Positions 1-37,891 of a stretch of 37,891 nt of DNA are shown here, piece by piece. The stretch spans positions 686,341 to 724,231 of the forward strand of contig NZ_HG764815.1 of assembly GCF_001050535.1 (NCBI RefSeq). Reading direction: 5' to 3'. Each line of letters begins with the position of its first letter. Within the stretch, counting starts at the first letter, position 1. The translations under genes were made by a program, and so were the position numbers. This DNA is from Nostocoides australiense Ben110. Its GTDB lineage: Bacteria; Actinomycetota; Actinomycetes; Actinomycetales; Dermatophilaceae. Below the pieces are notes generated by a model that saw only the letters and a list, made by a program, of their open reading frames with translations, ran no database searches and was not told where the DNA came from.

Positions 1-2
1 GG

Positions 3-260
3 GTCGCCGGCCTCGGCCGTCGAGAGCAGGGCCAGGGCCCGGGTGATGATGTGCAGGACCAGAAGGGCTGGGGCAATGTCATGTACATCCCGGCCGCGCC
101 GTACTGCGCAAAGAACGCCGAGTATGCCGCCCGCTGCGGCCAGTCCTTCCTCGCCGGCACCTCCCCGACGGACGTCCCGCCGGAGGACTACGAGGTGGGC
201 CGGGCCGGCCGCCCCACGGCCGCGGACCTGAGCGAGACGGGCGCCGCCTGCTGGGCCTGA
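3..260 (+). CDS. C-terminal fragment of a DUF1479-type (2-oxoglutarate/Fe(II) oxygenase-like) protein
   Basis: The reading frame is open from the left edge to a TGA at 258-260, so this is the last 85 or so residues of a gene that begins outside the window. The visible part reads GWGNVMYIPAAPYC, then an AEYAARCGQSFLAGTSPTD stretch, then PPEDYEVGRAGRPTAADLS. This matches my recollection of the C-terminus of DUF1479 proteins (E. coli YbiU type), a branch of the double-stranded beta-helix oxygenases. The iron ligands would lie upstream and cannot be checked. The assignment rests on the tail only, so a different phytanoyl-CoA dioxygenase-like family is possible. Confidence 0.55.
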   Translation, partial: VAGLGRREQGQGPGDDVQDQKGWGNVMYIPAAPYCAKNAEYAARCGQSFLAGTSPTDVPPEDYEVGRAGRPTAADLSETGAACWA

Positions 261-339
261 TCGACTGACGAAGCCACCACGTATCACGCCGGCCGCGGGC
301 TGCTCCTCTCCCACAGGAGGATTCACCGAGGAGAACGCC

Positions 340-486
340 ATGTGGGAGTACGACGAGCAACCGGCGCGGGTGCTGAGCCATGACCTGCCGTGTCTGGAGT
401 GTGGGCACGCCGCGCACCGGTTCCTGCCGTGTGACGCCGCCTGCGAGTGCGCGTCGTCGCCCGTCCCCGGGTGGTATGACGCCTGA
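340..486 (+). CDS. 48-aa cysteine-rich small protein, possible zinc-binding
   Basis: A short ORF with a good ribosome binding site (GAGGAG about 6 bases before the ATG at 340). It follows the DUF1479 gene by about 80 bases on the same strand. The product has cysteines at 18, 21, 31, 35 and 37 plus histidines at 14, 23 and 26. They are arranged as PCLECGHAAH, then PCDAACEC, which looks like a compact zinc-ribbon or metal-binding fold. It ends in PVPGWYDA. I do not recognise a named family. The start, the Shine-Dalgarno match and the clustered cysteines support a real gene; length alone would not. A hairpin at 528-553 lies just downstream and could end the transcript. Confidence 0.55.
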   Translation: MWEYDEQPARVLSHDLPCLECGHAAHRFLPCDAACECASSPVPGWYDA

Positions 487-527
487 CCGAGTGTGTGTCA
501 CCCCCGAGTGGGGCCGGTCTTTCATGT

Positions 528-553
528 GCGGGCCGGGATATAGCCCGGCCCGC
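528..553. terminator. Perfect 10-bp hairpin, possible terminator
   Basis: The arms 528-537 and 544-553 (GCGGGCCGGG / CCCGGCCCGC) are perfectly complementary around a 6-base loop, ATATAG. There is no T-tract. It lies between the 340 gene (+) and the end of the 653-940 gene (-), so it could serve either strand. Confidence 0.4.
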
Positions 554-622
554 GAACGAGAGCCTGGCCCGGCTTTCGAGAAGTCCGCCCGTCAACGAGA
601 ACCCGGCCCGGCTTTCAAGAAC
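554..622. repeat. Imperfect direct repeat of about 30 bp, two copies
   Basis: Copies at 554-583 and 593-622 share the core CGGCCCGGCTTTC or TGGCCCGGCTTTC, preceded by AACGAGA and followed by AGAA, with a period of 39 bases. A third, weaker partial copy (CCCTGGCCGGCTC) follows at about 622-634. The patch is non-coding and sits next to the 528-553 hairpin. It resembles a degenerate intergenic repeat element; no protein or RNA gene was recognised in it. Confidence 0.5.
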
Positions 623-652
623 CCTGGCCGGCTCGCTGGGTTGTCAGGGAGG

Positions 653-940
653 TCAGAGATCCCAGAGGCTCTTGGCGATCAGGGCGATGCCGAGAATCAC
701 GGCGGCACTGACGATGAGGATGCCCAGGACCGTCAGCGTCCAGCGCCACGCCTCCTGACGTGGCGAGGGCGGCGCGGAGGCTCGGGCGTCCTGGATCGCG
801 CGCGCTCCGTCCGGGTCACCGCCGAGCACATTCGAGTCCGACCCCGGCCCGGGCGCACCCCCGCCGCGACCCTGCGAGAGCAGGACCGCGGCGGCGAGGA
901 TCCCCAGGAGGACCAGGGTTGGCAGGATCAGCCGGCCCAC
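653..940 (-). CDS. Small membrane protein with two predicted helices
   Basis: The frame is open further upstream, but the best start is the GTG at 940. It has a Shine-Dalgarno-like GAGG about 9 bases before it and lies 10 bases after the stop of the SPFH gene, giving 95 residues. The protein opens with a hydrophobic helix (LILPTLVLLGILAAAVLL), has a Gly/Pro/Ser/Asp-rich linker of about 45 residues, and closes with a second helix (LTVLGILIVSAAVILGIALI). It is probably co-transcribed with the SPFH gene, and a membrane partner role is plausible by context only. No family was recognised. Confidence 0.6.
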   Translation of the reverse strand: MGRLILPTLVLLGILAAAVLLSQGRGGGAPGPGSDSNVLGGDPDGARAIQDARASAPPSPRQEAWRWTLTVLGILIVSAAVILGIALIAKSLWDL

Positions 941-950
941 GCGGCATACC

Positions 951-2030
951 TCACGGACTCGGGGAGGACGACGGCGCCGGCGCGACGACACTGCCGCCAT
1001 ACGTCGGCTGATACGGGTTGAGGCCCTGCCGGATCGCCAGCCAGTTGTTGTACTCCTTGACGCTGCCGAACGGCTCGATCTCCTGCTCGCGGATCTGCGC
1101 CTCGAGCTTGGCGATCTTGGCCTCGGCCTCCTTCACCGCGACCTGCGCCTGCGCGGCCTGCTTCGCCGCCTCGGCCTCGGCGATCGCCTTGGCCTGCTGG
1201 GTCTCGGCGTCGGCCACGGCCTTCGCCTTGGCCGCCGCGGCCTGCGCCTTGGCAGCCTCCTCGTCACCGAGCGCCTGCACGAGGGTGTCCGCCGGCTGCG
1301 GCTGCTGGATCAGCGCGGAGAAGCCCTTGAAGAACTCGTCCTCGCCGGGCATCTTCTGCTGGATCAGCGCGGCGAGCTGCTCGTTGACCGCCTTGTTCAT
1401 CTCGTCCTTGATCGTGGGGTCGGCATACAGCTCCTTCCACGTGTACTTCTTCGCCACCCGGTCCAGCGTCGCGTCGAGCGCGGGCGCGAAGTAGAGGTCG
1501 AGCATCGTCTGCCAGCCGCGCGGGGTGTCGTCCCACTCGTCGGAGGAGGTGTAGTAGGCGGCATACCGGTTGCCGATCGAGTCGTGGAAGCGGGTCAGCA
1601 CCTCACAGTCGACATTGAGGGTGAACTCGACCGAGCCGGGCACGTCCAGCGGCTGGTAGTCCTTGCTCACCACATTGAACGCGGCGTGGTCGGCGCCATC
1701 GCCCCCGGTGAAGTTGTAGGTGCGCTGGGACGCGGGGTACCAGAAGTACTTGTCGCCCGGCCGGCGGATCTCGCGGGAGTTCGCCGACACGCAGCCCTTG
1801 GAGTTCGGGGCCTCGATCACACCGCCGCCCTTGTGGACGGCGACCTCGTCGGCCGGCGAGGTGACGGTGCGCACCACGCTGAGGAGACCGATGACGATGG
1901 CAGCGAGGACGCCGAGGACGACGGCGGTCTTGAGCAGTCCGGTGATGCGGCCGGCCGCGCTGCCGCGGGAGTTCGAGCCGCCGTTGTCGCCGGTCGGGAA
2001 GATGGTGGGGGTGGTATTCGGCTTGGCCAT
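951..2030 (-). CDS. SPFH/band-7 domain membrane protein with C-terminal coiled coil
   Basis: A 359-residue protein. Residues 1-30 are Gly/Ser/Thr-rich, followed by one membrane helix (TAVVLGVLAAIVIGLLSVV, about 35-55). A beta-rich middle (about 60-245) fits an SPFH (stomatin/prohibitin/flotillin) domain. The Ala/Lys/Glu-rich stretch at about 255-315 is a strong coiled coil, as in flotillin-like oligomerisation segments. The tail is proline/serine-rich. Such proteins form ring-like membrane assemblies that organise membrane domains or quality control. It is read divergently from the CoxD-like gene; the small two-helix gene follows directly. The SPFH call is from layout and sequence style, so the precise subfamily is uncertain. 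Confidence 0.75.
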   Translation of the reverse strand: MAKPNTTPTIFPTGDNGGSNSRGSAAGRITGLLKTAVVLGVLAAIVIGLLSVVRTVTSPADEVAVHKGGGVIEAPNSKGCVSANSREIRRPGDKYFWYPASQRTYNFTGGDGADHAAFNVVSKDYQPLDVPGSVEFTLNVDCEVLTRFHDSIGNRYAAYYTSSDEWDDTPRGWQTMLDLYFAPALDATLDRVAKKYTWKELYADPTIKDEMNKAVNEQLAALIQQKMPGEDEFFKGFSALIQQPQPADTLVQALGDEEAAKAQAAAAKAKAVADAETQQAKAIAEAEAAKQAAQAQVAVKEAEAKIAKLEAQIREQEIEPFGSVKEYNNWLAIRQGLNPYQPTYGGSVVAPAPSSSPSP

Positions 2031-2197
2031 CGGCCTGGGCTCTCCTTGTTCGTCCGGCAGACGCCGAGGGTATGCCGTGCGCTCCCCTCGAGCGCCGCCC
2101 CCGCGTCGGTCAGTTCTGCGACGCAGTGTGCCAGGGTCCGGTTCCCTGCCCCAAGCCAGGACCCCGTTCGGGGCCTCGGATACGGAATGCTGGGGCG

Positions 2198-3079
2198 ATG
2201 GAGTTCACCGACCTGCCCGACGCCGCCTCGCTCGCCGCTGCCCTGCGGGCGACCGGGTATGTCTGCGACGACGAGCTGGCGACGATCGGCTGGCTGGCGA
2301 TCCGGCTGGGCCGGCCGCTGCTCATCGAGGGTGAGCCGGGGACGGGCAAGACCGCGCTGGCTGAGGCGCTCTCAGAGGGCTTGGACCTGCCACTGATCCG
2401 GCTGCAGTGCTACGAGGGCATCGACGCCGCGCAGGCCCTCTATGACTGGGACTTCCCGCGGCAGATCCTGCATCTGCGAGCCGTCGAAAGCGTTGGTGGG
2501 CAAGGGGATCTGGCGCAGGTCGAGGCGGGCCTCTTCGACGAGCGCTTCCTCGTGCGGCGGCCGATCCTGCAGGCGCTCACGTCCTCCCCGTGCGTGCTGC
2601 TGATCGACGAGATCGACCGCGCTGACGACGAGTTCGAGGCCTTCCTGCTGGAGGTGCTCTCGACCTGGCAGGTGACGATCCCGGAGCTCGGCACGGTGCG
2701 GGCTGCGGTGCCCCCGCTCGTCGTCCTGACCTCCAACCGCACGCGCGAACTGCACGACGCCCTCAAGCGCCGCTGCCTGTATGAGTGGATCGACCACCCC
2801 TCGCTGCACCGCGAGCTGGAGATCGTGCGCAGCCGGGCGCCGGAGGTCAGCGCCGAGCTGGCCGACCAGTTGGTGCGGACCGTGCAGGCGGTGCGGGTCG
2901 AGCCGGGGCTGATCAAGCCGCCGGGGGTGGCCGAGACGCTCGACTGGGCGCGGGCGCTGCACGAACTCGGTGGCCGACTCGACCTCGAGACGGCGGCGGC
3001 GACCCTCGGGGTCGCGGTCAAGCACCGTGAGGACACGCAACGCCTGCGGGCCGCGATTGATCGGCTGCTCGCGAAATGA
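2198..3079 (+). CDS. coxD: MoxR/CoxD-type AAA+ ATPase
   Basis: A 293-residue AAA+ protein starting at the ATG at 2198, which follows GGGGC. Longer in-frame starts would read through the divergent promoter region. The Walker A motif is GEPGTGKTA near residues 47-55 and Walker B is VLLIDEIDRADDE near 134-146. A sensor-type TSNRTRELHDALKRRC follows, then a C-terminal lid. MoxR-family ATPases act with VWA proteins as metal-insertion or refolding machines; CoxD helps assemble the copper-molybdenum site in CO dehydrogenase. The next gene starts inside its stop codon (ATGA), so the two are translationally coupled. Neighbouring coxE and xdhC-like genes support the CoxD subtype over a generic MoxR. 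Confidence 0.88.
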   Translation: MEFTDLPDAASLAAALRATGYVCDDELATIGWLAIRLGRPLLIEGEPGTGKTALAEALSEGLDLPLIRLQCYEGIDAAQALYDWDFPRQILHLRAVESVGGQGDLAQVEAGLFDERFLVRRPILQALTSSPCVLLIDEIDRADDEFEAFLLEVLSTWQVTIPELGTVRAAVPPLVVLTSNRTRELHDALKRRCLYEWIDHPSLHRELEIVRSRAPEVSAELADQLVRTVQAVRVEPGLIKPPGVAETLDWARALHELGGRLDLETAAATLGVAVKHREDTQRLRAAIDRLLAK

Positions 3080-4191
3080 CTTCTGGCCCAACGCTTCCGC
3101 AGCATCCGGCCGATACGGTGCTGCTGGCGTTCGCGCGCGCGGTGCGCGCTGCCGGGGTGCGGGTGACGGCGGACCGTGAGCGGCTCTACCTCGAGGCGGT
3201 CCGCACCGCCGGGCTCGGCGATCCGTATGCCGTGCTCGTCGCCGGCCGCGCCACCCTCTGCGCCTCGCCGCAGGACCGGGTGCGGCACGACCAGGTGTAT
3301 GAGGCGTGGTTCGGCGGCGAATATGCCCGCATGCTCCCCTCCCGCCCGCCGGTGCACACCAAACCGATGGCCCAGCTGGATACCGGTGATGGGCAGGGAG
3401 ATTCGGGCGATGACGACGCGGTCAGCGCCGCGACGAGCCGGACCGAGGTGCTGCGCCATCGCGATATCGCCCAGTTGACCTTGCGGGAGCGGGAGGCGCT
3501 GGCGCGGATGTTCGGCGGCATACCCGTGCGGGCGCCGGTGCGGCTGTCGCCGCGGCTGCGGCGGGCCCGGCGGGGGCGCATCGACGCCGGCGCGACCTTG
3601 CGCGAGCAGGTGCGCCGGCTGGGGGAGCCCGGGCCGATCCGGCATCGCCGCCGGGCACCGCGGCCACGGCGGATCATCCTGCTCGTCGACGTCAGCGGGT
3701 CGATGAGCGGCTACGCCGACGCCTTGTTGCGCCTGGCCCACCGCATCGTCCAATCCGGTTCTCCTGTCGAGGTTTTCACCATCGGGACCCGGCTGACACA
3801 CATAACTCGGGCGCTCCAGCTGCGCGACCCGGACCGGGCGCTGATCGCCGCCGGAGAAGTCGTGCCCGACTGGTCGGGCGGCACGCGGCTGGGGGAGATG
3901 CTTGCGGTCTTCCTGCAGACGTGGGGCAGGCGCGGGCCGCTGCGTGGAGCGGTGGTCGTCGTCTTCAGCGACGGGTGGGAGCGGGATCGGCCCGAGGAGC
4001 TGGGGGAGCAGATGCGGCGGCTGCACTCTCTCGCGCACCGGGTGATCTGGGTCAATCCGCACCGCGGCAAGACCGGCTACGAACCGATCCAGGCGGGGAT
4101 GGCCGCCGCGCTGCCCCATATCGACGACTTCCTCGCCGGCCACTCGCTGGCGACCTTCACCGATCTGACGGAGGTGATCGCGCATGCGTGA
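3076..4191 (+). CDS. coxE: CoxE-type von Willebrand factor A protein
   Basis: A 371-residue protein whose ATG overlaps the coxD stop. The N-terminal half (about 1-190) is helical and rich in Arg. The VWA domain begins at about residue 198 (RRIILLVDVSGSMSGYADAL) with an intact MIDAS motif, DVSGSMS. The later VWA strands VVVVFSDGWERDRPE and HRVIWVNPHRG are also visible. CoxE proteins pair with a MoxR/CoxD ATPase in maturation of molybdenum hydroxylases. Its Gly-Gly-Ile-Pro at 3517 uses the rare ATA codon inside a copy of the GGCATAC motif. The start of the next gene lies 8 bases inside this one. Confidence 0.88.
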   Translation: MTSGPTLPQHPADTVLLAFARAVRAAGVRVTADRERLYLEAVRTAGLGDPYAVLVAGRATLCASPQDRVRHDQVYEAWFGGEYARMLPSRPPVHTKPMAQLDTGDGQGDSGDDDAVSAATSRTEVLRHRDIAQLTLREREALARMFGGIPVRAPVRLSPRLRRARRGRIDAGATLREQVRRLGEPGPIRHRRRAPRPRRIILLVDVSGSMSGYADALLRLAHRIVQSGSPVEVFTIGTRLTHITRALQLRDPDRALIAAGEVVPDWSGGTRLGEMLAVFLQTWGRRGPLRGAVVVVFSDGWERDRPEELGEQMRRLHSLAHRVIWVNPHRGKTGYEPIQAGMAAALPHIDDFLAGHSLATFTDLTEVIAHA

Positions 4192-5332
4192 CGTTCTCAA
4201 TCAGTTGTCGGACCGTTTTGCTCGTGCCGAGACGACGGCGCTGGCGACGGTGGTGGCGACCTTCAAGTCGGCGCCCCGCCAGGCGGGGGCAGCGATGCTC
4301 GTCGGCTCGGACGACACCGTCGTCGGGTCGGTGTCCGGCGGCTGTGTCGAGGGCGCCGTCTACGAGCTGGGTCAGCAGGTCATCGCCTCCGGCCGACCGG
4401 TCCTGCAGCGTTACGGCATCAGCGACGACGACGCGTTCACGGTCGGGCTGACGTGCGGCGGCATCCTCGACGTCTTCGTCGAATCAGTCTCTCCGGCAAG
4501 CTTTCCCGAGCTGCCCGAGATCGTTCGGCTCGTCGAGGCGGAGCAGCCGGTGGCGGTGGCGACGATCGTCGCCCACCCCGACCCGGCGCTCGTGGGCCGG
4601 CGACTCGTGATCGAGCCGAGCGAACCCCACGAGGCGGGCCAGACTGTCCATACCGCCTCCACGCTGGGCTCGGCGCGGGCCGACGCCGCGGTTCGCGAGG
4701 ACGCCCTCGGCCTGCTCGCGGCCGGGCGGTCCGACACGCTCGAATACGGGCCGGACGGCGAGCGGCGGGGCGAGGGCATGCGCGTCTTCGTCAACTCGTT
4801 CGCGCCGAAGCCGCGGATGTTCGTCTTCGGGGCGATCGACTTCGCCGCCGCCGTGGCGCGCATCGGCTCCTTCCTCGGCTATCGCGTCACGGTCTGCGAC
4901 GCCCGCCCGGTCTTCGCGACAACGACCCGGTTCCCCGACGCCGACGAGGTCGTCGTCGACTGGCCGCACCGTTATCTGGCGGCGCAGGTCGAGACCGGAG
5001 CCGTCGGGCCGCGGAGCGTTATCTGCGTGCTGACGCACGATCCGAAGTTCGACGTGCCGGTGCTAGAGATCGCGCTCCGGCTCGACGTGGCGTATGTCGG
5101 TGCCATGGGCTCGCGCCGCACCCACGACGACCGGCTGGCGCGCCTGCGGGAGGTCGGACTCGGCGATGCCGAGCTGGCCCGGCTGTCGAGCCCGATCGGC
5201 CTCGACCTCGGCGCCCGCACCCCCGAGGAGACGGCCGTCTCCATTGCCGCCGAGATCATCGCCCTGCAGTGGGGCGGAGCCGGCGAGCGCCTCCGTGCCA
5301 CCGGCGGCCCCATCCACCACACGACGCCGTGA
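4184..5332 (+). CDS. XdhC/CoxF family molybdenum-cofactor insertion protein
   Basis: A 382-residue protein. The N-terminal XdhC_CoxI domain carries the characteristic SVSGGCVEGAVYEL motif near residues 47-60 and TCGGILDVFVE near 90-100. The C-terminal half is the Rossmann-like XdhC_C domain (MFVFGAIDFAAAVARIG, about 210-226; later YVGAMGSRRTHDDRL). XdhC proteins bind and sulfurate the molybdenum cofactor and deliver it to xanthine-dehydrogenase-family enzymes; CoxF and CoxI are members of this family. Overlap with coxE puts it in the same operon. The sequence cannot tell a coxF from a coxI equivalent, so no symbol is given. Confidence 0.85.
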   Translation: MRDVLNQLSDRFARAETTALATVVATFKSAPRQAGAAMLVGSDDTVVGSVSGGCVEGAVYELGQQVIASGRPVLQRYGISDDDAFTVGLTCGGILDVFVESVSPASFPELPEIVRLVEAEQPVAVATIVAHPDPALVGRRLVIEPSEPHEAGQTVHTASTLGSARADAAVREDALGLLAAGRSDTLEYGPDGERRGEGMRVFVNSFAPKPRMFVFGAIDFAAAVARIGSFLGYRVTVCDARPVFATTTRFPDADEVVVDWPHRYLAAQVETGAVGPRSVICVLTHDPKFDVPVLEIALRLDVAYVGAMGSRRTHDDRLARLREVGLGDAELARLSSPIGLDLGARTPEETAVSIAAEIIALQWGGAGERLRATGGPIHHTTP

Positions 5333-5353
5333 TCTCCTCGACAAGAAAACCCA

Positions 5354-5415
5354 GTCGAGAGAGCGAGACACGCCCAGGAAACGGCCGGATTGTGGGCGTG
5401 TCTCGCTCTTTCGAC
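5354..5415. terminator. Long intergenic hairpin, 22 of 23 bp paired
   Basis: The arms 5354-5376 and 5393-5415 match over 22 of 23 positions (core GCGAGACACGCCCA / TGGGCGTGTCTCGC) around a 16-base loop. It starts 22 bases after the xdhC-like stop and lies 105 bases before the carboxylase start. No T-run follows. It could end the coxDE-xdhC transcript, or be a small mobile or processed RNA element. Confidence 0.5.
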
Positions 5416-5520
5416 TTCCGGACGTTGGGTCTTGGTGGCCTAAGCGCTCGCATAACGGCTGGGTGTGACCTGGCCCACTAGGGTTATTGGGTTGCCGTCG
5501 CCTCCGCCGAAGGGTCGTTG

Positions 5521-8500
5521 ATGTTCTCGCGCATCGCCATCGTCAATCGCGGCGAGGCCGCCATGCGTTTGATCCACGCGGTGCGCGACCTGAACGCCGC
5601 GGCTGCGGCGGACCGGCAGATGAGCGTCATCGCGCTGCACACCGAGGGCGAGAAGGGCGCGATGTTCGTCCGGGAGGCAGACGTCGCCTATGACCTCGGC
5701 CCGGCGAGCGCGCGACCCTACCTCGACTACGCGGTCCTGGAGCGAGCCCTGGTCGACACGCGGGCCGATGCCGCCTGGGTGGGGTGGGGGTTCGTCGCGG
5801 AAGACCCGAACTTCGCCGACCTGTGCGCCCGGCTCGGTGTCACCTTCGTCGGCCCCAGTGCCGAGGCGATGCGCAAGCTGGGCGACAAGATCGGCAGCAA
5901 GCTGATCGCGGAGGAGGTCGGGGTCCCGGTCGCGCCGTGGAGTCGCGGCGGGGTCGACAGCCTGGAGGATGCCCAGGAGGCGGCGGCGCGAATCGGCTAC
6001 CCGCTCATGCTCAAGGCGACCGCAGGCGGCGGTGGCCGTGGCATCCGCAAGGTGACGTCCGACGCGGAGCTGGCCGCGGCATACCAGCTGACGCGGGATG
6101 AGGCGCAGCGCGCCTTCGGCTCGGGAATCGTCTTCCTGGAGAAGCTGATCACCGGCGCGCGGCACGTCGAGGTGCAGGTGATCGCCGACGGACAGGGCAC
6201 GGCGTGGGCCATCGGCGTGCGCGACTGCTCGGTGCAGCGGCGCAACCAGAAGGTCATCGAGGAGTCCGCGTCCGTCGTCATGACGCCCGAGCAGGCGCTC
6301 GTGCTGAAGGAGAGCGCAGAGCGGCTCGCCATCGCGGTCGGGTATGCCGGCGCCGGCACCGTCGAGTTCCTCTTCCAGCCGTCCGACGGCACCTTCGCCT
6401 TCCTCGAAGTCAACACCCGGCTGCAGGTCGAGCACCCGATCACCGAGGTCACCACCGACACCGATCTGGTCAAACTGCAACTGCACGTGGCGGGCGGCGG
6501 GCGGCTGACAGGGGCGAAGCCCGTCGAGAGGGGGCACGCCGTCGAGGCCCGTCTGAACGCCGAGGATCCGGACCGTGACTTTGCGCCGGCACCGGGCCGC
6601 ATCGCGCACCTGGAGTTCCCGGCCGGCCCCGGCATCCGGGTGGACACCGGTGTGGGGGAAGGGGATTCGATCCCCGCGGACTTCGACTCGATGATCGCCA
6701 AGATCATCGCCTACGGCCGCGACCGGGACGAGGCGCTGGCCCGGCTGCGGCGCGCCATGCGCGAGACCGCCGTCGTCATCGAGGGCGGGGCGACCAACAA
6801 GTCCTTCATCCGCGACCTGCTCGACCAGCCGGAAGTCATCGACGGCAGCGCCGACACCGGCTGGATCGACCGCGTGCGCGCCGACGGCCGGCTCGTGAGC
6901 GCGGCCCACTCCGCAGTGGCCTTGATCGCCGCCGGCATCGAGGCGTATGACGACCAGGAGGTCATCGAGCGGGCCCGCCTCCTCGACACGGCACGGGGCG
7001 GTCGGCCGCAGGTGCAGCATCAGGTGGGCGCACCGGTCGAGCTGGTGCTGCGGGGCGCGCCCGTCAAGGTGACGACGTTCCGGTTGGGGCCCAACCTTTT
7101 TCGGTCCGTCATCCAGTCCGGCGAGCAGGTCCTTGCGGCCGAGGCGAGCCTGACGCGGTGGGGGGAGTATGCCGCCCGCCTCACCGTCAACGACACGGCC
7201 TACCGGCTCGTGACGGCGACGCACGGACCGATGCATCTCGTCGAAGTCGACGGCGTCACGCATCGGATCAGCCGCGACGAGGGCGGCGTCCTGCGGGCAC
7301 CCGCACCGGCCCTCGTCGTCGCCACACCCGCCGGCGTCGGTGACGAGGTCGCCGCCGGCGCACCGGTGCTCGTGCTCGAATCGATGAAGATGGAGACCGT
7401 CGTCCCGGCTCCTTACTCGGGCCGGGTCAAGGAGGTGCTCGTCAAGGCCGGCACCCAGGTCGAGACCGGGGCCGCCCTCGTGAAACTCGAGCCGGTCGGC
7501 GACGGTGACGACGCGGTCGAGGCGGCCGTGCTCGACCTGTCCCTCCCGCAGCCCGTTGCCCGGGATAACGGTGCCGCGGGCCTGCACCGGGCCCACGACG
7601 TGCTCGAAGGGATGCTCCTGGGGTTCGACATCGAGGGTCCGGCGGCCGCCACCGCCCTGCACGAATACCTGGGCGCCCGGGATCGCCTTGTCGGGGAAGG
7701 CGAATCGCCGCTCCTCGACGATGTCGACCTGTTGCGGATCCTTGCCGATTTCGCCGAGCTGAGCCGCAACCGGCCCGCCGACGGCGAAGCCCACGACGAA
7801 ATGCGGATCCACTCGCCGCGCGAGCACTTCCAGAGCTATCTGCGCACCTTGGACGTCGAACGCGCCGGGCTGCCGGCCACCTTCCGCGAACGCCTGGCCC
7901 GGGTGCTCGGGCATTACGACCTGCCCGGCGATCTCGCCGCCCCCGAACGCACGCCGGCGCTGGAGTCGGCCGTCTTCCGGATCTTCCTGGCGCAGCAACG
8001 CTCCGCCCCCGAGACCAAAATGGCGACCGCTCTGTTGCAGCGATGGCTCGGCGAACCCGCACCGGATGGGGACCTCGCGGCGCCGATCCGCGAGGTGCTC
8101 GACCGGCTCGTCGTCGCGACCCAATTGCGTTTCCCGATCGTCGGTGACCTGGCCCGCAGCGTGCGCTTCCGCTGGTTCGACCAACCCGCCGTCGACGCCG
8201 ACCGTTCGGTCACACTCGAAGCGGTCGGGCCCGAACTCATCGCGCTGGACGCCCTGCCCGAGGGCCCCGAGCGCACGGCCCGGCTGGAGGCGCTGGCCGA
8301 CATCCCCGAGAGGATCGTGGCTTTTCTCGGCGACCGGTTGCGTTCCGGGACACCGCGATCGGAGCCGATGCTTGCTGTGCTGATCCGGCGCCACTATCGC
8401 GAGCACGAGCTGACGGATCTCGTCGAGTATGCCGTCGACGGACGCCCGTTCGCCGCCGCGAACTATCAGCTCGACCGGCGCCCCACACGCCTGATCACGA

Positions 8501-11031
8501 CGATCGGGCGGCTCGAAGAACTCCGCGCGGACGGGCCCCTGACTCGCGCCCTCACCCACGAAGTCGAGTCGGCGATCGCCCGGGACGACCGGCAGATCGC
8601 CCTCGACCTCTATGTCCACGCGCCGGACCTTCCGGCGGATCCGGACGCCGCGTCCGCCGCCCTCTCCGCGGTCTTCGCCGAGCTGCCCTTCACCCCTCGC
8701 GTACGCAGGATCGCGATCGGCGTCGTGCGCGAGGCGGGCGTCGAGGTGGGTTATGTGACCTTGCGCCCGCAACCGGACGGGACCCTCGTCGAAGAACGTC
8801 CGGTTCGCGACGTCCACCCGATGGTCGGGCGGCGCCTCAACCTGTGGCGGCTGCGGGACTTCACCATCACCCGCCTCGAGGCACCGGCCGACGTGCTCCT
8901 GTTGCACTGCGTCGGTGTCGACAACCCCGACGACCAACGCCTCGTCGCCCTCGCCCAGGTCCGCCAGCTCAGGCTGGTGCGGGACGAGGCAGGCAAGGTG
9001 TCGGGCCTCCCGCACGTCGAGCGCGCCCTGGCACAGTGTCTCGACGGCATCCGGCACGCCCGCGCCGCCCTCGGCACGCGCGAGCACCGGCTGGACATGA
9101 ACCACGTCTGGGTGCACATCTGGCCGCCGGTGGACGCCGACATCGACCAGCTCACGGCCCTGCAGAGCAAGATCGCGCCGATGACGGCCGACGCGGGCAT
9201 CGAGGAGGTGCGAATCGAGGGCCGGCTCGCCGCCGCCGGCGGCCGCACCGTCCCGATCGTCGCGCGCTTCACCTATCAACCGGGTTCGGGCGTCGACTTC
9301 ACGGTCGAACCGCCGGCGACGACGCGGCTGGCCGCTCTCGATGCGTATGCCGAGAAGGTCGTCCGCGCCCGCCGCCGCGGCCTGGTCTATCCCTACGAGC
9401 TCCAGACGTTCATCGCGGGGGACAGCGGCACGGTGACCGAACTCGATCTCGATGCGTCCGGCGGCCTGGCCCCGGTCGACCGGCCGTTCGGGCAGAACCG
9501 CGCGGGCATCATCGCCGCCCTCGTGACGACGTCGACCGAACTGCACCCCGAGGGCATCGAACGTGTTGTGCTGTGCGGAGATCCGCTGCGCTCGCTCGGA
9601 TCCGTCGCCGAGGCGGAGTGTGCCCGGGTCATGGCCGCGCTGGACATGGCAGAGGAACGACGCGTCCCGGTCGAGTGGTTCGCCCTGTCCGCCGGGGCGC
9701 GAATCGCGATGGACTCCGGCACCGAGAACATGGACTGGGTCGCCAAGGCGCTGCGGCGGATCGTCGAGTTCACCCAGGCCGGGGGTGAGATCAACGTCGT
9801 CGTCGCGGGCATCAACGTTGGGGCGCAACCTTATTGGAACGCCGAGGCGACGATGCTCATGCACACCAAGGGCATCCTCGTCATGACCCCCGACTCGGCC
9901 ATGGTCCTGACCGGCAAGCAGTCGCTGGACTTCTCGGGCGGCGTCAGTGCCGAGGACAACTTCGGCATCGGTGGCTATGACCGTGTCATGGGTCCGAACG
10001 GTCAGGCGCAGTACTGGGCGCGCGATCTCGCGGGCGCCCTCGACATCCTCCTCGCCCACTATGACGCGACCTATGTCGCCGCGGGTGAGGACGGTCCGCG
10101 GCACGCGGAGACGAGCGACCCGGTCGACCGCGACGTCACGGCATACCCGCATCAACTCGACGGGAGCGACTTCGCGACGGTCGGCGACATCTGGTCCGCC
10201 GCGTCGAACCCGGACCGCAAGAAGCCCTTCGACATCCGCACCGTCATGCGCGCTGTGGCGGATCAGGACCACGAGCTGCTCGAGCGGTGGGCGGGCATGG
10301 CCGATGCCGAGACGGCGGTGGTCACTGACGCGCGGCTGGGCGGCCACTCGGTGTGCTTGATCGGCATCGAGTCGAGAACCGTTGCGCGCCAAGGGTTCCC
10401 GCCCACGGACGGGCCGGACACCTACACGGCCGGCACCCTCTTCCCACGCTCGTCCAAGAAGGTCGCCCGGGCAATCAACGCCGCCTCGGGCAACCGGCCG
10501 GTGGTCGTCCTGGCGAACCTGTCCGGCTTCGACGGGTCACCGGACTCCATGCGCAACCTGCAGCTCGAATACGGCGCCGAGATCGGCCGGGCCATCGTCA
10601 ACTTCGACGGGCCGATCGTCTTCGTCGTCATCTCCCGCTATCACGGCGGCGCGTTCGTGGTCTTCTCCAAGGCGCTCAATCCGCGCATGACGGTGCTTGC
10701 GATCGAGGGCTCGTTCGCCTCGGTGATCGGCGGAGCACCCGCTGCCGCAGTGGTTTTCAGCCGCGACGTCGACGCCCGCACCGCCGCCGACCCCCGTGTC
10801 GCCGACCTCGAGACCCGCCTCGCCGCCGCCACCAACGGACAGCGCAGCGTGATTGCGGCCGAACTCGCCGACGTGCGCTCCACAGTCCGCGCCGAGATGG
10901 TCAACGCCGTCGCCGCCGAGTTCGACGGCGTGCACAACATCCACCGCGCCGTCGCCGTCGGCTCCGTCGACGAGGTCATCCCCCCGGGGTCCCTGCGCTC
11001 CCGCATCATCACCGCCCTCGACGCCGGTTAG
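5521..11031 (+). CDS. Giant single-chain biotin-dependent acyl-CoA carboxylase
   Basis: An 1836-residue protein. I chose the ATG at 5521, 6 bases after GAAGGG and one codon downstream of a TTG. Residues 1-450 are a biotin carboxylase: KATAGGGGRGIRK in the ATP-grasp loop at about 166, and EVNTRLQVEHPITE at about 297. A biotinyl domain follows with ESMKMET, biotin-accepting Lys623. A long central region (about 660-1230) resembles the ACC_central region of eukaryotic-type acetyl-CoA carboxylases. The C-terminal third is the carboxyltransferase (GGVSAEDNFGIGGYDRVMG; later IEGSFASVIGGAPAAAVVF). Fused actinobacterial enzymes of this layout are annotated as acetyl/propionyl-CoA carboxylases. It would carboxylate a short acyl-CoA; the exact substrate is unknown. 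No frameshift is seen across 5.5 kb. Confidence 0.9.
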   Translation: MFSRIAIVNRGEAAMRLIHAVRDLNAAAAADRQMSVIALHTEGEKGAMFVREADVAYDLGPASARPYLDYAVLERALVDTRADAAWVGWGFVAEDPNFADLCARLGVTFVGPSAEAMRKLGDKIGSKLIAEEVGVPVAPWSRGGVDSLEDAQEAAARIGYPLMLKATAGGGGRGIRKVTSDAELAAAYQLTRDEAQRAFGSGIVFLEKLITGARHVEVQVIADGQGTAWAIGVRDCSVQRRNQKVIEESASVVMTPEQALVLKESAERLAIAVGYAGAGTVEFLFQPSDGTFAFLEVNTRLQVEHPITEVTTDTDLVKLQLHVAGGGRLTGAKPVERGHAVEARLNAEDPDRDFAPAPGRIAHLEFPAGPGIRVDTGVGEGDSIPADFDSMIAKIIAYGRDRDEALARLRRAMRETAVVIEGGATNKSFIRDLLDQPEVIDGSADTGWIDRVRADGRLVSAAHSAVALIAAGIEAYDDQEVIERARLLDTARGGRPQVQHQVGAPVELVLRGAPVKVTTFRLGPNLFRSVIQSGEQVLAAEASLTRWGEYAARLTVNDTAYRLVTATHGPMHLVEVDGVTHRISRDEGGVLRAPAPALVVATPAGVGDEVAAGAPVLVLESMKMETVVPAPYSGRVKEVLVKAGTQVETGAALVKLEPVGDGDDAVEAAVLDLSLPQPVARDNGAAGLHRAHDVLEGMLLGFDIEGPAAATALHEYLGARDRLVGEGESPLLDDVDLLRILADFAELSRNRPADGEAHDEMRIHSPREHFQSYLRTLDVERAGLPATFRERLARVLGHYDLPGDLAAPERTPALESAVFRIFLAQQRSAPETKMATALLQRWLGEPAPDGDLAAPIREVLDRLVVATQLRFPIVGDLARSVRFRWFDQPAVDADRSVTLEAVGPELIALDALPEGPERTARLEALADIPERIVAFLGDRLRSGTPRSEPMLAVLIRRHYREHELTDLVEYAVDGRPFAAANYQLDRRPTRLITTIGRLEELRADGPLTRALTHEVESAIARDDRQIALDLYVHAPDLPADPDAASAALSAVFAELPFTPRVRRIAIGVVREAGVEVGYVTLRPQPDGTLVEERPVRDVHPMVGRRLNLWRLRDFTITRLEAPADVLLLHCVGVDNPDDQRLVALAQVRQLRLVRDEAGKVSGLPHVERALAQCLDGIRHARAALGTREHRLDMNHVWVHIWPPVDADIDQLTALQSKIAPMTADAGIEEVRIEGRLAAAGGRTVPIVARFTYQPGSGVDFTVEPPATTRLAALDAYAEKVVRARRRGLVYPYELQTFIAGDSGTVTELDLDASGGLAPVDRPFGQNRAGIIAALVTTSTELHPEGIERVVLCGDPLRSLGSVAEAECARVMAALDMAEERRVPVEWFALSAGARIAMDSGTENMDWVAKALRRIVEFTQAGGEINVVVAGINVGAQPYWNAEATMLMHTKGILVMTPDSAMVLTGKQSLDFSGGVSAEDNFGIGGYDRVMGPNGQAQYWARDLAGALDILLAHYDATYVAAGEDGPRHAETSDPVDRDVTAYPHQLDGSDFATVGDIWSAASNPDRKKPFDIRTVMRAVADQDHELLERWAGMADAETAVVTDARLGGHSVCLIGIESRTVARQGFPPTDGPDTYTAGTLFPRSSKKVARAINAASGNRPVVVLANLSGFDGSPDSMRNLQLEYGAEIGRAIVNFDGPIVFVVISRYHGGAFVVFSKALNPRMTVLAIEGSFASVIGGAPAAAVVFSRDVDARTAADPRVADLETRLAAATNGQRSVIAAELADVRSTVRAEMVNAVAAEFDGVHNIHRAVAVGSVDEVIPPGSLRSRIITALDAG

Positions 11032-11347
11032 GTCGTCGCCGGGCCTGGACCTCACGCCGTGCTCTGGGGAGCGGCCTGGAGCGGAATTGCCATTCCGCTG
11101 ACGTGGGAAAGATCCCGCAGTACGCTCCCCTCGCCGTCGGTGCCGTGCTGGGCCCGATCCCTGGGCGACCCTCGCGGCCGGTTCGCGCTGGCGGCGCGAT
11201 TTCCGCATTTCGTGTCCGAACCGGGAGTAGGTGCGTGATGCTCAGTCGGTTCATCGCGCAGACACGAACTTGTTGTTGTCGGCTGGTCGAGGTGACATGT
11301 CGCGACTCGTGATCATTGCCCTGGGCACGCCAAGCAGCCCAGCGGCT
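11032..11347. other. Non-coding stretch with one short hairpin
   Basis: No convincing gene is seen between the carboxylase stop and the small minus-strand gene. The only clear structure is an inverted repeat at 11080-11099 (AGCGGAAT, loop TGCC, ATTCCGCT), which may help end carboxylase transcription. AT-content is somewhat higher than in the flanking genes. Confidence 0.4.
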
Positions 11348-11623
11348 TTACGGGTTGTGCGCGTCCGCTTCGCCGATGGTCGCGACCACCGAACGATCCG
11401 CGGGGCAGACCCAGAATGCCAACGAGTCAACGACGGCCGCCTGTAGCGGATGACGAGCGGGGTGAGCCGGGCAGGGCGGCCAGGTGGTCTGACCGAGCTC
11501 CCACAGCTGACCCTCGATGACCACCTCCTGGACCTGATCCGCGGCCGAGGTGACCCGGTCCTCGACGGGTGCATATCGGTCGACCGCCAGCCCCGTCGCG
11601 CTGCCATCGGCGTCCCGCATCAT
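11348..11623 (-). CDS. Small hypothetical protein with CPAHP and WVCP motifs; 5' end uncertain
   Basis: From the ATG at 11623 the ORF gives 91 residues. It contains QVQEVVIEGQLWELG, then WPPCPAHPARHPLQA, then FWVCPADRSVVATIGE. This CPxHP ... VWVCP ... IGE layout resembles a family of small actinobacterial proteins whose two Cys-containing loops look like a degenerate zinc ribbon. The frame stays open upstream of the ATG for about 20 codons, reading RFDDHDWADDPDRAAC, which also looks protein-like. A TGA then closes it with no ATG, GTG or TTG start in between. The gene may use another start, be truncated, or have a frameshift at its 5' end. Confidence 0.5.
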   Translation of the reverse strand: MMRDADGSATGLAVDRYAPVEDRVTSAADQVQEVVIEGQLWELGQTTWPPCPAHPARHPLQAAVVDSLAFWVCPADRSVVATIGEADAHNP

Positions 11624-11847
11624 GCACGCAGCCCGATCGGGATCGTCCGCCCAGTCATGGTCATCGAACCTGAGGCCCGTAGACAGCTCCGTTCAATGTC
11701 ACGCAAGACCGGCTCGACTGATTCGGTAGGGACACGGTCCATAGGGCAAGCGTGCCCCACTCCCGGCCGCGTTGCTGGCCGACGGTGGTCGGCGAGGTTC
11801 GCAGGCATACCGCGACGTGACGCCCACGGAATCCGCGAGTGTGGGCC

Positions 11848-11876
11848 TTGTCACCTCGGCGCGTCTCCGCCAGGAT
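11848..11876 (+). promoter_or_regulatory. Sigma70-like promoter ahead of coxS
   Basis: TTGTCA at 11848-11853, a 17-base spacer, and CAGGAT at 11871-11876 match a housekeeping promoter with good spacing. A start of transcription near 11883 would leave a leader of about 43 bases before coxS. Confidence 0.45.
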
Positions 11877-11925
11877 CATCGGTGACCGACGAGCCAGGCA
11901 CATCGGGCCACGAAGGAGTGACCGC

Positions 11926-12420
11926 ATGACGCGCATTACCGTCACCGTGGACGGGGACACCTATACCGACGACGTCGAGCCACGGACCCTGCTGGTCCAA
12001 TACCTGCGCGAGAATCTCGGCAAGGTCGGCACGGTCATCGGCTGCGACACGAGCAACTGCGGGGCCTGCACCGTCCACCTGGACGGGCGCAGCGTGAAGT
12101 CCTGCAACGTCCTGGCCGTGCAGGCCGACGGGCACGAGGTCACGACCATCGAGGGCCTCGCCACCGACGGCCAACTGCACCCGATGCAAAAGGCCTTCCA
12201 CGAGAACCACGCCCTGCAGTGCGGCTACTGCACGCCCGGCATGATCATGCAGGCCATCGACATCCTCAAGGACCACCCCGACCCGAGCGAGCAGCAGATC
12301 CGCGAGGGCCTCGAGGGCAACCTGTGCCGCTGCACCGGCTACCACAACATCGTCAAGGCCGTCGCGGCCGCCGCCAAGGCGCCCGGCGCCGAACTCGCAA
12401 GCAGCAAGGTGGGTGAGTGA
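11926..12420 (+). CDS. coxS: Molybdenum hydroxylase small subunit, two [2Fe-2S] clusters (CoxS-like)
   Basis: 164 residues from the ATG at 11926, preceded by a strong GAAGGAG. The N-terminal plant-ferredoxin-like domain holds C40, C45, C48 and C60 ([12 protein letters not shown] ... KSC). The C-terminal four-helix domain holds C99, C102, C134 and C136 (CGYCTPG ... [11 protein letters not shown]). All eight cluster ligands are present and the length is normal. The subunit passes electrons from the molybdenum site in CoxL to FAD in CoxM. It is the first gene of a compact four-gene unit, coxSLMG. The same fold occurs in isoquinoline, nicotinate and aldehyde dehydrogenases, so the substrate follows from the partner subunit. 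Confidence 0.95.
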
Positions 12421-12421
12421 C

Positions 12422-14950
12422 ATGACCGTCAGCCCCGACGCCCTCGTCGAGATCGCCGAGGAGAGCCCGCAGGCCGACCTGACCGAGCCCAGCGGGGCGG
12501 GACCCGAGATCGGCAACCGCCGGCTGCGCAAGGAGGACCAGCGCCTCATCACCGGCCGAACCAAGTGGACCGACAACATCGTCCTCCCGGGCATGCTGCA
12601 CCTGGCCATGGTCCGCAGCCCCTTCGCCCACGCCAAGATCACCAGCATCGACACCAGCGGCGCCCAGGGTCTGCCCAATGTGGTGGCCGTCTTCACCGCC
12701 GCCGACTTCCCCGACGGGATGGGCGCCTGCGCCAACGCCTGGCCCATCACCCCCGAGCAGGTCACTCCCGACCACCTGCCGATGATCGGCGAGCGGGTCG
12801 CGTGCGCCGGCGAGATCGTCGCGGTCGTCGTCGCCCGGTCCGCCAAAGAAGCCCGCGACGCCGCCGAGCAGGTCGACGTCGACTACGAGGAACTGCCTGC
12901 CGTCTTCGACGCCATGGAGGCGATGAAGGACGAGATCCTCGCCCACCCCGACAAGGGCACCAACAAGAGCGCCTTCTGGAAGCTGGACTCCAAGGAGGCC
13001 GGCACCGGCGGCGACGTCGACGAGGCCATCGCCAAGGCCCGGCAGGACGGCGTCGTCATCGAGCGGGAGTTCCGTCAGCAGCGCCTCATACCGGCGTTCA
13101 TGGAGCCGCGCTCGACCGTCGTCGATCCCACGGGTGAGCAGGTCACGATGTGGTCGGCGACGCAGATCCCGCACATCCTGCGCTTCCTCATCGCGGCCAC
13201 GACCGGTATGCCGGAGAGCAAGGTCCGCGTGATCGCCCCCGACGTCGGTGGCGGCTTCGGCGGCAAGCTGCAGACGACGCCGGAGGAGTTCATCACCCTC
13301 GCCGTCGCGCGCCGGCTAGGCAAGCCGTGCAAGTACACCGAGACCCGCAGCGAGTCGTTGATCTCCGGCCACCACGGCCGCGACCAATACCAGAAGCTCA
13401 CTCTCGCAGCGGAAAAGGACGGCACGGTCACCGGCCTGAAGGTCGACCTGGTCGCCAACCTCGGCGCCTATGTCGCCATCGTCGGCGGTGGCGTGCCGGT
13501 GCTCGGGGCGTGGATGTTCAACTCGATCTACAAATTCCCCGCCTACCAGTTCAACTGCCAGACGGTCCTGACCAACACCACCTGGGTCGATGCCTACCGC
13601 GGAGCCGGACGCCCGGAGGCGACCTTCGGCATCGAGCGGATCATGGACGAACTCGCCGCCGAACTCGGCCGCGACCCCCTCGAGGTCCGCGAGCAGAACT
13701 GGATCAAGCACGAGGAGTTCCCGTTCACCTCGGTCGCCGGAATGACTTACGACAGTGGGAATTACGAGGCCGCGACGGCGCGGGCCAAAGAGCTTTTCGG
13801 GTATGACGCGCTGCGGGCCGAGCAGGCTGAGCGCCGCGAGCGCAAGGACCCCGTGCAGTTGGGCATCGGCGTCTCGACCTTCACCGAGATGTGCGGTCTC
13901 GCGCCCTCACGAGTCCTCGGGTCACTGGCATACGGCGCCGGAGGCTGGGAACACGCCTCGATCCGCATGCTCCCCACCGGCAAGGTGGAGGTCATCACCG
14001 GCACCTCGCCCCACGGCCAGGGCCACGAAACGGCGTGGAGCCAGATCGTCGCCGACCGGCTCGGTGTGCCCTTCGAAGATGTCGAGGTGCTGCACGGTGA
14101 CACCGCCGTCGCCTACAAGGGTCTCGACACTTATGGTTCGCGTTCGCTCGTCGTCGGCGCGGAAGCCGTTGTGCGAGCAGCGGACAAGGTGATCGAGAAG
14201 GCCAAGGGCTTCGCCGCGCACATGCTCGAGGCGAGCGAGGACGACCTCGAGTTCGTGGGCGGTCGCTACGGCGTCAAGGGGACCGACAAGGGCGTCGGCC
14301 TCACCGATATCGCGCTGGCGACCTTCGCCTCGCACGACTACCCGGAGCACCTCGAGCCCGGCATCGACGCCGACGCGACCTTCGATCCCGACAACTTCTC
14401 CTTCCCGCACGGCACGCACCTGTGCGCGATGGAAGTCGACACCGAGACCGGGCAGAGCCGGATGCGGTCGTATGTCTGCGTCGACGACATCGGCCACATC
14501 ATCAACCCGCTCATCGTCGAGGGCCAGATCCACGGCGGCCTCGTCCAAGGAATCGCGCAGGCGCTGTGGGAGGAGGCGATCTTCGACGAGAACGGCACAC
14601 TGGTGACCGGCTCCTTCGTCGACTACACGCTGCCGACGGCGGCCGACACGATCTCGTTCGTCACCGAGAACACCATCTCCCCGTCGACGACGAATACGTT
14701 GGGCGCCAAGGGAGTCGGCGAGGCCGGCACCATCGCCTCCACCCCGGCGGTGGTCAACGCGATCGTCGACGCGCTGCGGCCGATGGGCATCGACGACATC
14801 GTCATGCCGTGCACGCCGCAGCGGGTGTGGAAGGCCATCCAGACCGCCGGGGACCACTCCGGCGACGTCGCCGCGCAAGCCCAACCACACTTCGACGAGG
14901 GCGCGGCCAACGCCGATCCCGGCGTCACGGGAGAAGGGAACGGCCAGTGA
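12422..14950 (+). CDS. coxL: Molybdenum hydroxylase large subunit, form II CoxL-like
   Basis: 842 residues from the ATG at 12422 (AAGGTGGG about 9 bases before it); a GTG at 12413 overlapping the coxS stop is an alternative. The family landmarks are present: GNRRLRKEDQRLITGR near the N-terminus, DVGGGFGGK at about residue 276, DAYRGAGRPEATF (AYRGAGR at 391-397), SPHGQGHETAW, and GVGEAG with the conserved catalytic Glu767. AYRGAGR defines form II CoxL; form I enzymes have AYxCSFR, whose Cys binds copper. That cysteine is absent here, so CO oxidation is uncertain. The protein binds the molybdopterin cytosine dinucleotide cofactor. A role on another carbonyl or N-heterocyclic substrate is equally possible. 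Confidence 0.93.
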   Translation: MTVSPDALVEIAEESPQADLTEPSGAGPEIGNRRLRKEDQRLITGRTKWTDNIVLPGMLHLAMVRSPFAHAKITSIDTSGAQGLPNVVAVFTAADFPDGMGACANAWPITPEQVTPDHLPMIGERVACAGEIVAVVVARSAKEARDAAEQVDVDYEELPAVFDAMEAMKDEILAHPDKGTNKSAFWKLDSKEAGTGGDVDEAIAKARQDGVVIEREFRQQRLIPAFMEPRSTVVDPTGEQVTMWSATQIPHILRFLIAATTGMPESKVRVIAPDVGGGFGGKLQTTPEEFITLAVARRLGKPCKYTETRSESLISGHHGRDQYQKLTLAAEKDGTVTGLKVDLVANLGAYVAIVGGGVPVLGAWMFNSIYKFPAYQFNCQTVLTNTTWVDAYRGAGRPEATFGIERIMDELAAELGRDPLEVREQNWIKHEEFPFTSVAGMTYDSGNYEAATARAKELFGYDALRAEQAERRERKDPVQLGIGVSTFTEMCGLAPSRVLGSLAYGAGGWEHASIRMLPTGKVEVITGTSPHGQGHETAWSQIVADRLGVPFEDVEVLHGDTAVAYKGLDTYGSRSLVVGAEAVVRAADKVIEKAKGFAAHMLEASEDDLEFVGGRYGVKGTDKGVGLTDIALATFASHDYPEHLEPGIDADATFDPDNFSFPHGTHLCAMEVDTETGQSRMRSYVCVDDIGHIINPLIVEGQIHGGLVQGIAQALWEEAIFDENGTLVTGSFVDYTLPTAADTISFVTENTISPSTTNTLGAKGVGEAGTIASTPAVVNAIVDALRPMGIDDIVMPCTPQRVWKAIQTAGDHSGDVAAQAQPHFDEGAANADPGVTGEGNGQ

Positions 14951-15795
14951 TCCCCACCGCATTCGACTATGTCGCCCCCGAGTCCGTCGCGGATGCCCTA
15001 GCGGCACTTGCCGATTCGGATGACGCCAAGGTGCTGGCCGGCGGCCAGTCGCTGCTGCCCATTCTCCGGATGCGTCTCAACGCACCCGACAAGGTCGTCG
15101 ACCTCGGCCGCATCGCGGAGTTGCGGGGCGTCCGCGAGGACGGCGACGCGATCGTCATCGGCGCGATGACGTCATACGTCGATCTGCTCGCCGACCCACT
15201 CGTCGCGGAGCACGCGGCCCTGCTCAAGGCCGCCATCGAGACCGTCGCCGACCCGCAGATCCGCCGCCGCGGCACCATCGGCGGGGCGCTAGTGCATGCC
15301 GACCCGGCCGGAGACGTGGGCGCCCCGGTCCTGGCTCTCGACGGCGAACTCGTGATCACCGGCAGCGCCGGTGAGCGCACCGTCGCCGCGGCGGACTTCT
15401 TCGAAGACCTCTTCACGACCGCCGTCGGTGAGGACGAGTTGCTCACCGCCGTCCGCATCCCGAAACACACAGGGTGGGGCGCGGCATACGAGAAGTTCGT
15501 CCGCGTGGCCCATCAATGGTCGATCGTCGCCGTGGCGGCAACGGTTCGGATGGAGGGCGACACCATCGCCGAAGCCCGCGTCGGCCTGACCAACATGGGG
15601 TCGACACCATTGCGCGCCACGGCAACCGAGGAGGCGCTCGCCGGCAAGCAGGCGAGTGCCGAGGCCATCGCCGAGGCGTGTGCAAAGGCCGCCGACGGCA
15701 CCAACCCACCGAGCGACCTCAACGGAGACGGCGACTATCGCAAACATTTGGCGACCGTCTTCACGCGCCGGGCGGTGCTCGCGGCGGCAGACTGA
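14947..15795 (+). CDS. coxM: FAD-binding medium subunit (CoxM-like)
   Basis: 282 residues from a GTG at 14947 that overlaps the coxL stop (GTGA). It has the FAD-binding motifs of the family: AGGQSLLPILRMRL near residues 33-46, and RRRGTIGGALVHADPAGD near 106-123. A C-terminal CO_deh_flav_C domain lies at about 170-280. It takes electrons from the CoxS iron-sulfur clusters. The gene order small-large-medium differs from the M-S-L order of the classic form I operon, which also fits a form II type locus. Confidence 0.93.
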   Translation: MIPTAFDYVAPESVADALAALADSDDAKVLAGGQSLLPILRMRLNAPDKVVDLGRIAELRGVREDGDAIVIGAMTSYVDLLADPLVAEHAALLKAAIETVADPQIRRRGTIGGALVHADPAGDVGAPVLALDGELVITGSAGERTVAAADFFEDLFTTAVGEDELLTAVRIPKHTGWGAAYEKFVRVAHQWSIVAVAATVRMEGDTIAEARVGLTNMGSTPLRATATEEALAGKQASAEAIAEACAKAADGTNPPSDLNGDGDYRKHLATVFTRRAVLAAAD

Positions 15796-15799
15796 TCCA

Positions 15800-16531
15800 A
15801 TGGAACTCACCCACGATTTCGTCGTCCCCGCCTCGCTCGACGCGGCCTGGGCGACCTTCATGGACCTGGAGCAGGTCGGTTCGTGCTTCCCCGGCGCCAC
15901 GGTCGAGTCGGTCACCGACGAGGGCTTCACCGGAACCGTCAAGGTCAAGCTCGGGCCGATCGCCCTGGTCTACACGGGCGCGGGCAAGTTCATCGAGCGT
16001 GACGACGCCGCCCATCGCGCGGTCATCGAGGCCAAGGGCAAGGACAAGCGCGGCAACGGCACTGCCGGTGCCACCGTCACCGTCCACCTGGCCCCGGCCG
16101 ATGGCGGCGAGCACACCCGCGTCGACGTCACCACGGACCTGGCGATCACCGGCAAGCCCGCCCAGTTCGGTCGCGGGGTGATGCAGGACGTCTCGGACAA
16201 GCTGCTGCAGCAGTTCGTCACCTGCATCGAGGGTCGCTTCGCGCCCGCACCGACCCCGGCAGCCGTCTTCGGGGACACCACGCCAGAGGACGTCGCGGTC
16301 GCCGTCACGCCCGATAACCGTGCCGAGCCGAGCGCCGAGACGACCCCCACCCCTGCACCGACCACCGGGCCAGCGACAGGTCCGGTCGCGCGACCGGGCG
16401 CACAGGACGACGCCATCGACCTCGGCGCCACCGTGCTGCCGGTCCTCGCCCGGGCCTACGCGCCGCACATCGCCACCGGGCTCGTGGGCCTGTACATCGG
16501 CTGGAAGCTCGGGAGACGGCTGCCCGGCTAG
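15800..16531 (+). CDS. coxG: CoxG-like SRPBCC protein with C-terminal membrane anchor
   Basis: 243 residues starting 4 bases after the coxM stop. Residues 1-150 match the CoxG family of the START/SRPBCC fold (MELTHDFVVPASLDAAWATF; CFPGATVESV; ITGKPAQFGRGVMQDVSDKL). A flexible Thr/Pro/Ala linker of about 50 residues follows. The C-terminus ends in a short hydrophobic helix (IATGLVGLYIGWKLG) and basic residues. CoxG is thought to tether CO dehydrogenase to the membrane so that electrons reach the respiratory chain; the linker plus anchor fits that role. Confidence 0.9.
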   Translation: MELTHDFVVPASLDAAWATFMDLEQVGSCFPGATVESVTDEGFTGTVKVKLGPIALVYTGAGKFIERDDAAHRAVIEAKGKDKRGNGTAGATVTVHLAPADGGEHTRVDVTTDLAITGKPAQFGRGVMQDVSDKLLQQFVTCIEGRFAPAPTPAAVFGDTTPEDVAVAVTPDNRAEPSAETTPTPAPTTGPATGPVARPGAQDDAIDLGATVLPVLARAYAPHIATGLVGLYIGWKLGRRLPG

Positions 16532-16537
16532 CAGTGC

Positions 16538-16990
16538 TCAGCCCGACCCGCCGATGTCGACCTCGTAGGCCTCGTAGATCAGGTCCGTGCCGCGCTGACG
16601 ATGCCGGGTGAGCCGGGCGAGCATGTCGCCGACGGCCTGCCGATGGGCATCGGCGTCGACGCTGGCTTCACCCGAATCGCGTTCCGCAAGAAGGCGGTCC
16701 ACTTCGTCGAGCAGGTACTTGTGATCTGTGAGCTGTGCCTGGACGGTGGGGGCGAGCCGGGGCGCGCTGGCCCGCAGATCGGCATACAGCCCGCCGTCTG
16801 CCTCGGTCAGTGCGACGTGGTCGCGCAGGTCGTGGGCGAGTTCGGTGAGCGCAGCCCGGGCGCGGCGGCGCCACAGGTCCCCGAGCCCGGCCGGCTGGGC
16901 AAGGGCGTCCTCGAGAGCACGGATCGATTCGGTGAGTTCGCCGCGGGCGGCGCGCACGCGCTCCAGGTGATCGGCGAGTTCCTTGTCCAT
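16538..16990 (-). CDS. Hemerythrin HHE-like four-helix protein
   Basis: 150 residues from the ATG at 16990, which has an excellent GAGGAGG 6 bases upstream; an earlier in-frame ATG at 17041 lacks this. The sequence is almost wholly helical. It has HDLRDHVALTEADGGLY near residues 53-69 and a later DHKYLLDEVDRLL. His and Glu are spaced as in hemerythrin-like HHE domains, although the full five-His iron site is not evident. It is convergent with coxG (6 bases apart). A role in binding iron or sensing oxygen or nitric oxide would be an inference from the family. Confidence 0.6.
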   Translation of the reverse strand: MDKELADHLERVRAARGELTESIRALEDALAQPAGLGDLWRRRARAALTELAHDLRDHVALTEADGGLYADLRASAPRLAPTVQAQLTDHKYLLDEVDRLLAERDSGEASVDADAHRQAVGDMLARLTRHRQRGTDLIYEAYEVDIGGSG

Positions 16991-17102
16991 CAGCGACCTC
17001 CTCGTGCGACTCCTGGCGTGAGCAAAGGATGACGCATCCAAGGTGACTTGGCGAGGGTCGGCTCGTGTCCGTGCAGCCGCCCTTTCGCCACAACAGGACG
17101 GC

Positions 17103-17145
17103 GTCGCGGCCGAGGCGTCGAAACTCGACGACTCCCGGCCGCGAC
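17103..17145 (-). terminator. Hairpin downstream of the small exported protein
   Basis: Outer arms 17103-17112 and 17136-17145 (GTCGCGGCCG / CGGCCGCGAC) pair perfectly. Inner arms 17116-17120 and 17126-17130 (CGTCG / CGACG) pair around AAACT. It lies 20 bases past the stop of the minus-strand gene at 17166, a good terminator position, but lacks a T-tract. Confidence 0.5.
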
Positions 17146-17165
17146 ACCAGCCTGACTCGGACGGA

Positions 17166-17555
17166 TCAAACCGTCTTCAGAGCGAAACAGACCTCACCTG
17201 TTGACAGGTCGGCGGCCCAGCCGGTGACGACATCGACACCGACCTTGTTGCGGGTACTGCCGGATTGGCTCCATGAGCCGTTGGCGTCGGAGACCTTCGC
17301 CCCGTGGTAGACGACCGTGCCGCGGTTGGCGATGGCGGCGAGCCAGGTGTGGCCGGCGGGGGCGCCGGAGACGGAGAAGTCCACCGCGATCGAGCCGCCG
17401 CTCGACGAGGCGCTCAGCTGCGCCTGCGAACCCTGGCTGCAGACGGTGACGACAACCGCCGACGCGGACGAGGCGGCATTGGCGCTCGGTGCGAAGGCCA
17501 CGGTGCCGGCCAGGGCAGTCGCAAGAACGATGGAGGCGGAACGGGTTTTCGACAT
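17166..17555 (-). CDS. Small exported protein with signal peptide and a cysteine pair
   Basis: 129 residues from the ATG at 17555, which has AAAGGA 6 bases upstream; an ATG 18 bases earlier is possible but has no such site. The N-terminus is a classic Sec signal (MSKTRSASIVLATALAGTV) with probable cleavage after SANA at about residue 28. The mature part, about 100 residues, is rich in Ser, Ala, Gly and Val and predicted beta-strand. It has one Cys near each end (TVCSQG and GEVCFALK), a likely disulfide. No family was recognised. A hairpin follows at 17103-17145. Confidence 0.75.
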   Translation of the reverse strand: MSKTRSASIVLATALAGTVAFAPSANAASSASAVVVTVCSQGSQAQLSASSSGGSIAVDFSVSGAPAGHTWLAAIANRGTVVYHGAKVSDANGSWSQSGSTRNKVGVDVVTGWAADLSTGEVCFALKTV

Positions 17556-17839
17556 GGGGTGTCCTTTCATCACGTGGGCCCGCTAGCTACGAACCGGTAA
17601 CCAGGGAATCCGACGCTGCCAACCGGGCAACACCGCACGTCATACCCAAGCGCACCCCAAGACCTGCGGGTCGCGCTCTGCTCCGCACGCACTCGGGACG
17701 TATCGCGACCCATCTGCACGTACATACCGCCCGCGATGCGCTGGTCGTCGCGCCCCGATCCGGGATAGCCACGCGCTATGGTTGATTGTTCAAGTGTCCC
17801 GCTGAGGACAGTCAACCCATCTCTCTGAGGAGCACCCCC

Positions 17840-18388
17840 ATGCACATCGGCATCATTCTCGGCTCCATCCGCGAAGGCCGCGCTGGCGAAGCCGTCGCGA
17901 ACTGGGTTCTCGAGCAGGCCCAGTCGCGTGGTGACGCCGAGTACGAGCTCATCGATCTCAAGTCCTTCGACATCCCTCTCCTGACGAGCGCGACGGTCCC
18001 CGGCGCCGCAAACAAGCAGTATGACGACGAGCGGGTCACCGCTTGGAGCAAGGCCATCGACGCGTGCGACGCCTTCGTCTTCGTCACACCCGAGTACAAC
18101 CACTCCGTCCCAGGTGCCTTGAAGAACGCCTACGACGTGCTCGGCAACGAGTGGGCCGACAAGGCGGTCGGGTTCGTCTCCTACGGCGCCGAGTCGGGGG
18201 TCCGGGCGGTCGAGCACTGGCGCCAGATCGTCGCCAACTTCCGGATGGTCGGCGTGCGCCAGCAGGTCTCCCTCTCCAGCTTCCTGGAGTTCGGCGACGA
18301 TGGCTTCCAGCCCAACGAGCGCCGTCCGCAGGAACTGAAGACCCTCCTGGACCAGCTCACCACCCGCGCGGGTCAGCTCGCCGGCTGA
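17840..18388 (+). CDS. NAD(P)H-dependent FMN reductase, flavodoxin-like
   Basis: 182 residues from the ATG at 17840, preceded by CTGAGGAG at 9-bp spacing. It carries the family landmarks: GIILGSIREGRAGEAVANW (phosphate-binding loop, about residues 4-22), the DIPLL segment after strand 2, and FVTPEYNHSVPGALKNAYD (about 77-95), which binds flavin. It belongs to the NADPH-dependent FMN reductase/azoreductase group and acts in the cytosol to reduce free flavin or quinones. It stands alone between the divergent exported protein and the YwiC gene, whose start is about 27 bases downstream. Confidence 0.9.
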   Translation: MHIGIILGSIREGRAGEAVANWVLEQAQSRGDAEYELIDLKSFDIPLLTSATVPGAANKQYDDERVTAWSKAIDACDAFVFVTPEYNHSVPGALKNAYDVLGNEWADKAVGFVSYGAESGVRAVEHWRQIVANFRMVGVRQQVSLSSFLEFGDDGFQPNERRPQELKTLLDQLTTRAGQLAG

Positions 18389-18414
18389 CGCAGGACGCGG
18401 CATACCCTAAACCC

Positions 18415-19167
18415 GTGAGCACCTCGGCACCTACCCGCCCGCGCGCGCCCAAGCGGCGCTCGCCCGGGTGGGTGCCCAACCAGCACGGCGCGTGGGCGAT
18501 GCTCGCCGCCCCCTTGCTGGTCGGCATCCTCGCCAGCCGCCCCTCGGCCGTCCTCGTGCCGCTGACGGCGTTCTGGTTCGCCGGCTACTTCGCCTTCTTC
18601 GCCGTCGGGCTGTGGCTGAAGTCGCGCCGCAAGGCGCGCTACTTCCCGCCCGTGCGTGCGTATGCCGTCATCTCGGCCGTGCTGGGTGTGGTCACCCTGG
18701 TGCTGGACCCGGGTCTGGCCCGGTGGGCGCCGCTCTTCCTGCTTCCGCTCGGGGTCGGGCTGGTCGCGTCCGCCACGCGCACCGAGCGCTCCCTCGTCAG
18801 TGGGCTGGCGACCGCCACCGGGTCCTGCCTCATGGCGGTTGTCGCCTACGATGCCGGCGGCGGCACCGACTGGTCACGGATCTGGATCATTGCCGCTGTG
18901 CTCGCCGCCTACTTCGGCGGCACCGTCGTCTATGTGAAAACGATGATCCGCGAACGTGATTCGCGCGCCCACTATCTGCTGTCCGTGACGTGGCACGCGC
19001 TGAGCACGCTCGCCATGCTGGTCGTCAGCTGGCCCCTCGTCGCCGTCTTTGCGCTACTCACGGCGCGCGCCGCGCTCTTCCCGCGTCGGGCCATGACCCC
19101 GAAGACGGTCGGCCTGATCGAGATCGCCGCGACCATCGCCGTCGCGCTGGGCGCGCTCGCCGCCTGA
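18415..19167 (+). CDS. YwiC-like integral membrane protein
   Basis: 250 residues from the GTG at 18415. The N-terminal signature WVPNQHGAWAMLAAPLLVG is typical of the YwiC-like family (PF14256), followed by about seven or eight hydrophobic helices to the end. The function is unknown; in Bacillus the name comes from a gene near nar/fnr loci. No ribosome binding site is visible; a -10-like TACCCT at 18403-18408 sits 6 bases before the GTG, so the transcript is probably leaderless. The -10 overlaps a copy of the GGCATAC motif. Confidence 0.85.
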   Translation: MSTSAPTRPRAPKRRSPGWVPNQHGAWAMLAAPLLVGILASRPSAVLVPLTAFWFAGYFAFFAVGLWLKSRRKARYFPPVRAYAVISAVLGVVTLVLDPGLARWAPLFLLPLGVGLVASATRTERSLVSGLATATGSCLMAVVAYDAGGGTDWSRIWIIAAVLAAYFGGTVVYVKTMIRERDSRAHYLLSVTWHALSTLAMLVVSWPLVAVFALLTARAALFPRRAMTPKTVGLIEIAATIAVALGALAA

Positions 19168-19277
19168 AGCAGCCATGGGCTGCCGCGGGGGATGCCGGCA
19201 GCCGGACGGTGAATTCGGTTCGGCCCCCGTCAGGCGGATCTGCTGCCCAATGGGGCCGTGTCGCGCCACAATGCCGT

Positions 19278-19886
19278 ATGACGTTGCGCTCGCGCTGGTG
19301 GCTGCCCGCGGCGGTGCTGGTGCTGACCATGATCCAGCTCGCGGTCGGCGCCTTCGCCGACCTGCCGCAGTTCGAGGGCAAAGGCTTCGGGGCCCGGCTG
19401 TGGGCCTATCCGCTGATGATGATGCTCGTCCCGGCGATCTGGTTCGCCTGGCGCAGCCGCGGGACATCCGAGGCATCCCGGGGCGCGAGAGCCGCTGGGA
19501 GAGAGGGTATTCCGTGGCTTGCCTTCGCCCTCGTCATGCTCGGCTTCCTCGTCGACGTCACGGGCAACACCCTCGACCTCTATGACAGCGTCGTCTGGTG
19601 GGACGACGCCAACCACTTCGTCAACTGGATCTTCCTCAACGCCGGTCTTGGGCTGCTCCTCGTGCCGAGCGTCGAGAAGCGTTGGGCCCGAGTGCTGCTC
19701 GTGACCGGCCTCGGCGCGATCCTCGCGATCGGGTGGGAACTGGGGGAGTGGTACACCTTCATCCGCCACGGCACCGAACTCGACACGGCATACCAGGACA
19801 CCCTCGGCGACGAAGCCCTCGGGACTCTCGGCGCCTTCGTCGCGGGACTGCTCGTCATCAACCACCGCCGCCGCCCTACCTCGTGA
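19278..19886 (+). CDS. Integral membrane protein, YjdF/DUF2238-like
   Basis: 202 residues with an N-terminal helix (WWLPAAVLVLTMIQLAVGAF) and about five further hydrophobic segments. The conserved-looking region DSVVWWDDANHFVNWIFLNA, then GWELGEWYTFIRHG, and QDTLGDEALGTLGAFVAGLL recalls YjdF/DUF2238 membrane proteins, where charged residues sit inside the membrane and a late DTLGD motif is present. The function is unknown. CACAAT at 19267-19272 lies 5 bases before the ATG, suggesting a leaderless message. The family match is from pattern recall, not alignment. Confidence 0.65.
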   Translation: MTLRSRWWLPAAVLVLTMIQLAVGAFADLPQFEGKGFGARLWAYPLMMMLVPAIWFAWRSRGTSEASRGARAAGREGIPWLAFALVMLGFLVDVTGNTLDLYDSVVWWDDANHFVNWIFLNAGLGLLLVPSVEKRWARVLLVTGLGAILAIGWELGEWYTFIRHGTELDTAYQDTLGDEALGTLGAFVAGLLVINHRRRPTS

Positions 19887-19918
19887 CGCGCGGCGGCGGT
19901 CCGCATACGATCAACACT

Positions 19919-21271
19919 ATGGTCGACGTCGCCACAGCACCCAGCCTGCTGCCCACCCTCGACAATGCGCGCACCCGCGAACTGGACAAGAAGCACGTCC
20001 TGCACTCCTGGTCCGCGCAGAACGCCATCAACCCGCCGCCGGTCACCGAGGCCAGCGGGGTGCGGATGACCGTCGACGGCACGAGCTATATCGACTTCAC
20101 CAGCCAGCTGGTCAATGTCAACATCGGCTACCAGCACCCGAAGCTGGTCGCCGCCATCCAGGAGCAGGCGGGCCGGCTGATGACCGTCTCCCCGGCGATG
20201 GCCAACGACATGCGCTCCGAGGCCGCCCGCGTCATCGCCGAGGTCGCTCCCGACGGCATGAACATGGTCTTCTTCACCAACGGCGGGGCGGAGGCCAACG
20301 AGAACGCGATCCGCATGGCGCGCCTGCACACCGGCCGGCACAAGGTGCTTGCGGCCTACCGTAGCTACCACGGCGCCACCCACGGGGCCATCACCCTGAC
20401 CGGTGAGCCGCGCCGCTTCGGCTCCGAACCCGGCATACCCGGGGTCGTGCACTTCTTCGGCCCCTACCTCTATCGCAGCCCCTTCCACGCCACCACCGAG
20501 GCGGAGGAAGGCGATCGGGCGCTGCAGCATCTGCGCGAGGTCATGGTCGCCGAGGGGACGGACAAGATCGCCGCGATCATCCTCGAGACCATCGTCGGCA
20601 CCAACGGCATCCTCATGCCCCCCGACGGCTACCTGCGCGGCGTGCGCGAGCTGTGCGACGAGTTCGGCATCCTGCTCATCGCCGATGAGGTGATGGCCGG
20701 GTTCGCGCGGACCGGCGAGTGGTTCGCCATCAACCACTGGGACGTCGTTCCCGACCTGATCTCCTTCGCCAAGGGGGTCAATTCCGGGTATGTCCCGCTC
20801 GGCGGGGTCATCCTGTCCGATGCGGTCGCCGGGTCCTTCATGGACACGGCATACCCGGGCGGTCTGACCTACTCCGGGCATCCGCTGGCCTGCGCCTCCG
20901 CGGTCGCGTCCGTCTCGATCATGAAGGAGGAGGGGATCGTCGAGCACGCCCGGGACCTGGGGGAGCGGGTCATCGGGCCGAAGCTGCGCGAGCTGGCGCA
21001 GGCCCACCGCAGCGTCGGCGAGGTGCGCGGCATCGGCGTCTTCTGGGCGCTCGAACTGGTCACCGACCCCGACGCCCGCACGCCCCTGACCGCCGACCAG
21101 ATGAACCAGGTCGCCGCAGCGTGCAAGGGCGCCGGCATGTGGCCGTTCATCGCCGGCAACCGGGTGCACATCGTGCCGCCGTGCGTGATCACCGAGGAGG
21201 AGTTCGCCGAGGGCGTGCGTGCGCTCGAGGACGGGCTGGCCGTGGCCGACGGGTTCGTCGCCGGGTCCTGA
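19919..21271 (+). CDS. Class III PLP-dependent aminotransferase
   Basis: 450 residues. Fold type I class III landmarks: FFTNGGAEANENAIRMAR near residue 117 (phosphate loop), YHGATHGA, ILLIADEVMAGFARTGEWF with the cofactor Asp near 260, and SFAKGVNSGYVPLGG with the PLP lysine near 284. Members close to this sequence (HVLHSWSAQNAINPPP start) are annotated as aspartate aminotransferase family or taurine-type omega-amino acid transaminases; the amino donor cannot be fixed here. It is likely leaderless: TACGAT at 19906-19911 is 7 bases before the ATG. The Gly-Ile-Pro at 20432 uses the rare ATA codon within the GGCATAC motif. Confidence 0.9.
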   Translation: MVDVATAPSLLPTLDNARTRELDKKHVLHSWSAQNAINPPPVTEASGVRMTVDGTSYIDFTSQLVNVNIGYQHPKLVAAIQEQAGRLMTVSPAMANDMRSEAARVIAEVAPDGMNMVFFTNGGAEANENAIRMARLHTGRHKVLAAYRSYHGATHGAITLTGEPRRFGSEPGIPGVVHFFGPYLYRSPFHATTEAEEGDRALQHLREVMVAEGTDKIAAIILETIVGTNGILMPPDGYLRGVRELCDEFGILLIADEVMAGFARTGEWFAINHWDVVPDLISFAKGVNSGYVPLGGVILSDAVAGSFMDTAYPGGLTYSGHPLACASAVASVSIMKEEGIVEHARDLGERVIGPKLRELAQAHRSVGEVRGIGVFWALELVTDPDARTPLTADQMNQVAAACKGAGMWPFIAGNRVHIVPPCVITEEEFAEGVRALEDGLAVADGFVAGS

Positions 21272-21279
21272 CCTGCGTT

Positions 21280-21309
21280 TTGGTCGCAGGCCGCTGCACC
21301 GTGTAATCT
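21280..21309 (+). promoter_or_regulatory. Promoter for the tRNA-Thr/tRNA-Met genes
   Basis: TTGGTC at 21280-21285, an 18-base spacer, and TAATCT at 21304-21309. This is 26 bases before the mature tRNA-Thr end, a usual distance for a tRNA promoter. Confidence 0.45.
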
Positions 21310-21335
21310 CTCCCAGGCGCCTTGCGAGGCGCCAG

Positions 21336-21408
21336 GCCTCCTTAGCTCAGTCGGCAGAGCGTTTCCATGGTAAGGAAAAGGTCGTCGGTTCGATTCCGAC
21401 AGGGGGCT
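21336..21408 (+). tRNA. tRNA-Thr (anticodon GGT)
   Basis: A 73-nt cloverleaf: acceptor GCCTCCT pairs with AGGGGGC, D-arm AGCTCAGTCGGCAGAGC, anticodon stem TTTCC/GGAAA around ATGGTAA, and T-arm GTCGG TTCGATT CCGAC. Anticodon GGT reads Thr ACC/ACT. CCA is not encoded. It is followed by tRNA-Met and rpmG, as in other actinobacteria. Confidence 0.96.
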
Positions 21409-21439
21409 CAGGTGCCGCCCGCATGCGGTGCGCGCCCTT

Positions 21440-21516
21440 GGCGGGGTAGCTCAGCTGGTTAGAGCGCACGACTCATAATCGTGAGGTCGCGGGATCGAGC
21501 CCCGCTCCCGCTACCA
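21440..21516 (+). tRNA. tRNA-Met, elongator (anticodon CAT)
   Basis: A 77-nt cloverleaf including encoded CCA. Acceptor GGCGGGG pairs with TCCCGCT (two G-U pairs), D-arm AGCTCAGCTGGTTAGAGC, anticodon stem CACGA/TCGTG around CTCATAA, and T-arm GCGGG ATCGAGC CCCGC. The anticodon stem lacks the three G-C pairs of an initiator, so this is the elongator form. Confidence 0.95.
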
Positions 21517-21622
21517 CCCGAGGATTTCGCGGGAATGCGAAGCCTCGGTATTCTGTTGTGTCGGTGTCCTGCGACCCGATCGCAGGCTGAATCCGTCCGT
21601 ACCCCTAGAAGCAGGTTGCTCC

Positions 21623-21793
21623 GTGGCTAAGAAGACTGCCGACATCCGCCCCAAGATCACCTTGGCGTGCACTGAGTGCAAGGAGCGCAACTACATCACC
21701 GAGAAGAACCGCCGCAACACCCCTGACCGGGTCGAGCTGGCCAAGTTCTGCCCGCGTTGCCGCAAGCACACCCCGCACCGCGAGACCCGCTGA
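21623..21793 (+). CDS. rpmG: 50S ribosomal protein L33, zinc-binding form
   Basis: 56 residues from a GTG at 21623. [19 protein letters not shown] opens the protein, [14 protein letters not shown] follows, and it ends [15 protein letters not shown]. Both CxxC pairs are present, so this is the zinc-containing (C+) L33. Bacteria often keep a second, cysteine-free copy elsewhere for zinc starvation. Placement after tRNA-Thr and tRNA-Met and ahead of hadA is the usual actinobacterial order. A strong terminator hairpin follows at once. Confidence 0.96.
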
Positions 21794-21805
21794 CGTTTCG
21801 CGCCT

Positions 21806-21843
21806 CGAAGCGCCCCGACCCCGAGCTGGGTCGGGGCGCTTCG
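21806..21843 (+). terminator. Strong hairpin terminator after rpmG
   Basis: The arms 21806-21821 and 21828-21843 pair over 16 bases (core GAAGCGCCCCGACCC) around the loop CGAGCT. It begins 13 bases after the rpmG stop. Only TTC follows the stem, so a classic U-tract is missing, as is common in high-GC actinobacteria. Confidence 0.75.
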
Positions 21844-21962
21844 GCGTGTCGGTGACAACCGCACTTTTCCGCCCAGTGCCACTTCCCGTCGGTTCGCCTG
21901 GCAACGTTCGCGAGGCGAACCGCCACAAACCCTCCCAAAGCCCAGCGCCTAGACTCGCCGGT

Positions 21963-22406
21963 ATGCCAGTGAACGAGGACTACGTGGGGCGCAGCTTCCC
22001 GCCTGTGGGGCCGTATGCCGTGGACCCGGCCATGATCGCGGCGTTCGCGTCCGCTGTGGGCGCGACCGACCCGGTGCACTTCGACGCCGAGGCGGCCCGC
22101 GCCGCGGGCTATCGGGATGTCATCGCCCCGCCGACGATGGCGGTGCGCTTCGACCAGCTGGCCTCTCGCGAGTACGTCCAGGACCCGGACGCCGGCATCG
22201 ACTACTCCCGCGTCGTGCACGGCGAGCAGCGCTTCACCCACCACCGCCCGATCACCGCCGGCGACGAGCTGACCGCACAGACCACCGTCGACTCGATCCG
22301 GATGGCCGGCGGGCACGCCATGATCACCGTGCGCAGCGAGATCACGGCCGGCGAGGAGCCGGTCGCGACCACGCACTCGACGATCGTCGTGCGGGGAGGG
22401 GAGTGA
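21963..22406 (+). CDS. hadA: MaoC-like (R)-hydroxyacyl-ACP dehydratase subunit, HadA type
   Basis: 147 residues. The sequence MPVNEDYVGRSFPPVGPYAV, then FASAVGATDPVHFD and YRDVIAPPTMAVRFDQL, is typical of the FAS1_DH_region/HadA half of the hot-dog dehydratase. It forms a heterodimer with HadB, encoded next. In mycobacteria the pair acts in FAS-II chain elongation; in a non-mycolate actinobacterium the substrate may be ordinary fatty acyl intermediates. No ribosome binding site is seen. TAGACT at 21950-21955 sits 7 bases before the ATG, so it is probably leaderless. The ATG lies within a GTATGCC motif copy. Confidence 0.9.
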   Translation: MPVNEDYVGRSFPPVGPYAVDPAMIAAFASAVGATDPVHFDAEAARAAGYRDVIAPPTMAVRFDQLASREYVQDPDAGIDYSRVVHGEQRFTHHRPITAGDELTAQTTVDSIRMAGGHAMITVRSEITAGEEPVATTHSTIVVRGGE

Positions 22407-22408
22407 CC

Positions 22409-22828
22409 ATGGCCCGCGCATTTGCTTCGGTCAGTGTCGGCGAGGAACTCGGCCCGAAGACCATGCCCGTCGGCCGCGGCACGCTGGTCGACTACGCCAA
22501 CGCTTCCCTCGACCAGAACCCCATCCACCAGGACGAGGGCTTCGCCAAGAGCGTCGGCCTGCCCGACGTCATCGCCCACGGCATGTGGACGATGGGCGCC
22601 GCCGCCACGCTGGTCTCGGACTGGGCAGGCGACGCGGGACGGGTCGTCGAATACGGCACGCGGTTCACGGCCATGGTCGTCGTGCCGCTGGACGGGGCCG
22701 AGCTGGAGGTCTCCGGGGTCGTCAAGTCCCTCGACGAGGCGACCAAGCGCGCCACCGTCGAGCTGACCGCGACCGCTGCCGGGCAGAAGGTCCTCGGCCG
22801 GTGCACCGCGGTCGTCCAGCTCGACTGA
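22409..22828 (+). CDS. hadB: MaoC-like (R)-hydroxyacyl-ACP dehydratase subunit, HadB type
   Basis: 139 residues from the ATG at 22409, 3 bases after the hadA stop and close behind GGAGGGGAG; a GTG at 22403 is a weaker alternative. The catalytic hydratase motif is clear: DYANASLDQNPIHQDEGFAKSVGLPD, with Asp and His in DQNPIH, followed by AHGMWTMG. It is the active-site partner of HadA. The murB start overlaps its stop (TGATG). No hadC follows, unlike the mycobacterial hadABC set. Confidence 0.92.
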   Translation: MARAFASVSVGEELGPKTMPVGRGTLVDYANASLDQNPIHQDEGFAKSVGLPDVIAHGMWTMGAAATLVSDWAGDAGRVVEYGTRFTAMVVVPLDGAELEVSGVVKSLDEATKRATVELTATAAGQKVLGRCTAVVQLD

Positions 22829-23916
22829 TGCCAGAGGAGTTCGACGCACCCCTGGCGCCGCTGACCACCATGCGTGTCGGCGGGCCGGCCGCGCGTTTGG
22901 TCACCGTCACCACTACCGACGAACTCGTCGATGCCGTCCGCGAGGTCGACGACGCCGGCGAGCCACTGCTGGTCGTCGGCGGCGGCTCCAACCTCGTCAT
23001 CGCCGACGAGGGATTCGCCGGCACGGTCGTCCACGTCCGGACCACCGGCGTGACGCGGGAGTCGCAGGACTACTGCGGCGGCGCCTTCGTCCGGATCGCA
23101 GCAGGCGAAGTCTGGGACGACTTCGTCGCCCGCGCCGTCGCCGAGGGGTGGGCCGGGATCGAGGCCCTGAGCGGCATACCCGGTTCCGCGGGGGCGACCC
23201 CGATACAGAATGTCGGCGCCTACGGCCAGGAGGTCGCCCAGACCATCGCGCAGGTGCGCACCTGGGACCGCGAGACCCAATCGGCGCGCACCTTCGCCGC
23301 GAACGAATGCGCGTTCACCTACCGGCATTCCGTGTTCAAGGCCAGCACGCGCTATGTCGTGCTCGATGTCGCGTTCCAACTCGAGGTGGCGGACCTCTCT
23401 CGGCCGATCGCGTATGCCGATCTGGCCGCCGGGCTCGGCGTCGAGCAGGGCGCGCGGGTGCCGCTCGCCGCCACCCGGGAGGCCGTGCTGGCGCAGCGCC
23501 GCAAGCGCGGGATGGTGCTCGACCCGGACGACCACGACACCTGGTCGTGCGGGTCGTTCTTCACCAATCCCGTTCTCTCCCAGCGGGCTTTTGACCGGCT
23601 TTTCGAGCGGGTGCACGAACGACTGGGCTCCGACGTCAGCCCACCCGCTTTCCCCGGCGCCGACGGCAGCGTCAAGACCAGCGCCGCCTGGCTGATCGAC
23701 AAGGCCGGCTTCAGCAAGGGCTTCGGAGCCGCGAGGGAGTCGGGCCTGAGCGGTCGCGCCACACTCTCGACCAAGCACACGCTAGCCGTCACCAACCGCG
23801 GCGACGCCACCGCCGCCGACATCCTCGCCCTCGCCCGCACGGTCCGCGACGGCGTCCACGACGCCTTCGGCGTCACCCTCGTCAATGAGCCCGTCTTCAT
23901 CGGCCACCAGCTCTAG
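22828..23916 (+). CDS. murB: UDP-N-acetylmuramate dehydrogenase
   Basis: 362 residues, starting inside the hadB stop. MurB reduces UDP-GlcNAc-enolpyruvate to UDP-MurNAc with NADPH and FAD, in the cytosol. The FAD domain has TTMRVGGPAARLV, VVGGGSNLVIADEGF and LSGIPGSAGATPIQNVGAYG. The C-terminal domain has SCGSFFTNP with the catalytic Ser and NEPVFIG near the end. The longer loop content fits type I MurB. Its TAG stop overlaps the TAG stop of the convergent lipoprotein gene through a shared CTAG. The Gly-Ile-Pro at 23173 uses the rare ATA codon. Confidence 0.96.
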   Translation: MPEEFDAPLAPLTTMRVGGPAARLVTVTTTDELVDAVREVDDAGEPLLVVGGGSNLVIADEGFAGTVVHVRTTGVTRESQDYCGGAFVRIAAGEVWDDFVARAVAEGWAGIEALSGIPGSAGATPIQNVGAYGQEVAQTIAQVRTWDRETQSARTFAANECAFTYRHSVFKASTRYVVLDVAFQLEVADLSRPIAYADLAAGLGVEQGARVPLAATREAVLAQRRKRGMVLDPDDHDTWSCGSFFTNPVLSQRAFDRLFERVHERLGSDVSPPAFPGADGSVKTSAAWLIDKAGFSKGFGAARESGLSGRATLSTKHTLAVTNRGDATAADILALARTVRDGVHDAFGVTLVNEPVFIGHQL

Positions 23917-25289
23917 CGATATGCGTAGACGCCATTGGGTTGAGCCACGATCCGCAGGTCTCCGGCCTGCACCCCGATCTCGTCCGGGATGGGTTCGCGC
24001 ACGGTGTCACTCGGGCCTCCGTCGATCATCGGCTCTGTGATATCGAGGCGGGCCCGCCGTCCGGGCGGGCCGTCCGTGCTACTGCGCCAATAGGAGAGGT
24101 CTCGATCGGCGATCACGTCCCCGCTGGCTGCGTCCAGCAGCCGCGTCTGGTTGCCCTCGTCGAAGATCAGGTCGCCGTTGGACAGGCGAGTCAGACGGGG
24201 CTGAAAGCGTGAGCGCCCCAGTGCCACGCTCCACCGCTCCTTGCCAGTTTCCGGATCGAGCGCCCGCAGTCGCCCGCCGTAGAGGAGGCGTACATCGAAG
24301 TCGTCATAGGTTCCGTTGACGCGGGCAGGTTCTGGTGTAAAGACGTAGACATCACCCTCGTGACTGAAATGCCCGGATTGGGTCGCGACCTGGGCGAGCT
24401 GGTCTCCCGGGGACACCCAGCGCTTTCTGCCGGTGCGGGTGGTGAAGGCCGCGACCGTCGTTGACACGAGGTGGCCGCCCTTGCCGGATTCGCGGAAACC
24501 CATCGCGGTGACCTCGCCGATCGTCGCCCACCCTCTCATGCACACATATCGGGGACAGGTCTTCATGATCGATTGGGGATCCAGGGTCCACTGGACCTCA
24601 CCGTCCACGATGTATTCGAAGGGGTCCGCGACGGGATTGACGACGACGAGTCCGGCTTTCGCGGGGGAGAAGGACCGATCGCCGGGTGCGTAGCGAAGGG
24701 TCGGCAAGGGATGGTGCATCCGGGTATCGCCAATGAAGCACCACGCCCGGCCGTCGGGGCAGGGACCCAACTGGTCGATCTCAACGGCGACGGGAGAATC
24801 GCGGCCGACCCGGGCGCCGGTCCGCACGTCGAAGACCCGGATTCGGCCGCCTTCCCCATCGGCGATGACCGCGGCCACGGAGTCGCCCACTACGACGGGG
24901 GGTGTGATGGTCTGGTTGACTGCGGATCCCCGGTCGGACAAATCCGCTTCCCAGATCACCTTTCCGGTCCGGGCCTCGAGAGCCCGCAGCGATCGCTTCG
25001 TCCCGGCCTCCGCGAAATAGATGACGCTGCTGCCATCCGGCGTCAGCGTGACGCCGGTGAGCGGCGCCGGTTCCGCGACCCCCCAGACCACCTGCGCAGT
25101 GGGTCGGTTGGTCGACGTCGGCGCTGCCGACGTCATGGTGAAACTGGCGGAAGTCGTTGGCGAGGCGGTTGGAGGTGCCTGTTGAGAGCAGGCGCTCCCA
25201 GCGGTGAGCACGACGATTCCGCACAGGATGCGGGCGCGGGCGGCGGATCGAGGACCCCGTTGCACGACGACCCCCTGCGGCGTTGACAT
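23913..25289 (-). CDS. Probable lipoprotein with PQQ-like beta-propeller repeats
   Basis: 458 residues. The N-terminus is basic, then hydrophobic, ending LTAGSACSQQ with a likely lipidated Cys34, followed by a Ser/Thr/Pro linker of about 30 residues. The rest repeats blade-like units such as LRALEARTGKVIWEADLS, FTTRTGRKRWVSPGDQ and LRALDPETGKERWSVAL. The pattern x-L-D-x-x-T-G-K-x-x-W is that of PQQ-like/quinoprotein repeats. No catalytic quinone site is obvious, so it is more likely a scaffold or sensor on the outer face. TACGTT 6 bases before the ATG suggests a leaderless message. Confidence 0.8.
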   Translation of the reverse strand: MSTPQGVVVQRGPRSAARARILCGIVVLTAGSACSQQAPPTASPTTSASFTMTSAAPTSTNRPTAQVVWGVAEPAPLTGVTLTPDGSSVIYFAEAGTKRSLRALEARTGKVIWEADLSDRGSAVNQTITPPVVVGDSVAAVIADGEGGRIRVFDVRTGARVGRDSPVAVEIDQLGPCPDGRAWCFIGDTRMHHPLPTLRYAPGDRSFSPAKAGLVVVNPVADPFEYIVDGEVQWTLDPQSIMKTCPRYVCMRGWATIGEVTAMGFRESGKGGHLVSTTVAAFTTRTGRKRWVSPGDQLAQVATQSGHFSHEGDVYVFTPEPARVNGTYDDFDVRLLYGGRLRALDPETGKERWSVALGRSRFQPRLTRLSNGDLIFDEGNQTRLLDAASGDVIADRDLSYWRSSTDGPPGRRARLDITEPMIDGGPSDTVREPIPDEIGVQAGDLRIVAQPNGVYAYR

Positions 25290-25428
25290 GCCTCGAACGT
25301 AGGTCAGATGATCGAGCCTCGCTCGTCGAGAAGGAGTTTTCCACAGGCGGTGGCGGACACTTTCCGCTCTCTGGCTGTCAGACTCGACGCACGGCGACGC
25401 AGCGGTCGCCGCCAGCGGAGGAGGCTCG

Positions 25429-25590
25429 ATGAACGACGCAATGCACGAAGCGATGACCGATCAGACCACGGCCCTCAACGCCTGTGACTGTCCCAACTGC
25501 GAGGTGGGATGCAGCTGCAACGACTGCGAGTGCACGGACTGCACGTGCCCCAGGTGCTCCCACGACCAGGACGAGGAGCTCGAGGACTGA
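25429..25590 (+). CDS. 53-aa metallothionein-like cysteine-rich protein
   Basis: A short ORF with a perfect GAGGAGG 5 bases before the ATG at 25429, ending at the TGA at 25588. Residues 19-43 hold nine cysteines (19, 21, 24, 28, 30, 33, 35, 38, 40, 43 less one non-Cys: CDCPNC, GCSC, NDCECTDCTCPRC), spaced as CxC and CxxC. His45 and an acidic DQDEELED tail follow. This spacing is typical of metallothioneins that bind Zn, Cu or Cd in thiolate clusters, and it contains no aromatic residue. It ends 13 bases before the ThDP-enzyme gene. I do not recognise a named family. Counted directly, the cysteine positions read 19, 21, 24, 28, 30, 33, 35, 38, 40 and 43, ten in all. Confidence 0.7.
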   Translation: MNDAMHEAMTDQTTALNACDCPNCEVGCSCNDCECTDCTCPRCSHDQDEELED

Positions 25591-25603
25591 GGACCCGCGC
25601 GGG

Positions 25604-27261
25604 ATGGGCAAACGGGATCAGGGAAAGGCGCCGAAGCGGCATACGACGACCGAGACCCACGAAGCGCCGACGAGCGACCTGACCGCCCCCGCGCGGACCG
25701 GCGGCGACATCCTCGTCGGCGTGCTGCGCGAGGCGGGCGTCCATGCGGCGTTCGGGGTCGTCAGCATCCACAACCTGCCGCTCGTCGAGGCCGTCGACCG
25801 CGATCTGCGGTTCGTCCCGATGCGTCACGAGGCGGCAGCTGTCAACGCGGCCGACGGTTATGCCCGCGCGAGCGGCGGCGTCGGGGTCGCCCTCACCTCG
25901 ACCGGGACCGGCGCCGGTAATGCCGCCGGGTCCATGCTCGAAGCGCTGACCGCGCAGAGCCGGGTCCTGCACGTGACCGGCAATATCGACGCCGACCTGC
26001 TCGGCGAGCACCGCGGCGCTTATCACGAGGTGCCGAGGCAGTTGCAGATGCTCGATGCGGTATCGGCCCAGGCGCTGCGAATCCAGACCGCACGCCAGGC
26101 TCGCGCCGTCCTGACCGACGCCGTCCAACGACTGCTGACGCCACCGCAAGGACCGGTCAGCGTCGACTGGCCCATCGACCTGCAGTACACCGCCCCCGCC
26201 GCGACATCGAACGGGCGGCTGCGGTCATGCGTCAGGCCAAGCGGCCGTTGATCTGGGCCGGCGGCGGAGCGCGCCGGGTCGGTGCACCCCTCGCCGCGTT
26301 GACGCAGGCGTGGGGAGCGGGCGTATTGACGGGAGCCAACGGACGCGGCGCTGTGCCGGAGGACCACCCCCAGTGTGTGGGCAACTTCGCCACACACGAC
26401 GCACTGGCGGAGTTGATCGAGGACGCCGACTGCCTCCTGACCATCGGAAGTCATCTGCGCGCCAACGAGACTCGCAACTTCGAGCTGCCCCTGCCGAGCA
26501 CGCACATCCAGATCGATGTCGACGAGCAGGCGATCGGCCGCAACTACCCGGTCGCCGTCGGCGTGCGCGCCGAGGCGTCGCGGGCCGTGCCGGCGCTGCT
26601 CGCGGCATTGGGCGACGTCGAGACGGACGCGGCGTGGACTGACCGGATCAGCGCGGCCGCGGGCGCCGCCCGGGCCGCACACAGGGCGGACATCGGCGCC
26701 TACTCCGACATCTGTGACGCCATACGCAACCGGCTACCGCGCAACTCCCCCATCGTTCGCGATGTCACGATCCCCGGCAGTTCCTGGGGCAACCGGCTGC
26801 TGCCCGTCTTCGACCCCACGGACAATGTGTACGCCGCCGGCGGCGGCATCGGTCAGGGCCTGGCCATGGCCATCGGTGCCGCGATCGCCCGGCCCGACGA
26901 CCGGGTGCTCGCTATGATCGGCGACGGCGGCCTGGCCGTGCATCTCGGGGAGCTGGCCGTGCTCGCCGCGGAGCAGCCGGATGTCACCGTCGTGCTCTTC
27001 AACGACGGCGGCTACGGCGTGCTGCGCAATCTGCAGGAGGCCGGCGGCCGGACCCGTCGCGGGGTCGACCTGCACACCCCGGACTTCGCGGCGCTGTCCG
27101 CGGCGTTCGGGCTGCGGCACAAGTTGATCGCCAGCGCCGCGGAGTTCGACAAGGCGCTGAAGAAGGCCGTGGGCCGGCCGGGCCCGACCGTCATCGAGGT
27201 CGACGTGGCGGCGCTGCGGCCCCGGCCGAGGCGCATGGTCCCTCCCGTGAGCATCCCCTAG
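25604..27261 (+). pseudogene. ThDP-dependent (acetolactate synthase/benzoylformate decarboxylase family) enzyme, frameshifted
   Basis: The gene is broken by one frameshift. The first frame (from the ATG at 25604) gives the pyrimidine-binding domain: ILVGVLREAGVHAAFGVVS, catalytic Glu in RHEAAAVNAADGYARAS, and TSTGTGAGNAAGS. The coding sense then moves to a second frame at about 26202/26203, where DIERAAAVMRQAKRPLIW resumes. That frame carries the central domain and the ThDP motif GDGGLAVHLGELAVL ... FNDGGYG. One missing base restores a full protein of about 550 residues. It could be a real pseudogene or a sequencing deletion. The exact reaction is unknown; the family decarboxylates or ligates 2-oxo acids. 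Confidence 0.8.
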
Positions 27262-27313
27262 AAGCACCAGGTCATAGCAGCCCGCTGGGCTGCCCGGGCG
27301 GTACAAAAGGGCC

Positions 27314-28103
27314 ATGAGGCACGACGAGGTGGTCGCATTCATAGACCCGTGGACTGGCCGGATCGTGGCCGCCTCGGTGCACGCGGGGCACGACGTACGC
27401 CCGATCTTGCGGCCGCCATGGTGCTCCCGGAGGCGGACCGGTTCTCGGAGGAAGACCCCTTCACGACCGCATCGCGGATGCCGTCGACAGCCGGGTCATC
27501 ACCCGCCGATCCCGCTTCGAGGTCGACCTCAACCGCCCGCGTCGCGAGGCGGTCTATCGGACCCCCGCGGACGCGTGGGGACTGGAGACCTGGCGCGACG
27601 AGGTCCTCGACGACGAACTCTTCCGCGGCTGCCTCACGATCTGGGACACCTTCTACGAGCAGCTGGCGGACCGCCTGGACCCGGTCGCTATGCGCAGTCC
27701 GTTCGTGCTGCTCGACGTCCACTCCGACAACCACCGACGCCACGGTGCCGACGCGCCACCGGAGCCGGTGGCCGACAATCCGGAGGTCAATGTCGGCACC
27801 GGGTCGGTCGACCGCAGCCGCTTCGGCCCGCTGATCGAGCGCTTCATGACCGACCTCGCGGACCCGTCGCTCGGCTGCGGACCCGTGGACGTGCGGGAGA
27901 ACGTCAAGTTCGAGGGCCGGCAGCTGGCGTGGTGGGTCCACGACCGCTATCCCCGCGTCGGCTGCGTGTTGGCCCTGGAGTTCGAGAAGACCTTCATGGA
28001 CGAATGGACCGGAGTGCCTGACGAGCAGAAGATCGCCTGCGCGACAGCGAATCTCGCCGCACCCCTGCCGGGCATCGAAACCGAGCTGGACCGGCTGCCG
28101 TGA
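27314..28103 (+). pseudogene. N-formylglutamate amidohydrolase family protein with two frameshifts
   Basis: Three successive frames together give one FGase-family protein of about 263 residues. Frame one starts at the ATG at 27314 (FIDPWTGRIVAASVHAGHDVR, first metal-ligand motif). At about 27402/27403 the sense moves to DLAAAMVLPEADRFSEEDPF. At about 27464/27465 it moves again to DRIADAVDSRVITRRSRFEV, through LLDVHSDNHRRHG (second motif), to the TGA at 28101. Each shift equals one missing base. Its stop overlaps the next gene's GTG (GTGA), so the operon junction is intact. FGases cleave formyl- or acyl-amide bonds using zinc. Confidence 0.78.
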
Positions 28104-29181
28104 CATCTCCCGCCGTCGAACTCAGCCCCACCGACCTGGCCGTCGACCACGCCCTGGCTCACCTTTCCTCCGGCATGCGCTTCTTGCTCGAAGTGGCCCC
28201 GGTCGACGCCGACGAGGCGCGCGCGGCATACCTCGACGCAGCGCACCCGACCCGCAGTTTACCTATCGCGAACTCGACGCCGACCCGGACGTCACCGCCG
28301 CCCAACTCGCGGCCATCGACGTCACGAACGTCGAGAACCTCACCCTCGGTCACCTGTTGCGCGCCAAGCACCGCGAGTTGGAGTTGCAGGTCGAAATGCT
28401 CCGGGCGCGCGACAGCGAGGACTTCCTCGGGTTGTCGATCGAGCTGTATGGCAGCGTCTCGCCGAAGCTGCGCGCGCAGGCCGAGCAGGTGCTCGCCGCG
28501 GTACTCGCGGCCGAGTCGGCAGGCTCGGCCCTGGACGCCGAAGCCTTTCTCCTTCTCGCACAAGAGGAAATCGCGCACTATCGGGAGCAAGACCCCGACA
28601 TCGAGATGCACGCGGAGATCCGTCCCGACGCCGTGGGGGTCATGGTCTCGGGCGACACCTTGCTCATCGGGCCCGACTCGGCCGTGCAGCAACGCCGCGC
28701 CGCCGCGCTCATCCATCACGAGGTCGGCACCCACCTCGTCACGCAGGTCAACGGTGCCGCACAGCCGATCAAGGTGCTCGGCACCGGGCTCGCCGGCTAT
28801 GACGAGACCCAGGAGGGCCTGGCAGTTGTCGCCGAGATCGCCTGCGGCGGCTTGACGGCATTCCGGTTGCGGCAGTTGGCATCGCGCGTGCTCACCGTCG
28901 ACCGGCGCGTGGCGGGCGCCAGCTTCCACGAGGCACACGAAGCTCTGGTGAGCGGCGGCATACCGCCGGGCAATGCCTTCACGACGGTCATGCGCGTCTT
29001 CCGCGCGGGCGGCATGACCAAGGACGCGATCTACCTGCGCGGGCTGGTCGACCTGCTCGCCCACCTCCGCGCCGAAGGGCGTCTCGATCGACAACCGCGC
29101 GCTGGCCACCGGCTGACACTGGGGCCAGTGGTCGGCGGACCTTTAGGCGTCCTCGGACCTCAGGGGGCCCCGGACCTTTAG
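28100..29181 (+). pseudogene. QEGLA-motif (DUF1704) metallopeptidase-like protein, frameshifted and C-terminally altered
   Basis: The GTG at 28100 overlaps the preceding stop. Frame one gives MTSPAVELSPTDLAVDHALA through LDAAH. At about 28248/28249 the sense moves by one missing base to DPQFTYRELDADPDVTAAQL. It then runs through HHEVGTHLVTQVNG, an HExxxH zinc site, and DETQEGLAVVAEI, the hallmark of the 'flavohemoglobin expression-modulating QEGLA motif' family. Eukaryotic relatives (MATCAP) are tyrosine carboxypeptidases. After LRAEGRLD the sequence turns into unrelated low-complexity residues, so the usual C-terminal 50-70 residues seem lost. Confidence 0.75.
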
Positions 29182-29191
29182 GCATCCTCGG
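29137..29191. repeat. 20-bp direct repeat at the 3' ends of two convergent genes
   Basis: Copies at 29137-29156 and 29172-29191 (core GGACCTTTAGGC then TCCTCGG) differ at one base. The second copy contains the stop and last codons (EDA) of the hemerythrin-like gene; the first lies in the abnormal tail of the QEGLA gene. This suggests a local duplication that replaced the end of the QEGLA gene. Confidence 0.55.
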
Positions 29192-29789
29192 CCAGCGCGT
29201 CGGCCCGCTTCTTCGCGTCCTCTTCGATGGCCTCCTGCCTCTCGCGCACGGCGGGCGGCGGGATGGCCCCCTCCTTCTCGGCCTTGCGCAGCAGCGCCGC
29301 AACCTGGTCCCGAGAGGCACAACCGTTCTCCAAGAGCGTGTTCCGCATGGTCGCCCACGCGACGCCGACGTCATGTCGCACGCTGTCGGAGACCTCGTCG
29401 CGCGCCGGGTTGAGGATGGTCAGCTCCTCCTCGCAGGAGTGGTGGTTGACGACCTTGGCCAACTTTTCGAGGGCGTCCTCGTATTTCTGCGTGTCGGTGC
29501 CCGTGGCCTCCACGAAGGCGAGCAGCGCCTCGGTGATTTCGGCGTGTTCCTCCTCGCCGTGCTCCTCCTCGTGGGCGGTGATGGCCCGCTTGCTGTGCAG
29601 TTTCGGGTAGACCTCGGCCTCTTCGGCTTCGGCGTGCGCGACGAGCAGTTCCGCGAGCGCCTCGCGGGCGGCGGCGCGATCGCGGTCGTCTCGCCGGCAT
29701 TCGCGCAGCAGGTCCTCGAAAAGACGGTGATCGTCGAGGATCAGTTCGACGATGTCGCCGCCGGTGGGACGGGGGATGTCGTAGGTCAT
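29178..29789 (-). CDS. Hemerythrin HHE cation-binding domain protein
   Basis: 203 residues from the ATG at 29789, preceded by AGGAG. The helices carry the HHE pattern: ELILDDHRLFEDLLREC with the first His, LLVAHAEAEEAEVYPKL (His plus Glu), ITAHEEEHGEEEHAEI, and KVVNHHSCEEELTIL. These give the His/Glu ligands of a di-iron four-helix bundle. A Lys/Ala/Glu-rich tail follows. Such proteins respond to oxygen, nitric oxide or peroxide in some bacteria; here that is inference. The opposite-strand QEGLA family was named for an effect on flavohemoglobin, so an iron/NO theme is possible but not shown. Confidence 0.88.
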   Translation of the reverse strand: MTYDIPRPTGGDIVELILDDHRLFEDLLRECRRDDRDRAAAREALAELLVAHAEAEEAEVYPKLHSKRAITAHEEEHGEEEHAEITEALLAFVEATGTDTQKYEDALEKLAKVVNHHSCEEELTILNPARDEVSDSVRHDVGVAWATMRNTLLENGCASRDQVAALLRKAEKEGAIPPPAVRERQEAIEEDAKKRADALAEDA

Positions 29790-29837
29790 GGCACTACTCC
29801 TGGGGGGCTGGTTGTGGGAGCGTCGTGAGTGATGATG

Positions 29838-30860
29838 TCAGCGCTTGGAGCGTGACGACCGCTTAGCGGTCGTCTTCTTCGCCGCGGCGCGCTTGCCCTT
29901 GCGCGTCCGCAACTGCGGGAGGACGCTCTCGCCGTAGGCGGACATCAGCTCGTCATAGTGCGGGCCCATGTTCGCCACATAGATCTCGTCGAAACCGGCC
30001 TCCACATACGGGGCGAAGGCAGCAATGTGATCGTCGGGGTCGGGCCCGAAGGCGCCCTGCTCGGCGAACTTCTCCCGGGTGACCAGCTTCGCCGCCTGTT
30101 CGAAATGCTGCGGGCTGGGAAGGACCTGCGCCAGTTCTCCCGGCACGCCGCTGTTGGGCCACAGCCGGTATGCCGCGTCGATCGCCTCGTCGCGTGACGG
30201 CCCCCATGCGACCTTGAACCCCGCCTGGGTGGGGGCGCCGGCGCCCTTGGCCTTCTTGAAGGTCTTGACGCTGTCAGCATCCGGCTGGGTCGTGATGAAG
30301 CCGTCGGCGACATCGCACACGAGGTCGAGGGCCTTGGGCCCGAAAGCGCTGACGTAGATCGGGATCGGCTCGCTGGGAAGGGTGTAGATGCGTGCCGTGT
30401 CGACGGTGTAGAAGCGGCCCTCGTGCGAGACGACCTCGCCGGTCCACAGTTCGCGGATCACCGCGATCGCCTCCTCGAGCATGTCCAGCCGCTGCTGCGC
30501 GTGCGGCCACACCTCGCCCGTGATGTGCTCGTTGAGCGCTTCGCCGGTGCCGAGACCGAGGCGGAAACGGCCCGGGCCGAGGAGTGCCGCGCTGGTCGCT
30601 GCGGCCTGGGCGATGATCGCCGGATGGGTCCGCACCGTGGGGCAGGTGACGGCCGTGGTCACCGGCAGATCGCAGACCTGGCTGATGGCCCCGATCATCG
30701 ACCAGACGAAGGGCGACTGCCCCTGCGCGTCGGTCCAGGGATGGAAGTGGTCACTGATCCACAGCGCATCGAAACCGGCCTCCTCGGCCAGTCGTGCCTG
30801 CTCGATCAGCTCCGCCGGGGTGTACTCCTCGCTCGAGAGGAAGTATCCGAACTGGGTCAT
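29838..30860 (-). CDS. F420-dependent luciferase-like oxidoreductase with basic C-terminal tail
   Basis: 340 residues. The N-terminal MTQFGYFLSSEEYTPAELIEQARLAEEAGFDALWISDHFHPW and later LGLGTGEALNEHITGEVWP match the F420-dependent, glucose-6-phosphate-dehydrogenase-like branch of the luciferase-like monooxygenase family (TIGR03557 type). It would transfer hydride to coenzyme F420; the substrate is not readable. The last 20 residues are Lys/Arg/Thr-rich (GKRAAAKKTTAKRSS), an unusual addition resembling a nucleic-acid-binding tail. No ribosome binding site; TACTGT 7 bases before the ATG suggests a leaderless message. Confidence 0.88.
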   Translation of the reverse strand: MTQFGYFLSSEEYTPAELIEQARLAEEAGFDALWISDHFHPWTDAQGQSPFVWSMIGAISQVCDLPVTTAVTCPTVRTHPAIIAQAAATSAALLGPGRFRLGLGTGEALNEHITGEVWPHAQQRLDMLEEAIAVIRELWTGEVVSHEGRFYTVDTARIYTLPSEPIPIYVSAFGPKALDLVCDVADGFITTQPDADSVKTFKKAKGAGAPTQAGFKVAWGPSRDEAIDAAYRLWPNSGVPGELAQVLPSPQHFEQAAKLVTREKFAEQGAFGPDPDDHIAAFAPYVEAGFDEIYVANMGPHYDELMSAYGESVLPQLRTRKGKRAAAKKTTAKRSSRSKR

Positions 30861-30923
30861 GTCCCGAACAGTACGGCCGCGTGCCCGGACCCAGCGCCGT
30901 TGGCGGGCAACCCGATTCGTTTC

Positions 30924-31994
30924 TCACCCCTGAGGGTGAGGTGCGTCCGAGCCCGCCGGCGGACCGGTCGCGAGCCAGGCGTCGATGTCCCCGAGGGCGG
31001 CGGCCTTGATGTCCTGCGGGGCGTATGAGGCGCGGATCGACCCGCGGGCCAGTTCGGCGAGTTCCTGGTCGGAGAAGCCGAGCTCGTCGCGGGCTAACGC
31101 GTATTGATCCACGAGCCGGGAGCCGAACAGCAGGGGGTCGTCGGCCCCCAGGGCAATGGGTATGCCAGCGCGGAGCAGGGTGCGCACCGGCACCTCGTCG
31201 GCCTCCCGGTAGACCCCGAGCGCGACATTGCTGCCGGGGCAGACCTCCAGCGCCACACCGTCGTTCGCCAACCGCTCCACCACCCGCGGATCCTCCACTG
31301 ACCGCACCCCGTGCCCGATCCGGTTGGGGCGCAAGGCATCCAGCGTCTCCTCGACGGCAGTCGGTCCGAGCAACTCACCCGCGTGCGGCATGAGGGCGAG
31401 CCCAGCTTTGCGGGCGATGTCGAAGGCGACTGCGAATTCCGTTGTGTCGCCGCGGCGTTCGTCGTTGCTCAACCCGAACCCGACCACCGTGCCGGGCCCG
31501 GACCCGGCATACCGGGCGGCCAGCCGCGCGAGCGTGCGGGCATCCAGCGGGTGGCGAATCCGGCTGGCCGCCACCATGATTCCCATCGGTGCGCCGCCCT
31601 CGCGAGAAACGGCAGCCGCCTCGTCGAGCACGATCTCCAGCGCCGGCGTCAGACCGCCGACATACGGCGCATACGACGTGGGGTCCACCTGCAACTCCAG
31701 CCACCGCGAGCCCTCGGCAGCGTCGTCCAACGACGCCTCACGCACCAGCCGCCGCATGTCCGCCTCGCCCCGCACGCAGGCGCGAGCGGCGTCATACAGC
31801 CGTTGGAAGCGGAACCAGCCACGTTCGTCCTGCACGCTCGCCAGCTGTGGCGGCCACTCGCCCGTCAACGCGTGGGGGAGCCGAATGCCGTGTGCCCCAG
31901 CGAGTTCCACGAGCGTGGACAGCCGGAGCGAGCCGGTGAAGTGCAGGTGCAGGTGCGCCTTCGGCAGCGCCGCCAGGTCGCGCCCGGCGTTCAG
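30924..31994 (-). CDS. add: Adenosine deaminase, apparent CTG start
   Basis: The first ATG in frame (31910) would cut off the zinc site. The frame runs on upstream with the expected family N-terminus: RDLAALPKAHLHLHFTGSLR, with zinc ligands at His16 and His18. No ATG, GTG or TTG lies upstream of it. The best start is a CTG at 31994 that overlaps the stop of the preceding gene (CTGA) behind two GAGG boxes, giving 356 residues. Other landmarks: MPHAGE (catalytic Glu), RIGHG, and GADDPLLFG. The enzyme deaminates adenosine to inosine in purine salvage. Placement next to aspC is common in actinobacteria. Confidence 0.9.
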   Translation of the reverse strand: MNAGRDLAALPKAHLHLHFTGSLRLSTLVELAGAHGIRLPHALTGEWPPQLASVQDERGWFRFQRLYDAARACVRGEADMRRLVREASLDDAAEGSRWLELQVDPTSYAPYVGGLTPALEIVLDEAAAVSREGGAPMGIMVAASRIRHPLDARTLARLAARYAGSGPGTVVGFGLSNDERRGDTTEFAVAFDIARKAGLALMPHAGELLGPTAVEETLDALRPNRIGHGVRSVEDPRVVERLANDGVALEVCPGSNVALGVYREADEVPVRTLLRAGIPIALGADDPLLFGSRLVDQYALARDELGFSDQELAELARGSIRASYAPQDIKAAALGDIDAWLATGPPAGSDAPHPQG

Positions 31995-32503
31995 TCCTCG
32001 TACCTCAGGTCGTCCCCGCTGATGATGTGCATTGCGGCCTCCTCGGCCGACGCCCCGGCCCCGTCGATGCCGACGTCCGAGCCGATCATCTCGTGGTCAT
32101 GGTCCCCCGAGCCGCCCTGATCGGGCGCCACCAGCCGGCCGGCGCGCACATCGCCGACCTCTTCGTCGCCGAGCCAATCGTCTTCGGCCGCAATGTGATC
32201 CGGGTCGTCGCCGCCGACGAACTCCTCGTCGAGCACCGACTCGTGGTAGGGCGCTCCGTAGGCCGAGTTGGGGTCGGGGACTTCCTGCCGGATCCGCTGG
32301 TCGATCGTCTCGTGCTCGCTCTGCTCCTCGGCGGTCACGCCGAAGGCGCGGGAGCCGCGGTCGGTGTCGGCAGGGGAGTAACCCCGGTCCAGCACGTCCT
32401 CAACACCGTCGTCGATGAGGGTGTCCTCCGGCTGGAGTTGATCCTCGTCGTCGAGGCTGTAGGTGCCGAAATCGTCGTTGATTCCTTCGTTCTGCTCCGA
32501 CAT
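31991..32503 (-). CDS. DUF5709 family acidic protein
   Basis: 170 residues, strongly acidic (many Asp/Glu, few Lys). The stretch QLQPEDTLIDDGVEDVLDRGYSPAD is the signature of the actinobacterial DUF5709 family; it continues with ETIDQRIRQEVPDP and ends GDDLRYED. The function is unknown. TAGGAT at 32510-32515 lies 6 bases before the ATG, so the message is probably leaderless. Its stop overlaps the presumed CTG start of add, so the two are likely co-translated. Confidence 0.85.
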   Translation of the reverse strand: MSEQNEGINDDFGTYSLDDEDQLQPEDTLIDDGVEDVLDRGYSPADTDRGSRAFGVTAEEQSEHETIDQRIRQEVPDPNSAYGAPYHESVLDEEFVGGDDPDHIAAEDDWLGDEEVGDVRAGRLVAPDQGGSGDHDHEMIGSDVGIDGAGASAEEAAMHIISGDDLRYED

Positions 32504-32572
32504 ACCGGAATCCTAATCACCCCGCGCCGTCACATCAGCCACAGGAGTGTGTGGTCTGCGAGACGTCGGCCC

Positions 32573-33889
32573 TCAGTGGCCCTCGGGGGTGCTCGCGCTG
32601 GCGGTATGCCGCCCGCTCAGCTCCTCCGCCGCGGCCAGGGCCACGCAGGTCGCGACGCCCGCCATCGCCGTCTCGACCTCTTCGAGCACGGGGAAGGACG
32701 GGGCGAGGCGGATATTGCGATCGCGCGGGTCGTGCCCGTGCGGGAAGGACGCGCCGGCCGGCGTCAGGACGATCCCGGCCTCCTTGGCCAGCTGCACCAC
32801 GCGTCCGGCGGTGCCGTCGACGACGTCGAGGTTGACGAAGTAACCGCCGGTCGGTTTGGTCCACTCCGCGACCCCCAGCCCGGCGAGTTCGGCCGTCAGT
32901 GCGGCGTCGACGGCCGCGAACTTCGGCGCCAGGATCTCGCGGTGCTTGACCATGTGGTCGCGCACGCCCTGAGCGTTGGTGAAGAACTGCACGTGCCGCA
33001 GCTGGTTCACCTTGTCCGGCCCGATCGAGGCGTACTGATAGTGCTTCTGATACCAGCCGACATTCGCCGAACTCGCGGCGAGCACCGCGACCCCCGCCCC
33101 GGCATACGTGATCTTCGACGTCGAGGCGAACATGATCGGCCGGTTCGGGTTCCCGGCGGCCGAGCACAGCGAGATGATGTCCTCGCTCTTGGCCTCCTCC
33201 TCCGTCAGGTGATGGAAGGCGTAGGCGTTGTCCCAGAAGATCTTGAAATCGGCGGCCGCCGTCGGCATCGCCGCCAGCAACGCAGCCTTCTCGTGCGAGA
33301 TCGTCGACCCGACCGGGTTGGCATAGGTCGGGACGATCCACATGCCCTTGACCATCGGATCATCCTTGACGAGCGCCTCGATCGCCGCGACATCCGGCCC
33401 GTCGGCCTCCATCGGCACCGGCAGCATCTCGATGCCGTAGGACGCAAGCATCGTGAAGTGCCGGTCATACCCGGGCACCGGGCAGACGAACTTGATCGGC
33501 TGCCCCACCCACGGCTGCCCATCGACCGGCCCGTGCAACAGCATCTGCACCAGGCAGTCGTGCATCATCGTCAGGCTGGAGTTGCCGCCCGCGATCACCT
33601 GCTCCGGCTCCACCCACAGCAGCTCGGCGAAGATCTCCCGGATCTGCCGGATGCCGGTCAGCCCGCCGTAGTTGCGCACGTCGACACCGTCGGCATCGCT
33701 GATGCTCGTCGGCAGCTTCAGCAGCCCGTCGGCCAGGTCGAGCTGCGCCGCCGACGGCTTGCCGCGCGTCAGGTCGAGCTTGAGTCCGCGTCCTTGCAGG
33801 GCTTGGTATGCCGCGCGCTTGGCCGCGAGGAAATCGTTCAGTTCCGCGGGGGAGAGGTCGGACAGGGGCCGGTTGTCGACTGCGCTCAC
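32573..33889 (-). CDS. aspC: Aspartate aminotransferase-like PLP enzyme (AspAT subgroup Ic)
   Basis: 438 residues from the GTG at 33889, 9 bases behind GGGAGG; an ATG at 33898 touches that box and is less likely. The sequence KLDLTRGKPSAAQLDLADGL, then NYGGLTGIRQIREIFAELL and PTYANPVGSTIS, and the PLP-lysine region FASTSKITYAGAGVAVLAAS match the PF12897-type aminotransferases long annotated AspC in actinobacteria. It transfers the amino group between aspartate and 2-oxoglutarate. A neighbour of tRNA-Trp, secE and nusG, as in Streptomyces. Symbol is by family and context. Confidence 0.9.
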   Translation of the reverse strand: MSAVDNRPLSDLSPAELNDFLAAKRAAYQALQGRGLKLDLTRGKPSAAQLDLADGLLKLPTSISDADGVDVRNYGGLTGIRQIREIFAELLWVEPEQVIAGGNSSLTMMHDCLVQMLLHGPVDGQPWVGQPIKFVCPVPGYDRHFTMLASYGIEMLPVPMEADGPDVAAIEALVKDDPMVKGMWIVPTYANPVGSTISHEKAALLAAMPTAAADFKIFWDNAYAFHHLTEEEAKSEDIISLCSAAGNPNRPIMFASTSKITYAGAGVAVLAASSANVGWYQKHYQYASIGPDKVNQLRHVQFFTNAQGVRDHMVKHREILAPKFAAVDAALTAELAGLGVAEWTKPTGGYFVNLDVVDGTAGRVVQLAKEAGIVLTPAGASFPHGHDPRDRNIRLAPSFPVLEEVETAMAGVATCVALAAAEELSGRHTASASTPEGH

Positions 33890-34035
33890 GCTCCGCATCC
33901 TCCCACCGACGGCAATCGAGTTTCCTGTCGTCCCAAAACGCCGGTATGCTGTTCCCTCGGTGCCGATCGTGGCCGTGCGTGAGCATGCCCATCGTCACCG
34001 GCTGGGAACGCTCGCCTCAACCCGCGCGTTTCCCT

Positions 34036-34108
34036 AGGGCAGTGGCTCAATTGGTAGAGCACCGGTCTCCAAAACCGGCGGTTGGGGGTTCGAGTCCCTC
34101 CTGCCCTG
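34036..34108 (+). tRNA. tRNA-Trp (anticodon CCA)
   Basis: A 73-nt cloverleaf: acceptor AGGGCAG pairs with CTGCCCT, D-arm GGCTCAATTGGTAGAGC, anticodon stem CCGGT/ACCGG around CTCCAAA, and T-arm GGGGG TTCGAGT CCCTC. The discriminator is G, as expected for tRNA-Trp. Followed by secE, the standard actinobacterial position. Confidence 0.96.
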
Positions 34109-34179
34109 CGTATGCGTGACACCGCTCGCCACCGGTGAGTCCAGCGTCCCTACATCCCCGCCCGAAAGAAGCAGTGACC

Positions 34180-34434
34180 GTGACCGACCTCGGCGCCCCC
34201 GCGCGCAGCTCGAGCCAGCCCGCCAAGGGCGAGGCCAAGGCGGGTCTCGTCGCACGCCTGCGCCTGTTCGTCAAGCAGATCCTCGACGAACTGCGCAAGG
34301 TCGTGCGCCCGACCAAGTCGGAGCTGATCAACTACACCCTGGTCGTCATCGTCTTCGTGACGGTGATGATGGCGCTGACCGCGGGCCTGGACTTCGGCTT
34401 CACCAAGCTGGTCGACTGGGTCTTCGGCGGCTGA
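34180..34434 (+). CDS. secE: Preprotein translocase subunit SecE
   Basis: 84 residues from the GTG at 34180 (AAGAAG at 8-base spacing); a GTG at 34174 is too close to that box. After a Ser/Ala/Lys-rich start, FVKQILDELRKVVRPTKSEL is the amphipathic helix of SecE. YTLVVIVFVTVMMALTAGLDF is the single membrane span. It is the short, one-helix SecE that clamps SecY in the Sec channel. nusG follows 49 bases later, probably co-transcribed. Confidence 0.96.
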   Translation: MTDLGAPARSSSQPAKGEAKAGLVARLRLFVKQILDELRKVVRPTKSELINYTLVVIVFVTVMMALTAGLDFGFTKLVDWVFGG

Positions 34435-34483
34435 GCGCGCCCCCAATACGACCGCACCGAACCAAACGTGAGGAAATAAGAGC

Positions 34484-35470
34484 ATGCCCCAGGAGTGGAC
34501 CGAGGCCGACGACGCCGCCGCGGACCTCGCGCCCGCCGAGGACGGGCCGACCGAGACCGTCGAGGCGATCGACGGCGACGAGGACCTCGCCGACGAGGGC
34601 ACCGTGGACGAGGGCACCGTGATCGAGGCCGACGAGGACATCGTGGCCGAGGCCGACGAGGCCGACGAGGCCGACGAGGCCGACGAGGCTCACGAGGCCG
34701 ACGAGGCCGATGAGGCCCCCGCGGATGAGCAACCGGCGGACGCGAGCGTGGACGCCGTGGCCGACGGCACCGAGGACGTCGGCTCCGACGCCGAGGACAT
34801 TGCGACCGACGAAGCCGAGGACATCGCGACCGACGGCGACGCCCTCCCCGAGGACCCGGTGCAGGCGTTCAAGGACGACCTGGCCGGCAAGTTCGGCAAC
34901 TGGTATGTCATCCACTCCTACGCCGGCTACGAGAACCGGGTCAAGCACAACCTCGAGACCCGCATGACCTCGCTCAACATGGAGGACTACATCTTCGAGG
35001 TGCAGGTCCCCATGGAGACCGTCACCGAGATCAAGAACGGCCAGAAGAAGCAGGTCAACCGCGTGCGGATGCCCGGCTACGTCCTGGTCCGCATGGATCT
35101 GACGGACGAGTCCTGGGGCGCCGTGCGGCATACCCCCGGCGTGACCGGTTTCGTCGGCAACGCGCACTCGCCCGTGCCGCTGAACCTCGACGAGGTCTTC
35201 ACCATGCTGGCCCCGGCCGACCTGGAGACACCCAAGGCCGCGGCCGCCGCGGGGACCCCGGCCGCCCAGGGCGGCGCCACGGGCGGCACCGCCACCATCG
35301 TCGACTTCGAGGTCGGCGAGTCGGTCACCGTCATGGACGGCCCCTTCGAGACCATGCCGGCGACGATCTCCGAGATCAACCCCGACACCCAGAAGCTCAA
35401 GGTGCTCGTCTCGATCTTCGGCCGGGAGACCCCGGTCGAGCTCAGCTTCAGCCAGGTCGCCAAGCTGTAA
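34484..35470 (+). CDS. nusG: Transcription antitermination factor NusG with long acidic N-terminal extension
   Basis: 328 residues. NusG proper starts at about residue 137 ([23 protein letters not shown] domain) and ends with a KOW domain at about 275 ([20 protein letters not shown]). It binds RNA polymerase and couples elongation to termination and ribosomes. Residues 1-135 are an extension unlike the NusG core, almost free of basic residues, with a run of EAD/DEA triplets at about 56-78. Actinobacterial NusG often has an acidic extension, but this one is notably long and repetitive. An Ala/Gly-rich linker (about 248-270) sits between NGN and KOW. Confidence 0.95.
34649..34717 (+). repeat. 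Nine-base tandem repeat inside nusG (GAGGCCGAC)
   Basis: About seven units of GAGGCCGAC, some with changes (one CTCAC, one GAT), encode Glu-Ala-Asp triplets. A unit of 9 bases keeps the frame, so copy number can vary without breaking nusG. Confidence 0.85.
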
Positions 35471-35537
35471 CCCACGGGGCTCCGCCCCGTGCCCCCCAAA
35501 ACAACTACATCCCACGGGGCTCCGCCACGTGCCCCCA
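35471..35537. repeat. Paired hairpin repeat after nusG
   Basis: A direct repeat with a period of 40 bases: CCCACGGGGCTCCGCCCCGT at 35471 and the same with one change at 35511. The first copy folds into a 7-bp hairpin (CACGGGG/CCCCGTG, 35473-35491) followed by CCCCC then AAAAC. The second has a weaker stem. They may attenuate transcription between nusG and rplK. Confidence 0.6.
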
Positions 35538-35728
35538 CTACAGAGGGCTCATCGCGCTCGCCCTGATCTCTCTGATCCCGACAAACCAACGGCTCGCTCC
35601 GCTCGCCCGGTTTGCCTGGGCTGGCTCACGCCAGCGACAATGAACCGGCTCGCGTGCTTTTCCGCCCGCGAGCACATGCAACCGGGTCATCGCCCACGGC
35701 GTAGGCCCACGAACAAAGGAATAAGGGA
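35538..35728. other. rplK leader region
   Basis: No gene is seen. It contains an inverted pair GCTCGCG/CGCGAGC (about 35645-35672) around TGCTTTTCCGCC. AAAGGAATAAGGGA, the rplK ribosome binding site, ends the region. L1 is known to repress the rplKA mRNA in other bacteria, but no L1 site could be shown here. Confidence 0.35.
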
Positions 35729-36160
35729 ATGCCTCCCAAGAAGAAGGTCGCCGGCTTCATCAAGCTGCAGATCCAGGCCGGCGCGGCCACGCCCGCCCCG
35801 CCCGTGGGTCCCGCGCTCGGTCAGCACGGCGTCAACATCATGGAGTTCGTCAAGGCCTACAACGCCGCGACGGAAGCCCAGCGCGGCAACGTGATCCCCG
35901 TCGAGATCACGGTCTACGAGGACCGCTCCTTCACCTTCATCACCAAGACCCCGCCGGCCGCCGAACTGATCAAGAAGGCCGCGGGCGTCGCCAAGGGTTC
36001 CGGTGAGCCGCACAAGACCAAGGTCGCCAAGCTGACCAAGGACCAGGTGCGCGAGATCGCCGAGCAGAAGATGCAGGACCTCAACGCCAACGACATCGAC
36101 ATGGCGATGCGCATCATCGCCGGCACCGCCCGCTCCATGGGCATCACCACCGAGCTGTAG
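35729..36160 (+). CDS. rplK: 50S ribosomal protein L11
   Basis: 143 residues, full length. [39 protein letters not shown] and the C-terminal [12 protein letters not shown] are textbook L11. It binds the GTPase-associated region of 23S rRNA and is required for stringent response activation. A purine-rich ribosome binding site (AAAGGAATAAGGGA) precedes it. rplA follows after a structured gap. Confidence 0.98.
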
Positions 36161-36177
36161 AAAGCTCACCACCAACT

Positions 36178-36228
36178 CCGCATACGCCTGATCAGGCGGT
36201 ATGCGGTGTGGGAGGGCCGCTGCGGCCC
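36178..36228. other. Two hairpins between rplK and rplA
   Basis: Left hairpin: 36178-36191 pairs with 36192-36206 over 14 bp with one bulged G and no extra loop (CCGCATACGCCTGA / TCAGGCGGTATGCGG). Right hairpin: GGGCC/GGCCC at 36214-36228. They separate the two genes by about 100 bases, a gap longer than usual for rplKA, and could tune L1 synthesis. Confidence 0.55.
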
Positions 36229-36266
36229 GTCACCACAACCTCGTTCACCACCTCAGGAGGAACAAA

Positions 36267-36989
36267 ATGCAGCGCTCCAAGTCCTACCAGGCGTCGGCCG
36301 AGAAGATCGACCGCGACAAGCTCTACTCCCCGCTCGAGGCCGTGCGCCTGGCCAAGGAGACCTCGACCACCAAGTACGACGCGACCGTCGAGGTGGCCTT
36401 CCGGCTCGGCATCGACCCCCGCAAGGCCGACCAGCTGGTCCGCGGCACGGTCAACCTGCCCCACGGCACCGGCAAGACCGCCCGCGTCCTCGTCTTCGCC
36501 AATGGCGACAAGGCCGAGGCCGCTCGCGCCGCCGGTGCCGACTACGTCGGCTCCGACGACATGATCGAGAAGGTCTCGGGCGGCTGGCTCGACTTCGACG
36601 CCGTCGTCGCCACCCCGGACCTGATGGGCAAGGTCGGCCGACTCGGCAAGGTGCTGGGCCCCCGCGGCCTGATGCCGAACCCGAAGACCGGCACCGTCAC
36701 GATGGACACCGGCAAGGCCGTCACCGACATCAAGGGCGGCAAGATCGAGTTCCGCAACGACAAGCACGCCAACCTGCACTTCATCATCGGCAAGACGTCC
36801 TTCGACGACACCAAGCTGGTGGAGAACTACGCGGCGGCGCTGGATGAGGTGCTGCGGCTGAAGCCGTCCGCCTCCAAGGGCCGATTCCTGCTCAAGGCGA
36901 CCATGTCGACCACGATGGGTCCCGGCATCCCGCTCGACGCGACCAAGACCCGCGGTCTGCTCGAGGACGAGGCCGACGCCACCGCCTGA
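36267..36989 (+). CDS. rplA: 50S ribosomal protein L1
   Basis: 240 residues from the ATG at 36267, preceded by AGGAGG; an earlier in-frame ATG lies in the hairpin region and is rejected. L1 hallmarks: [57 protein letters not shown] and [16 protein letters not shown]1 binds the L1 stalk of 23S rRNA and, in known cases, its own operon mRNA. A strong terminator follows at 37016. Confidence 0.98.
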
Positions 36990-37015
36990 CCTGGCGGGCA
37001 CTGCCCATACCGTCT

Positions 37016-37050
37016 GCAGCCCCGGTGAGCCCCGCGCTCGCCGGGGCTGC
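37016..37050 (+). terminator. Strong terminator hairpin after rplA
   Basis: The arms 37016-37030 and 37036-37050 (GCAGCCCCGGTGAGC / GCTCGCCGGGGCTGC) pair over 15 positions with one G-U, around CCCGC. It begins 26 bases after the rplA stop; the next bases are GGCGCCCCACATCTTT. Confidence 0.8.
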
Positions 37051-37113
37051 GGCGCCCCACATCTTTGGGTCCGCACTATCGTGAGTCTCACGCACACGAC
37101 TACGGGGATATCG

Positions 37114-37712
37114 ATGTCGGCCAAGCGAATCAGCACCATGACCGCCGCCGTTGCCGCCGCGGCACTCAGCCTCACTGCTTGCGGAGAGGGCAACTCGACC
37201 GGAACCTCCGCCGCGGCCAGCACGGACCGCGCCACCACATCTGTGGCCACCGGCGCGACAGCGTCCGGCGCCAGCAGCAGCGACGGAACGAATAGCGCTG
37301 CGCCGGGCAACGTCGATGTCAAGGTCGGCGACACGATCGACGCGATGGAACTGGGGAAGCGGACCCAGGCGGCTCTCAAGGCAGCCAAGACGGCGCACGC
37401 CGAAATCGCGGACGACAGCTCGGGCACGATGTCGATGGACATCGACATGGCAACGATGGACTTCGCCCTCTCCGGCGACTTGGGCGGCCAGAACTTCGAA
37501 ATCCGCAAGGTGGGGGAGAGGCTGTTCATGGGCGGGATGCCGGATATGCCGGGCGGCAAGAAGTGGCTAAGGGCGGCAAGCAGGACATCATGACGATGAC
37601 CTACTCCACATGGGGCGAACCGGTCGACGTCACGGCCCCTCCGGCCTCGGAAGTCGCGACGATGAGCGATCTCATGTCGGGCCGAAACCCCAGCAGCAGC
37701 ACCAGCAGTTGA
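37114..37712 (+). pseudogene. LprG/LppX-like lipoprotein with internal deletion and frameshift
   Basis: From the ATG at 37114 (GGGGA 5 bases upstream) the protein opens with a signal peptide and lipobox (LSLTACGEG, lipid Cys about 25), a Ser/Thr/Ala linker, then GKRTQAALKAAKTAHAEI and FEIRKVGERLFMGGMPDMPGGKKW. The frame then ends early, at 37593. A different frame from 37569 to the TGA at 37710 reads KGGKQDIMTMTYSTWGEPVD, the usual C-terminus of this family. About 100 central residues are therefore missing. GGGCGGCAAG occurs at both 37551-37560 and 37571-37580 at the junction. In the family, such proteins carry lipids or glycolipids in the envelope; this copy is probably inactive. Confidence 0.7.
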
Positions 37713-37788
37713 CAGGGGACGGAACCTCGGGGACGAGGCGGGCGTCACACCGACCGTCCCGCCCCGAGCGGCACAGACGTGCCGCACC

Positions 37789-37794
37789 TAAAGT
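37789..37794 (+). promoter_or_regulatory. -10 box ahead of the last gene
   Basis: TAAAGT fits the actinobacterial TANNNT -10 pattern and lies about 52 bases before the ATG at 37846. No clear -35 is seen. Confidence 0.3.
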
Positions 37795-37845
37795 AGGACA
37801 TGACCATCCGGCGTCCGCCGGCACGATCACAAGGGGGAACTTCCC

Positions 37846-37891
37846 ATGCCTGCCAAGCGCACCACGTCCCTGGCCGCGGCCCTCGCGGCCG
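37846..37891 (+). CDS. Start of a paralogous lipoprotein gene (partial)
   Basis: The window ends 46 bases into this gene. ATG at 37846 follows AAGGGGGAA. The first residues, MPAKRTTSLAAALAA, closely resemble MSAKRISTMTAAVAA of the upstream broken lipoprotein, so the two are probably tandem paralogues. The rest lies outside the window. Confidence 0.6.
   Translation, partial: MPAKRTTSLAAALAA

Follow-up and report, generated by a model that had tools for sequence, protein, structure and literature searches.

Probable recent decay of an FGase-QEGLA-ATP-grasp operon and of an adjacent TPP-enzyme gene in Nostocoides australiense Ben110

The segment from 25.6 to 29.1 kb of the window – the whole stretch of 37,891 nucleotides of Nostocoides australiense Ben110 DNA analysed here – most probably (about 0.85) consists of recently decayed, dispensable genes, ordinary pseudogenes for which no special decoding is needed. 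The lesions are present in this assembly and relatives carry the corresponding genes intact. In the course of events that we favour, an operon of FGase, QEGLA and ATP-grasp genes, intact in sister genomes, would have lost its third gene together with the end of QEGLA, most simply by one deletion; the FGase and QEGLA remnants would have lost single bases at three sites and acquired some substitutions where residues are conserved, and the TPP-enzyme gene upstream would have been broken separately by a deletion of ~60 bases. That all the lesions lie in the genome itself, with none of them an error, is inferred, and so are the 3′ loss as a single event and the order of the events. Relatives carry the gene set only patchily, and it is thus dispensable.

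Table 1. Broken genes and deletion scar in the window.
Feature	Position in window	Strand	Basis
Broken TPP-dependent enzyme gene, PRK07064-like	25604..27261	+	Pfam TPP_enzyme_M and TPP_enzyme_C; NF005470
Broken FGase-family gene (N-formylglutamate amidohydrolase family)	27314..28103	+	PF05013; tblastn in three frames; conserved-column test
Broken QEGLA/MATCAP-family gene	28100..29090 (end approximate)	+	TIGR02421, PF08014; tblastn; alignment with 70 relatives
Deletion scar region; QEGLA C-terminus and ATP-grasp gene absent	29091..29177		comparison with 70 relatives

A sequence-only reading of this region had described four single-base losses in three adjacent genes, each in a C^GAY context, and had proposed comparison with the closest strain as a check. 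Permissive nucleotide alignment is uninformative at the GC content found here, and protein-level comparison (tblastn and profiles) was used; the genomes of the same genus that carry these genes are two, Nostocoides jenkinsii Ben 74 (NZ_HF571038.1) and the MAG G001. The comparison bears out the frame changes at all four sites, as tblastn finds the intact homologues running through every one of them in a single frame and the window changing frame near 26.20, 27.40, 27.46 and 28.24 kb. Three of the four behave like single-base losses, judged from the spacing of tblastn matches against intact relatives: two in FGase, near 27.40 and 27.46 kb, and one in QEGLA, near 28.24 kb. The fourth, in the TPP-enzyme gene, does not, for about 20 linker residues are missing with it. 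The start/stop overlaps said to be preserved between the three genes reduce to one, the GTGA shared by FGase and QEGLA at 28100-28103, which is intact; the TPP-enzyme and FGase genes do not overlap at all (stop at 27261, start at 27314). Nor do the three genes form one operon as proposed. The TPP-enzyme gene occurs in none of the QEGLA loci of 70 relatives and thus lies outside the conserved operon, in which an ATP-grasp gene stands directly 3′ of QEGLA in all 70 relatives that have QEGLA, and FGase directly 5′ of it in 63 of the 67 whose upstream sequence leaves room for it (the other four are non-actinobacterial MAGs).

Measured against this conserved arrangement, the window shows several lesions that the sequence-only reading did not mention. 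QEGLA is truncated, its last ~52 residues, which include residues invariant in the 70 relatives, being absent after about 29.09 kb, and an opposite-strand gene (29178-29789) stands 3′ of the remnant in place of the ATP-grasp gene. A search with an ATP-grasp query found no trace of that gene in the window and no match in the 4.26-Mb assembly, and the same search gave matches in five of six other genomes, the sixth (G002) being 83% complete. As the assembly is a draft, 89.8% complete and with its contigs linked by runs of 100 N, the missing match does not prove that the cell lacks the gene. Substitutions at conserved sites make up the remainder: FGase carries G129S and Y139D (numbered with an X inserted at each frame break), both in columns where the other 65 actinobacterial sequences show no variation, and only three of the 66 sequences, the window's included, have two changes at invariant columns. 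These substitutions may be taken as moderate evidence for decay. A functional second copy of QEGLA or FGase, sought in the assembly as a reason for decay, was not found.

The lesion at 26.20 kb is of another kind. The TPP-enzyme gene matches the NF005470 profile over positions 5-172 and then 195-536, in two different frames, and by tblastn the linker of relatives at this site is about 15-22 residues longer. The best reading is a single deletion of ~60 bases that would have broken the frame and removed ~20 linker residues, because this accounts for both the lost linker and the frame shift. Close TPP homologues are rare in the order and too few for an invariant-residue test of this gene. We note that in another genome of the same family (G009, 340 contigs) a TPP-enzyme homologue is also split over two frames, at a different place (L005, L179, L180; G009:C85:13531-14579), and that a small Cys-rich open reading frame of 53 amino acids with a metallothionein-like look (CDCPNCEVGCSCNDCECTDCTCPRC; 25429-25590, + strand) lies directly 5′ of the TPP-enzyme gene in the window.

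The lesions thus extend beyond single-base indels – to the lost QEGLA end, the lost ATP-grasp gene, the ~60-base TPP deletion and the substitutions at invariant residues – and the orthologues disrupted here are intact in relatives. Internal stop codons are absent from the broken pieces, and a relative-rate test gave no sign of relaxed constraint, as the changes unique to the window equal those unique to the sister and exceed them in neither FGase nor QEGLA; both results indicate that the loss is recent. The lack of rate acceleration is also expected under sequencing error, and with no internal stops and no acceleration each single-base loss is indistinguishable in appearance from a consensus error. 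It is therefore the larger lesions that carry the argument for decay, and each single-base loss taken alone remains unproven.

An unlikely rival is that the draft contig contains local errors of sequencing or assembly, the three single-base losses being false and the missing 3′ part due to a misjoined contig. The window (G000:C1:686341-724231) is abutted on both sides by runs of 100 N (686241-686340 and 724232-724331) and is thus exactly one draft contig within a pseudo-chromosome, which counts for error, as does the otherwise good conservation of the broken pieces, with neither stops nor acceleration. (The lipoprotein gene at 37114 and other features at the window ends are possibly cut by the contig end, as window positions 1-37891 are the whole contig.) Strong frame-break calls by a frame-plot HMM, made in sampled stretches rather than whole genomes, are as frequent in the draft sister (5.5 per 100 kb in G003, N. 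jenkinsii) as in this genome (4.0) and lower in a better assembly (2.75 in G017), with many such calls being gene ends or noise, so that this genome and its draft sister cannot be told apart by these rates. A further cluster of calls in this genome lies beside a contig end (L048, 7461-9297), and a frame switch within one and the same sequence context is seen at two places in it (L038, 1569, and L151, 17338), which fits a repeated element with a two-frame gene.

Against error stands the number of independent events of different kinds that it must place within 3.5 kb and nowhere else in the contig: three losses of a base, one deletion of ~60 bases, and the disappearance of a gene end and of a whole gene. 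Loss of bases in error would leave the invariant FGase residues unchanged, and a misjoined contig does not sit well with the failure to find the ATP-grasp gene elsewhere in the assembly. We prefer decay to plain sequencing error because the QEGLA C-terminus and the ATP-grasp gene are gone, beyond the base losses. The earlier observation that no single-base indel occurs elsewhere in the window holds in the HMM scan, in which every switch outside 25.6-29.1 kb falls 0-19 nt from a stop of the old frame and marks a gene end; the detector caught 53 of 60 simulated one-base deletions before the gene-boundary filter and 36 of 60 after it, so that the filter hides some true shifts, and it missed the sites at 27.40 and 27.46 kb, which lie ~62 nt apart near a gene start. 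The same scarcity of breaks weighs against the third explanation, in which a C^GAY signal would make ribosomes change frame in each of the three neighbouring genes and so complete the proteins, since the junction is frequent and no other such break is seen in the window.

This decoding explanation is extremely improbable. All four frame changes can be drawn at a C^GAY junction, and if the explanation were true a new decoding signal would be at hand; the evidence points the other way. In relatives the coding sequence of these proteins stays in one frame at the sites and the frameshift is not conserved, the site at 26.2 kb would still be without ~20 residues, and translation of QEGLA would still give a protein without the conserved end. 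The exact break positions first proposed cannot be held to, as scoring of all placements against family alignments gave near-tied positions over 3-4 codons at the one-base sites, and at 28.24 kb the best-scoring placement lies away from the GAC. C^GAY accounts for 3.9% of the codon junctions of this genome, C^GA being the commonest junction type, and would be met by chance at about 11-15% per site over 3-4 junctions, for a motif chosen post hoc; the supposed signal is not rarer than chance. With losses placed only to within 3-4 codons, the commonest junction beside them and one site that fits better elsewhere, C^GAY is not a signal, and that the sites share it does not argue for a common mechanism. 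We give next to no credence to the suggestion that recoding carries ribosomes past the three single-base shifts, so that FGase would work and QEGLA would be made in a shortened form. The sequence-only reading had itself ranked error or decay ahead of recoding, an order that we retain, with the evidence now in favour of decay. On this assembly, neither this TPP enzyme nor the FGase-QEGLA-ATP-grasp set should be attributed to the organism in annotation.

The nearest intact counterpart is the operon of N. jenkinsii (L072), whose FGase and QEGLA proteins are 75-79% identical to those of the window in the longest segments that match. It shares with the window the order of FGase then QEGLA and the GTGA overlap between them, whereas here the third gene and the QEGLA C-terminus are lost and both remaining genes are out of frame. 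As in ordinary bacterial pseudogenes, we find frame-breaking indels of different sizes, truncation of one gene and loss of its neighbour, substitutions at conserved residues and intact sister orthologues, and no difference from them other than the chance look of a common C^GAY context. We conclude that pseudogenes of the ordinary kind have recently formed in a single dispensable operon and next to it.
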